This document shows, in pieces, positions 1 through 64,000 of a stretch of 64,000 nucleotides of DNA. The notes below the pieces were generated by a model. The model was not told the DNA's origin, made no database searches, and saw nothing but the letters and a program-made list of their open reading frames with translations. Every line of letters starts with the position of its first letter. Position 1 is the first letter of the stretch. This stretch comes from Nocardioides kribbensis (GTDB taxonomy: Bacteria; Actinomycetota; Actinomycetes; Propionibacteriales; Nocardioidaceae): positions 310,001 to 374,000 of the forward strand of contig NZ_JADCLL010000005.1 of the NCBI RefSeq assembly GCF_015070375.1, read 5' to 3'. The position numbers and the translations under genes are program-made.

Positions 1-1
1 C

Positions 2-1342
2 GGTCCGCTGCTCGGCGCCGCCGTGCTCGCCGTGGCCGACTGGCGCGCCATCTTCCTGCTCAACCTCGCGGTCGGGCTCGTCCTGGCCGCGGCGGTGCGG
101 GTGGTCGCGACCCGGACCGGCGGTCTCGCCGACCCGGGGCCCGGCCCCGGCTCGAGCGGAGGGCGCGACGTACGACGACGGCTGCCGGACCCGCTCGGGG
201 TGGTGCTGGCGCTGGCCGTGCTCGCGCTGGGGGCGCTGGTGTTCCTGCGGCCGACCCAGGTGCTGCGCGACGTCACCTGGGGTCAGGTGTTCATCCCCTA
301 CGCCGGTGACGGCCGCTGGCTGACCCCGGCCGGCGTGGCGGCCATGGTGGCCCTGCTGCTGCTCGTCGTGCGCTGCGCGACGGCCCGCCACCCGCTGGTC
401 GACCTGCGCGCGTGGACGCGCAGCCTGCGGGAGGCCGACGTCGTCGGTGCGCTGTTCCTCGCGGCGGCGCTGGGAGGGGTCATCCTCGCCTTCGCCACGG
501 CCGACCCCAAGATCCAGGTCTTCTCCGACCAGGGGCTGTGGTACCTCCTCGGGGCCGGCGTCGCCACGCTCGCGCTGGTCGTGCACCTGCGCCGCAGCCC
601 GGCCCCGCTCGTGCCGCGCGGGGCGCTGCGCCGCACCCCCGCGTGGGGCGCGGTCCTCGTCTCCTTCTTCGTCGGCGCGGCGCTCATCGCCGCCCTCATC
701 GACGTGCCGCTCTTCGCGCGCACCACGGCCTACCCCGACTCCCAGCTGATGGCGGCGCTGGTACTGCTGCGCTTCCTCGTCGCGCTCCCGGTCGGGGCGG
801 TGCTCGGCGGCTACCTCACCCGCAGCGTGCCGGCGGGCGTCGTCACCGCCGGCGGCATGGCGCTGGCGGCGATCGGCTTCGTGCTGATGTCGCGCTGGGA
901 CCTCGACACCCTCGAGGGCTGGTCCTACACGATCGCCCTCGTCGTCGCGGGCCTCGGCTTCGGCCTCGCGCTGGCCCCCGTCAACGCCGCCGTGCTCGCC
1001 GCCACCGACGACGCGGTGCACGGCCTGGCCAGCGCCATGGTCGTCGTGGCCCGCATGGTCGGCATGCTGGTCGGCATCTCCGCCCTCACCACCATCGGCC
1101 TGCGGCGCTACTACGCCGAGGAGGAGTCCATCCCCTCCATCGTGGAGGTCTGCGGCGAGGGCGTGGGGCGGTGCCGGGAGTTCAGCGACCTGCTGCGCCT
1201 GGCGGGCATCGCCCAGGAGCAGACCGTGTTCCTCGGCGCCGCGGTGTGCGCCGCGATCGCCGGGGTGCTCGCCCTGGTGGTCTTCCGCACCGCCGACACC
1301 CGCTCGGTCGACGCCGCCACCATGCCGCCCCGCGGGGCCTGA
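2..1342 (+). CDS. MFS drug/solute exporter, DHA2 type, C-terminal part (5' end outside window)
   Basis: The reading frame is open from the first bases, so the start lies upstream of the window. The visible part (about 446 aa) begins with the GPLLGAAV...WRAIFLLN stretch typical of the middle of 14-helix DHA2-family proton antiporters, followed by many hydrophobic segments. These pumps export drugs or other small molecules across the cytoplasmic membrane using the proton gradient. A hydrophilic loop with two Cys (CGEGVGRC) precedes the last helix. The substrate cannot be told. The gene converges on the methyltransferase at 1428, and a 46-bp palindromic repeat lies between them. Confidence 0.85.
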   Translation, partial: GPLLGAAVLAVADWRAIFLLNLAVGLVLAAAVRVVATRTGGLADPGPGPGSSGGRDVRRRLPDPLGVVLALAVLALGALVFLRPTQVLRDVTWGQVFIPYAGDGRWLTPAGVAAMVALLLLVVRCATARHPLVDLRAWTRSLREADVVGALFLAAALGGVILAFATADPKIQVFSDQGLWYLLGAGVATLALVVHLRRSPAPLVPRGALRRTPAWGAVLVSFFVGAALIAALIDVPLFARTTAYPDSQLMAALVLLRFLVALPVGAVLGGYLTRSVPAGVVTAGGMALAAIGFVLMSRWDLDTLEGWSYTIALVVAGLGFGLALAPVNAAVLAATDDAVHGLASAMVVVARMVGMLVGISALTTIGLRRYYAEEESIPSIVEVCGEGVGRCREFSDLLRLAGIAQEQTVFLGAAVCAAIAGVLALVVFRTADTRSVDAATMPPRGA

Positions 1343-1361
1343 CCCACCCGCCCCAGCCACG

Positions 1362-1407
1362 GACGTCATGCGCACCGTGGAGTCGCATCCACGCTTCGCA
1401 TGACGTC
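1362..1407 (+). repeat. 46-bp double-palindromic dispersed repeat, copy 1
   Basis: Outer arms GACGTCATGCG (1362-1372) and CGCATGACGTC (1397-1407) are perfect inverse complements. An inner GTGGA/TCCAC pair sits at 1377-1381 and 1388-1392. The same 46-bp layout recurs at 11788 and 22204 in the same orientation. This copy lies between two convergent genes, so a terminator-like or REP-like role is possible. Confidence 0.85.
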
Positions 1408-1427
1408 GCCGACGGCGGCGATCGGCC

Positions 1428-2351
1428 TCAGCGCCGACGCCCGACCGCCAGCAGGGCCTCGGTCTCGAAGGCGAGCTCCCCGTCGCGCACGAGGGCCGCC
1501 ACGTGGTGGTCGTAGGCGGCGCGCAGCCGGAGGCGGGTCGCGTCGTCCTGGGCGCACACGGTGGCGCCGATGCCGCCGATGCCCGCGCTGGCGCCCTCCC
1601 ACAGCGACGCCGGGTCGCCGCGGTGGGTCCACCGCACCGCCTCGACCGCCACCTCGAGCCCGGTCGCGGCCACCAGGTCGGTCAGACCGTCGAGCGTGCG
1701 AGGGAAGTCGCGGTCGGGCGGCAGCCCCACCGAGGGCGGGGTCACCACCCCGGCGTCGGCGAGCACGGCGGCCCAGAGCCTCGACTGCGCGTTCTGACCC
1801 GAGGGCCAGATCGTCACCGCGAGGCGCCCACCGGGCGCCACCAGCCCCGCGAGCTCGGCCACGCCGGCGCGCGGGTCGGCGAGGTGGTTGACCACGAAGC
1901 CCGCCACGACGACGTCGAAGGCGCCCTCGTCGTACGGCAGGCCGGGCAGGCCCGCCCGCGCCACCTCGGCCTCGGGCACCGCCCGCCCGGTCCAGGCCAC
2001 CATCGCCGCGTCGGGGTCGACCGCGGTGACCTGCGCGCCACGGACGACGGCGGCGGCCGCCACCGACCCGGTGCCGGTGCCGACGTCGAGCAGCCGCGTG
2101 CGACCGCGACCACCGGTGCCGGTGGCCGGTGCCGGCGTCCCGCTTGCAGCGCCGCGCAGCGACAGGTCGTCGCGACCGACGCCGGCGGCGTCGAGCAGCG
2201 GCTCCACGGCGCCGGCGCAGAGCAGGGCGAAGGTCCGGGCGTAGGTCGCGGTCACGTCGGACCAGCCGACCCCCGTGGCCGGGTCCCGCAGCGGTCCGCC
2301 GTCGGAGGGTGCGGGGCGGTGGGGGGCGGGCTGGCCGGGCTGGTGGGGCAC
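1428..2351 (-). CDS. Class I SAM-dependent methyltransferase
   Basis: A 307-aa protein with a Rossmann-fold SAM site (motif I LLDVGTGTGSVAAAAV, then an acidic VDPD) and a later VVAGFVVNHL segment, as in UbiE/SmtA-type small-molecule methyltransferases. The substrate is unknown. The frame stays open upstream, opposite the carbonic anhydrase gene. The GTG at 2351 was chosen because a -10-like TAGCCT (2359-2364) lies 7 nt before it, the leaderless pattern seen throughout this window. It is transcribed divergently from the carbonic anhydrase gene. Confidence 0.8.
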   Translation of the reverse strand: MPHQPGQPAPHRPAPSDGGPLRDPATGVGWSDVTATYARTFALLCAGAVEPLLDAAGVGRDDLSLRGAASGTPAPATGTGGRGRTRLLDVGTGTGSVAAAAVVRGAQVTAVDPDAAMVAWTGRAVPEAEVARAGLPGLPYDEGAFDVVVAGFVVNHLADPRAGVAELAGLVAPGGRLAVTIWPSGQNAQSRLWAAVLADAGVVTPPSVGLPPDRDFPRTLDGLTDLVAATGLEVAVEAVRWTHRGDPASLWEGASAGIGGIGATVCAQDDATRLRLRAAYDHHVAALVRDGELAFETEALLAVGRRR

Positions 2352-2358
2352 CCGGGCG

Positions 2359-2364
2359 AGGCTA
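2359..2364 (-). promoter_or_regulatory. Leaderless -10 box of methyltransferase
   Basis: TAGCCT ends 7 nt before the GTG start at 2351. Confidence 0.55.
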
Positions 2365-2465
2365 GCGGCGCCCGGCGCGGCGCCCGAGACGGCGAGCGGC
2401 GTCGGTGTGACCTGTGTCGCGGTCCACGGTGCGACAGCGCCCTCCCCCACCGTGGCGTCCTCCGC

Positions 2466-2471
2466 TAGTTT
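2466..2471 (+). promoter_or_regulatory. Leaderless -10 box of carbonic anhydrase
   Basis: TAGTTT ends 6 nt before the GTG at 2478. There is no Shine-Dalgarno sequence, so transcription probably starts at the start codon. Confidence 0.6.
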
Positions 2472-2477
2472 CGGGGT

Positions 2478-2972
2478 GTGGCTGACTTCGACGACCTGAT
2501 GAGCGCCAACCGCACCTTCGCCGAGGACTTCCGCTACGGCGGGTTCGACGGCGTCGCCGCAGCCGGTGTGGCCCTCGTGACGTGCATGGACTCGCGCATC
2601 GACCCCCTCGGCATGATCGGCCTCGTCCCCGGCGACGCCAAGATCTTCCGCAACCCCGGCGGGCGGGTGACCCCGCAGGCCCTGGAGGCCCTCGTGCTGG
2701 GCGTGCACCTGCTCAACGTGCAGCGCGTGCTCGTGGTGCCCCACACGCGCTGTGCCGTGGCCAGCAACTCCGAGGCCGAGCTCCGCGAGCGCGTGGCGGC
2801 CTCCGCGGGCCAGGACGCCTCGTGGCAGCAGTTCCACGTGGTCGAGGACCAGGTCGCCGCGCTGGCCGAGGACGTCGCCAAGGTGCGCAGCCACCCGCTC
2901 GTGCCCGACTCTGTGCTGGTCGGCGGCTTCCTCTACGACGTCGACTCCGGGCTGCTCGAGCAGAAGGTCTGA
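2478..2972 (+). CDS. Beta-class carbonic anhydrase
   Basis: A 164-aa protein of the usual length for short beta-carbonic anhydrases, which interconvert CO2 and bicarbonate in the cytoplasm. The zinc site is visible: Cys36-x-Asp38-Ser-Arg40 (CMDSR), then His89 and Cys92 in PHTRC, with the Asp/Arg dyad intact. It most resembles the small actinobacterial or mycobacterial Rv1284-like subgroup. The GTG start has an adjacent -10 box and no ribosome binding site. About 50 bp after the stop lies a perfect 30-bp palindrome that may end transcription. Confidence 0.9.
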   Translation: MADFDDLMSANRTFAEDFRYGGFDGVAAAGVALVTCMDSRIDPLGMIGLVPGDAKIFRNPGGRVTPQALEALVLGVHLLNVQRVLVVPHTRCAVASNSEAELRERVAASAGQDASWQQFHVVEDQVAALAEDVAKVRSHPLVPDSVLVGGFLYDVDSGLLEQKV

Positions 2973-3018
2973 CCCTCCCTGCCCGCCCCGGACGCACCGA
3001 TGGGGCCCGCAGGCATCC

Positions 3019-3048
3019 GTGGGTCGGTCGAACGTTCGACCGACCCAC
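3019..3048. repeat. 30-bp perfect palindrome, possible terminator or operator
   Basis: The left half GTGGGTCGGTCGAAC is followed with no spacer by its exact complement. AGGCA (3011-3015) and TGCCT (3053-3057) extend the pairing outward past short mismatches. It follows the carbonic anhydrase stop by 46 nt. No T-run follows, so a dyad protein-binding site is as plausible as a terminator. Confidence 0.75.
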
Positions 3049-3154
3049 AGACTGCCTCGTCAGACCGAGCCCCCGTCAGGTCCGCCGTACGACGCTCAGC
3101 GAGCGTTTCGGCGCGGCACAGCCCCGGCACAGCCGACGGGCGGTGCCTGGGCGC

Positions 3155-3367
3155 ATGGACATCGTCAGCACCACCGCCCCCGACCAGCCCGTCGCCGACC
3201 CGGCGTCCTCGCTCGCCGAGACCCGGAGCGCCCCGGCCGGCGGCGGCCCCGGGGACGCCGACACCGCCGTCACCCTGCCCGGGGTCGTCACGCTCGGCAC
3301 CGAGCGCCCCGGCCGCTCCTGGTACGTCGTGCCCGCGGCCCGGCCGCACCCCACGGCCGCGGCGTAG
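3155..3367 (+). CDS. Possible small protein, 70 aa, function unknown
   Basis: A short reading frame starting MDIVSTTAPDQPV and ending in a basic, Pro/Ala-rich tail. It fills the gap between carbonic anhydrase and the tandem repeat at 3449. No recognised domain and no clear ribosome binding site or -10 box were found. Its codons have GC-rich third positions like the neighbours, which random sequence here can also give. It may be real or chance. Confidence 0.3.
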   Translation: MDIVSTTAPDQPVADPASSLAETRSAPAGGGPGDADTAVTLPGVVTLGTERPGRSWYVVPAARPHPTAAA

Positions 3368-3448
3368 GCGCCTCGACCTGCGAGCGGACCGGCCGTCACC
3401 GGGGCCGCCAGCACCTCGGTCGTGGCGAGCTCCGGGACGGGACCCGGA

Positions 3449-3500
3449 CCCCGCCCGGCTCACCCCGCCCGGCTCACCCCGCCCGGCTCACCCCGCCCGG
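3449..3500. repeat. Tandem 14-bp repeat, 3.7 copies
   Basis: The unit CCCCGCCCGGCTCA is repeated three times exactly, plus a partial fourth, just past the end of the minus-strand gene at 3503. It is probably a replication-slippage array in intergenic DNA. Confidence 0.85.
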
Positions 3501-3502
3501 TG

Positions 3503-3970
3503 TCAACCGGCGGGCTGCCCCCACACCCGACGGGTGCCGAGGGCCACGCGCTGCTCGCCCAGGCTCAGCTCGCCCTCCACCCAGCTCGGGCGGTAGGGCA
3601 CGACCACGACGAGGGCCGGGCCGCCGTCACGGTGCTCCAGCTCCACGCGGATCGCGTCGCCGCCGTCGATGCTCGTGTCGGCCACGACGCCTGCGCCCAG
3701 GAGGGACCCGCGCTGCTCCCGGGCCGCCGACACCAGCAGCGGCAGCAGGTCGGCGGCCGTCGGGCGGGGGCCGCTGACGCGGGGGTCGACCCACGACAGC
3801 TGCGGGCGGCGGTCGTCGCCGAGGAGCACCGCGAAGGGCTGGAACCCCTCCCGCTTGGCGAGGGCGTCACTCGCGGTGCGGACGGCGAGCACGACCATCG
3901 CGTCGAGGTCGCCCTGCACGGGCGTTGGGGTGGTCTCTCGCCACGCCACGGTGGGTGCGTCGTTCTCCAT
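3503..3970 (-). CDS. Uncharacterised protein, paralogue of the gene at 4075
   Basis: A 155-aa soluble protein with no domain I can name. It aligns along its length with the neighbour at 4075-4503. The best shared block is RVELEHRDGGPALVVVVPY here against RVELEHRDGPALEVLVPY there, and both have a (Q)PF(A/G)L block near residue 45 and end in R-x-(V/I)-W. The ATG start has a TAGGGT -10 box 7 nt upstream, so it has its own leaderless promoter instead of depending on the parE transcript. The Phe/Trp-rich pattern suggests a small alpha/beta fold; function is unknown. Confidence 0.7.
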   Translation of the reverse strand: MENDAPTVAWRETTPTPVQGDLDAMVVLAVRTASDALAKREGFQPFAVLLGDDRRPQLSWVDPRVSGPRPTAADLLPLLVSAAREQRGSLLGAGVVADTSIDGGDAIRVELEHRDGGPALVVVVPYRPSWVEGELSLGEQRVALGTRRVWGQPAG

Positions 3971-3977
3971 GGCCCCG

Positions 3978-3983
3978 ACCCTA
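3978..3983 (-). promoter_or_regulatory. Leaderless -10 box of the 3503-3970 gene
   Basis: TAGGGT ends 7 nt before the ATG at 3970. Confidence 0.55.
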
Positions 3984-4074
3984 CGACGGCGGCCCGTCGG
4001 CCACGCACCCCGCGCCTCGGCCGCGACTCAGGCGGCCACCACCGGGTCGGTCCGGCGCCACACCCAGACCGGAG

Positions 4075-4503
4075 TCACACCCAGATCTGTCGCGGGCCCT
4101 CCGCGACCGAGGAGGCGCCGAGGGTCACCTTCGTGCGCCGCCGGTTGACGGTGTAGGGCACCAGCACCTCGAGCGCCGGACCGTCGCGGTGCTCGAGCTC
4201 GACGCGCACGGCCGCGGAGCCCTCGACGCTCACCGGGTAGACCAGCGCCGTGGCCCGCAGCGTGTCGCGCGAGGCGTGGAGCCCGGCCACCAGCACGTCG
4301 AGCACCTCGCCGGCCTGCGGGTGCGAGCCGAGGTCGTCGGCACCGACGAGCGCGAGCCCCTCGGCGTCGGCGCTGAGGCCGAAGGGGTAGAACTCCCCCG
4401 ACTCCTCCAGCAGGGCCTGGGCCCGGGTGACGGCCTCGCCGGCCAGGGAGTCGAGGTCGTCACGGACCGGCTCGGAGGCCGCGTCGCGCCACGGCGCGCT
4501 CAT
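4075..4503 (-). CDS. Uncharacterised protein translationally coupled to parE
   Basis: A 142-aa protein of unknown function, homologous to the gene at 3503 (shared RVELEHRDG...VPY block). Its ATG overlaps the parE stop (ATGA, 4500-4503), so it is almost certainly co-transcribed and coupled with topoisomerase IV subunit B. No catalytic motif, signal peptide or membrane segment is visible. The pair looks like a tandem duplication, one copy kept in the parE operon and one with its own promoter. Confidence 0.75.
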   Translation of the reverse strand: MSAPWRDAASEPVRDDLDSLAGEAVTRAQALLEESGEFYPFGLSADAEGLALVGADDLGSHPQAGEVLDVLVAGLHASRDTLRATALVYPVSVEGSAAVRVELEHRDGPALEVLVPYTVNRRRTKVTLGASSVAEGPRQIWV

Positions 4504-6578
4504 GCGTCCAGCGCTTCCACGTCGACGTCGTAGGCACCTTGCACGATGAACTCCTTGCGTGGGGCGACCTCGGAGCCCATGAGGAGCTCGAAGACCTGGG
4601 AGGCGACGTCGGCGTCGTCGACGGTGATGCGGCGCAGCGTGCGGTGGCGCGGGTCCATGGTGGTCTCGGCCAGCTGGTCGGCGTCCATCTCGCCCAGCCC
4701 CTTGTAGCGCTGGACGGGGTCCTTCCACCGCACGTTCTTCTTGGACAGCTCCGCGAGCTTGCGCTGCAGCTCGTCGTCGGAATAGGTGTAGACGTACTTG
4801 TCCATGCCCTTCTTGGGGTTCGACAGCTCGATGCGGTGCAGGGGCGGCACGGCGGAGTAGACCCTCCCCTCGGCGATCAGGTCGGGCATGTACTTGAAGA
4901 AGAGGGTGGCGAGGAGGCAGCGGATGTGGGCGCCGTCGGAGTCGGCGTCGGCCATGAAGATGATCCGCCCGTAGCGCCGCGCCTCCATCTCGAAGGTGCG
5001 GCCCGAGCCGGCGCCGACCACCTGGATGATCGAGGCGCACTCGGTGTTCTTGAGCATGTCGCCGACCGAGGCCTTCTGCACGTTGAGGATCTTGCCGCGG
5101 ATCGGCAGCAGCGCCTGGAACTCGGAGTTGCGGGCCAGCTTGGCCGTGCCGAGGGCGGAGTCGCCCTCGACGATGAACAGCTCGGTGCGGTCGTTGTCGT
5201 TGGCCCGGCAGTCGGCGAGCTTGGAGGGCAGGGCCGAGGACTCCAGGGCGTTCTTGCGGCGCTGGGTCTCCTTGTGCTGGCGCGCGGCGATGCGGGTCCT
5301 GGACGCCCCGACCACCTTCTCCATCACCAGCTTGGCCTGGGCCTTCTCCTCGCGCTTGGTCGAGGTGAGGAAGGTCTTGAGCTCGGCCGCCACGACCTTG
5401 CGCACCACCGAGCGCGCTGCCGGCGTGCCGAGGATCTCCTTGGTCTGGCCCTCGAACTGCGGCTCGGCCAGGCGCACGGTGACCACGCCGGTGAGGCCCT
5501 CGAGCACGTCGTCCTTGATGACGTCGGCGTCGTTGACCTTGAGCGCCTTGGTGGCGCGCATGACGTCGTTGAAGGTCTTGGTCACGGCCTGCTCGAAGCC
5601 GCTGAGGTGCGTGCCGCCCTTGGGCGTGGCGATGACGTTGACGAAGGAGCGCAGCTCGGTGTCGTAGCCCGTGCCCCACCGCACCGCGACGTCGACGTGC
5701 AGCTCGCGCTCGATCTCCTGCGGGGTCATGTGGCCGTGCTCGTCGAGCAGCGGCACGGTCTCGGTGAAGGTGTCCATGCCCTGCAGCCGCAGCACCGAGG
5801 TCACCGCCTCGTCGGCGGCGAGGAACTCGGTGAACTCCGAGATGCCGCCGTCGTGGCGGAAGGACTCCTCCACCGGCTCGGCACCGCGCAGGTCGCGCAG
5901 CACCAGCTCGAGGCCGGGGACGATGAAGGAGGTCTGGCGTGCGCGGGTGACCAGCTCGTCGTAGACGAACTGCGCCTCCTTGGTGAAGATCTGGCGGTCG
6001 GGCCAGAAGCGGATGCGGGTGCCGGAGCGGCCCTTGGCCACCCGGGCGCCCTTGCGGGTCAGCCCCGAGCGGGGCTCGAAGCCCGCGCCGCGACCGCTGG
6101 GACCCAGCCCGTCGGCGTCGAAGACGCCGGGCACGCCGCGCTGGAAGGAGATGCCCTGGACCGCCGGGGAGCGCTCGACGTCGACGTCCATGCGCGACGA
6201 CAGCGCGTTGACCACCGAGAGGCCCACCCCGTGCAGGCCGCCGGTCGCGACGTAGGACCCGCCGCCGAACTTGCCGCCCGCGTGGAGCTTGGTGGCCACC
6301 ACCTCGACCCCGGGCAGCCCCGTCTTGGGCTCCTTGTCGGTCGGGATGCCGCGCCCGTCGTCGTGGACCTCGGCGGAGCCGTCGGGGTGCAGCGTGACCT
6401 CGACCCGGTGCGCCGCACCCGCCAGGGCCTCGTCGACGCCGTTGTCGATGATCTCCCACAGGCAGTGCATCAGCCCCCGCGTGTCGGTGGAGCCGATGTA
6501 CATGCCCGGTCGCTTGCGCACCGCCTCCAGCCCCTCGAGGACCAGCAGGTGGGCGGCGTTGTAGGTGTTGTCGGCGAT
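4500..6578 (-). CDS. parE: DNA topoisomerase IV subunit B (GyrB-type ATPase), likely ATC start
   Basis: A 692-aa type IIA topoisomerase ATPase subunit. The order is GHKL ATPase (EIIDNGVDEA, DDGRGIP, GLHGVG loop), transducer (residues about 230-400), TOPRIM (EGDSALG, then DADSDG) and the C-terminal QRYKGLGEM motif. With ParC or GyrA it would decatenate and relax DNA. The first ATG/GTG/TTG in frame is a GTG inside the conserved AVRKRPGMYIG stretch, too late to be the start. The conserved N-terminus IADNTYNAAHLLVLEGLEA begins at an ATC (6576-6578) with AGGAG 7 nt upstream (6586-6590), so ATC is the best start. A -10-like TAGATT lies at 6632-6637. Confidence 0.92.
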   Translation of the reverse strand: MADNTYNAAHLLVLEGLEAVRKRPGMYIGSTDTRGLMHCLWEIIDNGVDEALAGAAHRVEVTLHPDGSAEVHDDGRGIPTDKEPKTGLPGVEVVATKLHAGGKFGGGSYVATGGLHGVGLSVVNALSSRMDVDVERSPAVQGISFQRGVPGVFDADGLGPSGRGAGFEPRSGLTRKGARVAKGRSGTRIRFWPDRQIFTKEAQFVYDELVTRARQTSFIVPGLELVLRDLRGAEPVEESFRHDGGISEFTEFLAADEAVTSVLRLQGMDTFTETVPLLDEHGHMTPQEIERELHVDVAVRWGTGYDTELRSFVNVIATPKGGTHLSGFEQAVTKTFNDVMRATKALKVNDADVIKDDVLEGLTGVVTVRLAEPQFEGQTKEILGTPAARSVVRKVVAAELKTFLTSTKREEKAQAKLVMEKVVGASRTRIAARQHKETQRRKNALESSALPSKLADCRANDNDRTELFIVEGDSALGTAKLARNSEFQALLPIRGKILNVQKASVGDMLKNTECASIIQVVGAGSGRTFEMEARRYGRIIFMADADSDGAHIRCLLATLFFKYMPDLIAEGRVYSAVPPLHRIELSNPKKGMDKYVYTYSDDELQRKLAELSKKNVRWKDPVQRYKGLGEMDADQLAETTMDPRHRTLRRITVDDADVASQVFELLMGSEVAPRKEFIVQGAYDVDVEALDA

Positions 6579-7034
6579 CGTGGGGCTCCTGCGCGGTCCG
6601 GGGTCGGCAATCCGGGGTGGTGTCGGTGCCGAATCTACCGGTGAGGCACCGACAGTCTCCGCAGGCTCGCCCCTCCCCGGGGTCCATCACGATGTGGACA
6701 CGAACTCGACCGGATATCGGCCGGTCCGCCCGGGAGGCGCCCGCAGGGGTGAGACTGTCGGGACGGTATCTGGGACAAGATCCGATCCAGAGGCCGACAA
6801 CACCTCAGCACCGACGCTCCACCGCCGAACCCCTTCCCGAGGGCCGCAGCAGACCGGGCCCGCGACACCGACGTCGCGGCGCACCAGCAGCCCCGGCCGG
6901 GGAGACGCACCGCACGACTCAGGCACCACCGAGGCAGCACGAGGACCACGTGTCCGGGGCCACACGGCTCCGGGAATCTTGGCCCCCGCCGCTACGTTGA
7001 GATCAACACCGGATGATCTAGAAATGAGGCCGAT
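6579..7034. other. 456-bp divergent intergenic region, parE / DUF7455
   Basis: No convincing gene lies here. It holds the parE ribosome binding site AGGAG (6586-6590), a probable parE -10 box TAGATT (6632-6637, minus strand), an imperfect dyad GACCGG/CCGGTC at 6708-6726, and the promoter of the rightward gene at 6997-7024. The longer open frames across it show no family features. Confidence 0.6.
6997..7024 (+). promoter_or_regulatory. SigA-type promoter of the DUF7455 gene
   Basis: -35 TTGAGA (6997-7002), 16-bp spacer, -10 TAGAAA (7019-7024). The GTG start at 7035 is 10 nt further, so the transcript has almost no leader. Confidence 0.6.
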
Positions 7035-7253
7035 GTGACTACTGCACTTGCCCCCAGCTCTGCGCTGACTGCCGCAGACCGCTGCGACCGTTGCGGCGCC
7101 CAGGCCTACCTCCGTGTGGAGCTCCAGTCGGGCGGTGAGCTGCTCTTCTGCGCCCACCACGCCCGGGAGCACGGTGACAAGCTCAAGGAGGTCGCGGCGA
7201 ACGTCGTCGACGAGACCCACAAGCTCAGCGGCTCCCCGGCCGCCGGCTCCTGA
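7035..7253 (+). CDS. Small zinc-ribbon protein, DUF7455 family
   Basis: A 72-aa protein with a C-x2-C...C-x2-H set (Cys17, Cys20, Cys39, His42) in CDRCGAQAY and FCAHHAREH, likely to bind one zinc. From memory, this small family sits beside parE and sigA in many actinobacteria; its role is unknown. The start follows a good SigA promoter. A strong bidirectional terminator follows. Confidence 0.8.
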   Translation: MTTALAPSSALTAADRCDRCGAQAYLRVELQSGGELLFCAHHAREHGDKLKEVAANVVDETHKLSGSPAAGS

Positions 7254-7291
7254 GCTGACACCGACCCACGCGGTCCCACCCCACCTACGCC

Positions 7292-7326
7292 CCGACGGCC
7301 CCGGACTCCACGTCCGGGGCCGTCGG
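7292..7326. terminator. Bidirectional hairpin terminator
   Basis: Perfect 15-bp stem CCGACGGCCCCGGAC with a 5-nt loop, between the convergent DUF7455 gene and egtD. No U-run, as is usual in high-GC actinobacteria. Confidence 0.8.
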
Positions 7327-7337
7327 CGTTCCCGGGG

Positions 7338-8321
7338 TCAGGCCGGGCGCGACAGCGAGAGCGCGAAGTCGCCGGCCGGGTCGGTCCACCACTCCTCGAC
7401 GCGCAGGCCCGCGGCGGCCAGCTCGGCCTCGACGCCCTCGCGGCGGAACTTCGTGGAGATCTCGGTGCGCATCTGCTCACCGGCGGCGAAGCGCACCTCC
7501 AGGTCGAGGGCCGCGAGGCGCACCGTCTGCTCGCGCAGCGACTCCAGGCGCATCTCGACCCACTCGTGCTCGGGCACCCAGACCGCGCGGTGGGCGAAGG
7601 CGTCGACGTCGAAGTCGGCGCCCAGGCTGCGGTTGATCACGTGCAGCACGTTCTGGTTGAAGGCGGCGGTGACGCCCGCGGCGTCGTCGTAGGCCCGTTC
7701 GAGCCGCTCGACCGGCTTGACCAGGTCGGTGCCCAGCAGGAAGCAGCCGTCCTCGCCGAGCACACCCCGCACACCGGCGAGGAAGGAGCGGCGCTGGTCG
7801 GGGTCGAGGTTGCCGATCGTGGACCCGAGGAACGCGACCGCGGTGCGCGGGTGGCGCGGCAGCTCGCCGAGGTGCTTCTCGAAGTCGCCCACCTCGGGCT
7901 CGACGGCCAGGCCCGGGAAGTCGGTGTGCACGGCGAGGCTGGCCTCCTCGAGCACCACCGGGTCGACGTCGAAGGGCACGAAGCGGCGCAGCGTGCCGGC
8001 CTCGGTCATCGCCTCGAGCAGCAGACGGGTCTTCTCCGAGGTGCCGCTGCCCAGCTCCAGCAGGGTCTCGGCTCCGGCGGCCGCGGCGACCGCACGGGCC
8101 TGCGTCTCCAGGATGGCGCGCTCGGTGCGGGTCGGGTAGTACTCCGGCAGCCGCGTGATCTGGTCGAAGAGCTCGCTGCCGCGACCGTCGTAGAAGTACT
8201 TCGGCGGCAGCACCTTGGGGTTGCGGGCCAGCCCGTCGCGCACGTCGTCGGCCATCTGCCGGGCCAGGGCGCCGGGGTCGAGGTGGACGCCCATGGCGCC
8301 GGGGGTCTCGGGGGCGGGCAT
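7338..8321 (-). CDS. egtD: L-histidine N-alpha-methyltransferase (ergothioneine)
   Basis: A 327-aa EgtD. It trimethylates histidine to hercynine with SAM, the first step of ergothioneine synthesis. Family features include KYFYDGRGSELFDQI, TRTERAIL, and the SAM loop LLELGSGTSEKT, then FLGSTIGNLDP. It is last in a tight minus-strand operon egtA-egtB-egtC-egtD, with 1 nt between the egtC stop and this ATG. A second in-frame ATG (MGVHLDPG) lies nine codons downstream. Together the four proteins make the thiol antioxidant from His, Cys and Glu. The PLP lyase egtE is not in the window. Confidence 0.95.
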   Translation of the reverse strand: MPAPETPGAMGVHLDPGALARQMADDVRDGLARNPKVLPPKYFYDGRGSELFDQITRLPEYYPTRTERAILETQARAVAAAAGAETLLELGSGTSEKTRLLLEAMTEAGTLRRFVPFDVDPVVLEEASLAVHTDFPGLAVEPEVGDFEKHLGELPRHPRTAVAFLGSTIGNLDPDQRRSFLAGVRGVLGEDGCFLLGTDLVKPVERLERAYDDAAGVTAAFNQNVLHVINRSLGADFDVDAFAHRAVWVPEHEWVEMRLESLREQTVRLAALDLEVRFAAGEQMRTEISTKFRREGVEAELAAAGLRVEEWWTDPAGDFALSLSRPA

Positions 8322-8322
8322 G

Positions 8323-9015
8323 TCAGCTCTCCAGGGGGGTCACGGCGACCCCGGACGAGGTCACCTCGATCAGGTGTCGGTCGGGCACGTCGACCCAGCG
8401 CGGGTCGTCGTCCCAGGGCTCGCTGGCCACCGCCACCCCGTCGGGCTCGACCAGGTAGGACAGCGGGTCGCCCCAGGTCGTGGCGAGCACGCGCTCGCCG
8501 TCGCCCAGCAGCAGGTTGAGGTACGCCGCAGGCGCCCGCTCGGCCACGGCGAGCACGGTGGCGGCCAGCCGGTCGGGCCCCTCGGCGAGCACGTGGGCGG
8601 CGAGCACGGCCGAGTCGCAGACCGACTCGGCCGCGTGGGTCGCCGGCAGCGCGGCCCGGTCGACCGAGCCGTTGTGCGAGAGCAGCCAGCGACCGTCGGT
8701 GAAGGGCGCGGCGGCGGTCTCGTCGGCCGGCATCCCCACGGTCGCGGAGCGCACCGCGGCGACCACGGCCCCGGAGGTCAGCACCGGCGCGACCGAGGCG
8801 AAGGACGGGTCGGCCCACAGCGGGCGCGAGGAGCGCCAGCGCACCGGCTCCTCCCGGTCGGGGGCGAAGAAGCCGACGCCCCAGCCGTCGGCGTTCATCA
8901 GGCCGCGGGCCTGGCGGCGCGGCGCGTAGGACTGGGTGAGCAGGCCGTGCGGCGGGCGCAGCACGAGGTCGGCCACGCTCCGGGGCTCCCCCAGCCACGC
9001 CAGGTGCCTACACAC
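8323..9015 (-). CDS. egtC: Gamma-glutamyl-hercynylcysteine sulfoxide hydrolase
   Basis: A 230-aa class II glutamine amidotransferase-fold protein. EgtC removes the glutamate from gamma-glutamyl hercynylcysteine sulfoxide. The N-terminus is M-C-R-H-L-A, giving the Ntn nucleophile Cys2, and [10 protein letters not shown] and LLSHNGSVD are the standard substrate-site blocks. The GTG start overlaps the end of egtB by 8 bp. Confidence 0.93.
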
Positions 9016-10327
9016 CGTCCCACGCCAGTCGCAGGCCGCTGAAGATCTGTCGCCGCTGCGGGTGGTCCCAGTTGCGGAAGGACGGGCGGATGCTCGCCCC
9101 GCCGACGGCCCACGACCCGCCGCGCAGCACGCGGTAGTCGCCGCCGAAGAAGGGGGCGCTGTAGTCGGCGTACAGCATCGGGGCGAAGCCCGGCCAGGGC
9201 TCGAAGCCCGAGGTGGTCCACTCCCAGACCTCGCCGATCATCTGCTCCACGCCGTAGGCCGAGGCGCCGGCGGGGTAGGCGCCGACCGGGGCGGGGCGCA
9301 GCGCGTCGCCGCCCAGGTTCGCCAGGGCGGGGGTCCACTCGCTGTCGCCCCACGGCCAGCGGCGCCGCCGGCCCAGGGCGGGGTCCCAGACGCAGGCCTT
9401 CTCCCACTCCTGCTCGGTGGGCAGGCGTGCGCCGGCCCAGGCGGCGTAGGCCTCGGCCTCGAAGAAGCACACGTGCTGCACGGGCTCGTCGGGCGGCACG
9501 TCCTCGACGACGCCGAAGCGGCGGCGCGAGCCGTCGGGCGACCAGAACTGCGGCCGCTCCAGGCCCGCCTCGAGCCGGTGGGCCCAGCCGCGCTCGGACC
9601 ACCAGGCGGGGTCGTCGTAGCCGCCGGCGGCCATGAACGCGGCCCACTCGGCGTTGGTGACCGGGCGCCGCGCGATCGAGAAGGCCGGCAGGTCGACCAC
9701 GTGGGCCGGACGCTCGTTGTCGAGGGAGTCGGGCTCCGCGGTGCCGTCGACGCCGAGCACGAAGGGCCCGGCGGGCACGTGCACGGCGTCGGCGGGCAGC
9801 GGACGGCCCGGCGGCAGCGGCGCACCCGAGCCCAGCAGCGGGGTGCCGTCGCGCAGCTGGTGGGTGGCGAGCATGGTCTCGACGTGCTGCTGCTCGTGCT
9901 GCTCGACCATCGCGAAGGCGAAGAGCGCCTCGGCGTCGTCGACGGCGGCGGCCTCGAGCCCGTCGAGCACGCGCCCGCGCACGTCGGCGAGGTAGGACCG
10001 CGCCTCGCGGGGCGTGAGCAGCGGCAGGCCCACGCGCGTGGCACGGGGGTGCTCGAAGGCGTCGTAGAGCTTCTCGATGCGCGCGGGCAGGAGGCCCTGG
10101 GCCTCGGTGCGCCCGCCGCGCAGCAGCCAGAGGTCCTCCTGCTGCCCGATGTGGGCGAGGTCCCAGACCAGCGGGCTCATCAAGGGGCTGTGCTGCGCCG
10201 TCAGCTCCGGCTCGTCGAGGTCGGTCAGGCCCAGGGTGCGCGCGCGCGAGGCCTCCAGGCCCCGCGCGGCGCGCTCGCGGAGGTCGAGCGAGGTGGCAGG
10301 AGTGGTGTCGGGGGCGGGGTCAGGCAC
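9008..10327 (-). CDS. egtB: Hercynine oxygenase (iron-dependent sulfoxide synthase)
   Basis: A 439-aa EgtB that joins gamma-glutamylcysteine to hercynine using O2 and non-heme iron. The N-terminal DinB-like half carries the iron ligands (His in [15 protein letters not shown], and the HEQQH motif before VETML). The C-terminal formylglycine-generating-enzyme/sulfatase-modifying domain ends in VLRGGSWAV and SGLRLAWD. The length is normal for the family. It overlaps egtA by 8 bp and egtC by 8 bp, so the operon is translationally coupled. Confidence 0.95.
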
Positions 10328-11606
10328 GGGCTTCCTCCTCGAGCAGGGCCAGCGGGCCCCGGGTGTCGGCGACCGCGCGCAGCTCCTGGCCCGGCGAGGA
10401 CCCGTCGGCGACCAGCGTCGCGAGGGCCTCGAGCTCGGTGCGCAGGCCCGCGGGGGCGCGGCGGGCGGCCAGGTCGGTGCAGCCGGCGACGGCGCGGCGC
10501 AGGTCGGGGTCGGTCACGCCGTCGCGGGCGGCGCGCTCCCAGGCACCGGCCACGGGCTCGCACAGCTCGGCGGCGAGGTCGGCGGCCACGGGGTCGTCGA
10601 CGAGGCCGACGACCAGGGCGGCCACCGCGGGCCACCAGCGGTCGGGCAAGGCGTCGACGCAGCGGATCTCGACGTACCCACGCGGGCGCACCGGCGGGAA
10701 GAGCGTGGTCAGGTGGTAGTCGAGGTCGGTGAGCGTGGCCGGCCGACCGATGAGCGCGGGGTCGCGCAGCCAGGCCGCGAAGGTGACCCGCTCGGTGATC
10801 GCGCGCATCGCCGCACCCTCGCGCACCAGCATCACGGGGGCGTCGAGGGCGTAGAGCGCCCAGGCCACACCCGGCTCGCCGGAGGTGACCGGGTCGCTGC
10901 GCCCGGAGTCGATGCCCTGCCAGGTCTCCTGGCGCATCGAGCTCCAGCCCGAGCTGCGCCCACCGAGGTACGGCGAGCCCGCCGAGGCCGCCACCAGCAC
11001 CGGCACGAGCGAGCGCAGCAGCGCGAGCCGGTCCGACCAGCCCGCGGCGGGACCCGCGTCGAGGTTGACCTGCAGGGCGGCCGTGGCCGTCATCATGGCC
11101 AGCCCGGCGCCGGCGCAGGAGCGCGCGGCGAAGTGGCGCTCCATGGCGTCGTAGCGGGCGTGGGGGTTGACCCGGCGCGGCGGGCGCACGGGGTCGGCGC
11201 CCAGCGGCACGGCGGCGTAGCCGCGGGCGGCCAAGGCTGCGCGCAGCACCTCGCGGTCGGCGCGCAGCGCGGCCACGGAGCTGACGACATCGGCGTGGGG
11301 CGGGGTGGAGAGCTCCAGCTGTCCCCCGGGCTCGAGGGTGACCGAGCTGCCCGACGGCATGGCGGGCATCGCGGCCACCAATGCCATCACGTCGGCCCAG
11401 GCGACCCGCTCCGCGGGGCGCGCCAGGTCGACCAGGTGCAGCTCCAGCTCGAGCCCGACGCGGCCCACCGGGCCGTCGGCGAGCGCCTGGGCCGCGACGT
11501 AGGCCGCCGCGGCGGCCACCGCGTCGCGTCCGCTGAGGACGTCGGCGTCGGCGAGGGTCTGCAGGCTCGGCTCGGGTGGCGCGAGGTGCGAGGTGTGGGT
11601 GGTCAT
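10320..11606 (-). CDS. egtA: Glutamate-cysteine ligase, ergothioneine branch
   Basis: A 428-aa GCS2-family ligase. EgtA makes gamma-glutamylcysteine, the sulfur donor used by EgtB. The [11 protein letters not shown] block near the N-terminus is the E-x-E metal/ATP site, and [10 protein letters not shown] and [13 protein letters not shown] are typical further blocks. It is the first gene of the operon. The ATG at 11606 was chosen because the upstream extension is non-conserved; a GGAGG lies about 14 nt upstream, which is long. A second GCS2-family ligase is encoded at 16691. Confidence 0.9.
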
Positions 11607-11787
11607 GACGGAAACGGGCCCCCTCCTGGTCCGGACCGGTCGGATCGACCGCGGGTCGGTGTTGGGGCGGCCTGGCTGCGACCGTCCTCTGCCCCCACTC
11701 AACCTCACCGGCCCAACTTCTGCACCCCCTCGGGTGGGTGAGTCGCCCCGGGCCGCTCCGGCCGCGCGCACCCGCGCCTCCGATGAG

Positions 11788-11833
11788 GACGTCATGCGCT
11801 CCGTGGAGGCGCATCCACCCCCCGCACGACGTC
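11788..11833 (+). repeat. 46-bp double-palindromic dispersed repeat, copy 2
   Basis: Arms GACGTCATGCG (11788-11798) and CGCACGACGTC (11823-11833, one mismatch), inner GTGGA/TCCAC at 11803-11807 and 11814-11818. It lies upstream of egtA and its last 2 bp overlap the stop codon of the MFS gene. Confidence 0.85.
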
Positions 11834-13079
11834 AGCCTCGGGGGCCGGAGGTGCTGCGGCGCTCGACGACGAGCTGGGCGACGAAGGAGGCCAGCGCGAT
11901 CAGGGCGACCCCGGCGGCGAAGCCGAGGGTGGCGTCGCGCAGCCCCCAGCGCAGCGAGGCCGCCCCCAGCAGCACGACCGGAAGGGAGATGGCGAGGTAG
12001 GCCACGAGGAAGAAGCTCGTGACCGTGCGCGCGCGCTCGGCGGCGGGCGCCGCGGCGGTGATGGCCGCGGTGCCGGCACGGAAGGCCAGGGCCTGCCCGA
12101 CGCCGATCACCGCGAGCGCCGCGACCAGCACGGCCACCGACTCGGCCAGCAGCGCCGCGGCCAGCACCGCGGCGCCGAGCACGAGCACCAGGCAGCCGGA
12201 GGTGAGGGCGGTCCGGGTCGCGACGCCGCGCAGGCCCACCTGGGCCACGGCGGAGGCGGCGAAGAGGGTCAGCACGACGAACCCGACCGCGGCCCGGTCG
12301 CTCACCCCGAGCACCTGCCCCAGGATGCCGGCCGTGGCGCCGGTGACCAGCCCGAGCGCGGCGAAGGCCGCGAAGGCCGCCAGCGACGCCGGCACGAACA
12401 CCGCGCGGGCCTCGGCGGCCACGCTCGGTCGCTCCGGTCGCAGGGAGGCGCCCGGGGCCACCACCACCTCGCGCGCCAGCAGCAGCGCCGGCACCGCCAG
12501 AGCGAGCAGGCCGAGGTGCACGACGTACGCCGTGACCAGCGGGGCCGGGGCCAGCTCGGAGACCAGCCCGGCCAGCGGCGGGCCGAGGCCGAGGCCGGTC
12601 ATGTTGACCACCGTGGCCAGCAGCGACGCGCGGGCCTGGCCGCCCTCGGGGGCGAGCTCGACGAGGTAGACGGTGCCCGTGGTCGTGGCGATGCCGGCAC
12701 TGAGGCCCGAGAGCACGCGCCCGAGGTAGAGGCCCGAGAGGTCGGGGGTGGTGACGAACAGCAGCGTGCTGAGCGCCGAGACCGCCACGGCGACCAGCAG
12801 CAGCCGTCGGCGTCCCAGCGCGTCGGAGGCCCGTCCGAGCAGCAGCAGCGCGGCGAGCACCCCCACGGCGTAGGCCGCGAACACCAGCGTCACCGTGGCC
12901 TGACCGAACCCGAGGTCGGCCTCGTAGAGCGGGTAGAGCGGCGTCGGGAGGGTCGCGCCGAGCATCACCACGAGGAAGGCGAAGGCGACGCCTGCCGCCT
13001 GGGCGCGGGGGCCATCACGCCCCGCCGCCGTCGGCGCGGTGGAGGTCGTCGGGGTGGTCGGGGTGCTGCGGGAGGTCAC
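11832..13079 (-). CDS. MFS transporter, 12-helix type
   Basis: A 415-aa major facilitator with a disordered Thr/Ser/Pro N-terminus (about 25 aa) and then 12 hydrophobic segments. The loop 2-3 signature is present as GRASDALGRRRLL, with LPTPLYPLYE in helix 1 as in sugar-efflux/DHA1 proteins. The substrate is unknown. It stands alone; the sigA terminator region lies upstream and repeat copy 2 abuts its stop. Confidence 0.85.
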   Translation of the reverse strand: MTSRSTPTTPTTSTAPTAAGRDGPRAQAAGVAFAFLVVMLGATLPTPLYPLYEADLGFGQATVTLVFAAYAVGVLAALLLLGRASDALGRRRLLLVAVAVSALSTLLFVTTPDLSGLYLGRVLSGLSAGIATTTGTVYLVELAPEGGQARASLLATVVNMTGLGLGPPLAGLVSELAPAPLVTAYVVHLGLLALAVPALLLAREVVVAPGASLRPERPSVAAEARAVFVPASLAAFAAFAALGLVTGATAGILGQVLGVSDRAAVGFVVLTLFAASAVAQVGLRGVATRTALTSGCLVLVLGAAVLAAALLAESVAVLVAALAVIGVGQALAFRAGTAAITAAAPAAERARTVTSFFLVAYLAISLPVVLLGAASLRWGLRDATLGFAAGVALIALASFVAQLVVERRSTSGPRG

Positions 13080-13199
13080 AGGGGTCCAAGGCCGGTCCCG
13101 CCCCCGGCATTCCTGGGCGCTCCCCCGAGCGGCGCCGGAGGCCCGCCAGGCGCCGCCGGGCGGCCCCGGCGGAGGGGTCGGGCGGTGGGGCGGGACGAC

Positions 13200-13239
13200 G
13201 GACGCCCCGCCTGCGCCGGGTGGCGCGGACGGGGCGTCC
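13200..13239. terminator. Terminator of sigA
   Basis: Stem GGACGCCCCG/CGGGGCGTCC enclosing a second short stem GCGCC/GGCGC, 29 bp past the sigA stop. Confidence 0.75.
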
Positions 13240-13267
13240 GGGAGGCGTCGGTGCGCCGGGGTGGACC

Positions 13268-14770
<1,503 letters not shown>

Positions 14771-14977
14771 GAACACCTCTCGTCAACTGGCGTGGGGGCG
14801 CGGCGAGGCCCGGTGTCGTCAAGAGCCGCGCTGTCATTCTGCCACGGGGGCCCTGAGCACACCGCATCCGGCCGGGCCCGGAGCGTCCCGGGCGGGTCGG
14901 CCCGGGGCGGCGTACGGCACGGCGACCGGCGGGTGGCCGGGAGGTGAACGGGGCTCTCAGACGGCGGGTCAGGGCCG

Positions 14978-15550
14978 TCAGCCGCCGGCCTTCGCCTTGG
15001 CCGCGGCCTTCATCTCCTTCTTGTGCTCGCGGACCTTCTGCAGCGAGGCGGGGTCCACGACGTCGGCGACGGAGCGGTAGCCCTCGTGGGCGTAGTCGCC
15101 CACGACCTTCTCCCAGCCCTCGGGGCGCACGTCGAGCTGCTTGGCCACGAGCGCGACGAAGATCTGCGCCTTCTGCTTGCCGAAGCCCGGCAGGGCGGTC
15201 ATCCGCTTGAGGAAGTCGCGTCCGTCGGCGGCCTCGGTCCACAGCCGCTCGGCGTGGCCGTCGTAGGTGTCCTCGACGATGCGGGCCAGCTCCTGCAGCC
15301 GCGAGGCCATGGACCCGGGGAAGCGGTGGATGGCCGGCGGCTGGGCGCACAGCGCCGCGAACTCCTCGGGGTCGGCCGCGGCGATCCGCGCCGGGTCGAG
15401 GCTGCCGAAGCGCTCCAGCACCTTCGCCGGGCCGCGGAAGGCGTGCTCCATGGGGTACTGCTGGTCGAGCATCATGCCCACGAGCAGCGCGAAGGGGTCG
15501 TCGGAGAGCACCTGGTCGGCGGCGTCGTCGCCGGTGATGTGGATGGCCAT
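14978..15550 (-). CDS. HhH-GPD base-excision DNA repair family protein
   Basis: A 190-aa protein of the HhH-GPD superfamily (endonuclease III / AlkA fold). ALLVGMMLDQQYPMEHAF resembles the helix packing of that fold, and ALPGFGKQKAQIFVALVAKQ is the helix-hairpin-helix DNA-binding element. There is no Fe-S cysteine cluster. It may excise damaged bases, but the substrate is unknown. CAGGAT (15557-15562) 6 nt before the ATG suggests a leaderless transcript. The C-terminus is Lys/Ala-rich. Confidence 0.82.
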   Translation of the reverse strand: MAIHITGDDAADQVLSDDPFALLVGMMLDQQYPMEHAFRGPAKVLERFGSLDPARIAAADPEEFAALCAQPPAIHRFPGSMASRLQELARIVEDTYDGHAERLWTEAADGRDFLKRMTALPGFGKQKAQIFVALVAKQLDVRPEGWEKVVGDYAHEGYRSVADVVDPASLQKVREHKKEMKAAAKAKAGG

Positions 15551-15556
15551 GGCGCC

Positions 15557-15562
15557 ATCCTG
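15557..15562 (-). promoter_or_regulatory. Leaderless -10 box of the HhH-GPD gene
   Basis: CAGGAT ends 6 nt before the ATG at 15550. Confidence 0.4.
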
Positions 15563-15607
15563 TCCCAGGGTCCCGCGACGGGCCAGCCGCGCCGGCGGGG
15601 AGCGGGC

Positions 15608-16009
15608 TCAGTCGGCCTTGACCGCCAGCACCGGGCAGTGGGCGTCGAGCAGGATCCGCTGGGCGTTGCTGCCCAGGATCAGCTTGCCCACGGGCGAGCG
15701 GCGGCGCAGGCCGATGACCAGCAGCTCGGCGTCGTTGGCCTCGGCGATGCTGATGAGGTCCTCGGCCGGCTCGAAGCCGCGCACCAGCTGACGCAGGTCG
15801 AACTCGACGCCGGAGGCCTCGAGGCGCGCGCGCACGGCGTCCATGTCGGCCTCGGCCTTGGTGGAGGCGTGCTCGTCGAACTCGGCGCCGCCGCGGTGGG
15901 AGTTGACCACCACGAGCTTCTTGCCGCGCAGCGTGGCCTCCTCGATCGCCTTGTCGAGGGCGGCCTCGCCCTCGGCCTTCGCCACGTATCCGACCACCAC
16001 GGTCCCCAT
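15608..16009 (-). CDS. Universal stress protein, UspA domain
   Basis: A 133-aa single Usp domain. The N-terminus MGTVVVGYVAK and the ATP-loop region IGLRRRSPVGKLILGSNAQR (G-x8-G...GS) point to the nucleotide-binding UspA class. The ATG at 16009 is preferred to an earlier GTG because AAGGAG (16015-16020) is 5 nt upstream and overlaps the GTG. It is probably monocistronic. Confidence 0.88.
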   Translation of the reverse strand: MGTVVVGYVAKAEGEAALDKAIEEATLRGKKLVVVNSHRGGAEFDEHASTKAEADMDAVRARLEASGVEFDLRQLVRGFEPAEDLISIAEANDAELLVIGLRRRSPVGKLILGSNAQRILLDAHCPVLAVKAD

Positions 16010-16134
16010 CGGCACTCCTTCGTCGTCGGCTCGACCGACTCGTCATCGGGTCGATCGCCTCCGGGCAACTTAACCGATCCGCGCGCGCTCCGGGAGCCTG
16101 TGGACGACGAGGCGCGCCGGGGGATCCCGGCGGG

Positions 16135-16140
16135 CACCCT
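16135..16140 (+). promoter_or_regulatory. Possible leaderless -10 box of the 16147 gene
   Basis: CACCCT ends 6 nt before the GTG at 16147. It fits the ANNNT core only. Confidence 0.3.
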
Positions 16141-16146
16141 GGGGCG

Positions 16147-16656
16147 GTGCCCCACCCACCCGTACGTCGCGCCCTCGGCCCCGGCGACGCGTGCGGTCTC
16201 ACCGAGCCGCTCGCGCCCGGGATGGAGGCGCTGCTGCGACGCGCCGTGCTCGACGTGGCGCTCTCGGGCCCGACCCGGGTGCGCCCACCCGTCCTGCACG
16301 TGGGTGTGCCGGGCGGGCCGACCGCGGTCTTCGTGCCGCGGACCGACGACCCCGATCTCGACCCGGCGCTGCGCACCGACGTGGTGGCGGCCATGGTGCG
16401 CCGGGCGGACCTGCTGGCCGCGGCGGACCGGACGCGGCAGGGGCACGCCGAGGCGGCGCCCACGGCGCCGGTGGTGTGGCTGGTACGGCTGGGCGACCTG
16501 GCCCTCCAGGACGTCGACCTCGCGTGGCTGGCCGCGGCCCGGGCGGCCTACGCGGAGGCGGAGCTGCCGCTGGTGATGGTGGTGGTCAGCCGCACCGCCT
16601 GGCGCGACCCCCGCAGCGGGGTGGGGCGGAGCTGGCGGCGCCTGCGGGTGCGGTGA
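16147..16656 (+). CDS. Uncharacterised protein, 169 aa
   Basis: A soluble protein I do not recognise. The central region is ordered and Val/Leu-rich (PAVVWLVRLGDLALQDVDLAW-like strands and helices, then LPLVMVVVSRTAW) and the end is basic. It has no signal peptide or membrane helix. It converges on the GCS2-family ligase, 34 bp away. Codon use matches its neighbours. Confidence 0.6.
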   Translation: MPHPPVRRALGPGDACGLTEPLAPGMEALLRRAVLDVALSGPTRVRPPVLHVGVPGGPTAVFVPRTDDPDLDPALRTDVVAAMVRRADLLAAADRTRQGHAEAAPTAPVVWLVRLGDLALQDVDLAWLAAARAAYAEAELPLVMVVVSRTAWRDPRSGVGRSWRRLRVR

Positions 16657-16690
16657 GGCGCGGGCGGCGCGGCACCCGACCGGGCCGCGC

Positions 16691-18157
16691 TCAGGTCCAG
16701 GTGTGCACCGGCTCGTTGGTGTGCATCCGCTCGGTGTAGTCGAGGAGCACCGCGCGCAGCGCGTCGTAGCGGTCCTCCCCCGCGCGCTCGGCCATGCGCG
16801 CGGCGAACCACTGCGCGCCGTTGACGCCGGTCAGGCAGCGCTGCTCGATGATCCCGAGGAAGCGGTCGCGGTCGGCGGCCGCCACCCCCCACGCCTCGAG
16901 GCCCTGGTGGGCCAGCGGGAGAAGGCGGCGCAGCACGAGCTCGGTGGCCTGCACCTGTCCGACGCCGGGCCAGTAGATCTGGGCGTCGATGCCCTGCTGG
17001 GCGGCGGCGTGGAAGTTCTCCTCCGCGACGCTGAACGACATCTGCGACCACAGCGGCCGCTCGCTCTCGGCGAGGGCGCGCACGAGACCGAAGTAGAAGG
17101 CGGCGTTGGCGACGGTGTCGGCGACGGTGGGCCCGGCCGCGAGCAGCCGGTTCTCGACGCGCAGGTGCGGCACCCCGTCGGCGACGTCGTAGACCGGACG
17201 GTTCCACCGGTAGATGGTGCCGTTGTGCAGCCGCAGCTCGGCGAGGGCGGGGGTGCCGCCGGCCTCGAGCACCTCGAGCGGGTCCTCCTCCTCGGTGACG
17301 GGGAGCAGGGCCGGGAAGTAGCGGACGTTCTCCTCGAAGAGGTCGAAGACCGTGGTGATCCACCGCTCGCCGAACCACACGCGCGGGCGCACCCCCTGGG
17401 CCTTGAGCTCCTCGCTGCGGGTGTCGGTGGCCTGCTCGAACAGGGGGATGCGGGTCTCGCGCCACAGCTCCTTGCCCAGCAGGTAGGGCGCGTTGGCCGC
17501 GGTCGCCACCTGCACGCCGGCGATGGCCTGCGAGGCGTTCCAGTAGGCCGCGAACTGGTCGGGCGAGGTCTGCACGTGGAACTGCGTGGAGGTGCAGGCC
17601 GCCTCCGGGAGGATCGAGTCGGAGGTGGTGTCGAGCCGCTCGGTGGCCCCGGCGATCTCGATGGTCAGGTCCTCGCCGCGGGCGTGGAGGATCTGGTCGC
17701 TGAGCAGACGGTAGCGGGGGTTGGAGCTGATGCTGTGCATGCCCATGTGGCCCTCGGCCAGGGTGGGCAGGATGCCGATCATCACCAGGTGGGCCCCCAC
17801 CTGGGAGGAGCGGCGCTCGGCCTCGTTGAGGCTGGTGCGCAGGGTGTCCTCGAAGGTGCGCAGCCCGCCCTCGCGCAGCCGGGCCGGGGGCACGTTGATC
17901 TCGATGTTGAACTGGCCCAGCTCGGTCTGGAAGTCGGGGTCGGCGATCGCCTCGAGGGCCTCGGCGTTCTTCAGCGCCGGGTCGCCGCGGTCGTCGACGA
18001 GGTTGAGCTCGACCTCGAGCCCGGTCATCGGGTCGTCGGTGTCGAAGCGCGCCTCGCGCAGCATGCGTGCGAACACGTCGAGGCAGCGGCGCACCTTCTC
18101 GCGGTGCCTGGTCCGGTCTGCGCGCGAGAACTCCTGCGCCTCCACCTCTTCGCCCAT
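16691..18157 (-). CDS. GCS2-family glutamate-cysteine ligase-like protein
   Basis: A 488-aa member of the ATP-dependent carboxylate-amine ligase family GCS2. The E-x-E site GLEVELNLVD is at residues 46-55, with FNIEINVPP, MHSISSNPRY and STQFHVQTSP further on. It is longer than EgtA and only distantly similar to it. It could make gamma-glutamylcysteine or another gamma-glutamyl amide; the true substrate is unknown. TAGGGT 6 nt before the ATG indicates a leaderless promoter. It is not in an operon. Confidence 0.8.
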   Translation of the reverse strand: MGEEVEAQEFSRADRTRHREKVRRCLDVFARMLREARFDTDDPMTGLEVELNLVDDRGDPALKNAEALEAIADPDFQTELGQFNIEINVPPARLREGGLRTFEDTLRTSLNEAERRSSQVGAHLVMIGILPTLAEGHMGMHSISSNPRYRLLSDQILHARGEDLTIEIAGATERLDTTSDSILPEAACTSTQFHVQTSPDQFAAYWNASQAIAGVQVATAANAPYLLGKELWRETRIPLFEQATDTRSEELKAQGVRPRVWFGERWITTVFDLFEENVRYFPALLPVTEEEDPLEVLEAGGTPALAELRLHNGTIYRWNRPVYDVADGVPHLRVENRLLAAGPTVADTVANAAFYFGLVRALAESERPLWSQMSFSVAEENFHAAAQQGIDAQIYWPGVGQVQATELVLRRLLPLAHQGLEAWGVAAADRDRFLGIIEQRCLTGVNGAQWFAARMAERAGEDRYDALRAVLLDYTERMHTNEPVHTWT

Positions 18158-18163
18158 GCCGCG

Positions 18164-18169
18164 ACCCTA
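18164..18169 (-). promoter_or_regulatory. Leaderless -10 box of the GCS2-like gene
   Basis: TAGGGT ends 6 nt before the ATG at 18157. Confidence 0.55.
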
Positions 18170-18255
18170 GGGCCCCCGGCGGCCGGCCGCCTCACCCCGC
18201 CGACGTCGTCCCGCCGAGCGCACCCGCCCATGTCGTCCGCCCGCGGCCGCGCGCG

Positions 18256-18315
18256 TCGCCGGGAGACAGGTCGCCGGGAGACAGGCCGCCGGGAGACAGG
18301 CCGCCGGGAGACAGC
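18256..18315. repeat. Tandem 15-bp repeat, 4 copies
   Basis: The unit (T/C)CGCCGGGAGACAGG is repeated four times in the intergenic space between the DUF4192 stop and the GCS2-like start. Each unit contains GGGAGACAG, and only the first base and the last copy's final base vary. Confidence 0.85.
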
Positions 18316-18363
18316 GGGCGGCGCAGAGGACCACGGCGCCGGCCGCCTGCCGCCGGTCCCGTC

Positions 18364-19515
18364 CTACCAGCCGTGGTCGCGGCCCGCGTCGGGGTCGTCG
18401 TCGAGCTCCCCTCGTCGGTCGAGCTCCTCGAGCTCCTCGATCTCCTCGAGGAGGGCGACCAGGTCGGAGCGGCCCGGGCCGCCCGGCGCGTCCCACGCCG
18501 CCGGCGGCACCGCGGCCGTCAGCAGCCCGCCGACCAGGCCGGCGAAGGAGTGGTCGGGGTCGACGGCCAGGGCACGGTCGAGGGCGCACCAGGCCAGCGC
18601 CCCCTCCCCCGCGAGCCAGGCGCAGAACGCGGTGACGGTGGCGGGGCCGACGACGAGCTCGGGCGGCGTCAGCCGCAGCACCCCGCGCCACAGCTCGGCC
18701 CACGCGGCGGACTCGCGGCGCTCCACCAGCGCGCAGGCCAGGTCGCGCAGCCGTGGGCTGCGCAGCGCGAGCAGCAGCCGGGCGACCTCCTCGGGGTCGG
18801 GCAGCGTGCCGTCGACGTGGTGGTCGAGCAGCAGGTCGCGCAGCGCCATCGCCTCGACCAGCTCCCCCGCGGTGTCGCCCGGCGGGGCGAGCGGCCCCTG
18901 GGCCACCAGGCCCGCGACCCGGGCGTGGGCCGCGACCTCGGCCGGGCCGGGATCGAGGGAGCGGTCGAGGTCCTCGCGGGTGGGGTGGGTGACCTTGCCC
19001 GCGAGCACGGTCTGCGCCACGAACGGGTGCTCGCTGACGTCGTAGGGCACTCCCCAGGGCGGGGCTCCGGGGTGACGGCGCAGCATCGGCCACCAGCGGC
19101 GGCCGTCGGCGCGCAGCACGTCGACCACCTCCATGCCGCTCCCCCGGAAGGCCGGCACGAGGGCGCGACGCGCGGCGAGCGCGGTGTGCTCGTCGTCGCT
19201 GAAGACGACCAGCAGCACGGCACGCACCCGGTGGCGCACGCACGGCTGCCGGAGCAGGTCGACCATCTCGGTCAGGCCGTCAGGCTCCTGGGCCAGCTGG
19301 GCCGCGGTGGGCAGGTCGACCCGCGCGTGGAAGGCCCGCGCGGCCCCGAGCGTGAGCATGGCGACCGACTGCGTCGGGGTGAAGCCGAGCACCGCCGGCA
19401 CCATGGCGAGGACGTCCTCGGGGGTGCGGGCCACCAGCGGGGCCGTGGCGGCCGGGGCGCGCGATGTGGACGGGACGGGGCGGGGGGAGCCGGGGGCACC
19501 GGGAGTCGTGGTCAT
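18364..19515 (-). CDS. DUF4192 domain protein
   Basis: A 383-aa protein matching the actinobacterial DUF4192 family. VPAVLGFTPTQSVAMLTL near the N-terminus is the family hallmark, and TAFCAWLAGEGALAWCALDR and HSFAGLVGGLL near the C-terminus are also typical. Function is unknown. The C-terminal 30 residues are very acidic (Glu/Asp repeats). The ATG at 19515 follows a long non-conserved open stretch; it precedes a conserved T/P-rich lead. Confidence 0.85.
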   Translation of the reverse strand: MTTTPGAPGSPRPVPSTSRAPAATAPLVARTPEDVLAMVPAVLGFTPTQSVAMLTLGAARAFHARVDLPTAAQLAQEPDGLTEMVDLLRQPCVRHRVRAVLLVVFSDDEHTALAARRALVPAFRGSGMEVVDVLRADGRRWWPMLRRHPGAPPWGVPYDVSEHPFVAQTVLAGKVTHPTREDLDRSLDPGPAEVAAHARVAGLVAQGPLAPPGDTAGELVEAMALRDLLLDHHVDGTLPDPEEVARLLLALRSPRLRDLACALVERRESAAWAELWRGVLRLTPPELVVGPATVTAFCAWLAGEGALAWCALDRALAVDPDHSFAGLVGGLLTAAVPPAAWDAPGGPGRSDLVALLEEIEELEELDRRGELDDDPDAGRDHGW

Positions 19516-19749
19516 GGCACGACGCTCCCCCGCCGCAGCCGCACGCGCCGGGCGCACCGCGAGGCCTGTGGAGAGGGTCGAGCGCACGGGTCGCGGTGGA
19601 GGACTCGTGGTCCTCGGTGCGGGATGCCCGACCGGGGGCCGCCTCCGGGGAGGGAGTGCGCGGGGCCCGGGCGCGCCGAGGCGCACGCGCGGCGGCCGGC
19701 GCGGTGCCCCTGCTCCCGTGTCGTCGCGGGCGAGGACGGGGCCGGCGGG

Positions 19750-19755
19750 TACGTT
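19750..19755 (+). promoter_or_regulatory. Leaderless -10 box of dinB
   Basis: TACGTT ends 6 nt before the GTG at 19762. No LexA-type box was recognised around it. Confidence 0.55.
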
Positions 19756-19761
19756 GCCGAC

Positions 19762-21291
19762 GTGCGTGCCCAGGCCTCGGTCCTCCACCTGGACCTCGAC
19801 GCCTTCTTCGCCTCGGTCGAGCAGCGCGACAAGCCGTCGCTGCGCGGCAAGCCCGTCGTGGTCGGCGGCGTCGGCGGCCGGGGCGTGGTGTCGACCGCGT
19901 CCTACGAGGCCCGGGTCTTCGGGGTGCACTCGGCGATGTCGACCCGCGAGGCGCGCTCACGGTGCCCGCACGCCGCCTTCCTCACCGGTCGCTTCCACGC
20001 CTACCGCGAGGCCAGCGGCGTGGTCATGGGCCTGCTGCGCGCGGTGTCCCCGCTGGTGGAGCCGCTCTCGCTCGACGAGGCGTTCGTCGACCTCGAGCGC
20101 GCCGACCTGCCCGACCTCGAGACGCCCACCGTCACCGCCTTCGCCCAGCGGCTGCGCCGGGAGGTCTCGGCGGCGACCGGCGGCCTGACGGCCTCGGTGG
20201 GGCTGGGCACCAGCAAGTTCATCGCCAAGGTCGCCAGCGACCTCGACAAGCCCGACGGGCTGACGGTGGTGGCGCCCGGCACCGAGCAGGAGCTGCTGCG
20301 ACCGATGAAGGCCACGGTGATCCCGGGCGTCGGGCCGGCCACGGCGGAGCGGCTGCGTCGCGCCGGCATCGTCACCGTCGCCGACCTCGAGGCGGTCAGC
20401 GCCGAGGAGCTCGTGCGGATCGTGGGCCGCTCCCACGGGACCGGCCTGTGGCACCTGGCCAGGGCCCTCGACGACCGCCCCGTGGTCGCGGAGCGCGAGG
20501 CCAAGTCGGTCAGCGTCGAGGGCACCTACGACACCGACCTCACCGACCGCCGACTGATGGAGGGGCTGCTCACCCGCCAGGCCGGCGAGGTGGCCGCCCG
20601 GCTGGTCAAGCACGGGCTGTCGGGTCGCACGATCACGATCAAGGTGAGGCTGCACGACTTCACCACGGTCAACCGGTCGAGCACCCTGCCCTCCCCCACC
20701 GACACCGCCGGCACCATCGCCCGGGTCGCCCGCTCCCTCCTCGGCGACCTGCTCGCCAGCGCCGACCTCAGCGGCGGCGTGCGCCTGCTCGGCGTCGGTG
20801 TCTCCGGACTGGCCGACTGGGTGCAGGAGGACCTCTTCGGCGGCACCGACGCCGAGCCCGAGCCCGAGGTGCCCGTCGACCTGCCGACCATGCGGCGCCG
20901 CGAGACCTGGCCCCCGGGGCTCGACGTCGAGCACGACGAGATGGGCCGCGGCTGGGTGTGGGGCTCGGGGCGCGGCGTCGTCACCGTGCGCTTCGAGACC
21001 GCCGAGACCACCGCCGGCCCGGTGCGCTCCTACGCCGCCGACGACCCGCAGCTGCACGCCTGGCTGCCGCCCGAGCCCGCCGATCCCGCCGATCCCGCCG
21101 ATCCCGCCGAGCCCGTGGGACCCGCCGGGCGCGACACGGTGACCGACGCGGACGGGAGCACCGACGTCGCGGCCCAGAGTGCCGCCGACAGCACGGGCGA
21201 CGACGGGGAGGTCGGAGAGGTCGGGGAGGACACGGGCGATGACGCCGGCGGCCTCAGCGCGCCACCAGACGCACCGGGTCCCCGGGCCTGA
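19762..21291 (+). CDS. dinB: DNA polymerase IV (Y-family translesion polymerase)
   Basis: A 509-aa Y-family polymerase that copies past damaged bases. The catalytic acids are in HLDLDAFFASVEQ (Asp11) and PLSLDEAFVDLE (Asp105, Glu106). The helix-hairpin-helix (IPGVGPATAERL) and little-finger domain follow. After about residue 360 comes a non-catalytic tail with a PADPADPADPAEP repeat and an acidic low-complexity end. I see no clear beta-clamp QLxLF motif, but the EDLFGG stretch could be a degenerate one. The last 38 bp overlap the end of pxpC on the other strand. Confidence 0.93.
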   Translation: MRAQASVLHLDLDAFFASVEQRDKPSLRGKPVVVGGVGGRGVVSTASYEARVFGVHSAMSTREARSRCPHAAFLTGRFHAYREASGVVMGLLRAVSPLVEPLSLDEAFVDLERADLPDLETPTVTAFAQRLRREVSAATGGLTASVGLGTSKFIAKVASDLDKPDGLTVVAPGTEQELLRPMKATVIPGVGPATAERLRRAGIVTVADLEAVSAEELVRIVGRSHGTGLWHLARALDDRPVVAEREAKSVSVEGTYDTDLTDRRLMEGLLTRQAGEVAARLVKHGLSGRTITIKVRLHDFTTVNRSSTLPSPTDTAGTIARVARSLLGDLLASADLSGGVRLLGVGVSGLADWVQEDLFGGTDAEPEPEVPVDLPTMRRRETWPPGLDVEHDEMGRGWVWGSGRGVVTVRFETAETTAGPVRSYAADDPQLHAWLPPEPADPADPADPAEPVGPAGRDTVTDADGSTDVAAQSAADSTGDDGEVGEVGEDTGDDAGGLSAPPDAPGPRA

Positions 21292-22150
21292 GCTGGGCGC
21301 AGCGGGCCACGTGCTCGGCCACCACCACGGCGACCACCGGGTAGCCGCCGGTCGTCGGGTGGTCGGCCAGGAACACCACCGGCCGGCCGTCGGGCGGCAG
21401 CTGCACCGCGCCGAGCACCACCCCCTCGCTGGCCAGCTCGCCCTCGCGCGCCCGCGCGAGCGGCTCGCCCTCCAGCCGCAGCCCCACCCGGTCGGAGCCA
21501 CCGCCGACCCGCCACGGCGTGGCCAGCAGCCGCTCCCACCCCGCGCGGCCGAGCCAGTCGGCCCGCGGCCCCGCGGAGACCCCCAGCGCCCCGTCGTACG
21601 CCGGCCCCGGCGGCACCACCACCGGGGCCGGAGGGGCCTGCCGCGGACCGAGCGGCAGCACGTCGCCGGGCGCCAGCGGGGCCGGACCGACCCCGGCCAG
21701 GGTGTCGCGCGAGCGTGAGCCGAGCACGGGGTCGACCGCGATCCCGCCGGCGACGGCCACCCACGAGCGCAGCCCGACCGGCGGCGGGCCCAGGCGCAGC
21801 GTCGCGCCCGCCGGCACCCACTCCGCGCGGCCGGTCGACGAGGCGCGGCCGTCGACCCAGACCGTGACGGGGGCGCCGGTGACGGCCACCCACGCCCCGA
21901 CCGGGCCCCACCGCAGCACCAGACCGCCGAGCAGCACCTCGAGCACGGCGTCGTCGGGCCCGTTGCCCACCAGTCGCCCGGCGAGCGCGGCGGCCGCGGG
22001 GTCGAGGGCCCCGGCGCGCGGCACGCCGAGATGGGCGTGCCCGGGACGGCCGCGGTCCTGCACCAGGGTCAGCGGCCCGGGGTCGAGCACCTCCACGTGA
22101 CCCGCGGGACCCCCGGCCGCCGGCGCCGTGACGGCCCCGGTCACGCGCAC
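21254..22150 (-). CDS. pxpC: 5-oxoprolinase subunit C (biotin-dependent carboxylase-like)
   Basis: A 298-aa PxpC/KipA homologue. PxpABC hydrolyses 5-oxoproline, a glutamine/glutamate breakdown product, to glutamate with ATP. Family blocks are LTLVQDRGRPGHAHLGVPRAG, GSRSRDTL, SDRVGLRLEG and LADHPTTGGYPVVAVV. It is third in the minus-strand order pxpA-pxpB-pxpC but is separated from pxpB by 145 bp containing repeat copy 3. Its stop lies inside the 3' end of dinB. Confidence 0.9.
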   Translation of the reverse strand: MRVTGAVTAPAAGGPAGHVEVLDPGPLTLVQDRGRPGHAHLGVPRAGALDPAAAALAGRLVGNGPDDAVLEVLLGGLVLRWGPVGAWVAVTGAPVTVWVDGRASSTGRAEWVPAGATLRLGPPPVGLRSWVAVAGGIAVDPVLGSRSRDTLAGVGPAPLAPGDVLPLGPRQAPPAPVVVPPGPAYDGALGVSAGPRADWLGRAGWERLLATPWRVGGGSDRVGLRLEGEPLARAREGELASEGVVLGAVQLPPDGRPVVFLADHPTTGGYPVVAVVVAEHVARCAQLRPGDPVRLVAR

Positions 22151-22203
22151 CCGCTGTGAGCGTCAGACCCGAGCAGGTCGCGCCCGGGGACGTCGCGCCC
22201 CGG

Positions 22204-22249
22204 TGCGTCATGCGACAGGTGGATGCGCATCCACGATCCGCATGACGTC
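22204..22249 (+). repeat. 46-bp double-palindromic dispersed repeat, copy 3
   Basis: Arms TGCGTCATGCG (22204-22214, two mismatches to the other copies) and CGCATGACGTC (22239-22249). The inner dyad is a perfect 16-bp palindrome GTGGATGCGCATCCAC (22219-22234). It sits between pxpB and pxpC, inside what should be one operon. Confidence 0.85.
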
Positions 22250-22295
22250 CACCCCAGACCCACGCCGACCGCGCCACCCCTCACCGCGCCAGTCC

Positions 22296-23021
22296 TCACC
22301 GCGCCACGAACCTCACCCGCGTCCCCGGGGCCAGCAGCGCCGGGCCCGGGTCGAGCCGGTCGGGGTCCCACAGCACGGCGTCGGTGCGACCGATCAGCCG
22401 CCAGCCGCCCGGCGAGGCGGTGGGGTAGACCCCGCACCAGCGGTCGGCCAGCGCCACCGACCCGGCCGGCACCCGGGTGCGGGGGGTGGCCAGGCGCGGC
22501 ACCGCGAGCGCGGCGGGCAGCCCGACGAGGTAGGAGAAGCCCGGGGCGAAGCCGCAGAAGGCGGCCGTGAGCTCGAGGGCGGTGTGCCGCGCGACCGCCT
22601 CCTGCACCGAGCAGCCCCACAGGGCGGCGACGTCGGCGAGGTCCTCGCCGTCGTAGTCGACCTCGAGCACCACGAGCGGCCCGTCGGTCACCCCGGCCCT
22701 GGGGTGCCAGCGCGCGACCGCGTCGCGCACCGCGGCGTGGGCGGCGGCGTCGGCCAGCCCGTCGACGAGCACGGTGGCGGCGGCCGGCACCACGTCCTCC
22801 GCGGGCGGGCCCTGCGCTCGCAGCCACGAGGCCAGCGCCGCGGCCCCGTCGGCGTCGTCCACCTCCACGAGCAGTGCGTGCGGGCCGTACGCCAGCACCC
22901 GCCGCGCACCGACGCGACCGCTCACGGCGTCGCCACCCGCTCCGGCCACGACCGCCCCGTCGGCAGCGGACCCCGCGCCGCGCGGTCGCCCGCCTGCCCG
23001 GCCGCCCGTCCGCTCGTTCAC
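22296..23021 (-). CDS. pxpB: 5-oxoprolinase subunit B (KipI-like)
   Basis: A 241-aa PxpB. FCGFAPGFSYLVGLP, RVPAGSVALADRWCGVYP and PGGWRLIGRTD are the family's cyclophilin-like domain blocks. The GTG start overlaps the pxpA stop (GTGA, 23018-23021). The first 40 residues are Gly/Arg-rich and not typical, so a GTG nearer residue 37 (GARRVLAYG) is possible, but the overlap favours the longer form. Confidence 0.9.
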   Translation of the reverse strand: MNERTGGRAGGRPRGAGSAADGAVVAGAGGDAVSGRVGARRVLAYGPHALLVEVDDADGAAALASWLRAQGPPAEDVVPAAATVLVDGLADAAAHAAVRDAVARWHPRAGVTDGPLVVLEVDYDGEDLADVAALWGCSVQEAVARHTALELTAAFCGFAPGFSYLVGLPAALAVPRLATPRTRVPAGSVALADRWCGVYPTASPGGWRLIGRTDAVLWDPDRLDPGPALLAPGTRVRFVAR

Positions 23022-23890
23022 CCCGTCCGCCCCGTGCGCCCGTCGACCGCGCTCGGCGGGGCGAAGGGCCGCAGGTCGAGGCCGGCGGCCTCGAGGGCCG
23101 CTCGGACCCGCCGGGCCCGCGCGACCGCCCCGGGGTGGTCACCGTGCACGCAGACCGACTCCACCGCGCGCTCGACGGGTCGCCCCGGCGCGACGCCACT
23201 GCGAGCGTCCCCGCCCCGACCGTCCCCACCCCGGCCGGTCGCGTCCTGACCGTTCCCGTGCTCGCCGTCCCGCTCGCCACCTGCCACGAGGGCGCCGCTC
23301 CCCCGGGTCGCGAGCGTGACCGCCCGCGCCGCCACCAGGGCGTCGTCGTCGAGCACCGCCCCCGGCTCGGAGCGCGGCACCAACCGCCCGGCGGGGGTGT
23401 AGCCGCGGTCGGGGAAGCCCTCGAGCACGGTGCGCCGACCGCCGTCGCGCGCGAGGTCGAGCAGCACCCCGGGCATGCCGAGCACGGGCAGGGCCCCGTC
23501 GTCGGTGACCGACCCCGCCAGCACCGCCGCGGCCTGCGCGGCGTCGTCGAGGGTGCGGTGGTAGAGCGCGCCGTGGGGCTTGACGTAGGTGACCCAGGTG
23601 CCGGCGGCCCGGGCGATCCCCGCCAGCAGACCCACCTGGTCGGCGACCTGCTCGCGCAGCACGTCGGGCTCGACGTCGAGGGCCACGCGCCCGAAGCGGG
23701 CCCGGTCGTCGTACGACACCTGGGCCCCCACCGCCACCCCGGCGGCCACGGCCTGCTCGCACACGGCGCGCATGATCGCGGCGGAGCCGGCGTGGTAGCC
23801 GCAGGCGACGTTGGCGCTGGTCACGACGCCCAGCAGCGCGGCGTCGTCGGTGATCTCCTCGCCGAGGTCGGCGTTCAGGTCCACGGGCAC
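23018..23890 (-). CDS. pxpA: 5-oxoprolinase subunit A (LamB/YcsF family)
   Basis: A 290-aa PxpA. The N-terminus VDLNADLGE, then SANVACGYHAG, YVKPHGALYH and SVCVHGDHPGAV, are the family's metal and substrate motifs. A low-complexity Gly/Arg/Asp insertion of about 40 residues (near 195-235) interrupts the usual loop before SVCVHGD. First gene of the pxp operon; TAGCGT 6 nt upstream gives a leaderless promoter back-to-back with that of the oligopeptidase gene. Confidence 0.92.
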   Translation of the reverse strand: MPVDLNADLGEEITDDAALLGVVTSANVACGYHAGSAAIMRAVCEQAVAAGVAVGAQVSYDDRARFGRVALDVEPDVLREQVADQVGLLAGIARAAGTWVTYVKPHGALYHRTLDDAAQAAAVLAGSVTDDGALPVLGMPGVLLDLARDGGRRTVLEGFPDRGYTPAGRLVPRSEPGAVLDDDALVAARAVTLATRGSGALVAGGERDGEHGNGQDATGRGGDGRGGDARSGVAPGRPVERAVESVCVHGDHPGAVARARRVRAALEAAGLDLRPFAPPSAVDGRTGRTG

Positions 23891-23896
23891 GCCGCG

Positions 23897-23902
23897 ACGC
23901 TA
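23897..23902 (-). promoter_or_regulatory. Leaderless -10 box of pxpA
   Basis: TAGCGT ends 6 nt before the GTG at 23890. Confidence 0.55.
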
Positions 23903-23938
23903 CCGACCCGTGGCCGGTCGCGCCGCCGGAGTGCTGGC

Positions 23939-23944
23939 TAGGGT
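23939..23944 (+). promoter_or_regulatory. Leaderless -10 box of the oligopeptidase gene
   Basis: TAGGGT ends 7 nt before the ATG at 23952. Confidence 0.55.
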
Positions 23945-23951
23945 CGGCTGC

Positions 23952-26180
23952 ATGTCTGAGTCCTCCGCCGCACCGTCCGGCCCCGCCGCCCCCGACGCCG
24001 AGGCCCCGTCGGCCCCCTCGGCCCCGCCGGTGGCCGACCGACGCCCCACCAGCCGCGAGATCCACGGGCTCACGCGCACCGACGACTACGAGTGGCTGCG
24101 GGAGAAGGAGTCCGACGACGTCACCGGCTACCTCGAGGCCGAGAACGCCTGGACCCGGGCGCGCACGGCCCACCTGGGCGACCTGCGGCAGCAGGTCTTC
24201 GACGAGATCAAGGCGCGCACCCGCGAGACCGACCTGTCGGTGCCCACCCGCAACCGCGGTCACTGGTATTACGCCCGCTCCTTCGAGGGCCGTGAGTACG
24301 GCGCGAGCTGCCGCGTGCCGGTCACCGACCCCGACGACTGGACGCCGCCGCAGCCGGCCGAGGACTGCGCCCCCGACGAGCCGGCCCTGCCCGGCGAGGA
24401 GGTGCTGCTCGACCTCAACGCGCTCGCGGAGGGCCACGAGTTCTTCTCCCTCGGCGGCTCGGCCGTCAGCCTCGACGGGCGCCTGCTCGGCTACGCCGTC
24501 GACACCGTCGGCGACGAGCGCTACACGGTGCGCTTCAAGGACCTCACGACCGGCGACCTGCTCGACGACGAGCTGACCGGTGTCATGGGCGGGGTGACCT
24601 GGCACCCCAACGGCGTCGACTGCCTCTACTCCACCGTCGACGAGTCCTGGCGCCCCGACAAGGTGTGGCGCCACCGCCTCGGCACGGCCCAGGCCGACGA
24701 CGAGCTGGTCCACCACGAGACCGACGGGCGCTTCTTCACCGGGGTCGGGCGCACCCGCTCCGAGCGGTTCCTCGTGGTCGCGGTGGGCTCGAAGACCACC
24801 AGCGAGTACCGCTACCTCGACACCCACGCCGAGCCCGGCACGCCCGAGGCCGCCTGGCAGGTCTTCGCCGAGCGCGTCGAGGACGTGGAGTACTCCCTCG
24901 ACCACGCCGTCATCGCCGGTGAGGACCTCTTCCTGGTCACCCACAACGCCACCGGCCCCGACTTCGAGCTGGCCACCGCACCCCTGGCTCCCACGCCCGC
25001 CAGCGGGTGGACCCCGCTCATCCCCCACGACCCGAGCGTGCGCCTGGAGGACGTCGACGCCTTCGCCGGCCACCTCGTGGTCCACCAGCGCAGCAACGGC
25101 CTGACCCAGCTGCGCATCCTCGAGCTCGGCCCCGGGGGCGTGGGCGAGGACTACCTCGTGGAGTTCGACGAGCCGGTCTACACCGTCGGCTCGGGCGGCA
25201 ACCCCGGCTTCGCCCAGCCGGTCGTGCGCATCGGCTACACCACGCTGGCCGTGCCGTCGTCGGTCTACGACTACGACGTGCGCACCCGCGAGCTCACCCT
25301 GCTGCGCCGCACCCCGGTGCTCGGCGGCTACGACCCCGCCGACTACGAGGAGCACCGGCTGTGGGCCACCGCCGACGACGGCGAGCAGGTGCCGATCTCG
25401 GTCGTGTGCCGCATCGGCGCGCGTGAGGACGACGGCGGCGGCACCCGCCCGGTGCCGACCCTGCTCTACGGCTACGGCTCCTACGAGGCCTCCATCGACC
25501 CCTACTTCTCGGTGGCGCGGCTCTCGCTGCTGGACCGGGGCGCCGCCTTCGCCATCGCCCACGTGCGCGGCGGTGGCGAGATGGGCCGGCGGTGGTACGA
25601 CCAGGGCAAGACGACCACGAAGAAGAACACCTTCTCCGACTTCGTGGCCTGCGCCCGCCACCTGGTCGACACCGGCTGGGCCACCCCCAACACCCTGGTC
25701 GCGGAGGGCGCCAGCGCCGGTGGCATGCTCATGGGCGCCGTGGCCAACCAGGCCCCCGAGCTCTTCGGCGGCATCGTCGCGGGCGTGCCCTTCGTCGACG
25801 CCCTCACCACGATGCTCGACGCCACCCTGCCGCTGACGGTCACCGAGTACGACGAGTGGGGCAACCCCGAGGCCGACCCGGAGGTCTACGCCTACATGGC
25901 CTCCTACGCGCCCTACGACAACGTGGGCGACCAGGTCTACCCCCCGATCCTGGCCGAGACCTCGCTGCACGACACCCGGGTGCTCTACGTCGAGCCCGCC
26001 AAGTGGGTGGCCAAGCTGCGGGCCACCGGGCCCGACTCCCGCCCCGACGTGCTGCTGCGCACCGAGATGGCCGGGGGCCACGGCGGGGTCTCCGGGCGCT
26101 ACAAGTCGTGGCACGACCGGGCCTTCACCCTGGCGTGGATCCTGGACCGGATGGGGCTGGCCGGCACCACACCCCGGTGA
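23952..26180 (+). CDS. ptrB: Prolyl oligopeptidase family serine peptidase (oligopeptidase B-like)
   Basis: A 742-aa S9A peptidase that would cut short peptides after basic residues in the cytoplasm. A beta-propeller occupies about residues 80-450 (VDTVGDERYTVRFKDLTTG, GSKTTSEYRYLD), then the alpha/beta-hydrolase domain: LLYGYGSYEASIDPYFS, AHVRGGGEMGRRWYDQGK, nucleophile Ser588 in EGASAGGMLMGAV, and catalytic His710 in AGGHGGVSGRYKSW. There is no signal peptide. The ATG with its -10 box is preferred to the longer open frame. A hairpin follows the stop. Confidence 0.92.
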   Translation: MSESSAAPSGPAAPDAEAPSAPSAPPVADRRPTSREIHGLTRTDDYEWLREKESDDVTGYLEAENAWTRARTAHLGDLRQQVFDEIKARTRETDLSVPTRNRGHWYYARSFEGREYGASCRVPVTDPDDWTPPQPAEDCAPDEPALPGEEVLLDLNALAEGHEFFSLGGSAVSLDGRLLGYAVDTVGDERYTVRFKDLTTGDLLDDELTGVMGGVTWHPNGVDCLYSTVDESWRPDKVWRHRLGTAQADDELVHHETDGRFFTGVGRTRSERFLVVAVGSKTTSEYRYLDTHAEPGTPEAAWQVFAERVEDVEYSLDHAVIAGEDLFLVTHNATGPDFELATAPLAPTPASGWTPLIPHDPSVRLEDVDAFAGHLVVHQRSNGLTQLRILELGPGGVGEDYLVEFDEPVYTVGSGGNPGFAQPVVRIGYTTLAVPSSVYDYDVRTRELTLLRRTPVLGGYDPADYEEHRLWATADDGEQVPISVVCRIGAREDDGGGTRPVPTLLYGYGSYEASIDPYFSVARLSLLDRGAAFAIAHVRGGGEMGRRWYDQGKTTTKKNTFSDFVACARHLVDTGWATPNTLVAEGASAGGMLMGAVANQAPELFGGIVAGVPFVDALTTMLDATLPLTVTEYDEWGNPEADPEVYAYMASYAPYDNVGDQVYPPILAETSLHDTRVLYVEPAKWVAKLRATGPDSRPDVLLRTEMAGGHGGVSGRYKSWHDRAFTLAWILDRMGLAGTTPR

Positions 26181-26192
26181 GCGGGTGAGGGG

Positions 26193-26225
26193 CGCCGTCC
26201 GGGCGCGGTGGGCCGCCGGACGGCG
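26193..26225 (+). terminator. Hairpin after ptrB
   Basis: 10-bp stem CGCCGTCCGG/CCGGACGGCG with a 13-nt loop, 13 nt past the stop. Confidence 0.6.
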
Positions 26226-26276
26226 TCCGGACCGGCGGCCGACCGGTCCTTGGGGGTGAGGTTCTGAGAAGTGGCT

Positions 26277-26302
26277 GAGAGTTGACTGGTCACGCAACTC
26301 TC
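26277..26302. promoter_or_regulatory. Inverted repeat upstream of the group 2 sigma gene
   Basis: GAGAGTTG (26277-26284) and CAACTCTC (26295-26302) are perfect inverse complements 10 nt apart. A TTGACT overlaps the left arm and could be a -35. A further 8-bp dyad GCCCACCG/CGGTGGGC follows in the leader (about 26333-26370). It may be an operator or a leader structure. Confidence 0.45.
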
Positions 26303-26429
26303 GGTGGTCGCCGAGCGTCGTGCTGGGTGAAGGCCCACCGCGAAGGACCGGAATCCTCCGGCCACGGTGGGCGTTGAACACGACGTGAGACGCACCGACT
26401 GCGCCCACGAGCAGAAGGAGAGGGTCCCG

Positions 26430-27422
26430 ATGGCTAGCAGCACCGGCAGCACCGCCACCCGCACCCGGGCCACATCGACCACCCGAGAGATCGAGGGCCG
26501 CGACAGCGTGGGCCTCTACCTCGACGAGATCGCCCGGAACGCGCTCCTCGACGCCGCCACGGAGGTGGAGCTGTCGAAGACGATCGAGGCGGGGTTGATG
26601 GCCGAGCACCTCCTCGCTCAGGGCCGCATCGGCCGTCGCAAGGGCGGCGCCCCCCTCTCGGCCAACGCCGAGGAGCTGGAGTGGCTGGCCGAGGAGGGCC
26701 GCAAGGCGGTGGACACCTTCATCACCGCCAACCTGCGTCTCGTCGTGTCGATCGCCCGCAAGTACGGCCGGGCCCAGATGCCGATGCTCGACCTGATCCA
26801 GGAGGGCAACACCGGCCTCATCCGGGCGGTCGAGAAGTTCGACTACACCAAGGGCTACAAGTTCTCGACCTACGCCACGTGGTGGGTGCGCCAGGCCATC
26901 ACCCGCGGCATCGCGCAGCAGGCCCGCGTCGTGCGCCTGCCCGTGCACGTCGTGGAGGAGCTCAACCAGGTCGGTGGCGCGCGCCGCACCCTGGAGCGCC
27001 AGCTGGGCCGCGACCCCGAGCCGGCGGAGATCGCCGCCGAGCTCGGCATGGACGTCGACCGCGTGCTCGACCTCATGTCGTGGGGCCGCGAGCACGTCAG
27101 CCTCGACACCCCCGTCGACGAGGACGGTGACACCAGCCTCGGTGACCTGATGGCCCAGGAGACCTCCCCCGGTCCCGACCTGACCGTCCTCGACACCGAG
27201 TCGCGCGACCGTCTCAACGCCCTCGTCGGGCACCTGGACGACCGGGCCGCCGACATCATCCGCTCGCGCTACGGCCTCACCGACGGACGCCAGCACAAGC
27301 TGGCCGACATCGGCGCCAAGCACGGCATCTCCGCCGAGCGGGTCCGCCAGCTGGAGCGGGAGGCGCTGCAGAAGCTGCGCCGCTTCGCCGACCCCGACCT
27401 GGCCGCCGGCTCGGCCGCCTGA
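26430..27422 (+). CDS. Group 2 RNA polymerase sigma factor (SigB/HrdA-D-like)
   Basis: A 330-aa sigma-70 without region 1.1 or the Ala/Lys tract of SigA. It has regions 1.2 (SVGLYLDEIARNALLDAATE), 2 ([20 protein letters not shown], nearly identical to SigA), 3, and 4 (HGISAERVRQLEREALQKLRR). It likely directs stationary-phase or stress transcription using promoters close to SigA's. The ATG at 26430 has AAGGAG-AGG at 26415-26423. The 250-bp upstream region holds inverted repeats, which suggests regulated expression. A strong terminator follows. Confidence 0.93.
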   Translation: MASSTGSTATRTRATSTTREIEGRDSVGLYLDEIARNALLDAATEVELSKTIEAGLMAEHLLAQGRIGRRKGGAPLSANAEELEWLAEEGRKAVDTFITANLRLVVSIARKYGRAQMPMLDLIQEGNTGLIRAVEKFDYTKGYKFSTYATWWVRQAITRGIAQQARVVRLPVHVVEELNQVGGARRTLERQLGRDPEPAEIAAELGMDVDRVLDLMSWGREHVSLDTPVDEDGDTSLGDLMAQETSPGPDLTVLDTESRDRLNALVGHLDDRAADIIRSRYGLTDGRQHKLADIGAKHGISAERVRQLEREALQKLRRFADPDLAAGSAA

Positions 27423-27436
27423 CCGCACGCACGACC

Positions 27437-27473
27437 CACGAGAGCCCCCGCCCCTCGGGCGGGGGCTCTCGTG
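27437..27473. terminator. Bidirectional terminator
   Basis: Perfect 17-bp stem CACGAGAGCCCCCGCCC with a 3-nt loop, between the sigma gene and the convergent gene at 27508. Confidence 0.85.
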
Positions 27474-27507
27474 CGTCCCGAGGTGCCGCGGGCGGCCAGG
27501 AGCCGGC

Positions 27508-27828
27508 CTAGGAGCCGGCGCGAGCGTCGCGACGCTCCTGGAGCCGCTGCTGCGCGGCCTCCAGGTAGGCCAGGCAGGGCGCCTCGGCCTCGGGGTGACG
27601 CTCGGTGAGGTGGAAGGTCCAGCGGTCCATGGCCGCGAGGTAGCCGTTGTCCTCGCCGGGGCGGAAGGTCCACCAGGCGCGGGTGCCCTTGGCCGTCGTG
27701 GTCGAGCAGCGCACACAGCTGATCTTGTAGACGAAGGCCTCGTCGGCCCCCACCTCGATCCGCACCAGCGCCAGGGCACCGCCCTCGGCCTTGGCCTTGC
27801 GCTCGCGCGCCGATCGGCTCGCCACCAT
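27508..27828 (-). CDS. Uncharacterised protein, 106 aa
   Basis: A small protein with a basic start (MVASRSARERKAKAEGG), one C-x2-C pair (SCVRCSTTT), aromatic residues (RAWWTFRPGEDNGYLAAMDRW) and a charged helical end. I do not recognise the family; a metal- or nucleic-acid-binding role is only a guess. The ATG has a clear GAGGAGG 5 nt upstream, unlike the leaderless neighbours. It lies 67 bp downstream of coaE on the same strand. Confidence 0.65.
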   Translation of the reverse strand: MVASRSARERKAKAEGGALALVRIEVGADEAFVYKISCVRCSTTTAKGTRAWWTFRPGEDNGYLAAMDRWTFHLTERHPEAEAPCLAYLEAAQQRLQERRDARAGS

Positions 27829-27895
27829 GTCGACCTCCTCGTCGTCGACCTGCGAGGCTACCGCCGCGCCGGCCGCGTCCCCGCAGCGCGGCGCC

Positions 27896-28483
27896 TCACC
27901 CGTCGACCAGACGCGCGTGCACCTCGGCCACCCGGGCGCGCAGGTCCTCCAGCGAGCCGGTGTTGTCCACGACGTACGTCGCCACCGCGCGGCGCTGCTC
28001 GCGGGTGGCCTGGGCGGCGATGCGCGACTCGGCGTCCTCCCGGGTCCAGCCCCGGTGGGCGACCATGCGCTCGAGCTGGAGCTCACGCGGGGCGTCGACG
28101 ACGACCACGGCGTCGAAGTCGCCGGCGCGCCCCGACTCCACCAGCAGCGGGATGTCGTGGACGACCAGGTCGTCGGGCCCGGCGGCCGCCTCGGCCTCGG
28201 CGTAGCGCTCGAAGACCAGCGGGTGCACGATCGCCTCGAGGCGACGCCGCGCCTGCTCGTCGCCGAACACCAGCCGCCCCATCGCGGGCCGGTCGAGGTC
28301 GCCCTCGGGGGTCAGCAGCCCCTCACCGAACTCCTCGACCACCCGGGCCAGCCCCGGGGTGCCCCGCTCGACCACCTCGCGGGCGAGCTGGTCGGCGTCG
28401 ATGACGACGGCGCCCAGCTCGCGCAACAGGCCCGAGACCGTGCTCTTGCCCGAGGCCACGCCCCCGGTCAGTCCGACGCGCAC
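27896..28483 (-). CDS. coaE: Dephospho-CoA kinase
   Basis: A 195-aa P-loop kinase that phosphorylates dephospho-CoA, the last step of coenzyme A synthesis. Walker A GGVASGKST is at residues 7-15, followed by VIDADQLAREVVERG and HDIPLLVESG. The length is bacterial-typical, without the extra C-terminal UPF0157 domain of the mycobacterial enzyme. Its GTG start is 1 nt after the stop of the sulfotransferase gene. In many actinobacteria coaE sits next to rpsA; here a sulfotransferase separates them. Confidence 0.94.
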   Translation of the reverse strand: MRVGLTGGVASGKSTVSGLLRELGAVVIDADQLAREVVERGTPGLARVVEEFGEGLLTPEGDLDRPAMGRLVFGDEQARRRLEAIVHPLVFERYAEAEAAAGPDDLVVHDIPLLVESGRAGDFDAVVVVDAPRELQLERMVAHRGWTREDAESRIAAQATREQRRAVATYVVDNTGSLEDLRARVAEVHARLVDG

Positions 28484-28484
28484 C

Positions 28485-29114
28485 TCAGAACTCGTAGCCG
28501 AAGCGCTTGAGGTCGCGGGCGAAGACCTCGGCGACCTTGTCGCGCATCGCGTCGGTGTAGCGCTCGCGGTAGTCGGTGGGGGTGCCGGAGTTCAGCCGCG
28601 GGATCTCCGTGGGCCACTCGGCGCCGAGACGGTCGAGCACGGTGCGCAGGTCGGCCTCGAAGCTCTCCTGGCGACCGATGAAGTCGGCCGTGCGCTGCTT
28701 GGTGCGCAGGTAGGCGATCTGGGGGCTGTTGAGCTGCCCCTGCCGGTCGAGCCCCTCCATCACGAACGACTCGAAGTCGGGGTAGCGCTCCTGCACCAGG
28801 CGCCACAGCCGGTTGCCCGCGAGCCGCTCGGCGGCCTTGGCGTTGCCCTCGGCGACGTAGCGCTCGTTGCGCTTGATCATGGAGTGCCACGACAGCAGCC
28901 GGGCCCACGGGTTGCGCACGAAGCCGAAGATCCAGTAGTCGGCGAGCTCGGGGTGCTGCCTGAGCGCCGGACCCAGCTGGGCGTGGCGGCCCTGCGGCAG
29001 GTCGCGCACGTAGGCGACGTCGGGCAGCACCGCCTGGAGCATCGAGTCGATGGTCGACCCGCCGGTCTTCTGCACGTGGACGAAGAGCACGCGCGCCTCG
29101 TGGGAGACCATCAT
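28485..29114 (-). CDS. Sulfotransferase family protein
   Basis: A 209-aa protein with the PAPS-binding loop VHVQKTGGST near the N-terminus (5'-phosphosulfate loop) and FGFVRNPWARLLSWH as the 3'-phosphate block, as in family 2 carbohydrate sulfotransferases. It probably transfers sulfate to a glycan or small molecule; the acceptor is unknown. The first ATG of the MM pair is 7 nt after TACTTT (29122-29127), so it has its own leaderless promoter and probably carries coaE on the same transcript. Confidence 0.82.
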   Translation of the reverse strand: MMVSHEARVLFVHVQKTGGSTIDSMLQAVLPDVAYVRDLPQGRHAQLGPALRQHPELADYWIFGFVRNPWARLLSWHSMIKRNERYVAEGNAKAAERLAGNRLWRLVQERYPDFESFVMEGLDRQGQLNSPQIAYLRTKQRTADFIGRQESFEADLRTVLDRLGAEWPTEIPRLNSGTPTDYRERYTDAMRDKVAEVFARDLKRFGYEF

Positions 29115-29121
29115 GGGCGGC

Positions 29122-29127
29122 AAAGTA
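29122..29127 (-). promoter_or_regulatory. Leaderless -10 box of the sulfotransferase-coaE unit
   Basis: TACTTT ends 7 nt before the ATG at 29114. Confidence 0.55.
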
Positions 29128-29149
29128 CCAGCCCCGCCCGCCGACGCCA

Positions 29150-29185
29150 CGAGGGCCCGGCCACCTCTCGGTGACCGGGCCCTCG
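29150..29185. terminator. Terminator of rpsA
   Basis: 11-bp stem CGAGGGCCCGG/CCGGGCCCTCG with a 14-nt loop, between the rpsA stop and the sulfotransferase promoter. Confidence 0.75.
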
Positions 29186-29223
29186 GGCGTCGTGCGGGTG
29201 CTGCGTGGTGCGGGTGCTGCAGG

Positions 29224-30699
29224 TCAGCTCGCGCCGCCGGTGAGCTTCTCGCGCAGGGCCTGGAGCGCCTCGTCGGAGGCCAGCGAACCGCCCTCGGACT
29301 CCGTCTCGTCCTCGGTCGAGCCCGAGGAGTACGACGTGGCCTCGCCGGCCTCGACCTCGGCCACCTTGGCCTCGGCCTGCTGCTTGACGTGGGCCTCCCA
29401 GCGAGCGTGCGCCTTGGCGTACTGCTCCTCCCAGACCGCACGCTGCTCGTCGAAGCCCTCGAGCCACTCGCCCGTCTCGGGGTCGAAGCCCTCGGGGTAG
29501 ACGTAGTTGCCCTGCTCGTCGTAGGTCGCGGTCATGCCGTAGAGGGTCGGGTCGAACTCCTCCACGTCGGCGGCCGCGGCGGTCTCGTTGGCCTGCTTGA
29601 GCGACAGCGAGATGCGACGACGCTCGAGGTCGATGTCGATGATCTTGACCATGACGTCGTCGTTGACCTGGACGACCTGCTCGGGGATCTCGACGTGACG
29701 CTCGGCGAGCTCGGAGATGTGCACCAGGCCCTCGATGCCCTCCTCGACACGGACGAACGAGCCGAAGGGCACCAGCTTGGTGACCTTGCCGGGCACGATC
29801 TGACCGATCTGGTGGGTCCGGGCGAAGTGCTGCCACGGGTCCTCCTGCGTCGCCTTGAGCGACAGGGAGACACGCTCGCGGTCCATGTCGACGTCGAGCA
29901 CCTCGACGGTGACCTCGTCGCCCACGGCGACGACCTCGGAGGGGTGGTCGATGTGCTTCCAGGACAGCTCCGAGACGTGCACCAGACCGTCGACGCCGCC
30001 GAGGTCCACGAACGCACCGAAGTTGACGATCGAGGAGACGACGCCCTTGCGGATCTGACCCTTCTGCAGCTGGGTCAGGAAGCCGTGGCGGACCTCCGAC
30101 TGGGTCTGCTCGAGCCAGGCACGGCGCGACAGGACCACGTTGTTGCGGTTCTTGTCGAGCTCGATGATCTTGGCCTCGAGGGTCTGGCCGACGTAGGGCT
30201 GCAGGTCGCGGACGCGACGCATCTCCACGAGGGAGGCCGGCAGGAAGCCGCGCAGGCCGATGTCGAGGATGAGGCCGCCCTTGACGACCTCGATGACGGT
30301 GCCCTCGACGACGCCGTCCTCCTCCTTGACCTGCTCGATGGTGCCCCAGGCGCGCTCGTACTGGGCGCGCTTCTTGGACAGGATCAGGCGGCCTTCCTTG
30401 TCCTCCTTCTGGAGGACCAGGGCCTCGACCTCGTCGCCGACCGAGACGACCTCGGCGGGGTCGACGTCGTGCTTGATCGACAGCTCACGCGAGGGGATGA
30501 CGCCCTCGGTCTTGTAGCCGATGTCCAGCAGGACCTCGTCGCGGTCGACCTTCACGATGGTGCCGGCGACGATGTCGCCGTCGTTGAAGTACTTGATCGT
30601 CGCGTCGATGGCGGCGAGGAAGTCCTCTTCCGACCCGATGTCGTTGATCGCGACCTGAGGCGCGTCGTAGTCGGGAAGAATGGAGATGGTGCTCGTCAT
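29224..30699 (-). CDS. rpsA: 30S ribosomal protein S1
   Basis: A 491-aa actinobacterial S1 with four S1 RNA-binding repeats, starting around residues 35, 120, 205 and 290. Typical blocks are VLLDIGYKTEGVIP, GGLILDIGLRGFLPASL, FGAFVDLGGVDGLVHVSELS and FGSFVRVEEGIEGLVHISEL. It helps load mRNA on the ribosome. An acidic unstructured tail follows. The ATG is preceded by AAGGAA about 13 nt upstream, a weak site. That S1 expression can be unusual at initiation is general knowledge, not evidence here. Confidence 0.96.
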   Translation of the reverse strand: MTSTISILPDYDAPQVAINDIGSEEDFLAAIDATIKYFNDGDIVAGTIVKVDRDEVLLDIGYKTEGVIPSRELSIKHDVDPAEVVSVGDEVEALVLQKEDKEGRLILSKKRAQYERAWGTIEQVKEEDGVVEGTVIEVVKGGLILDIGLRGFLPASLVEMRRVRDLQPYVGQTLEAKIIELDKNRNNVVLSRRAWLEQTQSEVRHGFLTQLQKGQIRKGVVSSIVNFGAFVDLGGVDGLVHVSELSWKHIDHPSEVVAVGDEVTVEVLDVDMDRERVSLSLKATQEDPWQHFARTHQIGQIVPGKVTKLVPFGSFVRVEEGIEGLVHISELAERHVEIPEQVVQVNDDVMVKIIDIDLERRRISLSLKQANETAAAADVEEFDPTLYGMTATYDEQGNYVYPEGFDPETGEWLEGFDEQRAVWEEQYAKAHARWEAHVKQQAEAKVAEVEAGEATSYSSGSTEDETESEGGSLASDEALQALREKLTGGAS

Positions 30700-30940
30700 A
30701 AGGGAAGTGTTTCCTTGGATGGGCAGAAGTCGTGCGGGCACGCCCGAGGTCGGGTTTCACTACCGGTGGATCGGTGCCCGGGGCGATCGCGACGCGGTGG
30801 GCGAGGCGGCTGGGCGTGGTAGCGAGCGAGGGTCCACTCCGTCTGGGACGCAGGCAGACTTCAGGCGTCTGGCCAGACTACGCCGCGGCGCGCGCGGCAG
30901 TCCAACCCGCACCCCTGTGCCGACGCGCCTTCGGCGGGGC

Positions 30941-31966
30941 TCAGCCCGGGGGCTCGTCGACCGCCGCGTCGCCGGCGCGGGCGATCGCGCGGAGCAGGAC
31001 GTCGGCGCGTGCGGCGGCGGGGTTGGCGTCGCGGCGCGAGGCGAGGTCGACCAGCGCCGCGAGGTCGGCGGCCCGGGCGAGCACCAGGGCCTCCTCCGCG
31101 CTGACGCCCAGGGCGTCGGCGTACGTCGCGACGGCGGCGTCCTGGAAGACCGGGGCCCGGTGGTGGCGCACGAGGTTGCCCAGGTCGGTGAAGGGCAGCC
31201 CCGCGTGGGCGTACTCCCAGTCGACGAGGCCGGTGAGCCGCTCGCCGGCCGGGCGGGCGGGGTCGAGGAGCAGGTTCTTGGGGTTGGCGTCGCTGTGCAC
31301 GAGGCACACCCCGTCGACGGCGTCGAGCGCCTCCTGGGCGTCGACGGCGGCCGCGCGCAGGCCCGTCCACTCCGCCGGCGTGAGGTGGCCGAGACGGTCG
31401 GCGTAGACCTCCACCAGCGCCGGCAGGCCGTCGACGTCGTAGGGCGGCTCGTGCACCCCGACGCTGAGGTCGGCGTCGACGAAGGGGCCCCAGCGCAGCA
31501 TCCGGATCCCCGCCAGCCGCGCCAGCGCCGCGCCGAGCTCCTCGCCCAGGGCGGCCAGCTCCTCGTCGGAGGCGAGCTCGGCGCTCGCCCCCGCCGACCC
31601 CGCGGGCGGGTCGGCCAGCGGGTCGGCGCGGCGCAGGACCAGGTCGCCGCGCGTGCCCGGCAGGAAGGAGGTGACCAGCAGGCCCGGCAGTCCGCGGTCG
31701 GGGTCGCCGTGCCTGACCTCGAGCACCTGCGGCACCGGCACCGTGCCGCGCGCCAGCCGCAGCACCGCCGCGTCGACCGACGGCGCGGCCGGCCCCCGGC
31801 CGCCGGCGTAGATCCGCACGACCGAGCGCTCACCCCCGGTCTCGGCCAGGAACGTCTCCCCGGAGTAGCCGCCCTCGAGCGGTCGGAGGCCCGCCGCGAG
31901 ACCGCCGGGGGCGCCGGCGTGCTCGGAGGCGGGCCCGGGGGCGTGCTCGGAGGGGGGCACCGTCAT
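30941..31966 (-). CDS. Kinase-fold phosphotransferase (APH family)
   Basis: A 341-aa aminoglycoside/choline-kinase-like protein. The catalytic loop HSDANPKNLLLD (H-x-D-x4-N) and the metal-binding LVDWEYA are intact. It would phosphorylate a small hydroxyl compound with ATP; antibiotic resistance cannot be assumed. A CAGCAT -10-like box lies 7 nt before the ATG. Its promoter is back-to-back with that of the decapeptide-repeat gene (55 bp between starts). Confidence 0.83.
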   Translation of the reverse strand: MTVPPSEHAPGPASEHAGAPGGLAAGLRPLEGGYSGETFLAETGGERSVVRIYAGGRGPAAPSVDAAVLRLARGTVPVPQVLEVRHGDPDRGLPGLLVTSFLPGTRGDLVLRRADPLADPPAGSAGASAELASDEELAALGEELGAALARLAGIRMLRWGPFVDADLSVGVHEPPYDVDGLPALVEVYADRLGHLTPAEWTGLRAAAVDAQEALDAVDGVCLVHSDANPKNLLLDPARPAGERLTGLVDWEYAHAGLPFTDLGNLVRHHRAPVFQDAAVATYADALGVSAEEALVLARAADLAALVDLASRRDANPAAARADVLLRAIARAGDAAVDEPPG

Positions 31967-31973
31967 GGCCAGG

Positions 31974-31979
31974 ATGCTG
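31974..31979 (-). promoter_or_regulatory. Possible leaderless -10 box of the APH-family gene
   Basis: CAGCAT ends 7 nt before the ATG at 31966. Confidence 0.35.
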
Positions 31980-32009
31980 CCACGGCCTCCGCGCGACGGC
32001 GCTGCGCCG

Positions 32010-32015
32010 TACGGT
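32010..32015 (+). promoter_or_regulatory. Leaderless -10 box of the decapeptide-repeat gene
   Basis: TACGGT ends 6 nt before the GTG at 32022. Confidence 0.55.
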
Positions 32016-32021
32016 GAACCC

Positions 32022-32924
32022 GTGAGTCCCGACGTGCCCAGCCGCCCCGCCCCCCGCTCCCCGCGTCGACCGGCGCCGGGCTGGCCCGCGGGCCTGCCGC
32101 GGGAGGTGCCGCGCGACCTCGGCGGCGTGCTGGGTGTGCTCGGCGAGGCGGCCAGGCTCCCCGTGCGGGTCGGGGTCGCCGCCACCCAGACGACGCTCCA
32201 GCTGGGCCGTCTCGCGGCTCCCGACGGGCCCGTGCGCCGTCCGGGCGGCTACGCCGACCTGGTGCTGCGGGTCATCGGCGAGCACGGCTACGCCCAGCAG
32301 CTGGTGGAGCTGCTCACCGACGAGGACGGCCCGATGCGGCTGGCCCGCACCGTCAACGAGCTGATGGAGCCCGGTCGTCCGGTCGCCCGCCTGCTCGAGC
32401 GCGACGGTCTGCTCGACCGGCTGCTGGCCGACGAGGGCCCGCTGGCCCGGCTCACCGCCGCCGACGGCGGGCTGGAGCGGCTGCTGGGGCCCGACGGCCC
32501 GGTCGAGCGGCTGCTGGCCCCCGACGGGGCGCTCGAGCGGCTGCTCGCCGAGGGTGGCGCGCTCGACCAGCTCATCGCCCACGAGGGCGTGCTCGACCGG
32601 CTGCTGCAGACCGGCGGCGCGCTCGACCGGCTCACCGCCGCCGACGGGGTGCTCGACCAGGTGCTGCGCCCGGACGGGCTGGCCGACCGGATGCTCACCG
32701 AGGACGGCTTCGTGGAGAAGCTCATCGCCGACGGCGGCACCCTCGACCAGCTCGTGGCGCTCGGCGCCACGCTCGAGGGCATCCAGCCGCGCCTGGTGGA
32801 GCTGGCCCGGATCGTGCCGGCGCTCGCCGAGTCGGCCGACGCGCTCGGTCGGGCCGTCGGCCCGCTGGGCGACCTGGCCGGCCGCCTGCCCGGGCGCCGC
32901 AAGCCGACGCCGCTCGCGCCGTGA
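32022..32924 (+). CDS. Decapeptide-repeat protein, function unknown
   Basis: A 300-aa protein. Residues 121-250 are 13 uninterrupted 10-residue repeats without a single indel, consensus L-(E/D)-R-L-L-A-x-(D/E/G)-G-x; examples are LERLLGPDGP, VERLLAPDGA, LERLLAEGGA, LDRLLQTGGA. Leu at positions 1, 4 and 5 and Gly at 9 suggest short amphipathic helices joined by Gly turns, a solenoid or membrane-surface rod. The N-terminus (1-65) is Pro/Arg-rich; the C-terminus is helical, then basic. It has no signal peptide. GTGA overlap with the next gene, a methyltransferase. I know no named family for it. Confidence 0.8.
   Translation: MSPDVPSRPAPRSPRRPAPGWPAGLPREVPRDLGGVLGVLGEAARLPVRVGVAATQTTLQLGRLAAPDGPVRRPGGYADLVLRVIGEHGYAQQLVELLTDEDGPMRLARTVNELMEPGRPVARLLERDGLLDRLLADEGPLARLTAADGGLERLLGPDGPVERLLAPDGALERLLAEGGALDQLIAHEGVLDRLLQTGGALDRLTAADGVLDQVLRPDGLADRMLTEDGFVEKLIADGGTLDQLVALGATLEGIQPRLVELARIVPALAESADALGRAVGPLGDLAGRLPGRRKPTPLAP
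32382..32771 (+). repeat. 30-bp coding repeats (13 copies) encoding decapeptides
   Basis: The 13 decapeptide units are encoded by diverged 30-bp repeats, many containing the core CGGCTGCT or CGGCTCA. The protein register is exact though the DNA copies differ, which points to old duplications kept by selection on the protein. Confidence 0.8.
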
Positions 32925-33778
32925 GCGCCCTGCCGCCGCAGCCCGACCAGGCGCCCGACTCCCGCTCCCACCCGCCCCTCCCGCCGGTGCGGGTGGAGCG
33001 CCGCGACGTCGGCGAGGAGGAGTCGCGGCGCGCCAACGGCCCCGACTGGGACCGCTACGCCGACGACTACCAGGCCACCCACGGGGAGTTCCTCGGCGAC
33101 GCCGGCTTCGTGTGGGGCCCGGAGGGCCTGACCGAGGCCGAGGCCGGCGTGCTCGGCCCGGTGGCGGGCCGCGACGTGCTCGAGGTCGGCTCGGGCGCCG
33201 GGCAGTGCAGCCGCTGGGTGCGCGACCAGGGCGGACGCTCCTTCGGCGTCGACCTGTCCTACCGCCAGCTCCAGCACTCGCGGCGCATCGACGAGGGCAC
33301 CGGCGTGGTCGTGCCCTCGGTGCAGGCGACCGCCACCCACCTCCCCTTCGCCGACGCCTCCTTCGACGCCGTGTTCTCCTCCTTCGGGGCGCTGCAGTTC
33401 GTGCGCGACCTCGACCGGGCCGTGGCCGAGACCGCGCGGGTGCTGCGACCGGGCGGCCGCTTCGCCTTCTCCATCACCCACCCGACGCGCTGGATGTTCC
33501 CCGACGACCCCGGCGAGGCCGGCCTGGTCGCGTCGCAGTCCTACTGGGACCGCACGCCCTACGTCGAGGTCGACGACGCCACCGGCGAGGTGTCGTACGT
33601 CGAGCACCACCGCACCCTCGGCGACTGGGTGGGGGTGCTGGCCGGTCACGGCTTCGCGATCGTGCGGCTGGTGGAGCCGGAGTGGCCCGAGCACCACGAC
33701 CGGGTGTGGGGCGGCTGGTCGGCCACCCGCGGCCGCTGGACCCCGGGCACCGCGATCTTCGCCTGCGACCTGCGCTGA
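32921..33778 (+). CDS. Class I SAM-dependent methyltransferase
   Basis: A 285-aa Methyltransf_11-type enzyme: motif I DVLEVGSGAGQC, acidic VDLS, FADASFDAVFSSFGALQF (post-I) and ARVLRPGGRFAFSITHP. The WDRYADDYQATHGEFLGD lead is seen in many actinobacterial methyltransferases of unknown substrate. Its GTG overlaps the stop of the decapeptide-repeat gene, so the two are coupled. A perfect hairpin follows the stop. Confidence 0.86.
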   Translation: MSALPPQPDQAPDSRSHPPLPPVRVERRDVGEEESRRANGPDWDRYADDYQATHGEFLGDAGFVWGPEGLTEAEAGVLGPVAGRDVLEVGSGAGQCSRWVRDQGGRSFGVDLSYRQLQHSRRIDEGTGVVVPSVQATATHLPFADASFDAVFSSFGALQFVRDLDRAVAETARVLRPGGRFAFSITHPTRWMFPDDPGEAGLVASQSYWDRTPYVEVDDATGEVSYVEHHRTLGDWVGVLAGHGFAIVRLVEPEWPEHHDRVWGGWSATRGRWTPGTAIFACDLR

Positions 33779-33817
33779 GCCCGCGCCGTGACGACCCGTG
33801 ACGGCCCGTGACGCCGG

Positions 33818-33847
33818 CAGGCCCCGGACCGTGTGGTCCGGGGCCTG
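33818..33847. terminator. Bidirectional terminator
   Basis: Perfect 13-bp stem CAGGCCCCGGACC with a 4-nt loop, between the methyltransferase and the convergent DUF3068 gene. Confidence 0.85.
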
Positions 33848-33898
33848 CGGGTGGTGCTGGTGGTGCGGGTGCGGCCCGCGACGGGTCCGCGAGACCGG

Positions 33899-34831
33899 TC
33901 AGCGACCGGCGGGCGTCCTGTCGCGGTGCGTCGTGCTGGCCGTGCCCGCGGTGCGCGGGCGCGCGCGCAGGAGGAGCACGGCGCCGGCGACGAGCAGCAG
34001 GCCGCCGCCGACGAAGCCGACGATCGGCACGGTGCGGGTGATGAGGTCGAGGCTGGCGATGTTCTCCTCGGCGTCGGCGACGTTGGTCGCCTGCTGGTCC
34101 TCGGTGAAGGCCAGCTGCAGGTCGAGGGCCTGCGTGCCGTCGTCGAGGTAGCGCTGCTGGTCGTCGGTCTGGTGGATGATCGCGCCGGTGCGCGGGTCGA
34201 CGTAGATCTCCTTGACGTCGTCGTAGGTGCCGTTGAGCTCGAGCAGCGCGCTGACCACGATCGGCGCGTCCTGGATCTCCACGCGGTAGACGTAGGTCTC
34301 GAGGCCCATGACGTCCTCGGTGCGGTCGTAGACCGCGTCGACGCCCTCGCCGGTCACGCTGTCGAAGTAGGTGTAGGTGGTCTTCTCCGCGTCGAAGGGC
34401 CACTTGTTGACGACGCCCTCGTGGGCCGCGGCCTGCGCCGGCAGCTCGTCGGACTCGACCGACTCGGCGGTCGTGCGGTCGGTGGCGAAGAAGTCGTCGG
34501 CACCCGACAGCACCGACTCGTCGTCGAAGGCCGGGCACTCCTCGGTGGCCTCGGTGCCGTAGACGGCGCAGGAGCGGTTGAAGAACACCGCGGTGTCGTC
34601 GCTCGAGGCCTCGCTGTCGCTCTTGGTGATGCTGAGGGCGTAGATCGGCTCCGCCGCACCCAGCTCGTTGGTGGCGGTGTCGAGGCGCGCGGCCTCACCG
34701 CTGAGCACCGTCACCGAGTCCACGTCGATTGGGGTGCGCTTGACGGCCCCCGGTGCCCACGTGAGGGCGACCACGGCCGCCACCACCAGGAATGCCCCCA
34801 GGCCCACGAGGACCCGTCCCAGAATCTTCAT
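33899..34831 (-). CDS. DUF3068 membrane-anchored envelope protein
   Basis: A 310-aa protein with an N-terminal membrane helix (ILGRVLVGLGAFLVVAAVVA), a large extracytoplasmic domain (two Cys, SCAVYGTEATEECP), and a C-terminal helix (VPIVGFVGGGLLLVAGAVLLL) with a basic end. This is the DUF3068 (PorA-like) architecture of actinobacterial envelope proteins such as mycobacterial Rv0227c (identification from memory). The ATG has GGAGG 7 nt upstream. It probably serves the neighbouring envelope cluster; the exact role is unknown. Confidence 0.85.
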   Translation of the reverse strand: MKILGRVLVGLGAFLVVAAVVALTWAPGAVKRTPIDVDSVTVLSGEAARLDTATNELGAAEPIYALSITKSDSEASSDDTAVFFNRSCAVYGTEATEECPAFDDESVLSGADDFFATDRTTAESVESDELPAQAAAHEGVVNKWPFDAEKTTYTYFDSVTGEGVDAVYDRTEDVMGLETYVYRVEIQDAPIVVSALLELNGTYDDVKEIYVDPRTGAIIHQTDDQQRYLDDGTQALDLQLAFTEDQQATNVADAEENIASLDLITRTVPIVGFVGGGLLLVAGAVLLLRARPRTAGTASTTHRDRTPAGR

Positions 34832-34905
34832 CCACTTCCCTCCCAGAAAGATCGATCGGCGAACCGTAACCCATCTGGAGGACGAAGTGTGCCTCCCGTC
34901 ACAGG

Positions 34906-34919
34906 CTGTTACCGAACAG
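34906..34919. promoter_or_regulatory. Small dyad in the 34.8-34.96 kb divergent region
   Basis: CTGTT-accg-AACAG lies between the DUF3068 gene and the rightward membrane-protein gene. This region is visibly poorer in GC than its surroundings. It may be an operator. Confidence 0.35.
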
Positions 34920-34950
34920 TAGGAATCGGTGGCCCGCGGCGCGCCTGTGC

Positions 34951-34956
34951 GAGACT
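34951..34956 (+). promoter_or_regulatory. Possible leaderless -10 box of the 34964 gene
   Basis: GAGACT (ANNNT core) ends 7 nt before the GTG at 34964. Confidence 0.4.
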
Positions 34957-34963
34957 CGCCGGC

Positions 34964-36841
34964 GTGCCAGACCAGCCGCCGTCGTCGACCCACACGACTT
35001 CGGACGACCAACCGGCCGTGTCGCCTCCCACACGCCACGACCGGCAGTCGGCCGAAGCCGAACGCCCCGTCGTGCTCGCTGCGTGCGCGCTCCTCGTCGC
35101 CGCCCACCTGGCCCTGCGGGCGTGGGCGCTCTACCCGAGCTGGTTCTACGTCGACGACTTCAAGATGCTTGATGACGCCGAGCGCTACGGCCTGAGCCCG
35201 CATCTGCTGCTGGCACCCTTCGACAGCCAGTTCATGCCGCTGGGGAGGTTCCTCGCCTGGGTCGTCACCACCGGCGGCGACGTCGACTGGGCCCTCGCCG
35301 CCACGACCACCCTGCTGCTGCACCTGCTGGCCGCGGCGGCCTGCGTCTGGATGCTGGTCGTGCTCTTCGGGGCCCGCTGGGCGGTCGTGCCCCTGCTCGC
35401 CCTCTACCTCTCCAGCGCCGTGACCCTGCCGGCCGCCATGTGGTGGGCGGCCAGCCTCAACGCGCTGCCGCTGCAGGTCGCGTTCTTCTCCTCGGTCGCC
35501 GCCTGGACCTGCTATCTGCGCACCGGCCGGCTGCGCTGGCTGCTCGTGACGCTGCTGGCGCTGTCGTTCGGCCTGCTGGGCTACGTCAAGGCGCTCGTCC
35601 TGCTGCCGATGCTCGCCGCGTACGCACTCGGGTGGTTCGCCGAGGGCGGTCCGGCGCGGCGTGCGCGCGTGCTGGCCCGTCGCCGCTGGCCCGCCCTGGT
35701 CGCCTGCACCGCCCTGGCGGCGGCCTACCTCGTGCACTACCTGCTGCGCGTACCCTCGCTGGCCGAGGAGACCTCGGGAGCGGTGGCCGGTGGCCTGGCG
35801 GAGACGATGCTCGGCCGGTCGCTCTCCACCGGGCTGCTGGGCGGTCCGTGGCGCTGGAGCGACGTCAACCCGCCCGCCGGGCTGGCCGATCCGCCCGACC
35901 TGCTCGTGCACCTCGCCTGGGTCGCCCTCGCGCTGGGCGGGCTCTTCGTCGTGCTCCGGCGCACCGGGGCGGCCCGGGCGTGGGCGCTGCTGGCCGCCTA
36001 CGCCGCGGCCTCCTACGTGCTGCTGCTCGTCACCCGTGCCCCCGTCCTCGGGGACATCACAGGGCTCGAGTACCGCTACCTCAGCGACGTGGCCTGCGCC
36101 GCCGTGCTGTGCCTGGGCCTGGCCGTCCTGCCCCTGGCCGGGGCGCCCGGCTCGAGCCGGCCGCGGGACATCCCGCTGCTGCTGGTGGGCGTGGGGCCAC
36201 GGGTCCTCATCGCCCTCACCGTCGCCGTGGTGGTGGCGGGGGTGGTGAGCTCGGTGCTCTACGCCCGCATCTGGCACACCGACAACCCCGGCGAGACGTA
36301 CCTGCGCACGACCCAGGCCGAGTTCGCCGGTCACGGGGCCGTCGACGTGGCCGACACCGTGGTGCCCGACGAGGTGGTGCCGGGCTACCTCTACCCGTTC
36401 AACACGACGGTCAGGCTGCTGCCCGTGGTCGTCGACAACGCGCGCTTCCCCTCCGTCACCGACCGTCTCGTCGCCCTCGACGCCCAGGGACGCCCGCGGC
36501 GCGCCGTCATCGACCCGGTGGCCGTGACCGAGGAGGGGCCGCGGCCCGGCTGCGGCTGGGCCGTGCGCGAGGGACGCTCCCGCACCGTGCCCCTCGACGA
36601 GACGGCCTTCGACTACACGTGGTGGGTGCGGGTCGGCTACCTGTCGTCGGCCGCCGACACCGTCACGGTCGAGGTGGGCGACCGCACGGTCGAGGCGCCC
36701 GTGGACGCCGGCCTGGGCAGCCTCTACGTGGAGGTGACCTCCGCGGTGTCGTCTGTCACCCTGGACGGGCTGTCGCCGGGGACCACGATGTGCGTCGACG
36801 TCGTGGAGGTGGGCACAGCCGTCGCAGGAGGTCCGTTGTGA
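34964..36841 (+). CDS. Large integral membrane protein, GT-C-like
   Basis: A 625-aa protein with about ten hydrophobic helices between residues 25 and 430. YPSWFYVDDFKMLDDAERYG after helix 1 puts acidic residues in the first outside loop, as in GT-C glycosyltransferases that use lipid-linked sugars. A beta-rich extracytoplasmic domain (about 430-620) follows, with two Cys. It probably acts in assembling or modifying a surface glycan; activity is not proven. The stop overlaps the start of the acyltransferase gene (GTGA), so they form one operon. Confidence 0.72.
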   Translation: MPDQPPSSTHTTSDDQPAVSPPTRHDRQSAEAERPVVLAACALLVAAHLALRAWALYPSWFYVDDFKMLDDAERYGLSPHLLLAPFDSQFMPLGRFLAWVVTTGGDVDWALAATTTLLLHLLAAAACVWMLVVLFGARWAVVPLLALYLSSAVTLPAAMWWAASLNALPLQVAFFSSVAAWTCYLRTGRLRWLLVTLLALSFGLLGYVKALVLLPMLAAYALGWFAEGGPARRARVLARRRWPALVACTALAAAYLVHYLLRVPSLAEETSGAVAGGLAETMLGRSLSTGLLGGPWRWSDVNPPAGLADPPDLLVHLAWVALALGGLFVVLRRTGAARAWALLAAYAAASYVLLLVTRAPVLGDITGLEYRYLSDVACAAVLCLGLAVLPLAGAPGSSRPRDIPLLLVGVGPRVLIALTVAVVVAGVVSSVLYARIWHTDNPGETYLRTTQAEFAGHGAVDVADTVVPDEVVPGYLYPFNTTVRLLPVVVDNARFPSVTDRLVALDAQGRPRRAVIDPVAVTEEGPRPGCGWAVREGRSRTVPLDETAFDYTWWVRVGYLSSAADTVTVEVGDRTVEAPVDAGLGSLYVEVTSAVSSVTLDGLSPGTTMCVDVVEVGTAVAGGPL

Positions 36842-38166
36842 GCACACCGTCCCACGCCCGGGCCGACCGGGGGGCCGCCACCGCGCCCGGCGGCGCAGCC
36901 GCCCTCCCCCAGGGCTCGCTCGTGCCCCCGCCGGCCCGCAGCGGCCCCGACTTCGCGGCCCTAGACGCACTGAGGGCCGTGGGGGCGCTCTTAGTTCTCA
37001 CGACCCATGTCGCGTATTGGTCCGGCGACTACATCGGCAACGGGTTCTGGGGCACGCTGCTGGCCCGACTCGACGTCGGTGTCGCGCTCTTCTTCGTGCT
37101 CTCCGGCTTCCTGCTGGCCCGCCCCTGGATCGCCGCGACGGCCGACCGCAGGCCGACGCCGGCGACACCGGACTACCTGTGGAAGCGCTTCCTGCGGATC
37201 GCCCCGCTCTACGTCTTGACCGCGGCTCTCGCCCTGGCGTTCGTGCGCGGCAACGCCGACCTGTCGTGGGGGGACCGGGTCGCCACGCTCCTCATGCTCG
37301 ACACCTTCCGCTCCCCGCTGCTGCCCACGGGGCTGACCCACATGTGGAGCCTGGCGGTCGAGGTCACCTTCTACCTCGCGCTGCCGGCCCTCATGGCCGC
37401 GCTGCTGGGCCGGCACTGCGTGCGTGTGACCCGCGGCCTGCGCCCGGCCCGGGTGCTTTTCGGGATCGCGGCGCTCGTCGTGGTCACCGCCTGGTGGCAC
37501 CTCGACGGCGCGGCCCGGGTGGGCCCCCACACCGACGGCGCCCCGCTGCTATGGCTGCCGGCGTACCTGTCGTGGTTCGCCCTCGGCCTGCTGCTCGCGC
37601 TGGCCCACGTGCTGCACGAGCGGGGGGCGTGGGAGCGCCTCACCGCGCCGCTGGTCGCGCTGGGCCGCCAGCCCGGGAGCTGCTGGGCCCTGGTGGCGGG
37701 CCTGATGCTCGTGGCCGCGACCCCGGTGGCCGGGCCCTCGATGCTCGACGCCCCGACGCCGGGGCAGTCGCTGGCCAAGAGCCTGCTCTACGCCGTGGTC
37801 GGACTGCTGGTGGTCGTGACCGGTGTCTTCGCCGATGCCGCGGGCCGCTACGGCCGGGCGCTGTCCCACCCGGCGGCGCGGCGGCTGGGCTGGATCTCCT
37901 TCGGCGTCTTCTGCCTGCACCTGCCACTGCTCCACCTGGTGATGTGGGCGACGCCGTGGGAGCTCTTCGAGGGCCACGGCGTGCCGCTGTGGCTGCTGAC
38001 GCTCGCACTGTCGCTCATGGCGGCCGAGGCGTCCTACCGCCTCGTCGAGCGCCCGGCGATGCGCCTGCGCGGACTCGTGGGGAGCCGCTCAGCCAGCCGG
38101 CCGGGGGGCCGCAGCCCCTCCGGTCCGGCGACGAGCAGCCCCACCAGCGGCACCAGCATCAGGTAG
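36838..38166 (+). CDS. Acyltransferase family 3 membrane protein
   Basis: A 442-aa integral membrane O-acyltransferase. The AT3 signature is present: LDALRAVGALLVLTTHVAYW (helix 1 with the key His), LFFVLSGFLL, HMWSLAVEVTFYL, FCLHLPLLHLV and YRLVERPAMRL. It would transfer acetyl or other acyl groups to a surface glycan. A cluster of rare codons lies at codons 42-62, including CTA (36961) and TTA (36991). The 3' end overlaps the AftD-like gene on the other strand by 133 bp; that part encodes a Ser/Pro/Gly tail beyond the AT3 domain. Confidence 0.88.
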   Translation: MSTPSHARADRGAATAPGGAAALPQGSLVPPPARSGPDFAALDALRAVGALLVLTTHVAYWSGDYIGNGFWGTLLARLDVGVALFFVLSGFLLARPWIAATADRRPTPATPDYLWKRFLRIAPLYVLTAALALAFVRGNADLSWGDRVATLLMLDTFRSPLLPTGLTHMWSLAVEVTFYLALPALMAALLGRHCVRVTRGLRPARVLFGIAALVVVTAWWHLDGAARVGPHTDGAPLLWLPAYLSWFALGLLLALAHVLHERGAWERLTAPLVALGRQPGSCWALVAGLMLVAATPVAGPSMLDAPTPGQSLAKSLLYAVVGLLVVVTGVFADAAGRYGRALSHPAARRLGWISFGVFCLHLPLLHLVMWATPWELFEGHGVPLWLLTLALSLMAAEASYRLVERPAMRLRGLVGSRSASRPGGRSPSGPATSSPTSGTSIR

Positions 38167-41100
38167 ACCGGCCACGCCGCCTCGCCGGCCCACCCGTCGC
38201 TGCTGCCCCAGGGCGTCAGGGCGTAGGCGCCGGCGACGACGAGGACGGGCACGGCGACCGCCCAGGCGAGCGCGTCGCCCGCCCCCCGGCGCTCCAGCAG
38301 CCCGGCCGCACCCCGCACGAGCACCGTGACGACGACCGCCACGACCACGCCGGGCCAGCCGGCCACGGCGCCCGCGCCGAGCAGCCCGGCGCCGGCCAGC
38401 AGGGCGCCCGGCACCCGGCGGTCGGTCAGCGGTGCGGCGTCGTCGGGCCACCCGCGGCGGCGGCCGACCAGCACGAGGACGAGCAGGGCCACCAGCCCGA
38501 TGAGCCCGGCCAGCAGACCGGCGCGGTAGGCGCGGTCGGGTGCGAACACCGCCTCGACCGGGGCGGCTTCGGGCTCCGCTCCCGTGGCCGTTCCGGTGGC
38601 CGCTCCCGTGGCTGCGGAGGGGGCGGTGGCGTCAGGGAGCAGCCAGCCCTGCTGCCAGCCGTCGACGACCACCGGGGTCAGGTCGACCCCGTCCTGCGAG
38701 GCCCGCCAGCCGGTGTTGGCGTTCTGCCGCAGCACCACGAGCGCGTCGCCGGCGGCGGGCTCCACCGTGCGGGTGTCCGGGGTCCGGCGCCACGGCAGTG
38801 CCTGCTCCCCCGCGCCCAGCGGGAGGGCGGCCTGCGCGGGGTCGGTGAGCACGAGCGCGTCGACGGCGAGCGCGGCGCTGCTGGGGGCGTCGACCAGCAC
38901 CTCGCCGGCGGGCAGGTCGAGGGTGGCGCCGCCGCACAGGCGGCCGTCGACGACCTCGCCGCGGGCGAGGTCGGCGGGCGCGGCCTCCAGCGCGGTGGGG
39001 AGCGTCTCGCCGTCGACGACGACGTCGGGGCCGGTGCCGCAGGGGTAGGCCACCGGCTCGGTGGGCAGCGCCAGCGGGAGGTACTCCACCCCACCCAGGT
39101 CGAGCTCGGAGATCCCCACCCCGAGGTCGATCCCGGCGGCGGCGAAGTCGAGGCTCGTGGTGCCGTCGGCCTCGAGCACCTCGAGGCGGAGCCGGTCGGT
39201 GCGGATCGGGGCCAGGCGCGCCCGTCCGTCCTCGAGGTCGACGGTGCGCTGCCCGTCGGGCCAGATGAGACGCAGCCGGGTCGGGGCCCGCACGGCGGCG
39301 TCCTCGTCGACGTCGACCGCGATCCGTCGCAGCGTGCGCTGCCCGAGCCAGGAGAGCTCCAACGCCGGGCGCAGGTCCTCGGGGTCGGCGGTCCACGTGG
39401 TGCCGGGGTCGCCGTCGACGGCGGCCAGGGCACCACCGCGCGGGTCGGGCACGGCGGTGCTGCTGACGTCGACCGACACCGGCTGGTCGCGCAGCGCGAG
39501 CCGGTCCAGCTCCGGTCCGCCGCGCGGCACCAGGCTCAGTCGGGTGTCCCACGCCGAGGCGGCGTCGAGGGTGAACGCGCGGCTCAGGCCGGCGGCCTCC
39601 TCGTCGTCGCGGTCGCGGCCGGCCACGCAGCGCACGTCGCCGTCCACGACGACGCAGCCGCGGCGGGCGTCGCGGTCGCGTCGCAGCACGACCGCGGCCG
39701 GGTCGCCCCACGACTCGGGCAGGGTCGGCAGCACGAGCCGGCGGCGTACGTCGACCCCGGGCAGCGCGACCTCGGCCAGCGACAGCGCACGGCCGGGCAC
39801 CCCGGAGGCGTCCTCGACCTGGACCCAGCTGGTCTCCCCGGCCGGCAGGACGGTCTCGCGCACGTCACCGGGCCCAAGTCGAATTTCCCCGCCGATACCC
39901 GACTCCGTACGCAGCCTCACCAATTGCTCTGAGGTCGCGTTGGAGCCCCCCACGAGGTTGGCCACCCCGCCGTCAATAGGGGTTTCGAGATCAACTCGCC
40001 ACGTTCCAGTCGCGGCACTAAAGGGCGCAGTCGTCCAAGCTGACGTCGGGTCGCCATCGATCGCGGCGTATGCCAAAGCGGCTCGCTGCGACCCGCCCAC
40101 CGCGTCGGCATCTGCTGCGGACGATGACGCCGCGAGACCGGCAGCGCCCTCAAGCCGCGCCACTGTCAACCAGGAGTGGCTGTCAGCAAATCGGTAGTCG
40201 TCGGCTGGTCCGTCTGGACTGGCGAGTTCGTCACGGGTCTGTACCGGTGATGCCGCATCGTGCAGCCTCCCGAAGCCACGCTCGCGGGCGCGGAGCCCGT
40301 CGGTCAGCACCACCGGGGCCTCGAGGCCGCCGTCGTCGCCGACCAGGGCACCCGCGCCCTCCGCACCGTCGGCGGCGAGCACGGTCGGGGTGTCGTCGAG
40401 GAGCCCGAGCCGCGACAGGTCCAGCAGGTCCTCGGGGCCGCCGGCCACGACCACGGGCTGCTCGGTGCCCACCGCGAGCCCACCGCCGTCGGGCACCGCC
40501 CACACCTCCACCGCGGCCTGCAGCGACTGCCAGCCGCCGTTGACGAGCACCCGCTCGCCGTCGACCTCGTCGAGCAGCGAGCCACCGCCGACGTCGGGCC
40601 CGAAGGTCGCCACCCGCTCCAGCCCCGGGCTGTCGGCCAGGGCGGCGTGCACCAGCACGGGGTCGGGCACGTCGCCGTCGCGGGCCAGGTCGTTGCGCAC
40701 CACGAGGTGCTCGACCCCGGCGCGCTGCAGGTAGGCCACCAGCGCCGCCGACCCCTCGCCCTGGGCCAGCCGCTCCTCGATCGCGTCGAGCATGCGGATG
40801 TTGCCCGGGCGGGTCAGCGGGATCACGTTGCGCACCGCCCAGGGCGCGTCGGCCAGCCACTGCAGCGGCTCGTCGCGCGGGCCGCCCCACACGTACTCCC
40901 CGAAGGCCGAGCCCGGCACGAGCAGGTCGGTGCCGCCCGGGTCCGTGTCGTCCTCGGCCGCCAGCCACGCCGCGGTCTGCTCCCAGTACGACGGCACCCC
41001 GAGGGTCGCGCCCGCCGGGGTCACCCGGCCCAGGGCCGCCGGCAGCGCCGCACCGGCCACGACCGCCAGGGCCATGCCGACGACGGCGGTGCGGTTGACC

Positions 41101-42302
41101 CGCTCCAGGCGCGCCTGCGGACCGGCGCCGGGCCCCTGCGGGGCGTCGACGTCGGCACGGTCGTCGCGGCCCCGCGCCAGCACCCGGTCGAGCACGAGGG
41201 CCAGCCCCACCACCAGCGGCAGACGCAGCACGGGGTCGAACTTGTGCACGTTGCGCAGCGGCGCCAGCGCGCCGTCGAGCAGCCCGCGCACGTCGGCGGC
41301 CCACCAGCCCTCGACCGCCCCGGTGTGGCCGGCCCCGACCATAAGCACGCCGAGGAGCACCGAGAGCACGAGGAAGGAGCGGTGCGGCGTGCGCCGGTGG
41401 GCCAGACCGGCCACCCCGAGCAGCAGCACCACGCCGCTGTTGAGCACGAGGGTCGCGGTGGTGATCAGGTCGTTGCCGGCGCGCGAGGCGGGGTCGACGT
41501 AGGGCACCCAGTTCGAGGTGCCGCGCAGGACGTCGAAGAGCGTAGTCGGGAAGGTCGTGACCGACGTCGTCTCGATGTAGTCGAGGAACGGCGGGCTGTA
41601 GGCGCCCATCACGAAGAGCGGCACCAGCCACCACAGCGTGCCGAGCAGGGTGAACAGCGGCCACCACAGCATCAGGGCGCGCCGCCGCGGGCCGGGGGTG
41701 CGCGTGAGCAGCCACACCACGCCCAGCGGCAGCACCGCGAAGGTCGCGGCCGCGTTGACGCCGCCGACCATGGCGACCGCCAGGGCGGAGAGGGCCGCGG
41801 CACGGCGGGGCGAGCCCACCGTGGCACCGCGCACCAGCGGCAGCAGCACCCAGGGCGCCAGGGCGCTGGGCCACGCCTCGATGCTGATCGGGCCGAGCGT
41901 GGTCAGCAGCCGCGGCGAGAGCGCGAAGGCGAAGCCGGCCGTGAGGCAGGCCAGGTCGGAGCGCACCCCCAGCGCGCGGGTGACCCGCGCGGCCCCGCTG
42001 AGCGCCACCGCCATGACCAGGCCCACCCACAGCCGCTGCACCACCCAGCCGGGCAGGTCGAGGAGCCCGCCGAGGAGGAAGAACGGTCCCATCGGCCACA
42101 GGTAGCCGTAGGCCTGGTTCTGCAGCTGGCCGAAGGCTCCCTCGCCGTCCCACAGGTGCAGGGCCCGGCCCAGGAAGTCGGCGGGCGCGACGGCGAGGTC
42201 GAGCTTGGTGTCGGCGACGAGGTAGCCGGGGTCCTGGACGAAGGCCACCCCCACGACCACCAGGCACGCGGCGAGCAGCCGCAGCCGGAAGGTGGCGGTC
42301 AT
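38034..42302 (-). CDS. aftD: AftD-like alpha-(1->3)-arabinofuranosyltransferase (DUF3367)
   Basis: A 1,422-aa protein of the length and layout of mycobacterial AftD. It has an N-terminal GT-C membrane domain (residues about 1-430; QDPGYLVADTKLDLAVAP, QNQAYGYLWPMGPFFLLG). A long extracytoplasmic region follows with two F5/8 type C carbohydrate-binding modules (AAIDGDPTSAWTT near 745, AAVDGDPGTTWTAD near 963), and a C-terminal membrane domain (about 1260-1390). AftD branches arabinan in arabinogalactan/lipoarabinomannan; the acceptor here is unknown. The ATG overlaps the methyltransferase stop. Codons for residues about 680-809 have clearly lower GC. Confidence 0.85.
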   Translation of the reverse strand: MTATFRLRLLAACLVVVGVAFVQDPGYLVADTKLDLAVAPADFLGRALHLWDGEGAFGQLQNQAYGYLWPMGPFFLLGGLLDLPGWVVQRLWVGLVMAVALSGAARVTRALGVRSDLACLTAGFAFALSPRLLTTLGPISIEAWPSALAPWVLLPLVRGATVGSPRRAAALSALAVAMVGGVNAAATFAVLPLGVVWLLTRTPGPRRRALMLWWPLFTLLGTLWWLVPLFVMGAYSPPFLDYIETTSVTTFPTTLFDVLRGTSNWVPYVDPASRAGNDLITTATLVLNSGVVLLLGVAGLAHRRTPHRSFLVLSVLLGVLMVGAGHTGAVEGWWAADVRGLLDGALAPLRNVHKFDPVLRLPLVVGLALVLDRVLARGRDDRADVDAPQGPGAGPQARLERVNRTAVVGMALAVVAGAALPAALGRVTPAGATLGVPSYWEQTAAWLAAEDDTDPGGTDLLVPGSAFGEYVWGGPRDEPLQWLADAPWAVRNVIPLTRPGNIRMLDAIEERLAQGEGSAALVAYLQRAGVEHLVVRNDLARDGDVPDPVLVHAALADSPGLERVATFGPDVGGGSLLDEVDGERVLVNGGWQSLQAAVEVWAVPDGGGLAVGTEQPVVVAGGPEDLLDLSRLGLLDDTPTVLAADGAEGAGALVGDDGGLEAPVVLTDGLRARERGFGRLHDAASPVQTRDELASPDGPADDYRFADSHSWLTVARLEGAAGLAASSSAADADAVGGSQRAALAYAAIDGDPTSAWTTAPFSAATGTWRVDLETPIDGGVANLVGGSNATSEQLVRLRTESGIGGEIRLGPGDVRETVLPAGETSWVQVEDASGVPGRALSLAEVALPGVDVRRRLVLPTLPESWGDPAAVVLRRDRDARRGCVVVDGDVRCVAGRDRDDEEAAGLSRAFTLDAASAWDTRLSLVPRGGPELDRLALRDQPVSVDVSSTAVPDPRGGALAAVDGDPGTTWTADPEDLRPALELSWLGQRTLRRIAVDVDEDAAVRAPTRLRLIWPDGQRTVDLEDGRARLAPIRTDRLRLEVLEADGTTSLDFAAAGIDLGVGISELDLGGVEYLPLALPTEPVAYPCGTGPDVVVDGETLPTALEAAPADLARGEVVDGRLCGGATLDLPAGEVLVDAPSSAALAVDALVLTDPAQAALPLGAGEQALPWRRTPDTRTVEPAAGDALVVLRQNANTGWRASQDGVDLTPVVVDGWQQGWLLPDATAPSAATGAATGTATGAEPEAAPVEAVFAPDRAYRAGLLAGLIGLVALLVLVLVGRRRGWPDDAAPLTDRRVPGALLAGAGLLGAGAVAGWPGVVVAVVVTVLVRGAAGLLERRGAGDALAWAVAVPVLVVAGAYALTPWGSSDGWAGEAAWPVYLMLVPLVGLLVAGPEGLRPPGRLAERLPTSPRRRIAGRSTRR
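39875..40265. other. Lower-GC segment inside the AftD-like gene
   Basis: Hand counts of 60-base lines from 39901 to 40260 give 62-65 percent GC (one line 75), against about 78 percent in the next line. It encodes the first carbohydrate-binding module and the reading frame is unbroken. Confidence 0.65.
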
Positions 42303-43123
42303 CGCTTGCGCAGCACCAGCACGAGGTTCCAGGTCACGACCTCGCGCAGCACCGGCACGCGCAGCATCCACCACGACCAGCGGGGGTTGTAGCGCGGTAG
42401 GACGGCCACGACCTCGGCGTCCTGCTGGCGCGCCGCCCAGTCGAGCCCGGCGGCGACGGTGACGGCGAACAGCGACTCGCCGTACTTGTTCTTCGGCTCG
42501 TGGCCGTGCCTGCGGGCGTAGCGGCGACGCGCGTAGCGGCCGCCCACGAGGTGCCACGGCGAGGTCTCGTGGCCGCCCCACGGACCCCACCACAGGCACC
42601 AGCTGATGAACGTCGTGCCGCCGGGCCGGGTGACGCGCAGCATCTCCTCGCACATCAGCCACGGGTCGGAGACGTGCTCGAGGACGTTGGAGGAGTAGCA
42701 GACGTCGACCGCGCCGTCGCGGAAGGGCAGCCGCATCCCGCTGCCGACGACCGTGCCGCCGGCGATGCCACCGAGGCCGGAGAGCTCGCCGACGTCGGAG
42801 TCGAGGGAGAAGTACGTCGCCCCCGCCGCGCGGAACGCGTCGCGGAAGTAGCCCGGCCCGCCGCCCACGTCGAGCAGGGTGGCGCCGCGCAGGTCGACGT
42901 AGGACCCCAGCTGGGTCGCGGAGTCGTCGGCGAGCGCGGTGTAGAAGCGCGCGGGATCGCTCTGCTCGTGGCGGAACTCCCCCAGCAACCGGGTCGCCCG
43001 CCCCCAGGTCGCGCGGCGACGAGCGCTGCGCGGGCCGGTCGGGAACACCCGGCCACGCCCGCGTCCGGAGGCTCGGACCTCGCCGGGTCGGCGACGGGGC
43101 AGGAGGGAGCTGGGGCGACGCAC
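42299..43123 (-). CDS. SAM-dependent methyltransferase of the envelope cluster
   Basis: A 274-aa enzyme with motif I TLLDVGGGPGYFRDAF, YSSNVLEHVSDPWLMCEEML and LRVTRPGGTTFISW; the C-terminus is Trp-rich (NPRWSWWMLRVPVLREVVTW), suggesting membrane association. It corresponds in type and neighbourhood to mycobacterial Rv0224c (from memory), likely modifying a cell-wall glycolipid. The GTG at 43123 has TAGTCT 7 nt upstream, and it is coupled by ATGA to the AftD-like gene downstream. Confidence 0.85.
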   Translation of the reverse strand: MRRPSSLLPRRRPGEVRASGRGRGRVFPTGPRSARRRATWGRATRLLGEFRHEQSDPARFYTALADDSATQLGSYVDLRGATLLDVGGGPGYFRDAFRAAGATYFSLDSDVGELSGLGGIAGGTVVGSGMRLPFRDGAVDVCYSSNVLEHVSDPWLMCEEMLRVTRPGGTTFISWCLWWGPWGGHETSPWHLVGGRYARRRYARRHGHEPKNKYGESLFAVTVAAGLDWAARQQDAEVVAVLPRYNPRWSWWMLRVPVLREVVTWNLVLVLRKR

Positions 43124-43130
43124 GGCGGCG

Positions 43131-43136
43131 AGACTA
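43131..43136 (-). promoter_or_regulatory. Leaderless -10 box of the methyltransferase-aftD unit
   Basis: TAGTCT ends 7 nt before the GTG at 43123. Confidence 0.55.
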
Positions 43137-43156
43137 CCCGCTGGTAGCCGCGTTGG

Positions 43157-43162
43157 TAGTGT
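43157..43162 (+). promoter_or_regulatory. Leaderless -10 box of the GT4 gene
   Basis: TAGTGT ends 7 nt before the ATG at 43170. Only 46 bp separate the two divergent starts. Confidence 0.55.
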
Positions 43163-43169
43163 CCGCCGG

Positions 43170-44519
43170 ATGCACGCTCGCCCGTCCCCGGCCGACCGCC
43201 CGGCCGACCCGTCCTCCGACCCGCTGGCCGACCCGCTGGCCGACCCGCTGGCCGACCCGCTGGCCGCCTCGCTGGCCGGCACCTCGGTGGTGTTCCTCAG
43301 CTGGCGCGACACCAGCAACCCCGAGGGCGGGGGCGCGGAGCGCTACCTGGAGAAGATGGCGGCGGGGCTGGTCGCGCGCGGCTGCGAGGTCACCGTCTTC
43401 TGCGCCGCCCACGCCGCGGCACCGCCCGAGCAGGTGGTCGACGGCGTCCGGTTCGTGCGGCGCGGCACGAAGCTCTCGGTCTACCTCGAGGGCATGCGCG
43501 CGCTGCGCCGCGGCGACCTCGGCGACCCCGACGTGGTCGTCGACGTGCAGAACGGCCTGCCCTTCTTCAGCCGTCTCGTCACCCGTGCCCCCGTCGTCGT
43601 GCTCGTGCACCACGTGCACCGCGAGCAGTGGCCCGTGGTCTACCCCGGGCTGGTGGGCCGGGTCGGCTGGTGGATCGAGCGGCGCCTCGCACCGAGGCTC
43701 TACCACCGCTCCCAGTACGTCGCCGTCTCGCGCGCCACCGCCCGCGAGCTGCGGGCGCTCGGGGTGCGCGGCCCCCGGGTCGCCGTGGTGCACAACGGCA
43801 CCGACCCGTGGGTGCCGGTCGACCCCGGCCCCTCCCCCCGGCCGCTCGTCGCCGTCGTCGGCAGGGTGGTGCCCCACAAGCAGGTCGAGCACGCCGTCGA
43901 CGCGGTCGTCGCGCTGCGCGAGGAGGTGCCCGGCCTGCACCTCAGCGTCGTCGGCAGCGGCTGGTGGGAGGCGCAGCTGGCCGAGCACGTCGCGGCCGTC
44001 GGCGCCGACGACCTGGTGACGCTGGAGGGCCACGTCACCGAGGAGCGCAAGCACGAGGTCTACGAGCGCGCCTGGGTGCTCGCCCTGCCCTCGCTCAAGG
44101 AGGGCTGGGGCCTGGTGATCGGCGAGGCCGGCATGCACGCCACCCCCACCGTCGCCTACCGCTCCGCCGGGGGCACCCAGGAGTCGGTCGAGGACGGCGA
44201 CTCGGGCCTGCTGGTCGACGACCAGACCGCCTTCACCGACGCCCTGCGGTCTGTGCTCACCGACGACGCCCTGCGCGAGCGGCTGGGCGAGGGCGCCCGG
44301 CGCGTCAGCCGCACCTACACCTGGGAGGCCGCCCAGCAGGCCTTCGCCCTCGTGCTGCTCGCCGCGGTGGAGGGGCGCCACGTCGCGAGCCAGGACCCCG
44401 AGGTGGTCGCCGACGTGCGGCCCCGCCGCTCGCGGGCGCGGCGCGGGGGCACGGGCGCCGGCCCGCTCGCACGGGCCCGGCGGGCCCTGGACGCCAGGAG
44501 GGGCCGGCGGTCGCGATGA
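43170..44519 (+). CDS. Glycosyltransferase family 4 (GT-B fold)
   Basis: A 449-aa retaining glycosyltransferase: acceptor-side SWRDTSNPEGGGAERYLEKM, donor-side VGRVVPHKQVEHAVDAV and the E-x7-E-like EGWGLVIGEAGMHATPTVAY. It would add a sugar from a nucleotide donor to an envelope glycan precursor; the same position as Rv0225 in mycobacteria (from memory). The N-terminus has four tandem DPLA units from a 12-bp repeat and is non-conserved; the C-terminus is basic. Confidence 0.88.
   Translation: MHARPSPADRPADPSSDPLADPLADPLADPLAASLAGTSVVFLSWRDTSNPEGGGAERYLEKMAAGLVARGCEVTVFCAAHAAAPPEQVVDGVRFVRRGTKLSVYLEGMRALRRGDLGDPDVVVDVQNGLPFFSRLVTRAPVVVLVHHVHREQWPVVYPGLVGRVGWWIERRLAPRLYHRSQYVAVSRATARELRALGVRGPRVAVVHNGTDPWVPVDPGPSPRPLVAVVGRVVPHKQVEHAVDAVVALREEVPGLHLSVVGSGWWEAQLAEHVAAVGADDLVTLEGHVTEERKHEVYERAWVLALPSLKEGWGLVIGEAGMHATPTVAYRSAGGTQESVEDGDSGLLVDDQTAFTDALRSVLTDDALRERLGEGARRVSRTYTWEAAQQAFALVLLAAVEGRHVASQDPEVVADVRPRRSRARRGGTGAGPLARARRALDARRGRRSR
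43218..43265 (+). repeat. In-frame tandem 12-bp repeat, 4 copies
   Basis: GACCCGCTGGCC is repeated four times exactly inside the GT4 gene, encoding (DPLA)4. Copy-number change would lengthen the N-terminus without a frameshift. Confidence 0.9.
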
Positions 44520-44569
44520 CCTCCGGCCCCTCCGGGCACGCTGGGTGACGGCGCCGCTGCGCCGCTGCG

Positions 44570-44731
44570 TCAGTTGGTCGAGCCGTAGCCCACGACCTGC
44601 GAGGCGTCGGTGACGCTCACCGGGCTCTGATCGGGCTTCTGCGTCTGCGACGAGACGACACCGACGATGGTGGCGGTGGCCATGGCGCCGCCGACGAGGA
44701 CGGCCGCGACCGTGCTGAGAATAGTTCCCAC
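44570..44731 (-). CDS. DUF2613 small membrane protein
   Basis: A 53-aa protein with one membrane helix (LSTVAAVLVGGAMATATIVGVV) and a short polar outside tail ending VVGYGSTN, matching the actinobacterial DUF2613 family. In mycobacteria this family (Rv0236A) lies beside aftD, so its presence in this cluster supports the AftD call. The GTG has GGAGGGG 8 nt upstream. Confidence 0.8.
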   Translation of the reverse strand: MGTILSTVAAVLVGGAMATATIVGVVSSQTQKPDQSPVSVTDASQVVGYGSTN

Positions 44732-44792
44732 TGTGTAAACCCCTCCCTGAGTTCCGGGGAAGCGTAACAGTGACGGCCGTCTCAGGCGGAGT

Positions 44793-46559
44793 TCACGCCG
44801 ACTTCCGGAGCACGCGGCGCGCCGTGGCCCGTGCTCCGGTCGCCAGGGCGAGCACGCACACCACCGCGGGGCCCCCCAGGTACGCCGCCCAGGCGAGCAC
44901 CAGCGCGACGACCCAGGTGCGCGGGGCCGGGTCGGCCTCGACCCCGCCGAGGCGCACGACCCGCAGCCCGGGCCCGTCGACCAGCACCTGCCCGGCCACC
45001 TCGGGCACGTCGGCGGAGAGGGCGGCGGCGGCCTCGAGGTCGACCACCACCACCGCGACGCCCAGGGCGGCGAGGTCCGTGGCGGCGGCCTCGGGGGTGC
45101 CCGCGTCGAGCGCGGCCAGCGCCGCGCGGGCCCGGGGGTCCTCCCCGGCGACGGCCGTGCGGTCGACCACGAGGGAGTCGTCGGCGACGTAGTCGGGCGC
45201 CAGGTAGCGACCGAGGGGGTCGAGCACCTTGCGGTCGTCGTTCCACGCCGGCTGGCGGTAGCTCGAGGCGGGCAGGACGAGCACGTCGCCCCCGCTGGAC
45301 GCGGCGGCGGCCGAGACCACCGGGCGGGCCGCGGCCCACGACGACGGGAAGTCGACGGCGCCCAGCCGGCCCGCCGCGCCCCACGTCGCGTCGGGCAGCA
45401 GCGCGACGGGCAGCAGGACCGCGGCGCCCGCCACCGCCAGCGGCAGCACCGGGGTCGCCGGGCGACGCGCCAGCGCGAGCAGCACACCGGCGCCGTGGGC
45501 CACGAGGAGCACCAGCAGCGGCGCGCACAGCAGCAGCAGCCGCGACCCGTCGCGCAGCAGGCCGAGGCCCGGCACGCTCGCCGCCAGCGAGCCGAGCGCG
45601 TCGGGGGCGGCCCAGGTGAGCACGGCGAGCAGCCACCCGGTCGCCCACGCGGCCAGCAGCACCCCCCGCTCCCGCGCCACCGTCGCCCGCCACCACGCGC
45701 GCGAGCCGAGCAGCGCCAGCGCCGTGAGCACGACGAGCGCCACCCACCCCGTGGCGCCCAGGCGGCTGGGCGGCACGACCTCGACGTTCCACACCCCGCC
45801 CAGCGTCAGCGCGGCCAGCGGCCCCGGCACCGCGCCCTCCCCCTGCAGCGCGAAGAGACGCGCGCCCGCCGCGTCGGTCGTCGCCACCGACGCGTGCAGC
45901 GCCCCGGCCACCAGCCACGGCGCGTTGCCGGCCGCCGCCATCGCCAGCACCGCGCGACGCCGGCCGCGCCCCCAGGCGGCCAGCACGAGCACGAGCGCCG
46001 AGGCCAGGCCTGCACTGGCGCTCAGGCAGGCGAGCGGCACCACCAGCCACAGCCGGCGGGGCACACGCCCCCCGGCGCGCCACTCCCGCGCGAGCAGCAG
46101 CAGCCACGGCAGCGCGGCGTAGGCGACCAGGACGGGCCAGGCGCCGAGCACGAGCCGCTCGACCACGAAGGGGTTCCACTGCCACAGCCCGACGGCGAGC
46201 AGCCGCACCGGCGTCGGCCCGGGCGCCAGCCGTGCGGCCCCCACGCCGCCGGCGACCAGGCTCCCCAGGAGCACGAGCTTCTGCAGCACCATGCCGCCGA
46301 CCACCTCGTCGAGCAGCCCGACCACCGCGTCGGAGGGCACCGCCCGCGGCAGCCCCGAGCCCAGCCCCCACACGTCGGGACGCAGGGCCAGGTCGGGCAC
46401 CCACACCATGTCGAAGCTCAGCACGTAGCCCGGCGCGAGGGCCGGCCCGAGCAGCAGGACCGCCAGGAGCAGCGACCACAGCGGCACCAGCCAGGGCGGT
46501 GTGGGCCGGGGGTCGACCGCGCGGCGCTCGGAGGGGTCGTGCTGTCCGGTGTCGGTCAC
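44793..46559 (-). CDS. Polytopic membrane protein of the envelope cluster (Rv0226c-like)
   Basis: A 588-aa protein with an N-terminal helix followed by SFDMVWVPDLALRPDVWG (acidic first outside loop, as in GT-C enzymes), about ten more helices, an extracytoplasmic domain (about 400-540; VLVLPASSYRQPAWNDDRKV) and a last helix. It is probably a glycan-handling membrane enzyme or partner; comparison with Rv0226c rests on type and neighbourhood. The GTG at 46559 has GAGGGG just upstream. Confidence 0.7.
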   Translation of the reverse strand: MTDTGQHDPSERRAVDPRPTPPWLVPLWSLLLAVLLLGPALAPGYVLSFDMVWVPDLALRPDVWGLGSGLPRAVPSDAVVGLLDEVVGGMVLQKLVLLGSLVAGGVGAARLAPGPTPVRLLAVGLWQWNPFVVERLVLGAWPVLVAYAALPWLLLLAREWRAGGRVPRRLWLVVPLACLSASAGLASALVLVLAAWGRGRRRAVLAMAAAGNAPWLVAGALHASVATTDAAGARLFALQGEGAVPGPLAALTLGGVWNVEVVPPSRLGATGWVALVVLTALALLGSRAWWRATVARERGVLLAAWATGWLLAVLTWAAPDALGSLAASVPGLGLLRDGSRLLLLCAPLLVLLVAHGAGVLLALARRPATPVLPLAVAGAAVLLPVALLPDATWGAAGRLGAVDFPSSWAAARPVVSAAAASSGGDVLVLPASSYRQPAWNDDRKVLDPLGRYLAPDYVADDSLVVDRTAVAGEDPRARAALAALDAGTPEAAATDLAALGVAVVVVDLEAAAALSADVPEVAGQVLVDGPGLRVVRLGGVEADPAPRTWVVALVLAWAAYLGGPAVVCVLALATGARATARRVLRKSA

Positions 46560-46676
46560 GGTGCCCCTCGTCCTCCCCTCGTCGTCGACGCCCTCGTCGT
46601 CCGTCGCGCGCGGGGTCGCGGTGATCCAACCACCCCGGCCGGAGCGTCCGGGCACCACCGGCGGCGCGCCCCGTCG

Positions 46677-46682
46677 TAGTGT
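46677..46682 (+). promoter_or_regulatory. Leaderless -10 box of the flippase gene
   Basis: TAGTGT ends 8 nt before the GTG at 46691. Confidence 0.5.
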
Positions 46683-46690
46683 TCGTGCCC

Positions 46691-47944
46691 GTGACCTCCA
46701 CGACCGCGCCGACGACCCGGCGCCTGCGCGGCGGCGCCTCGATCGCCGTGGCGATGGGCGTCATGAACGTCGCCACCTACGGCTACACCGTGGCCGCGGC
46801 GCACCTGCTCGGCCGCGAGCCCTTCGGTGCCTTCTCCGCCCTCATGGGCGTCCTGCTCGTGGTCAACGTGCTGTCGCTGGGCCTCCAGGCCACGGGTGCC
46901 CGGCGGATCTCGGCGGCGCCGGCGCAGACCGAGGAGATCGAGCGGGTCGTGCTCGGCGTCGGGGTGCGCAGCGCGCTGGGACTCGGCGCGCTGTGCCTGC
47001 TCGCCTCCCCCGTGCTCAACACCGTGCTCCAGCTCCGCAGCCTGCCCACCGCGATGCTGGTCGCCCTCGCGGCGGCGCCGCTGACCCTCATGGGTGCGCA
47101 GGCCGGGGTGCTCCAGGGCGAGCGCCGCTGGGAGCCGCTGGCCCTGGTCTACCTCACCCAGGGGCTCGGCCGCGTCGCCTGCGGACTGGGGCTGATGGCG
47201 GTGTGGCCGACCGAGTTCGCCGCGATGCTCGGCGTGGCGCTCGGCGCCTGGCTGCCGGTGCTGGTCGGCTGGGTCGCGCTGCGGCGCCCCCGGCCCGAGG
47301 TCGAGACCCCCGAGGGCCACCCCGGCGTGGAGCTGCTGCGCGAGGTCGGTCGCAGCAGCCAGGCCCTCTTCGCCTTCTTCGCCCTCTCCAACGCCGACAT
47401 CCTGGTCGCCCGCGCCGTGCTGCCCGACGACCAGGCGGGCCTCTACGCCGCCGGTCTGATCCTGGTCAAGGCGGTGCTCTTCCTGCCGCAGTTCGTGGTG
47501 GTCATCGCCTTCCCCAGCATGGCCTCCGACGGCGCCAGCCGTCGCGCCCTGCTGCTGTCGCTGTCGACCACCGCGGTCCTCGGGGCGTGCGCTCTGGGCG
47601 GCACCCTGCTCCTGCCCGACCTGGCGCTGCTCTTCGTCGGCGGCTCCGACTTCGACGACATCAAGTCCGAGCTGTGGCTCTTCGCCATCGTCGGCACCCT
47701 GCTGGCGATGCTGCAGCTGCTCCTCTACTCCGCCCTGGCCCGTCGCCAGGGCCGCGCGATCCTGGCGCTGTGGACCGGGCTCGTCGTGCTCGTCGCGGGA
47801 GCGCTGACGGTGGAGTCGGTGGGCTCGCTCATCGTGCTGGTCGTCGTCATCGACGCCTGCCTCTTCGTGTGCCTGCTCACCCTGGCCCTGCTCGACCGCC
47901 CGGCCGTCGCCCCCGAGGCGGCACCGGCGCGCGTCGGCGACTGA
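46691..47944 (+). CDS. Polysaccharide flippase-like membrane protein (Wzx/MurJ fold)
   Basis: A 417-aa protein with about 12 helices. ASIAVAMGVMNVATYGYTVAAAHLL, and DILVARAVLPDDQAGLYAAG followed by VVVIAFPSMAS, match polysaccharide biosynthesis (PST) flippases that move lipid-linked sugars across the membrane. The third in-frame GTG (46691) was chosen from its spacing to the -10 box; the two earlier GTGs overlap or abut that box. It likely supplies the envelope glycan made by this cluster. Confidence 0.83.
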   Translation: MTSTTAPTTRRLRGGASIAVAMGVMNVATYGYTVAAAHLLGREPFGAFSALMGVLLVVNVLSLGLQATGARRISAAPAQTEEIERVVLGVGVRSALGLGALCLLASPVLNTVLQLRSLPTAMLVALAAAPLTLMGAQAGVLQGERRWEPLALVYLTQGLGRVACGLGLMAVWPTEFAAMLGVALGAWLPVLVGWVALRRPRPEVETPEGHPGVELLREVGRSSQALFAFFALSNADILVARAVLPDDQAGLYAAGLILVKAVLFLPQFVVVIAFPSMASDGASRRALLLSLSTTAVLGACALGGTLLLPDLALLFVGGSDFDDIKSELWLFAIVGTLLAMLQLLLYSALARRQGRAILALWTGLVVLVAGALTVESVGSLIVLVVVIDACLFVCLLTLALLDRPAVAPEAAPARVGD

Positions 47945-48002
47945 GCCCGCCCGCGCCCTCCGGCACCACCGGCGACGGGAGCGGCCGGCCGGCCGGGGGT
48001 GG

Positions 48003-50708
48003 CTAGTGGGCCGCGTCGTGCCAGCTGCGGCCGGTGCCGACGGAGACGTCGAGCGGCACGGCCAGGTCGGCGGCGCCGCCCATGTGGGTGCGCACGAGGG
48101 CCTCGAGGGCCTCCCGCTCTCCGGCGGCGACCTCGAGCACGAGCTCGTCGTGCACCTGGAGCAGCATCCGCGAGCGCAGGCCCTCGGCGGCGATCGCCTC
48201 CTCCACCCGCAGCATCGCGACCTTGATGATGTCGGCGGCCGAGCCCTGGATGGGGGCGTTGAGCGCCATCCGCTCGGCCATCTCGCGGCGCTGACGGTTG
48301 TCGCTGGTGAGGTCGGGCAGGTAGCGACGGCGACCCATGATGGTCTCGGTGAAGCCCGAGCGACGGGCCTCCTCGACGATGCCCTCGAGGTAGTCGCGGA
48401 TGCCGCCGAAGGTCTCGAAGTACTCCTCCATCAGCCCGCGGGCCTCGCCCGGCTCGATGCCGAGCTGCTGGGAGAGCCCGAAGGCCGAGAGGCCGTAGGC
48501 CAGGCCGTAGTTCATCGCCTTGATCTTGGCCCGCTGCTCGACGGTGACCGCGTCGGCCGGGGTGTCGAAGACCCGGGCCGCGGTGATCGAGTGGAAGTCG
48601 CGCCCCGACCTGAAGGCCTCGATGAGCAGGGCGTCCTCGGAGAGGTGGGCCATGATGCGCATCTCGATCTGGCTGTAGTCGGCGGTCATCAGGCACTCGA
48701 AGTCGGCGCCGTCGGCCCCGCGACCGACCACGAAGGCCTCGCGGATGCGCCGACCCTCCTCGGTGCGGATCGGGATGTTCTGCAGGTTGGGGTCGGTGCT
48801 GGAGAGCCGGCCGGTGGCGGCGATCGTCTGGTTGTAGGTGGTGTGGATGCGCCCGTCGGGGGCCACGGTCTTGAGCAGGCCCTCGATGGTCTGGCGCAGC
48901 CGGATGACGTCGCGGTGGCGCAGCAGGTGCAGCAGGAACGGGTGCTCGGTCTTGACGTAGAGCGCCTGCAGCGCGTCGGCGTCGGTGGTCCACCCGGTCT
49001 TGGTGCGCTTGGTCTTGGGCATGTCGAGCTCGTCGAAGAGCACCACCTGCAGCTGCTTGGGCGAGCCGAGGTTGATCTCCTTGCCGATGACGGCGAAGGC
49101 CTCGTCGGCGGCCTGCTTGACCTCGTCGGCGAAGTGGGACTCCAGCGCCTCCAGGTGGTCGGTGTCGACGGCGATGCCGACCTGCTCCATGCGGGCGAGC
49201 TGCTCCACCAGCGGCAGCTCGACCTGCGCCATGAGCTCGCGCCCGCCGTGCTCCTCCACCGCGGTGTCGAGGGCCTCGGCGAGGTCGACGACGGCGCGGG
49301 CGCGCAGCATCGCGACGTCGGCGACGGCCTCGTCCTCGTCGAAGAGCAGGCCCTGGTCGCCGTCGGTCTCCTCGCGCAGCTCGCGGCGCAGGTAGCGCAG
49401 CGTGAGGTCGGCCAGGTCGTAGGAGCGCTGGTCGGGCCGCACGAGGTACGCCGCGATCGCGGTGTCGCTCTGCAGGCCGCGCAGGGTCCAGCCGTGGGCG
49501 GCCAGCGCCAGCACCGGGCCCTTGGCGTCGTGGAGCACCTTGGGCCGGGCGGCGTCGCCGAGCCACGCCGCCAGCGCGGCGTCGTCGGCGGGGGTCAGGG
49601 TGGCGGTGTCGACGTAGGCCGTGCGGTCACCGGGGGCGGCCAGCGCGAGGCCGTCGACGCGACCGGAGCCGGCGCCCCACGCGCCCCGCACGTGCAGACC
49701 CACGACGCCGTCGCCGGTCTCCTCCAGCCACGGGCCCAGCTCGTCGGCGCCCAGGGTGGTGCCGCCGACCTCGAAGCCGGGACCGTCGACCTCCTCCTCC
49801 GAGGTCAGGGTCTCGAAGAGCCGGTCGCGCAGCACGCGGAACTCCAGCCCGTCGAAGAGGGTGTGGACCTCCTGGCGGTCCCAGGGACGCATCGCGAGGT
49901 CGGCGGGCAGCAGCTCGAGGTCGAGGTCGCGCACGAGGGCGTTGAGGCGACGGTTGCGGATCACGTCGCCGAGGTGGGCGCGCAGGTTGTCGCCGGCCTT
50001 GCCCTTGATGGCGTCAGCGTGGGTGATGACGTTGTCGAGGCCGTCGTACTGCGCGATCCACTTGGCCGCGGTCTTCGGGCCGACCCCGGGCACGCCGGGG
50101 AGGTTGTCGGAGTCCTCGCCGACCAGCGCGGCCAGCTCGGGGTAGCGGTGCGGGGGCACGCCGTACTTGGTCTCCACGGCCTCCGGGGTCATCCGGGCCA
50201 GGTCGGAGACGCCGCGCATGGGGTAGAGCACCGTGCAGGCCTCGGTGACCAGCTGCAGCGAGTCGCGGTCGCCGGTCAGCACCAGCACGTCCATGCCGTC
50301 GGCCTGGGCCTGGGTCACCAGCGTGGCGATGATGTCGTCGGCCTCGAAGCCGTCCTTCTTCAGGAACGGCACCCGCAGCGCCCCGAGGACCTCCTCGATC
50401 AGCGGCAGCTGGCTGCCGAACTCGCTGGGGGTCTTGTTGCGCTTGGCCTTGTACTCGGAGTACTCCTCCAGCCGGAAGGTCTGCCGGGAGACGTCGAAGG
50501 CCACCGCGAGGTGCGTCGGCTGCTCGTCGCGGAGCACGTTGATGAGCATCGAGGTGAAGCCGTAGACGGCGTTGGTGTGCTGACCCGTGGTGGTCGAGAA
50601 GTTCTCCACCGGCAGCGCGAAGAAGGCGCGGTAGGCCAGCGAGTGGCCGTCGAGCAGCAGCAGTCGCGGGCGGGCGGAGGCGTCGGGAGCGGGCGTCGTC
50701 TCGGGCAC
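48003..50708 (-). CDS. polA: DNA polymerase I
   Basis: A 901-aa Pol I. The 5'-3' exonuclease is at residues 1-310 (DGHSLAYRAFFALP, GFEADDIIATL, GEDSDNLPGVPGVGPKTAA). The 3'-5' exonuclease-like domain (about 310-500) lacks the catalytic acids, as usual in actinobacteria. The polymerase domain follows: motif A ADYSQIEMRIMAHLS, motif B RAKIKAMNYGLAYG, motif C LLQVHDELVLEV. It fills gaps and removes RNA primers. TAGAGT 6 nt upstream of the GTG marks a leaderless promoter divergent from the thioesterase gene. Confidence 0.97.
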   Translation of the reverse strand: MPETTPAPDASARPRLLLLDGHSLAYRAFFALPVENFSTTTGQHTNAVYGFTSMLINVLRDEQPTHLAVAFDVSRQTFRLEEYSEYKAKRNKTPSEFGSQLPLIEEVLGALRVPFLKKDGFEADDIIATLVTQAQADGMDVLVLTGDRDSLQLVTEACTVLYPMRGVSDLARMTPEAVETKYGVPPHRYPELAALVGEDSDNLPGVPGVGPKTAAKWIAQYDGLDNVITHADAIKGKAGDNLRAHLGDVIRNRRLNALVRDLDLELLPADLAMRPWDRQEVHTLFDGLEFRVLRDRLFETLTSEEEVDGPGFEVGGTTLGADELGPWLEETGDGVVGLHVRGAWGAGSGRVDGLALAAPGDRTAYVDTATLTPADDAALAAWLGDAARPKVLHDAKGPVLALAAHGWTLRGLQSDTAIAAYLVRPDQRSYDLADLTLRYLRRELREETDGDQGLLFDEDEAVADVAMLRARAVVDLAEALDTAVEEHGGRELMAQVELPLVEQLARMEQVGIAVDTDHLEALESHFADEVKQAADEAFAVIGKEINLGSPKQLQVVLFDELDMPKTKRTKTGWTTDADALQALYVKTEHPFLLHLLRHRDVIRLRQTIEGLLKTVAPDGRIHTTYNQTIAATGRLSSTDPNLQNIPIRTEEGRRIREAFVVGRGADGADFECLMTADYSQIEMRIMAHLSEDALLIEAFRSGRDFHSITAARVFDTPADAVTVEQRAKIKAMNYGLAYGLSAFGLSQQLGIEPGEARGLMEEYFETFGGIRDYLEGIVEEARRSGFTETIMGRRRYLPDLTSDNRQRREMAERMALNAPIQGSAADIIKVAMLRVEEAIAAEGLRSRMLLQVHDELVLEVAAGEREALEALVRTHMGGAADLAVPLDVSVGTGRSWHDAAH

Positions 50709-50714
50709 CCGGCG

Positions 50715-50720
50715 ACTCTA
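50715..50720 (-). promoter_or_regulatory. Leaderless -10 box of polA
   Basis: TAGAGT ends 6 nt before the GTG at 50708. Confidence 0.6.
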
Positions 50721-50783
50721 TCCGTCGCCGGGGACACCGCCACCCGCGCCGCCGGAGGGCCCGGCCGGTGTCGCGACCCCCGC

Positions 50784-50789
50784 TAGGTT
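50784..50789 (+). promoter_or_regulatory. Leaderless -10 box of the thioesterase gene
   Basis: TAGGTT ends 7 nt before the ATG at 50797. Confidence 0.6.
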
Positions 50790-50796
50790 GAGCCCC

Positions 50797-51240
50797 ATGA
50801 GCGAGACCCCCGCACCCCGGTCCACCGACGACCTGATGGCCTCCCTGCCCCACGGCATGGGTGGGCTCAACGAGAAGATGGGCATCGAGCTCGTCGAGTT
50901 CTCCGCCGACAGGGTCGTGGCGACCATGCCCGTCGAGGGCAACACCCAGCCCTACGGCCTGCTGCACGGCGGCGCCTCGGTCGTGCTGGCCGAGAGCCTC
51001 GGCTCGATGGGCTCGGCGCTGCACGCCGACCCGCTCGGCAAGGTCGCGGTGGGCGTCGACATCAACGCGACCCACCACCGCTCGGCGACCGCGGGCCTGG
51101 TGACGGGCACCGCGACCCCGGTGCACCTGGGGCGCTCCTCGGCGTGCTTCGAGGTCGTGGTGACCGACGAGCGCGGCAAGCGGGTCTGCACCGCGCGCAT
51201 CACCTGCGCGCTGGTGCCCAAGGAGCAGCTGGGCATGTGA
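50797..51240 (+). CDS. Hotdog-fold thioesterase (PaaI/4HBT family)
   Basis: A 147-aa single hotdog domain. YGLLHGGASVVLAESLGSMG is the active-site helix with the HGG turn, and VDINATHHRSATAGLVTGTA is the central strand pair. It hydrolyses acyl-CoA thioesters; the preferred acyl chain is unknown. The ATG at 50797 fits the -10 box, whereas the TTG three codons earlier overlaps it. From memory, such thioesterases are often adjacent to polA in actinobacteria. Confidence 0.9.
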   Translation: MSETPAPRSTDDLMASLPHGMGGLNEKMGIELVEFSADRVVATMPVEGNTQPYGLLHGGASVVLAESLGSMGSALHADPLGKVAVGVDINATHHRSATAGLVTGTATPVHLGRSSACFEVVVTDERGKRVCTARITCALVPKEQLGM

Positions 51241-51244
51241 CCCG

Positions 51245-51278
51245 GCGCCCCGGGTGGTCCTCGGACCGGCCGGGGCGC
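51245..51278. terminator. Bidirectional hairpin
   Basis: 9-bp stem GCGCCCCGG/CCGGGGCGC with a 16-nt loop, between the thioesterase and the convergent acetyltransferase. Confidence 0.6.
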
Positions 51279-51294
51279 TGTCGACGGAGCGGGC

Positions 51295-51873
51295 TCAGGC
51301 CTCGGCCTGGGACTCCTTGCGCCGCAGCGAGCGGCGGGCGGCGAGCACCTGCCCGCGCTGCCGGCTGGTGAGCCCGCGCCCGGTGCCGGGGCGCTGGGCC
51401 TCGATCTTGCTGCGCACCAGCGCGGTGGCGGCGACCCTGACGGTCGCCTGCGGGGCGAGCGCGAGGCGGGCCATGAAGCGGTTGGCGTCGCGGGAGCCGG
51501 AGTCGGCCGCGGTCATGACGTGGGCGACGCCGAGCTCCTCGGCGTAGGCGACGGCCGACTCCATGAGGGTGCGGCCGATGCCGCGACGGCGGTAGGCCGG
51601 CAGCACGTGGGGCGAGAGCGCCTGCACGACCGGCTCGAGGTTGATCGGGCTGACCGTGGCCACGCGGAGGTAGACCGCCCCGGCCGGCTCACCGTCGTGC
51701 TCGGCCACGAGCAGCCGCTGCTCGGGGGAGTCGGCGGCCGACTTGATGACGACCTCGAGGTCGGCGACCTGCTCCTGCAGGTCGGTGCGACGCAGCGAGT
51801 CGGCCCACAGCTCGGCCAGGAACAGGGCGTCGGCGACCGCGGCGGGCCGCAGCGAGACCTGCGAGCGTGTCAT
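51295..51873 (-). CDS. GNAT family N-acetyltransferase
   Basis: A 192-aa GNAT protein. LSPHVLPAYRRRGIGRTLMESAVAYA contains the acetyl-CoA loop (R-R-x-G-I-G), followed by the strand AHVMTAADSGSRDANRFM. The last 35 residues are basic (SRQRGQVLAARRSLRRK), possibly for binding nucleic acid or ribosomes. The substrate is unknown. It converges on the thioesterase gene. Confidence 0.85.
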   Translation of the reverse strand: MTRSQVSLRPAAVADALFLAELWADSLRRTDLQEQVADLEVVIKSAADSPEQRLLVAEHDGEPAGAVYLRVATVSPINLEPVVQALSPHVLPAYRRRGIGRTLMESAVAYAEELGVAHVMTAADSGSRDANRFMARLALAPQATVRVAATALVRSKIEAQRPGTGRGLTSRQRGQVLAARRSLRRKESQAEA

Positions 51874-52001
51874 CGACCCGACCCTCCCCTGGGCCCTCGG
51901 CAGGGCCCGTCCTTGGTGGGCGCCCCCCGGCGAGCCCCCTTCGTGCGTGTGACGCGCCGTCGAGACTACGCTCCCTCCCGATCGACTGTCAGAGGAGTCC
52001 C

Positions 52002-52808
52002 GTGATCCCCGGTGCCGGCACGCTCGTCAACGTCGCGACCGTCCTGCTGGGCTCCGGGCTGGGCGTCCTGCTGGGCAACCGGCTGCCGACCCGCACCCGC
52101 GAGCTGGTCACCGACGCCCTCGGCCTCGTCACACTGCTCATCGCCGCCACCTCGGCGATGGAGGTGCTCTCCCCCGACCTGAGCGACGCCGTCGGCAGCA
52201 GCGCCCCGATGCTCGTGGTCCTCGGCGCCATGCTGGTCGGCGGGATCGTCGGCTCCACGCTGCGCCTGGAGCAGCGCGTCGAGCAGCTGGGGGCCTGGCT
52301 GCAGCGCCGCCTCGGCGGGGGCCCCGGGCCGGGTGACGCAGCACCGGACGCCGCGGCGACGGACGCCGCAGGACCGGGAGCGGCGGCGGGCGAGCGGCGC
52401 CGACGCTTCGTCGAGGGCTTCGTCGTGGCCTCGCTGGTCTTCTGCACCGGGCCGCTGACCATCCTGGGCTCCCTCAACGACGGCCTCGGCAACGGCGCCG
52501 ACCAGCTCTACCTGAAGTCGACCCTCGACTTCTTCGCCGCCATCGCCTTCGCGGCCTCCTTCGGGTGGGGCGTGGCCGCCTCGGTGCTCACCGTCGTCAC
52601 CGTGCAGGGCGGGCTGACCCTGGTCGGGCTCGCGCTGGGCGACGTGCTCCCCGACGCCCAGCTCGCCGCGATCACGGCCACCGGCGGGCTGCTGCTCGTC
52701 GGGGTCGCGCTGCGGCTGCTGCGCATCCGCGAGGTGGCCGTGGCCGACCTGCTGCCGGCGCTGCTCGTGGCCCCGCTGCTGGTGACGGCGCTCGCGGCGT
52801 ACCGCTGA
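52002..52808 (+). CDS. DUF554 membrane protein
   Basis: A 268-aa protein with about seven membrane helices, matching DUF554 (YdfK/YqgA-like): GAGTLVNVATVLLGSGLGVL at the start, VASLVFCTGPLTILGSLNDG in the middle, and SFGWGVAASVLTVVTVQGGL. A variable Ala/Pro-rich loop of about 35 residues (110-145) interrupts it. Function is unknown; a transporter is likely. The GTG has GAGGAG 4 nt upstream. Confidence 0.85.
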   Translation: MIPGAGTLVNVATVLLGSGLGVLLGNRLPTRTRELVTDALGLVTLLIAATSAMEVLSPDLSDAVGSSAPMLVVLGAMLVGGIVGSTLRLEQRVEQLGAWLQRRLGGGPGPGDAAPDAAATDAAGPGAAAGERRRRFVEGFVVASLVFCTGPLTILGSLNDGLGNGADQLYLKSTLDFFAAIAFAASFGWGVAASVLTVVTVQGGLTLVGLALGDVLPDAQLAAITATGGLLLVGVALRLLRIREVAVADLLPALLVAPLLVTALAAYR

Positions 52809-52881
52809 TCCTCGCGTGACGGGGCCCCCGGGGGCGCCGATCCGGCCCCAAGGTCACGAATCGGCCACAAACGTTTCAGCC

Positions 52882-52915
52882 TGCGCAAGCGGGGTACCAA
52901 AGCGGCCCTTGCGCA
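52882..52915. promoter_or_regulatory. Inverted repeat at the livK promoter
   Basis: TGCGCAAG (52882-52889) and CTTGCGCA (52908-52915) are perfect inverse complements 18 nt apart; the right arm ends 1 nt before the -10 box TAGGTT (52917-52922). The 10-mer GCCCTTGCGC (52905-52914) also occurs, read toward the gene, upstream of livH at 61541-61550. Confidence 0.6.
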
Positions 52916-52973
52916 CTAGGTTGCCTCCTGTGCCGTGACCCCGACCACGGCGCCACGAGATCCCGGAGGACAG

Positions 52974-54269
52974 ATGAAGCGTAGATCCACCACGATCCGC
53001 CTCGCCGCCGTTGCGGCTGCCAGCGCGATGGTGCTCGCAGGCTGCGGCAGCGACTCGGGCGACGAGGAGCCCAGCTCCACCAGCTCCGACAGCGGGTCCT
53101 CGGCCCCGACCGCGGAGGGCGACGGCACCCTGGTGTTCGGCACGCTGCTCCCGCAGACCGGCAGCCTCGCCTTCCTCGGCCCGCCGGAGTTCGCCGGCGT
53201 CGACCTGGCCGTCAACGACATCAACGAGGCCGGCGGCGTCCTCGGCGCCGACGTCGAGAGCGTCCGCGGCGACTCGGGCGACACCGACTCCGGCATCGCC
53301 CCGGCCGAGACCGACAAGCTCCTCGACGGGGGCGCCGACGTCATCGTCGGTGCCGCGTCCTCGGGCGTCTCGCTCACCGTGATCGACAAGATCATGTCCT
53401 CGGGCGCGGTCATGTTCTCCCCGGCCAACACCTCCACCGCCTTCGACGAGGGCGACTACGCGGAGCCGGACAACTACTTCCGCACCGCCCCCTCCGACAT
53501 CCTCCAGGGTGCGGTCATGGCCAACCTGCTGCTGCAGGACGGCCGCCAGAACGTCGCGATCCTCGCCCGCCAGGACGCCTACGGCGAGACCCTGGCCGAG
53601 CAGATCGCCACCAACCTGGAGAACGCCGGCAGCCAGGTCGCCGCCACCGTGTTCTACGGCGAGAAGGCCCAGTCCTACGACTCGCAGGTGGAGGAGATCG
53701 CGGGCTCCGGCGCCGACGCCGTCGTGCTGGTCGCCTTCGAGGAGACCACCTCGATCATCCCGCAGCTCATCCAGGCCGGCGCCGGTCCGCAGGACCTGCC
53801 GACCTACTTCGTCGACGGCAACACCGCCAACTACGACAAGTCGGCCACCGCTCCGCTGCCCGACGGCACCCTCGAGGGCACCAAGGGCACGATCCCGGGC
53901 GCCGAGACCGCGGCCGACTTCAAGGACCGCCTGGCCACGGTCGACGACAACCTGAAGGACTACGCCTACGCCGCGGAGTCCTACGACGCCACCATCGTCT
54001 CCGCCCTGGCCGCGATCGCGGCCGACAGCGACGCCGGTGACGCCATCGCCGAGCAGATCCCCGACGTGACCCGCGAGGGCACGAAGTGCACCACCTTCGA
54101 GGAGTGCGCCGGCCTGCTGGCCGACGGCGAGGACATCGACTACGACGGTGTCTCCGGCCCCATCGAGCTGAGCGACCTGGGCAGCCCGACCTCGGCGTCG
54201 ATCGGCATCTACGAGTACGACGCGCAGAACAAGATCTCGCCGGTGGACTACATCAGCGGCGACATCTGA
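52974..54269 (+). CDS. livK: Branched-chain amino acid-type ABC transporter substrate-binding lipoprotein
   Basis: A 431-aa periplasmic-binding-fold protein. It has an N-terminal lipoprotein signal with lipobox LAGC (Cys24), a Ser/Asp-rich linker, then type I binding domains (VFGTLLPQTGSLAFLGPPEF, AVNDINEAGGVLG, VGAASSGVSLTVIDK, AILARQDAYGETLA). It delivers Leu/Ile/Val, or another amide or amino acid, to the LivHM permease. It is separated from livHMGF by the rhodopsin region. The ATG has GGAGGA upstream; the leader is about 45 nt. A 16-bp hairpin ends transcription. Confidence 0.92.
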   Translation: MKRRSTTIRLAAVAAASAMVLAGCGSDSGDEEPSSTSSDSGSSAPTAEGDGTLVFGTLLPQTGSLAFLGPPEFAGVDLAVNDINEAGGVLGADVESVRGDSGDTDSGIAPAETDKLLDGGADVIVGAASSGVSLTVIDKIMSSGAVMFSPANTSTAFDEGDYAEPDNYFRTAPSDILQGAVMANLLLQDGRQNVAILARQDAYGETLAEQIATNLENAGSQVAATVFYGEKAQSYDSQVEEIAGSGADAVVLVAFEETTSIIPQLIQAGAGPQDLPTYFVDGNTANYDKSATAPLPDGTLEGTKGTIPGAETAADFKDRLATVDDNLKDYAYAAESYDATIVSALAAIAADSDAGDAIAEQIPDVTREGTKCTTFEECAGLLADGEDIDYDGVSGPIELSDLGSPTSASIGIYEYDAQNKISPVDYISGDI

Positions 54270-54307
54270 GCCGACCGCGGCACCGCGCCACCAGCACCCG
54301 CTTCATC

Positions 54308-54342
54308 CGCAGGGCCCCGGAGCACCGCTCCGGGGCCCTGCG
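54308..54342. terminator. Bidirectional terminator between livK and the rhodopsin gene
   Basis: Perfect 16-bp stem CGCAGGGCCCCGGAGC with a 3-nt loop, serving both convergent genes. Confidence 0.88.
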
Positions 54343-54400
54343 CCGTCCCGCCCGGACGGGAGCGGGAGGGACCGGGCGACGCGCGCACCGGTCCCCCCGC

Positions 54401-55252
54401 TCAGGCCACCGTGGTGGTGGACGCCCCGCGGTCCCGCGTCGCGGCGGGCCGCTCGTGCGCCGTGCCCTCCTCCGCGGCCTCGAAGGCCGGGTCGTCGGCG
54501 AAGGACTTCAGGCGCGCGATGCGGTAGATGAGCAGGCCGTAGAGCGCCTTGGCCAGGATGTCGGCGATGGAGTAGCCGGCCTGCTTGCCGACCCAGGCGT
54601 CGGAGCCGTCGAGGCCGAGCAGGGGCAGCAGGTAGGCGATCGGGTAGACCCCCCACGAGGCGAAGAGCAGGATCCGCAGCCGAGAGATGGTCTGGCGCAC
54701 CGCCGGCGGCTGGCGGTCCAGCGACCGGGTCAGCTCCACGAAGAGCACGTAGAGGATGTAGAGGAAGGGCAGGGTCGACAGCAGGCCGAACACGTGGCGC
54801 AGGGCGTCGCTGTCGCTGATCTCTCCCGGGTAGCCCAGGACGATCATCAGCGCCGAGGCCGGCACGAGCCGCCACAGCAGCGACGCCTGGAGCTTGCGGG
54901 CCAGGGCGAGCACGACGACGAGCTCCACGAGCAGGAGCGGCACCGTGAGCAGCCAGTCGACGTAGCGGTAGCCCTCGTTGAACGACGCACCGACGGCCTG
55001 GGTGTAGGTGCCCTCGCCCCCGACCGCGTCGGTGACGAAGGCCTCCTTGAAGGAGCTGAAGATGCGGAAGTAGTGGTAGGCGGCGATGCCGCACACCACC
55101 GCGGAGACCAGGAGCGCCTGCCGGTAGCGCGGCAGCACGCGGGGCTGGGCGGCGACGAGGAACAGCGCGGTGAACAGCTGGGCCGCGATGACCAGCGACA
55201 GCAGGTTGTAGACCGTGTCGTACTGGCCCTGGGTGAGTTGATCGGGAATCAC
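54401..55252 (-). CDS. Light-driven proton pump rhodopsin, xanthorhodopsin-like with antenna-site glycine
   Basis: A 283-aa seven-helix microbial rhodopsin. The retinal Schiff-base Lys235 is in IADILAKALYG, with counter-ions Asp99 and Asp231. Helix C reads RYVDWLLTVPLLLVE, giving the proton-pump triad Asp99/Thr103/Glu110. His60 matches the proteorhodopsin Asp-His pair, and Leu107 at the spectral-tuning site predicts green absorption. RHVFGLLSTLPFLYILYVLF aligns with helix E of bacteriorhodopsin, putting Gly156 at Trp138, the gap that admits a carotenoid antenna in xanthorhodopsin. The tail is acidic. The GTG has GGAGG (55261-55265) 8 nt upstream. Confidence 0.95.
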   Translation of the reverse strand: MIPDQLTQGQYDTVYNLLSLVIAAQLFTALFLVAAQPRVLPRYRQALLVSAVVCGIAAYHYFRIFSSFKEAFVTDAVGGEGTYTQAVGASFNEGYRYVDWLLTVPLLLVELVVVLALARKLQASLLWRLVPASALMIVLGYPGEISDSDALRHVFGLLSTLPFLYILYVLFVELTRSLDRQPPAVRQTISRLRILLFASWGVYPIAYLLPLLGLDGSDAWVGKQAGYSIADILAKALYGLLIYRIARLKSFADDPAFEAAEEGTAHERPAATRDRGASTTTVA

Positions 55253-55300
55253 TGGAACGACCTCCGTTGACGTGTGGCCGAGGAGGGCGACGGCGCCCTC

Positions 55301-55325
55301 AGGTCAGCGCAAGTGGCGCTGACCT
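55301..55325. promoter_or_regulatory. Inverted repeat in the rhodopsin leader/promoter
   Basis: AGGTCAGCGC and GCGCTGACCT are perfect 10-bp inverse complements 5 nt apart, 49 bp upstream of the rhodopsin start. It could be an operator or an mRNA leader hairpin. Confidence 0.65.
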
Positions 55326-55386
55326 GCGCCGATGCGGGCCGTGGTGGGCCGCTGACGCAGCCTCAGTGTGGACCTCTACACGAACT

Positions 55387-55414
55387 TCAACAAGATATTT
55401 CAATCTTTTGTTGA
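55387..55414. promoter_or_regulatory. AT-rich inverted repeat, divergent rhodopsin/blh region
   Basis: TCAACAA (55387-55393) and TTGTTGA (55408-55414) are perfect inverse complements with start points 21 bp apart, two DNA turns. It sits in a strikingly AT-rich patch in otherwise GC-rich DNA and is placed to control both divergent genes. It is a good candidate site for a light- or redox-responsive regulator. Confidence 0.6.
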
Positions 55415-55455
55415 GATTTTGCCGTCGTGGGGTCCCCGAGGCCGTCGCCGAGGTC

Positions 55456-55461
55456 GATACT
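55456..55461 (+). promoter_or_regulatory. Leaderless -10 box of blh
   Basis: GATACT ends 6 nt before the GTG at 55468. Confidence 0.5.
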
Positions 55462-55467
55462 CGCGGT

Positions 55468-56487
55468 GTGACCGTCCTCGAGCCCCGACTCGCCCCCGCC
55501 GGCGGGCCGGCGCGCGTCGACGTGCTCCGCACCGCGTCCCGCTGGTCGCGCCGACTCGCGGTCGTGGCCGTCGGCGGGGCCGTCGCGTTGGCGGCGGCAC
55601 CGGTCCCTTCCGGGGTCTCGGGCCCCCTCGTGCTCGCCGTCGCGGGCGCCGGGCTGCTCCTCGGCCTGCCCCACGGTGCCGTCGACCACCTCGTGGCCGC
55701 GCGGCTCGCCCGCCGGCCGTGGCCCGTGCTCGCCCTCGCGTACGCCGCGGTCGCCGCGGTGAGCTGGGTCCTGCTCGCCACCGCGGGGCCGGTGGCCCTG
55801 GTCGCGGTGCTGCTGCTCAGCGTGGTGCACTTCGGCCTCGGCGAGCTCGAGGTCGTCAGGGAGGTCTCCGGGTGGCGGCCCGGCCCCGTCGTGTCGGTCG
55901 CGGTCGCTCTCGCGGGAGCCGGCGCCCTGCTGCTGCCGCTGGCCCGCGCCGGGCCGCTCCTGGTCGACGTCGGCACCGCGGTCTCCCCCGGGCTCGGGCC
56001 GCTCCTGGGCGAGCCCGTCGCGCGGGCCGCGCTCGCCGCGACCTGGGTCGCGGCCGCAGCGGTGGCGACGACGGCCGCGCTGCGGGCGGGCCAGCGTCAG
56101 GTCGCCGCCGACGTGCTGGTGCTCGGCCTCCTCGGGGCGGTCGTGCCGCCGCTCGCCGCATTCGCCCTGTGGTTCGGCGGCTGGCACGGTCTGCGCCACT
56201 GCGCCCGCCTGCTGCTCGACGACCAGCGCTGCGCCTCCTGGGTCGCCGCGGGTGACCCCGCCCGAGCGGTGCGCGTCCTGGCCGGCCGCGCCGCGTGGCC
56301 CACCCTCGCGGCCACGGCCGTGCTCGCCGCCCTCCTCGCGGGGTCCGTGCGCGCCGCCGACCCGAGCCGCGCGCTCGCCACGACGCTGCTGCTCCTGCTG
56401 GCCCTGACAGTGCCGCACATGCTGGTCGTGCTGTGGAGCGACCACCGCGCCCGGCACCCCGGCCGACTCAGCCGGTCTGCCAGGTGA
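55468..56487 (+). CDS. blh: Beta-carotene 15,15'-dioxygenase, Brp/Blh family
   Basis: A 339-aa integral membrane iron oxygenase that splits beta-carotene into two retinals, the rhodopsin chromophore. The conserved histidines are all present: GLPHGAVDHL (His69, His74), VVHFGLGE (His121), GGWHGLRH (His240, His244) and VPHMLVV (His317). The GTG at 55468 is preferred to a longer upstream frame because of the -10 box and because the extension is not conserved. It is divergent from the rhodopsin gene. No carotenoid synthesis genes are in the window, so beta-carotene must come from elsewhere in the genome. Its last 20 bp overlap the next gene. Confidence 0.92.
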   Translation: MTVLEPRLAPAGGPARVDVLRTASRWSRRLAVVAVGGAVALAAAPVPSGVSGPLVLAVAGAGLLLGLPHGAVDHLVAARLARRPWPVLALAYAAVAAVSWVLLATAGPVALVAVLLLSVVHFGLGELEVVREVSGWRPGPVVSVAVALAGAGALLLPLARAGPLLVDVGTAVSPGLGPLLGEPVARAALAATWVAAAAVATTAALRAGQRQVAADVLVLGLLGAVVPPLAAFALWFGGWHGLRHCARLLLDDQRCASWVAAGDPARAVRVLAGRAAWPTLAATAVLAALLAGSVRAADPSRALATTLLLLLALTVPHMLVVLWSDHRARHPGRLSRSAR

Positions 56488-57253
56488 AGCCCAGCTCGGA
56501 GGGCTCCGGCGGTCGTGTGCCGTCGGTGCGGGCGAGCCAGTAGAGGCAGCCCGCGTCGCCCCAGGCGGAGTCCGCACCGCCGTCGACCTGCAGCAGCGGG
56601 CGCCACCGCAGCGCCTCGCGGCGGTGCTCCTCGTCCCACGTCGCCGCGCCCAGCCGGGCCTCGGCCGCCTCCCACTCCACCGCTCCCTGCACCGGACGGG
56701 CCCAGCCTCCGAGCTGGTGACCGACCGCGTCCTCACCGACCGCGTCGTCGAGCGGCTCCCCCAGACGCTCCTCCATGGCGTCGGGGAGCTCGACCCCGGC
56801 GATCTCGAGCACCGGGTGCTCGCTGTCAGGCCAGGTGAGGACCTGGACGCCGGCGAGCGCGGCGTGTGCCCCCAGAGCCGGCCCGACCCCCTCCAGGTGG
56901 AGCAGTCGCCACCCCGCCGCGGTGCCGGGATCGGCGGCGTCGACGATCGCACCGGTGCCGTCGGGGTCGTCGTAGCAGAACGCGTGCAGCCGTCCGGTGC
57001 TCGCCAGCCGCAGGCCGGCGTCGAGGCCGGCGGCGGCCACCGCGGCGAGGTCCACCTCGGCGACGAGGCGCAGCGGACCCTCACCCGGCCACCGCGGGCG
57101 GTCGGCGCCCGGTCGGAGGTCGGGCGACCCACCGAGCCGCGCCACCGCCGGCTCCCCCGGCCCGGCGGGTCTCAGCAGCACCGCCGGGCGGAGCAGCCCG
57201 AGCCAGGCCCTCGCGCCCGCCTCGTCGAGGTGTTCCCGGGCGAGTGCGGTCAT
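56468..57253 (-). CDS. DUF1963 domain protein (YwqG-like)
   Basis: A 261-aa protein of the DUF1963 family. RLVAEVDLAAVAAAGLDAG and GRLHAFCYDDPDG form the conserved first half, then HQLGGWARPVQGAVEW and PLLQVDGGADSAWGDAGCLY with FTW near the end. Function is unknown in the family; this copy is Ala/Gly-rich and somewhat shortened. The ATG at 57253 is chosen, though an ATG three codons upstream (57262) is possible. It is convergent with blh, overlapping by 20 bp. Confidence 0.8.
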   Translation of the reverse strand: MTALAREHLDEAGARAWLGLLRPAVLLRPAGPGEPAVARLGGSPDLRPGADRPRWPGEGPLRLVAEVDLAAVAAAGLDAGLRLASTGRLHAFCYDDPDGTGAIVDAADPGTAAGWRLLHLEGVGPALGAHAALAGVQVLTWPDSEHPVLEIAGVELPDAMEERLGEPLDDAVGEDAVGHQLGGWARPVQGAVEWEAAEARLGAATWDEEHRREALRWRPLLQVDGGADSAWGDAGCLYWLARTDGTRPPEPSELGFTWQTG

Positions 57254-57325
57254 GTCCCCCATCGTGGAGAGGGCAGCCAAGGAGGACCCGGCCCCCGGTC
57301 GACGACACCCGGCAGCGACACGGGT

Positions 57326-57361
57326 GCGGTCCCGCTCCTGCTCCCGCAGGAGCGGGACCGC
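57326..57361. terminator. Terminator of the livHMGF operon
   Basis: Perfect 16-bp stem GCGGTCCCGCTCCTGC with a 4-nt loop, 25 bp past the livF stop. Confidence 0.85.
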
Positions 57362-57386
57362 TTCCCGCAGCCGAGGTGGGGCCGGC

Positions 57387-58172
57387 TCAGGAGGCCTGCT
57401 TGCCCAGCGTGCCGAGGTAGAGCTCGATGACCTTCGGGTCGTCGGCCAGCGAGCGGCCCGTGCCGGTGTAGGCGCTGCGTCCCTGGTCGAGGACGTAGCC
57501 GCGGTCGCAGATCTGCAGGCAGCGACGGGCGTTCTGCTCGACCATGACGACCGAGACCCCGGCCTGGTTGATCTTGCGGGTCTGCACGAAGACCTCGTCC
57601 TGCATCACCGGCGACAGACCCGCCGACGGCTCGTCGAGCAGCAGGACCGACGGGTCCATCATGAGAGCGCGGCCCATCGCCACCATCTGACGCTCGCCGC
57701 CCGACAGCGAGCCCGCGCGCTGCTTGCGCCGGGTGCCGAGGGTCGGGAAGAGGTCGGTGACGAAGTCGAAGCGGTCCTGGAACGTCTTGGGAGCCTGGTA
57801 GCAGCCCATCTCGAGGTTCTCCTCGATGGTGAGGCTCGGGAAGACGTTGTTGGTCTGCGGCACGAAGCCGATCCCCTGCGCCACCAGTTGGTCGGCCCGC
57901 TTGTTGGTGATCGCCTCGCCCTTGAGCGTGACCTGGCCGGTGTGGATCTTGACCAGGCCGAAGAGCGCCTTGAGCAGCGTCGACTTCCCGGCGCCGTTGG
58001 GTCCGATGATGCCGACCAGCTCACCGGGCTGGCAGTAGAAGTCGGCGCCGTTGAGGATGTTGACACCCGGGAGGTAGCCCGCGATCAGGTTGTCGGCCCG
58101 CAGGACGGCGCCCTCGGCGCCGGCCTCGTGGGCGCGGCGCTCGGGGCTGTCGGGCTCGGTGGTGCCGCTCAT
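57387..58172 (-). CDS. livF: Branched-chain amino acid-type ABC transporter ATPase LivF
   Basis: A 261-aa ABC ATPase: Walker A GPNGAGKST, Q-loop GFVPQTNNVFP, signature SLSGGERQMVAMGRALM, Walker B LLLDEPSAGLSP and H-loop-region VVMVEQNARRCL (Glu-Gln in place of His, as usual in LivF). Last gene of livH-livM-livG-livF. Its ATG overlaps the livG stop (ATGA). A strong terminator follows. Confidence 0.94.
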   Translation of the reverse strand: MSGTTEPDSPERRAHEAGAEGAVLRADNLIAGYLPGVNILNGADFYCQPGELVGIIGPNGAGKSTLLKALFGLVKIHTGQVTLKGEAITNKRADQLVAQGIGFVPQTNNVFPSLTIEENLEMGCYQAPKTFQDRFDFVTDLFPTLGTRRKQRAGSLSGGERQMVAMGRALMMDPSVLLLDEPSAGLSPVMQDEVFVQTRKINQAGVSVVMVEQNARRCLQICDRGYVLDQGRSAYTGTGRSLADDPKVIELYLGTLGKQAS

Positions 58173-59071
58173 TCCTTGGTCCCCTCGATCTCGGCCATGG
58201 CCTCTTCCATGATGGCCTCTTCGTCCATCTCGCTGAGGTCGGTGTCGTGGTGGGCGCCGAGGTAGGCGTCGATGACGCGCTGGTCGGCCATCACCGAGGC
58301 CGGGGTGCCCTCGGCGACGATCTGGCCCTGCGCCATGACGATGACCCAGTCGGAGATGTGACGCACCATGTCCATGTCGTGCTCGACGAAGAGCACGGTG
58401 CGGCCCTCGTCGCGCAGGGACTGCACGTGGCCGAGCAGCGACTGCTTGAGCGCCGGGTTCACACCCGCCATCGGCTCGTCGAGCATGATCAGCTCCGGGT
58501 CGACCATCAGCGCGCGCGCCATCTCGAGGAGCTTGCGCTGACCGCCCGAGAGCGAGCCGGCGAAGTCCTCGCGCTTGGCGTCGAGCTTGAAGCGCACCAG
58601 CAGCTCGTCGGCACGACGCGTGATCTCGTCCTCCTGCGAGGACCACAGCGACTTGAAGGGTGCCGACCAGAAGCGCTCGCCGCGCTGGCCGGTCGCCCCC
58701 AGGCGCATGTTCTCGATGACGGTCAGCTTGGAGAGCACCTTGGTCAGCTGGAAGGTGCGCACCATGCCGCGGCGGGCGACCTTGTAGGCGGCGACCCCGC
58801 TGAGGGGCTTGCCGTTGAAGCTCCAGTCGCCCGTGTCGGGGGTGTCGAAGCCGGTGAGCAGGTTGAACAGCGTGGTCTTGCCGGCGCCGTTGGGCCCGAT
58901 CAGCGCGGTGATGACGCCGCGCTGGATCTCCAGGTGCTCCACGTCGACGGCCTTGAGGCCGCCGAAGGCGCGGGAGATGTTGTCGCCGACGATCAGCGGG
59001 TCGGGCTTGCGGGCCCCGGGGTCGGTGGGGACGCCGGCGAGGCCGGCGCGCCCTGTCGAGTCAGCGTCCAT
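58169..59071 (-). CDS. livG: Branched-chain amino acid-type ABC transporter ATPase LivG
   Basis: A 300-aa ABC ATPase. FGGLKAVDVEHLEI and Walker A GPNGAGKTT are followed by RTFQLTKVLSKLTVIENM (LivG type), signature SLSGGQRKLLEMARALM, Walker B IMLDEPMAGVNP and FVEHDMDMV. It carries an acidic C-terminal extension (DEEAIMEEAMAEIEGTKE). It overlaps livM by 11 bp. The ATG at 59071 is chosen; a GTG at 59095 would add eight residues. Confidence 0.93.
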   Translation of the reverse strand: MDADSTGRAGLAGVPTDPGARKPDPLIVGDNISRAFGGLKAVDVEHLEIQRGVITALIGPNGAGKTTLFNLLTGFDTPDTGDWSFNGKPLSGVAAYKVARRGMVRTFQLTKVLSKLTVIENMRLGATGQRGERFWSAPFKSLWSSQEDEITRRADELLVRFKLDAKREDFAGSLSGGQRKLLEMARALMVDPELIMLDEPMAGVNPALKQSLLGHVQSLRDEGRTVLFVEHDMDMVRHISDWVIVMAQGQIVAEGTPASVMADQRVIDAYLGAHHDTDLSEMDEEAIMEEAMAEIEGTKE

Positions 59072-60056
59072 CGATCGCGATCTCCCTCCGGTCACCGAAG
59101 ATCCCCTGTGGTCGGTAGATCATCAGCAGCATCAGTGCCAGTCCGGTGATGATGAAGCGGACGAGGCTGGACTGGGTGTCGTCCATGATCCAGCTGGGGA
59201 TCAGCGGGTCGACGCCCGAGGTGGCCTGGCCGAAGAACGAGCCGAGGCCGGACAGCAGGAACCAGAAGATGATCGCGCCCACCACGGGACCGAGCACCCG
59301 GGCCGCACCACCGAGCAGCAGCGCGGTGTAGGCGTAGAAGGTGATGTTGGTGGAGTAGTCGCTCGGCACGACCGAGGACTGCTTCAGGGCCAGGAACAGA
59401 CCGGCCAGGCCACCGAACATGCCGCCCAGGATGAGCGCCTGCATCTTGTAGGCGAAGACGTTCTTGCCCAGCGAACGCACGGCGTCCTCGTCCTCGCGGA
59501 TCGAGCGGAGCACGCGACCCCACGGGCTGCGCATCAGCGCGAACACGATGAGGCAGCCGAGGGCCACGAGGACCCAGCCCACCGTGACCGACCAGAGGTC
59601 GTCGCGGCTGTAGCGCACGATGCCCCAGTCGATGCCCTCGGAGTAGGGGTTGAGGTCCTTGTAGACGCTGGAGTAGCCGGTGAGCCCGTTGGAGCCGCCG
59701 AAGTAGTCCTTCATCTCCACCGAGCCGAAGACCAGGCGCAGGATCTCCGCCGTCGCGATGGTGGCGATGGCGAGGTAGTCGGCCCGCAGCCGCAGGGTCG
59801 GGAACCCCAGCAGCACGGCGAGCAGCAGCGGGGCGGCGAAGGCCATGACCAGGCCCACGCCGAAGGGCAGCCCGGCCACGACCACGGTGACGGCGAGGCC
59901 GTAGGCACCCACGGCCATGAACCCGGCCTGGCCGAAGTTGAGCAGGCCGGTGTAGCCGAAGTGGATGTTGAGGCCGATCGCGGCCAGCGCGTAGACGATG
60001 GCGTTGGGACCCAGGGCCTGGGTCAGGGCCGTCGAGAAGATGTCTGTGAAGTCCAT
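59061..60056 (-). CDS. livM: Branched-chain amino acid-type ABC transporter permease LivM
   Basis: A 331-aa permease with about nine helices: AAIGLNIHFGYTGLLNFGQA at the start, the LRLRADYLAIATIATAEILR loop that couples to the ATPases, and RSPWGRVLRSIREDEDAVRS, the cytoplasmic coupling (EAA-like) region. It pairs with LivH to form the channel. The start lies 10 bp after the livH stop, so it belongs to the operon. Confidence 0.93.
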   Translation of the reverse strand: MDFTDIFSTALTQALGPNAIVYALAAIGLNIHFGYTGLLNFGQAGFMAVGAYGLAVTVVVAGLPFGVGLVMAFAAPLLLAVLLGFPTLRLRADYLAIATIATAEILRLVFGSVEMKDYFGGSNGLTGYSSVYKDLNPYSEGIDWGIVRYSRDDLWSVTVGWVLVALGCLIVFALMRSPWGRVLRSIREDEDAVRSLGKNVFAYKMQALILGGMFGGLAGLFLALKQSSVVPSDYSTNITFYAYTALLLGGAARVLGPVVGAIIFWFLLSGLGSFFGQATSGVDPLIPSWIMDDTQSSLVRFIITGLALMLLMIYRPQGIFGDRREIAIDGR

Positions 60057-60066
60057 GTCGGGGTCC

Positions 60067-61473
60067 TTAACCGATCCGCTCGCGACGACCCAGGATGCCT
60101 TGGGGTCTGATCAGCAGGATGAGGATGAGCACGACGAGGGCGCCGACCTCCTTGATCGACGAGGGCACCCCGAAGAGGGGGCCGACCTCGACCATCAGGC
60201 CGATCACCATCGAGCCGAACAGCGCGCCCCAGATGGTGCCGAGGCCGCCCAGCGTGACCGCCGCGAAGACCAGCAGCAGCAGCTTGAAGCCCATCAGGAA
60301 GTTGACCTGGCTGTTGATGGCCAGCAGCACGCCCGAGAGCCCGGACAGCGCGGTGCCGAGGATCCACGCGTAGCTGATGACGCCGTCGACGCGCATGCCG
60401 GAGGAGGCGGCCAGGGCGGGGTTGTCGGAGACCGCCCGCATGGCCTTGCCGAGGCGGGTGCGCATGAGCGCCACGCAGACCGCGGCGATCGCCACGAGCG
60501 CGATCAGGATGATCGCGAGCTCCTTGTCGGCCAGCGCGATCGGCCCGTAGCTCTCACGCGCCTGGCTGGTGTACTGCGAGAGCGACTTGGTCGAGCTGGA
60601 GAAGAAGTACTGGTAGAGGCTGCGCAGGAAGAGCCCGAAGCCGATCGAGACGATCATCATCGCGATCAGGCCGGTGCCCCGGGCGCGCAGGGGTCTCCAC
60701 AGCGCGCGGTCCTGGGCCCAGCCGAAGGCCGCGCAGACGACCACCGCCACGATGCCGGCCACGATGACGGGCAGGCCGAAGGTGCGGTTGGCGACGTAGG
60801 CCGAGATGCCGCCCAGGGTGATCAGCTCGCCGTGGGAGAAGTTCGTCAGGCCGGTGGCGCCGAAGATCAGCGACAGGCCGAGGGCCGCCAGGGCCACGAT
60901 CAGGCCGAACTTCACCCCGGACACCAGGGCCGCGGCCAGCTTGTCGGCGAAGGTCGCGGTGTCGGCCGCGACGACGCCGATCGGGAAGGCGCCGAAGTTG
61001 TTGGGGCCGTCGAGACGCGCGACGACGGTCACCGAGGAGGGCGTGTCGGAGTCGAGCTCCACCCCCTCCGGCAGCGTCGCCTCGTCGAGGGTCACGGTGT
61101 AGGTGCCCTTCGCCGGGACGGCGATGATGGCGCGTCCCTCGGCGTCGGTGACGCCCTCGCCGACCTCCTGGTCGGACTCGTCGGTGACGGTCAGGCCGAC
61201 GTCGGGGATCGGCGTGCCGTTGCCCTCGGAGTCGAGGTTCGAGCTGTCGGTGAGGAGGACGTTGATGCCGGTCTCGTCAGGACCGATCGTCGGCTGCGGG
61301 GCGCCGGCGTCACCCGAGGGCGAGGCCCCGGGGGAGGCCGAGGACTCCGCCGACGGACTGCTGGACGGGCTGGGGCTGGGGCTCGTCGTCCCGGCGTGGG
61401 CGGCCAGTGGCAGCAGGACCGCCACCAGCGAGGCCGCCACGAGCGCGAGGAGCGCCATCAATCGCGAAGCCAC
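60067..61473 (-). CDS. livH: LivH permease with secreted N-terminal beta domain
   Basis: A 468-aa permease, about 170 residues longer than usual LivH. Residues 1-27 look like a signal peptide (ending LPLAAHA), 28-60 are a Ser/Pro linker, and 61-165 a predicted Ig-like/carboxypeptidase-regulatory-like beta domain (VGLTVTDESDQEVGEGVTDA, GTYTVTLDEATLPEGVEL). Residues about 178-468 are the normal permease (LIFGATGLTNFSHGELITLG, LGKAMRAVSDNPALAASSGM). The GTG at 61473 has AGGAG 6 nt upstream and begins the signal peptide. The outer domain may help dock LivK. First gene of livHMGF; -10-like TACACT at 61519-61524. Confidence 0.9.
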   Translation of the reverse strand: MASRLMALLALVAASLVAVLLPLAAHAGTTSPSPSPSSSPSAESSASPGASPSGDAGAPQPTIGPDETGINVLLTDSSNLDSEGNGTPIPDVGLTVTDESDQEVGEGVTDAEGRAIIAVPAKGTYTVTLDEATLPEGVELDSDTPSSVTVVARLDGPNNFGAFPIGVVAADTATFADKLAAALVSGVKFGLIVALAALGLSLIFGATGLTNFSHGELITLGGISAYVANRTFGLPVIVAGIVAVVVCAAFGWAQDRALWRPLRARGTGLIAMMIVSIGFGLFLRSLYQYFFSSSTKSLSQYTSQARESYGPIALADKELAIILIALVAIAAVCVALMRTRLGKAMRAVSDNPALAASSGMRVDGVISYAWILGTALSGLSGVLLAINSQVNFLMGFKLLLLVFAAVTLGGLGTIWGALFGSMVIGLMVEVGPLFGVPSSIKEVGALVVLILILLIRPQGILGRRERIG

Positions 61474-61518
61474 ACACAACTCCTGTCGTTCCACGCACTT
61501 CCGGCGAGGGCTGCGAGG

Positions 61519-61550
61519 AGTGTAGGGGTCGGCGGGGCTCGCGCAAGGGC
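61519..61550 (-). promoter_or_regulatory. Probable livH promoter with shared GCCCTTGCGC motif
   Basis: -10 TACACT (61519-61524) with TTGCGC 16 bp upstream, inside the 10-mer GCCCTTGCGC (61541-61550, minus strand) that also lies at the livK promoter. Confidence 0.45.
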
Positions 61551-61677
61551 TCTGTGACGGACCGACACCAAACGGTGACAACCCTGATGCAGGCACCCGG
61601 GCACGCGGGGGCCCCCGACCCGGGCGCAGACGGGCGCGGGTCGTCCAGGGACCGACGGGCGCCGCCCGGCGCCGCGG

Positions 61678-62301
61678 TCAGGAACCGGGGCCGGAGGCGA
61701 TGCCAGGGCCGTGGGTGACGACCCCCTCGGCCACCTGGCGCATCGAGAGCCGCAGGTCCATCGCAGTCTTCTGGATCCAGCGGAAGGCCTCGGGCTCGGA
61801 GACCTTCAGCTGCTCCTGGAGGATGCCCTTGGCCCGGTCGACGGCCTTGCGCGTCTCGAGCCGATCGGTGAGGTCGGCGACCTCCGTCTCCAGCTGCAGC
61901 ACCTCGGCGAAGCGGCTGACCGCCATCTCGATGGCCGGCACCAGGTCGCTCTGGGTGAAGGGCTTGACCAGGTAGGCCATGGCGCCGGCGTCGCGGGCCC
62001 GCTCGACCAGCTCGCGCTGGGAGAAGGCGGTGAGGATGACGACGGGCGCGAGCCGCTGACCGGCGATGGACTCGGCGGCGGCGATGCCGTCGAGCACCGG
62101 CATCTTCACGTCGAGGATGACCAGGTCGGGGCGCAGCTGCTCGGCCAGCTCGATGGCCTTGGCGCCGTCGCCGGCCTGCCCCACCACCGACCAGCCCTCC
62201 TCGGTGAGCATCTCGGCGAGGTCCATGCGGATGAGCACCTCGTCCTCGGCGATCACGACCGTCCGGGTGCTGGGCGCGGCGGGGGCGGGGGCGTCGGTCA
62301 C
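61678..62301 (-). CDS. pdtaR: ANTAR-domain response regulator PdtaR
   Basis: A 207-aa two-domain regulator. The receiver has acidic pocket AEDE, phospho-acceptor Asp64 (VILDVKMPVLDG), Thr/Ser (LTAFS) and Lys (VKPF). The ANTAR domain (about 140-200; AVDRAKGILQEQLKVSEPEA, MRQVAEGVV) binds paired RNA hairpins to stop transcription termination. It is the orthologue type of Rv1626. No partner kinase is adjacent. TAGCCT 6 nt before the GTG gives a leaderless start. Confidence 0.93.
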   Translation of the reverse strand: MTDAPAPAAPSTRTVVIAEDEVLIRMDLAEMLTEEGWSVVGQAGDGAKAIELAEQLRPDLVILDVKMPVLDGIAAAESIAGQRLAPVVILTAFSQRELVERARDAGAMAYLVKPFTQSDLVPAIEMAVSRFAEVLQLETEVADLTDRLETRKAVDRAKGILQEQLKVSEPEAFRWIQKTAMDLRLSMRQVAEGVVTHGPGIASGPGS

Positions 62302-62307
62302 GGCGAC

Positions 62308-62313
62308 AGGCTA
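62308..62313 (-). promoter_or_regulatory. Leaderless -10 box of pdtaR
   Basis: TAGCCT ends 6 nt before the GTG at 62301. Confidence 0.55.
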
Positions 62314-62427
62314 TCGTCCGCCGCGCCGCGGCCGTGCGCGAGACCGTGGGGCGCCGACCGGCGGGGCCTGCACCCGGCCCACCTCGGTCGGAGGCGCAGG
62401 AGGGCCTCGGGAGGCGGCGCCTCGGTG

Positions 62428-62619
62428 TCAGGCCGGGTGCTGCGCGCGCCGCGCCGTGCGGGGCGTGGCGAGGAAGAGCTCGACCTCGGCCCGCTCGAGG
62501 CGCCGACGGGCGGCGTCGGTGGCACCCTCGCGGGCGTTGCGCACCGCGCGCTCGTGGCTGGCGCGCGCCCACCGCCACGGCGCCCAGCGGCCGCCCCTGC
62601 CGATCACTGCCCTCGCCAT
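62428..62619 (-). CDS. Small Arg-rich protein, 63 aa
   Basis: A basic helical protein (GGRWAPWRWARASHERAVRN, then RRRLERAEVELFLA) with no known domain; nucleic-acid or membrane-surface binding is possible. It has one of the best promoters in the window: -35 TCGACA and -10 TACAGT with 17-bp spacing, -10 ending 7 nt before the ATG. This makes it likely to be a real gene. It is divergent from the tRNA gene. Confidence 0.6.
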   Translation of the reverse strand: MARAVIGRGGRWAPWRWARASHERAVRNAREGATDAARRRLERAEVELFLATPRTARRAQHPA

Positions 62620-62626
62620 GAGTCAA

Positions 62627-62655
62627 ACTGTAGTGATCTGGTCGACTTTTGTCGA
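62627..62655 (-). promoter_or_regulatory. SigA promoter of the Arg-rich small gene
   Basis: -10 TACAGT (62627-62632), 17-bp spacer, -35 TCGACA (62650-62655), both close to consensus. Confidence 0.65.
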
Positions 62656-62656
62656 C
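62641..62656. promoter_or_regulatory. GTCGAC-TTTT-GTCGAC dyad over the divergent promoters
   Basis: Two GTCGAC hexamers 4 nt apart overlap the -35 of the Arg-rich gene and lie 45 bp upstream of the tRNA. It may be a regulator site. Confidence 0.45.
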
Positions 62657-62700
62657 TGTCGAGCCCGTAGCACCGTCGGGTAGCGTCTGCGCGCGTCGTG

Positions 62701-62773
62701 GCCCCGGTAGCCCAACGGCAGAGGCGATGGTCTCAAACACCATGCAGTGTGGGTTCGAATCCCACCCGGGGCA
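62701..62773 (+). tRNA. tRNA with anticodon CAA (Leu), class I shape
   Basis: A 73-nt cloverleaf. Acceptor GCCCCGG/CCGGGGC, D arm with GG at 18-19, anticodon stem ATGGT/ACCAT around loop CTCAAAC (anticodon CAA, reads UUG), 5-nt variable loop GCAGT, T arm GTGGG-TTCGAAT-CCCAC, discriminator A; CCA is not encoded. Normal leucine tRNAs are class II with a long variable arm, so this one is unusual. A -10-like TAGCGT at 62681-62686 could be its promoter. Confidence 0.88.
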
Positions 62774-62810
62774 CCCGTACGGCTCCCCCAGGAATGTCGG
62801 TGCGTGAGGG

Positions 62811-62816
62811 GATCCT
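62811..62816 (+). promoter_or_regulatory. Possible -10 box of the LAGLIDADG gene
   Basis: GATCCT ends 6 nt before the ATG at 62823. Co-transcription with the tRNA is also possible. Confidence 0.35.
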
Positions 62817-62822
62817 GGGGCC

Positions 62823-63584
62823 ATGCACCCCGACGAGCTGGTCGCCGCCGCCCGGCGGGAGCACGAGGGTGGCGCCAGCGACAGCGAGATCGGGCGCCGC
62901 CTCGGGGTGGCCCGCACGACCGTCCGCGACTGGCGGCTCGGGCGCTGGCGGGAGGATCGGCACCGCCGGCGCGACGTCGACTGCCCGACGTGTGGCGAGG
63001 CTCCGCTGGCGGCTGAGCCCTACGCCGTCCTCCTCGGCTACTACCTCGGCGACGGCTGCGTCTCGCAGCAGAGGCGCACCGTGTCGCTGCGGGTCGCGTG
63101 TGACGCCTCCCTGCCCGGCATCGTGGAGGACGTGGCCACGGTGGTCGCGCAGGTCCGCCCGCGGGCCCGGGTGTTCCGGGTGTCCGCTCCTGGCACGACG
63201 GTGGTCCACGTCAACTGGCGCCACTGGCCCTGCCTGTTCCCCCAGCACGGACCCGGCCGCAAGCACGAGCGCCCGATCGTGCTCGAGGCCTGGCAGCGCG
63301 AGGCGGTCGAGGCGCACCCCGCCGCCTTCCTGCGCGGGCTGTTCCACTCCGACGGCTCGCGCAGCGCCAACTGGACGTCGCGGCGGCTGCGTGACGGCAC
63401 GGTGCGCCGCTACGACTACCCCCGCTGGCAGTTCGTGAACGCCTCGGCCGACATCCGCGGCCTGTGCTGCTGGGCCCTCGACCTGGTCGAGGTGCCCTGG
63501 CGGCAGTCGGCCCACCGCACGATCAGCGTCTCCACGCGCGCCGGCGTCGCCCGCCTCGACGCGCTCATCGGCCTCAAGTCCTGA
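62823..63584 (+). CDS. Freestanding LAGLIDADG homing-endonuclease-like protein with N-terminal HTH
   Basis: A 253-aa protein. Residues 18-42 (ASDSEIGRRLGVARTTVRDW) form a resolvase-like helix-turn-helix, followed by a C-x2-C pair (54, 57). Two LAGLIDADG motifs follow, VLLGYYLGDG (Asp77) and FLRGLFHSDGS (Asp177), both keeping the metal-binding Asp. It could be an active homing nuclease or, like WhiA, a regulator derived from one. It begins 49 bp after the tRNA; no intron or intein lies nearby. Confidence 0.8.
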   Translation: MHPDELVAAARREHEGGASDSEIGRRLGVARTTVRDWRLGRWREDRHRRRDVDCPTCGEAPLAAEPYAVLLGYYLGDGCVSQQRRTVSLRVACDASLPGIVEDVATVVAQVRPRARVFRVSAPGTTVVHVNWRHWPCLFPQHGPGRKHERPIVLEAWQREAVEAHPAAFLRGLFHSDGSRSANWTSRRLRDGTVRRYDYPRWQFVNASADIRGLCCWALDLVEVPWRQSAHRTISVSTRAGVARLDALIGLKS

Positions 63585-63594
63585 GCGGAGCGGC

Positions 63595-64000
63595 TCAGGC
63601 CTCCGGGCGACGGTAGGCGGGGGCGACCTCGTTGATCGCGTCGCCCATCCGGTGGATGCGCAGCGCGTTGGTCGACCCCGGGATGCCGGGGGGCGCGCCG
63701 GCGATGATCACCACCAGGTCGCCCTCCTGCACGCGGCCGATGCGCAGCAGCTGCTCGTCGACCTGGCGCACCATCTCGTCGGTGTGCTCGACGGGCGCGG
63801 TCTTGAAGGTCTCCACACCCCAGCTCAGCGAGAGCTGCGAGCGCACGACCGCCTCGGGGGTGAAGGCCAGGATCGGGATCGGGCCGCGCAGCCGCGACAT
63901 CCGCCGGGCGGAGTCACCGGACTGGGTGAAGGCCACGACGTACTTGGCGCCCACGCGCTCGGCGACCTCGGCGGCCGCCTTGGCGATCACGCCGCCGTTG
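63595..64000 (-). CDS. pyk: Pyruvate kinase, C-terminal part (5' end outside window)
   Basis: The last 134 residues of pyruvate kinase; the gene continues past the window edge. AAAEVAERVGAKYVVAFTQSG and SARRMSRLRGPIPILAFTPE are the C-terminal regulatory domain, and LVVIIAGAPPGIPGSTNALRIHRMGD is the end typical of actinobacterial enzymes. It makes ATP and pyruvate in the last step of glycolysis. Its stop is 10 bp from the convergent LAGLIDADG gene. Confidence 0.94.
   Translation of the reverse strand, partial: NGGVIAKAAAEVAERVGAKYVVAFTQSGDSARRMSRLRGPIPILAFTPEAVVRSQLSLSWGVETFKTAPVEHTDEMVRQVDEQLLRIGRVQEGDLVVIIAGAPPGIPGSTNALRIHRMGDAINEVAPAYRRPEA

Follow-up and report, generated by a model that had tools for sequence, protein, structure and literature searches.

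An actinorhodopsin and a linked Blh-type oxygenase, probably acquired by transfer, between livK and livF in Nocardioides kribbensis

The stretch of Nocardioides kribbensis DNA analysed here (64,000 nucleotides, hereafter the window) carries, between the livK and livF genes, what is very probably a horizontally acquired actinorhodopsin phototrophy cassette that brings together a light-driven pump and its retinal supply. We infer transfer from the patchy occurrence of the genes, an empty site in related genomes and the placement of the opsin in trees. In the scheme that we favour, a segment with the opsin and blh genes would have arrived by horizontal transfer and lodged between livK and livF, the host would make beta-carotene with crt genes of its own on a different contig (C14), and Blh would cleave this carotene to retinal, which would bind Lys235 of the opsin. 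Light would then drive a proton outward, from the Schiff base to Asp99 with Glu110 serving as proton donor, and the proton gradient may, judging from the family, support the cell in the light. The opening left by Gly156 at the retinal ring would be a family inheritance through which the ring of a host carotenoid could enter. On such a scheme, rhodopsin phototrophy would seem to ask little of a carotenoid-making actinobacterium: an opsin and one cleavage enzyme, inserted together.

The rhodopsin and blh genes

The features of the locus are collected in Table 1. The rhodopsin matches PF01036 in a Pfam profile scan (E = 1.1e-41) and is the sole match to this family in the 4.12-Mb genome, with none in 14 control genomes. 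Its translation has His60, Asp99, Thr103, Leu107, Glu110, Gly156 and Lys235, and the pump residues (Asp99, Thr103, Glu110, Lys235, His60) and green-tuning Leu that an earlier, sequence-only reading of the locus had listed are all present, with exact numbering. The family match, the retinal lysine (Lys235), the aspartate acceptor (Asp99), Thr103 and the carboxylic donor (Glu110) together form the sequence pattern of an outward proton pump, here with the green-tuning Leu, and the protein is accordingly named here as a putative light-driven outward proton transporter.

Table 1 Features of the rhodopsin locus (positions in the window).
Feature	Position	Strand	Details
LivK-type ABC transporter binding protein, left flank	52935..54269	(+)	PF13458 1.6e-32; congener orthologues
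Inserted segment	54350..57379		~3.0 kb by narrowest bounds, between livK and livF
Rhodopsin (actinorhodopsin by sequence)	54401..55252	(-)	283 aa; start GTG 55252, GGAGG a few bases 5'; AlphaFold2, PDB matches
Shared rhodopsin-blh intergenic region	55253..55467		GC 0.63 vs 0.744 for the window
Blh, beta-carotene 15,15'-dioxygenase family	55468..56487	(+)	339 aa; PF15461, TIGR03753, conserved histidines
DUF1963 protein	56468..57280	(-)	PF09234 9.8e-17; convergent with blh, inside inserted segment
LivF-type ABC ATPase, right flank	57387..58160 (start assumed)	(-)	81-91% identity to four empty-site congeners

The claim that a divergent blh gene links retinal supply to the opsin was borne out: the two genes are divergent, with starts 215 bp apart, and the Blh protein matches PF15461 (E = 2.2e-31) and TIGR03753 (E = 2e-35; 122.7 bits, cut-off 95.25). 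The enzyme would be expected to produce retinal. Its start was taken, as a judgement, at the GTG at 55468 (339 aa), the mechanical start of the open reading frame being 55267 (406 aa). Blh had also been credited with all its histidine ligands, which stood as far as conservation goes, since in an alignment of the window protein with 25 others (26 in total) His69, His121, His240 and His317 occur in 26, His244 in 25 and His74 in 22, and the iron ligands would be among these histidines. Among the rhodopsin loci of the nearest relatives (the best 80 of at least 550 confirmed from genome contigs, with near-duplicates among the 80), Blh is encoded at 25, of which 11 have the divergent arrangement, 13 have blh downstream on the same strand and 1 has another arrangement; it is absent from the locus DNA of the other 55, 22 of these loci being no longer than 12.5 kb.

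The intergenic region shared by the two genes is GC-rich and contains an imperfect AT-rich dyad (TCAACAAGATATT / AATCTTTTGTTGA, 55387-55414), a possible site for a regulator of blh or of the rhodopsin gene. The hexamer GATACT lies at 55456-55461, six bases ahead of where blh is assumed to begin, and was found by eye 6 or 7 bases before an ATG in L017, L030 and L015 as well; it would fit the -10 box of a leaderless transcript. A regulon shared with the crt genes was considered and is not supported, as an intergenic motif picked out by eye did no better than chance within the 18-kb stretch of the crt genes (2 matches against 1.46 expected, at up to two mismatches). Within the window the same motif, at the same tolerance, had 12 matches against 4.84 expected, a number reached in 1 of 100 shuffles, and one of the 12 is the original site itself, with two mismatches.

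Insertion site, family and distribution in the genus

The inserted segment contains the rhodopsin gene, blh and the DUF1963 gene, which shares 20 bp with the end of blh. We know of no link between DUF1963 and phototrophy, and the DUF1963 protein had no tblastn match at 1e-6 in seven congener livK loci; a comparison with PHROGs gave zero matches for the rhodopsin, Blh or DUF1963 protein. The LivF-type gene is followed by putative genes of the LivG, LivM and LivH types, livK being named by analogy. Homology to the flanks of four congeners ends at 54272-54349 and resumes at 57380-57403. These congeners (G054, G036, G029 and G007), which have the livK genes closest to that of the window strain (70-79% identity), carry the empty site, with livF after livK and the last aligned residues 121 to 458 bp apart, compared with a gap of 3.1 kb in the window. 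Three others (G011, G051 and G001) have a thioesterase gene, and not livF, after livK and are therefore uninformative on this site. Base composition gives no clear sign of transfer: GC at third codon positions is 0.975 for the rhodopsin gene and 0.95 for blh against 0.946-0.962 in the flanks, and total GC is 0.80 for blh and 0.775 for the DUF1963 gene against 0.67-0.70 in the liv genes and a window mean of 0.744.

By sequence, the window rhodopsin belongs to the actinorhodopsins, a kind that is sister to xanthorhodopsin (XR) and Gloeobacter rhodopsin (GR). The closest solved chain in a PDB sequence search was 9hfk (E = 3.2e-82), which the fold search names as RlActR, the actinorhodopsin of Rhodoluna lacicola; we found no paper naming 9HFK in the open-licence literature. 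Identity over the multiple alignment is 59% to 9hfk (60% in the fold comparison), 57% to GR, 54% to psXR, 49% to Kin4B8 and 48% to XR. An AlphaFold2 model (mean pLDDT 87.7), whose input alignment included 37 of the best 80 of at least 550 relatives, was compared with solved structures using VIA-align 2; the top match was psXR (9wfa; Z 35.1, rmsd 1.0), and Kin4B8, 9hfk, XR and GR had Z from 33.2 to 31.8 (GR, 31.8) and rmsd from 1.5 to 2.1. At the level of the model, the rhodopsin fold is thus confirmed, and the comparison tells nothing about pigment. A proline in the middle of helix D separates actinorhodopsins from XR, according to the text seen of PMC8113403, which cites earlier work. The corresponding residue is Pro131 in the window rhodopsin and a proline in 9hfk and in 78 of the 80 nearest relatives (the best 80 of at least 550), against Val in GR and psXR, Phe in XR and Leu in Kin4B8.

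Two trees, both midpoint-rooted and with long branches flagged by the tool, place the window rhodopsin within an actinobacterial group, near proteins of Pseudonocardiales and Mycobacterium. This group stands apart from GR, psXR, XR and Kin4B8 on branches with support of 100/99 in the first tree and 100/100 in the second, which is the first minus L075 (a long branch) and 16 near-duplicates, plus the rhodopsin of the other carrier described below. The placement of 9hfk inside the group is unsure (86/66 in the first tree, unresolved in the second). The rows nearest to the window rhodopsin by path are L017 and L022 in both trees, with a weakly supported join (87/72 for the window rhodopsin and L017 in the second), and its sister in the first tree is L075 (97/67), which has Phe at the His60 position. 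The sequence-only reading had likened the protein to XR and GR, with which it shares the glycine; it is an actinorhodopsin that stands apart from both.

Within a genus sample of 59 genomes that includes the window strain (53 of them with completeness of 90% or more and contamination of 5% or less), two have a rhodopsin over the cut-off and the same two have Blh over the cut-off, whereas a lycopene-cyclase domain occurs in 22. If relatedness is ignored, the chance that two randomly drawn pairs of genomes are the same is 1 in 1711. The restriction of rhodopsin and Blh to the same two of 59 genomes is new here, as is the cassette between livK and livF. The other carrier, G042, has an actinorhodopsin of another clade, 60% identical to that of the window, which sits with Kineococcus and Humibacillus in a branch apart (97/95), a long one. 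Two separate gains of rhodopsin in the genus appear to be the simplest reading, and each of these two members of the genus thus appears to have gained phototrophy on its own, through an opsin of a different clade. The blh gene of G042 lies 87 kb from its rhodopsin gene, beside a second lycopene-cyclase pair and a polyprenyl synthase (L112, L162, L163), and another crt cluster is found ~14 kb from that blh. A third genome, G058, matches PF01036 below the cut-off (21 bits) at G058:C1:2902-3396 (L113), the sequence being perhaps a distant rhodopsin relative.

Host carotenoids and the fenestration glycine

A carotenoid pathway, on which the sequence-only reading of the locus depended, is present in the genome, where a cluster on contig C14 contains idi, crtI (455.7 bits), crtB and two lycopene-cyclase-domain genes. 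Four short N-terminal matches (best 28 bits) were all that a search for a PF05834-type lycopene cyclase returned, and the paired cyclase was found by a CrtYcd-type domain search instead. The paired genes are predicted to have beta-cyclase activity, and beta-carotene, the substrate of Blh, is the likely product of the cluster. Three UbiA-family proteins were found in the genome, namely heme O synthase, MenA and a third, distant one closest to decaprenyl-phosphate phosphoribosyltransferase, so that there is no clear C50 elongase among them; a C50 carotenoid is a less likely product. CrtB, a Rieske domain and DUF5914 share one uninterrupted 618-aa frame (L095 9724-11580, on C14), which may be a phytoene synthase fused to an oxygenase-like part. 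The cluster also holds an FAD oxidoreductase nearest HpnE (141 bits, below the cut-off of 283) and a methyltransferase beside the cyclase genes; together with the Rieske-DUF5914/CrtB frame, these presumably recall aromatic isorenieratene-type clusters. Isorenieratene and CrtU in actinobacteria are mentioned in PMC2889829, the consulted part of which does not deal with the C14 cluster.

The same reading had proposed a light-harvesting pump able to use a carotenoid of the strain's own, hydroxylated or keto, and the enzymes that would make such pigments were not recognised. Matches to PF04116, which we take to be the family of CrtZ, number zero in the genome and occur in 2 of 14 control genomes. 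No CrtW was recognised among five FA_desaturase proteins, of which four have no NCBIfam match at 1e-8 and one is fused to rubredoxin (a library that may or may not include a CrtW model). A single distant CrtO-like protein stays at 211 bits, where the cut-off is 1000. With the usual xanthophyll genes unrecognised, the strain is a fair test of the glycine as a sign of an antenna.

The placement of Gly156 at the Trp138 position is sound, as the residue aligns with XR Gly156, GR Gly178 and Kin4B8 Gly153 in an alignment to these solved chains (and not to bacteriorhodopsin itself), which rules out chance as the origin of the call. Among the nearest relatives (the best 80 of at least 550) the position holds Gly in 77 and Phe in 3, a count that describes the actinorhodopsin clade near the window protein and not all rhodopsins, and the glycine therefore tells little about the window strain. 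It is the rule inside this clade and not so farther out, where 24% of 150 GR homologues have Trp and 2% have Phe (PMC9151804, in the part seen). The three relatives with Phe (L028, L031 and L033), two from Nesterenkonia and one from Ornithinimicrobium, combine G156F with T160M, so that both pocket positions change together; judging from these residues, their antenna opening is probably closed naturally, and they would be a ready control for antenna work.

Work on related pumps, as given in the parts of the papers available to us, indicates that the glycine permits carotenoid binding without proving it. ActR-13023, with Gly145 at this position, pumps protons and binds its host's native carotenoid, and it shows no canthaxanthin binding and a pumping rate lowered by salinixanthin (PMC8113403). 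Salinixanthin binds Kin4B8 with no energy transfer to retinal, and pocket and pigment alone do not predict such transfer (PMC13093654). The GR G178W variant loses carotenoid binding and pumps better than the wild type (PMC9151804).

That the window protein is a retinal-only pump, with an inherited glycine and a pocket that is empty or lipid-filled in this host, is a serious possibility that we would still place below an even chance. It agrees with the lack of any recognised pathway to those xanthophylls that are known to bind and with the naturally filled position in the three relatives, and the fenestration would be dispensable given that GR G178W pumps better without carotenoid and that Trp or Phe occurs naturally in part of the 150 GR homologues (PMC9151804, in part); against it, glycine in 77 of the best 80 of at least 550 relatives suggests selection for the opening in the clade.

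A dual-chromophore pump, in which a hydroxylated or keto host carotenoid in the Gly156 fenestration would pass energy to retinal, seems unlikely, even though Gly156, Thr160, Tyr207, Phe163, Pro204 and Ile205 match carotenoid-site positions of GR or Kin4B8 (by alignment, with positions from the parts seen of PMC13093654 and PMC9151804), a related actinorhodopsin binds its native carotenoid (PMC8113403, in part) and the genome encodes the distant CrtO-like protein. That protein is far below its cut-off, PF04116 proteins are absent and no CrtW was recognised. The polar ring-site residues of Kin4B8 (Ser208, Tyr209), which hold hydroxylated xanthophylls in that protein (PMC13093654, in part), are absent from the window rhodopsin, which has Leu211 and Leu212; their absence bears on hydroxylated pigments only, because GR and XR are also without them. 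XR Met211 and Asn191 are likewise replaced by Leu211 and Arg191, and GR Thr179 by Leu157, while a glycine common to 77 of the best 80 of at least 550 relatives is weak evidence for this strain. Of the light-harvesting pump proposed earlier, the pump sequence, the retinal supply and the glycine thus stand, and the antenna half is weaker than claimed, given how widespread the glycine is in the clade and that no enzymes for hydroxylated or keto pigments were recognised.

An antenna carotenoid that is neither hydroxylated nor keto, but aromatic or plain beta-carotene, is improbable; the hydrophobic pocket rim (Leu157, Leu211, Leu212) counts toward it, as do the HpnE-like oxidoreductase, the Rieske-DUF5914 part and the methyltransferase of the crt cluster, and in the portion of the open-licence literature seen none describes an isorenieratene antenna on a rhodopsin. 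If true, such an antenna would form a new class. A light sensor in place of a pump is scarcely credible, given Asp99, Thr103 and Glu110 alongside the retinal lysine, a nearest solved relative (RlActR) that is a characterised pump (PMC11790970, in part), no transducer among the six neighbouring proteins scanned and nothing found in its favour.

Comparison with known systems

The rhodopsins on the other side of the tree share parts of the pocket with the window protein. Kin4B8 (7ytb; 8i2z with zeaxanthin) has Gly153, Thr157 and Tyr204 at the positions of Gly156, Thr160 and Tyr207, whereas its Ser208 and Tyr209 correspond to Leu211 and Leu212 and its Asn188 to an Arg. XR of Salinibacter (3ddl) has its glycine at the identical number, 156, and the same Asp/Thr/Glu/Lys set, but differs at Met211 (Leu211) and Asn191 (Arg191). 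The fenestration glycine is also common to GR (6nwd) and psXR (9wfa), and GR Thr182, Phe185 and Pro226 equal Thr160, Phe163 and Pro204; both proteins, however, have Val in place of the helix-D proline and lie across the tree from the window rhodopsin, and GR Thr179 and Met233 are replaced by Leu157 and Leu211.

Nearer in kind are RlActR (9hfk) and ActR-13023 of Candidatus Aquiluna, which have, like the window rhodopsin, the Asp/Thr/Glu/Lys set, the green-tuning Leu, the fenestration glycine and the helix-D proline, and the host genome of ActR-13023 also carries blh (PMC8113403, in part). Unlike in those systems, Blh of the window is the immediate divergent neighbour of the rhodopsin, in a 4.1-Mb genome, and 57 of the 59 sampled genomes of the genus have no rhodopsin over the cut-off.
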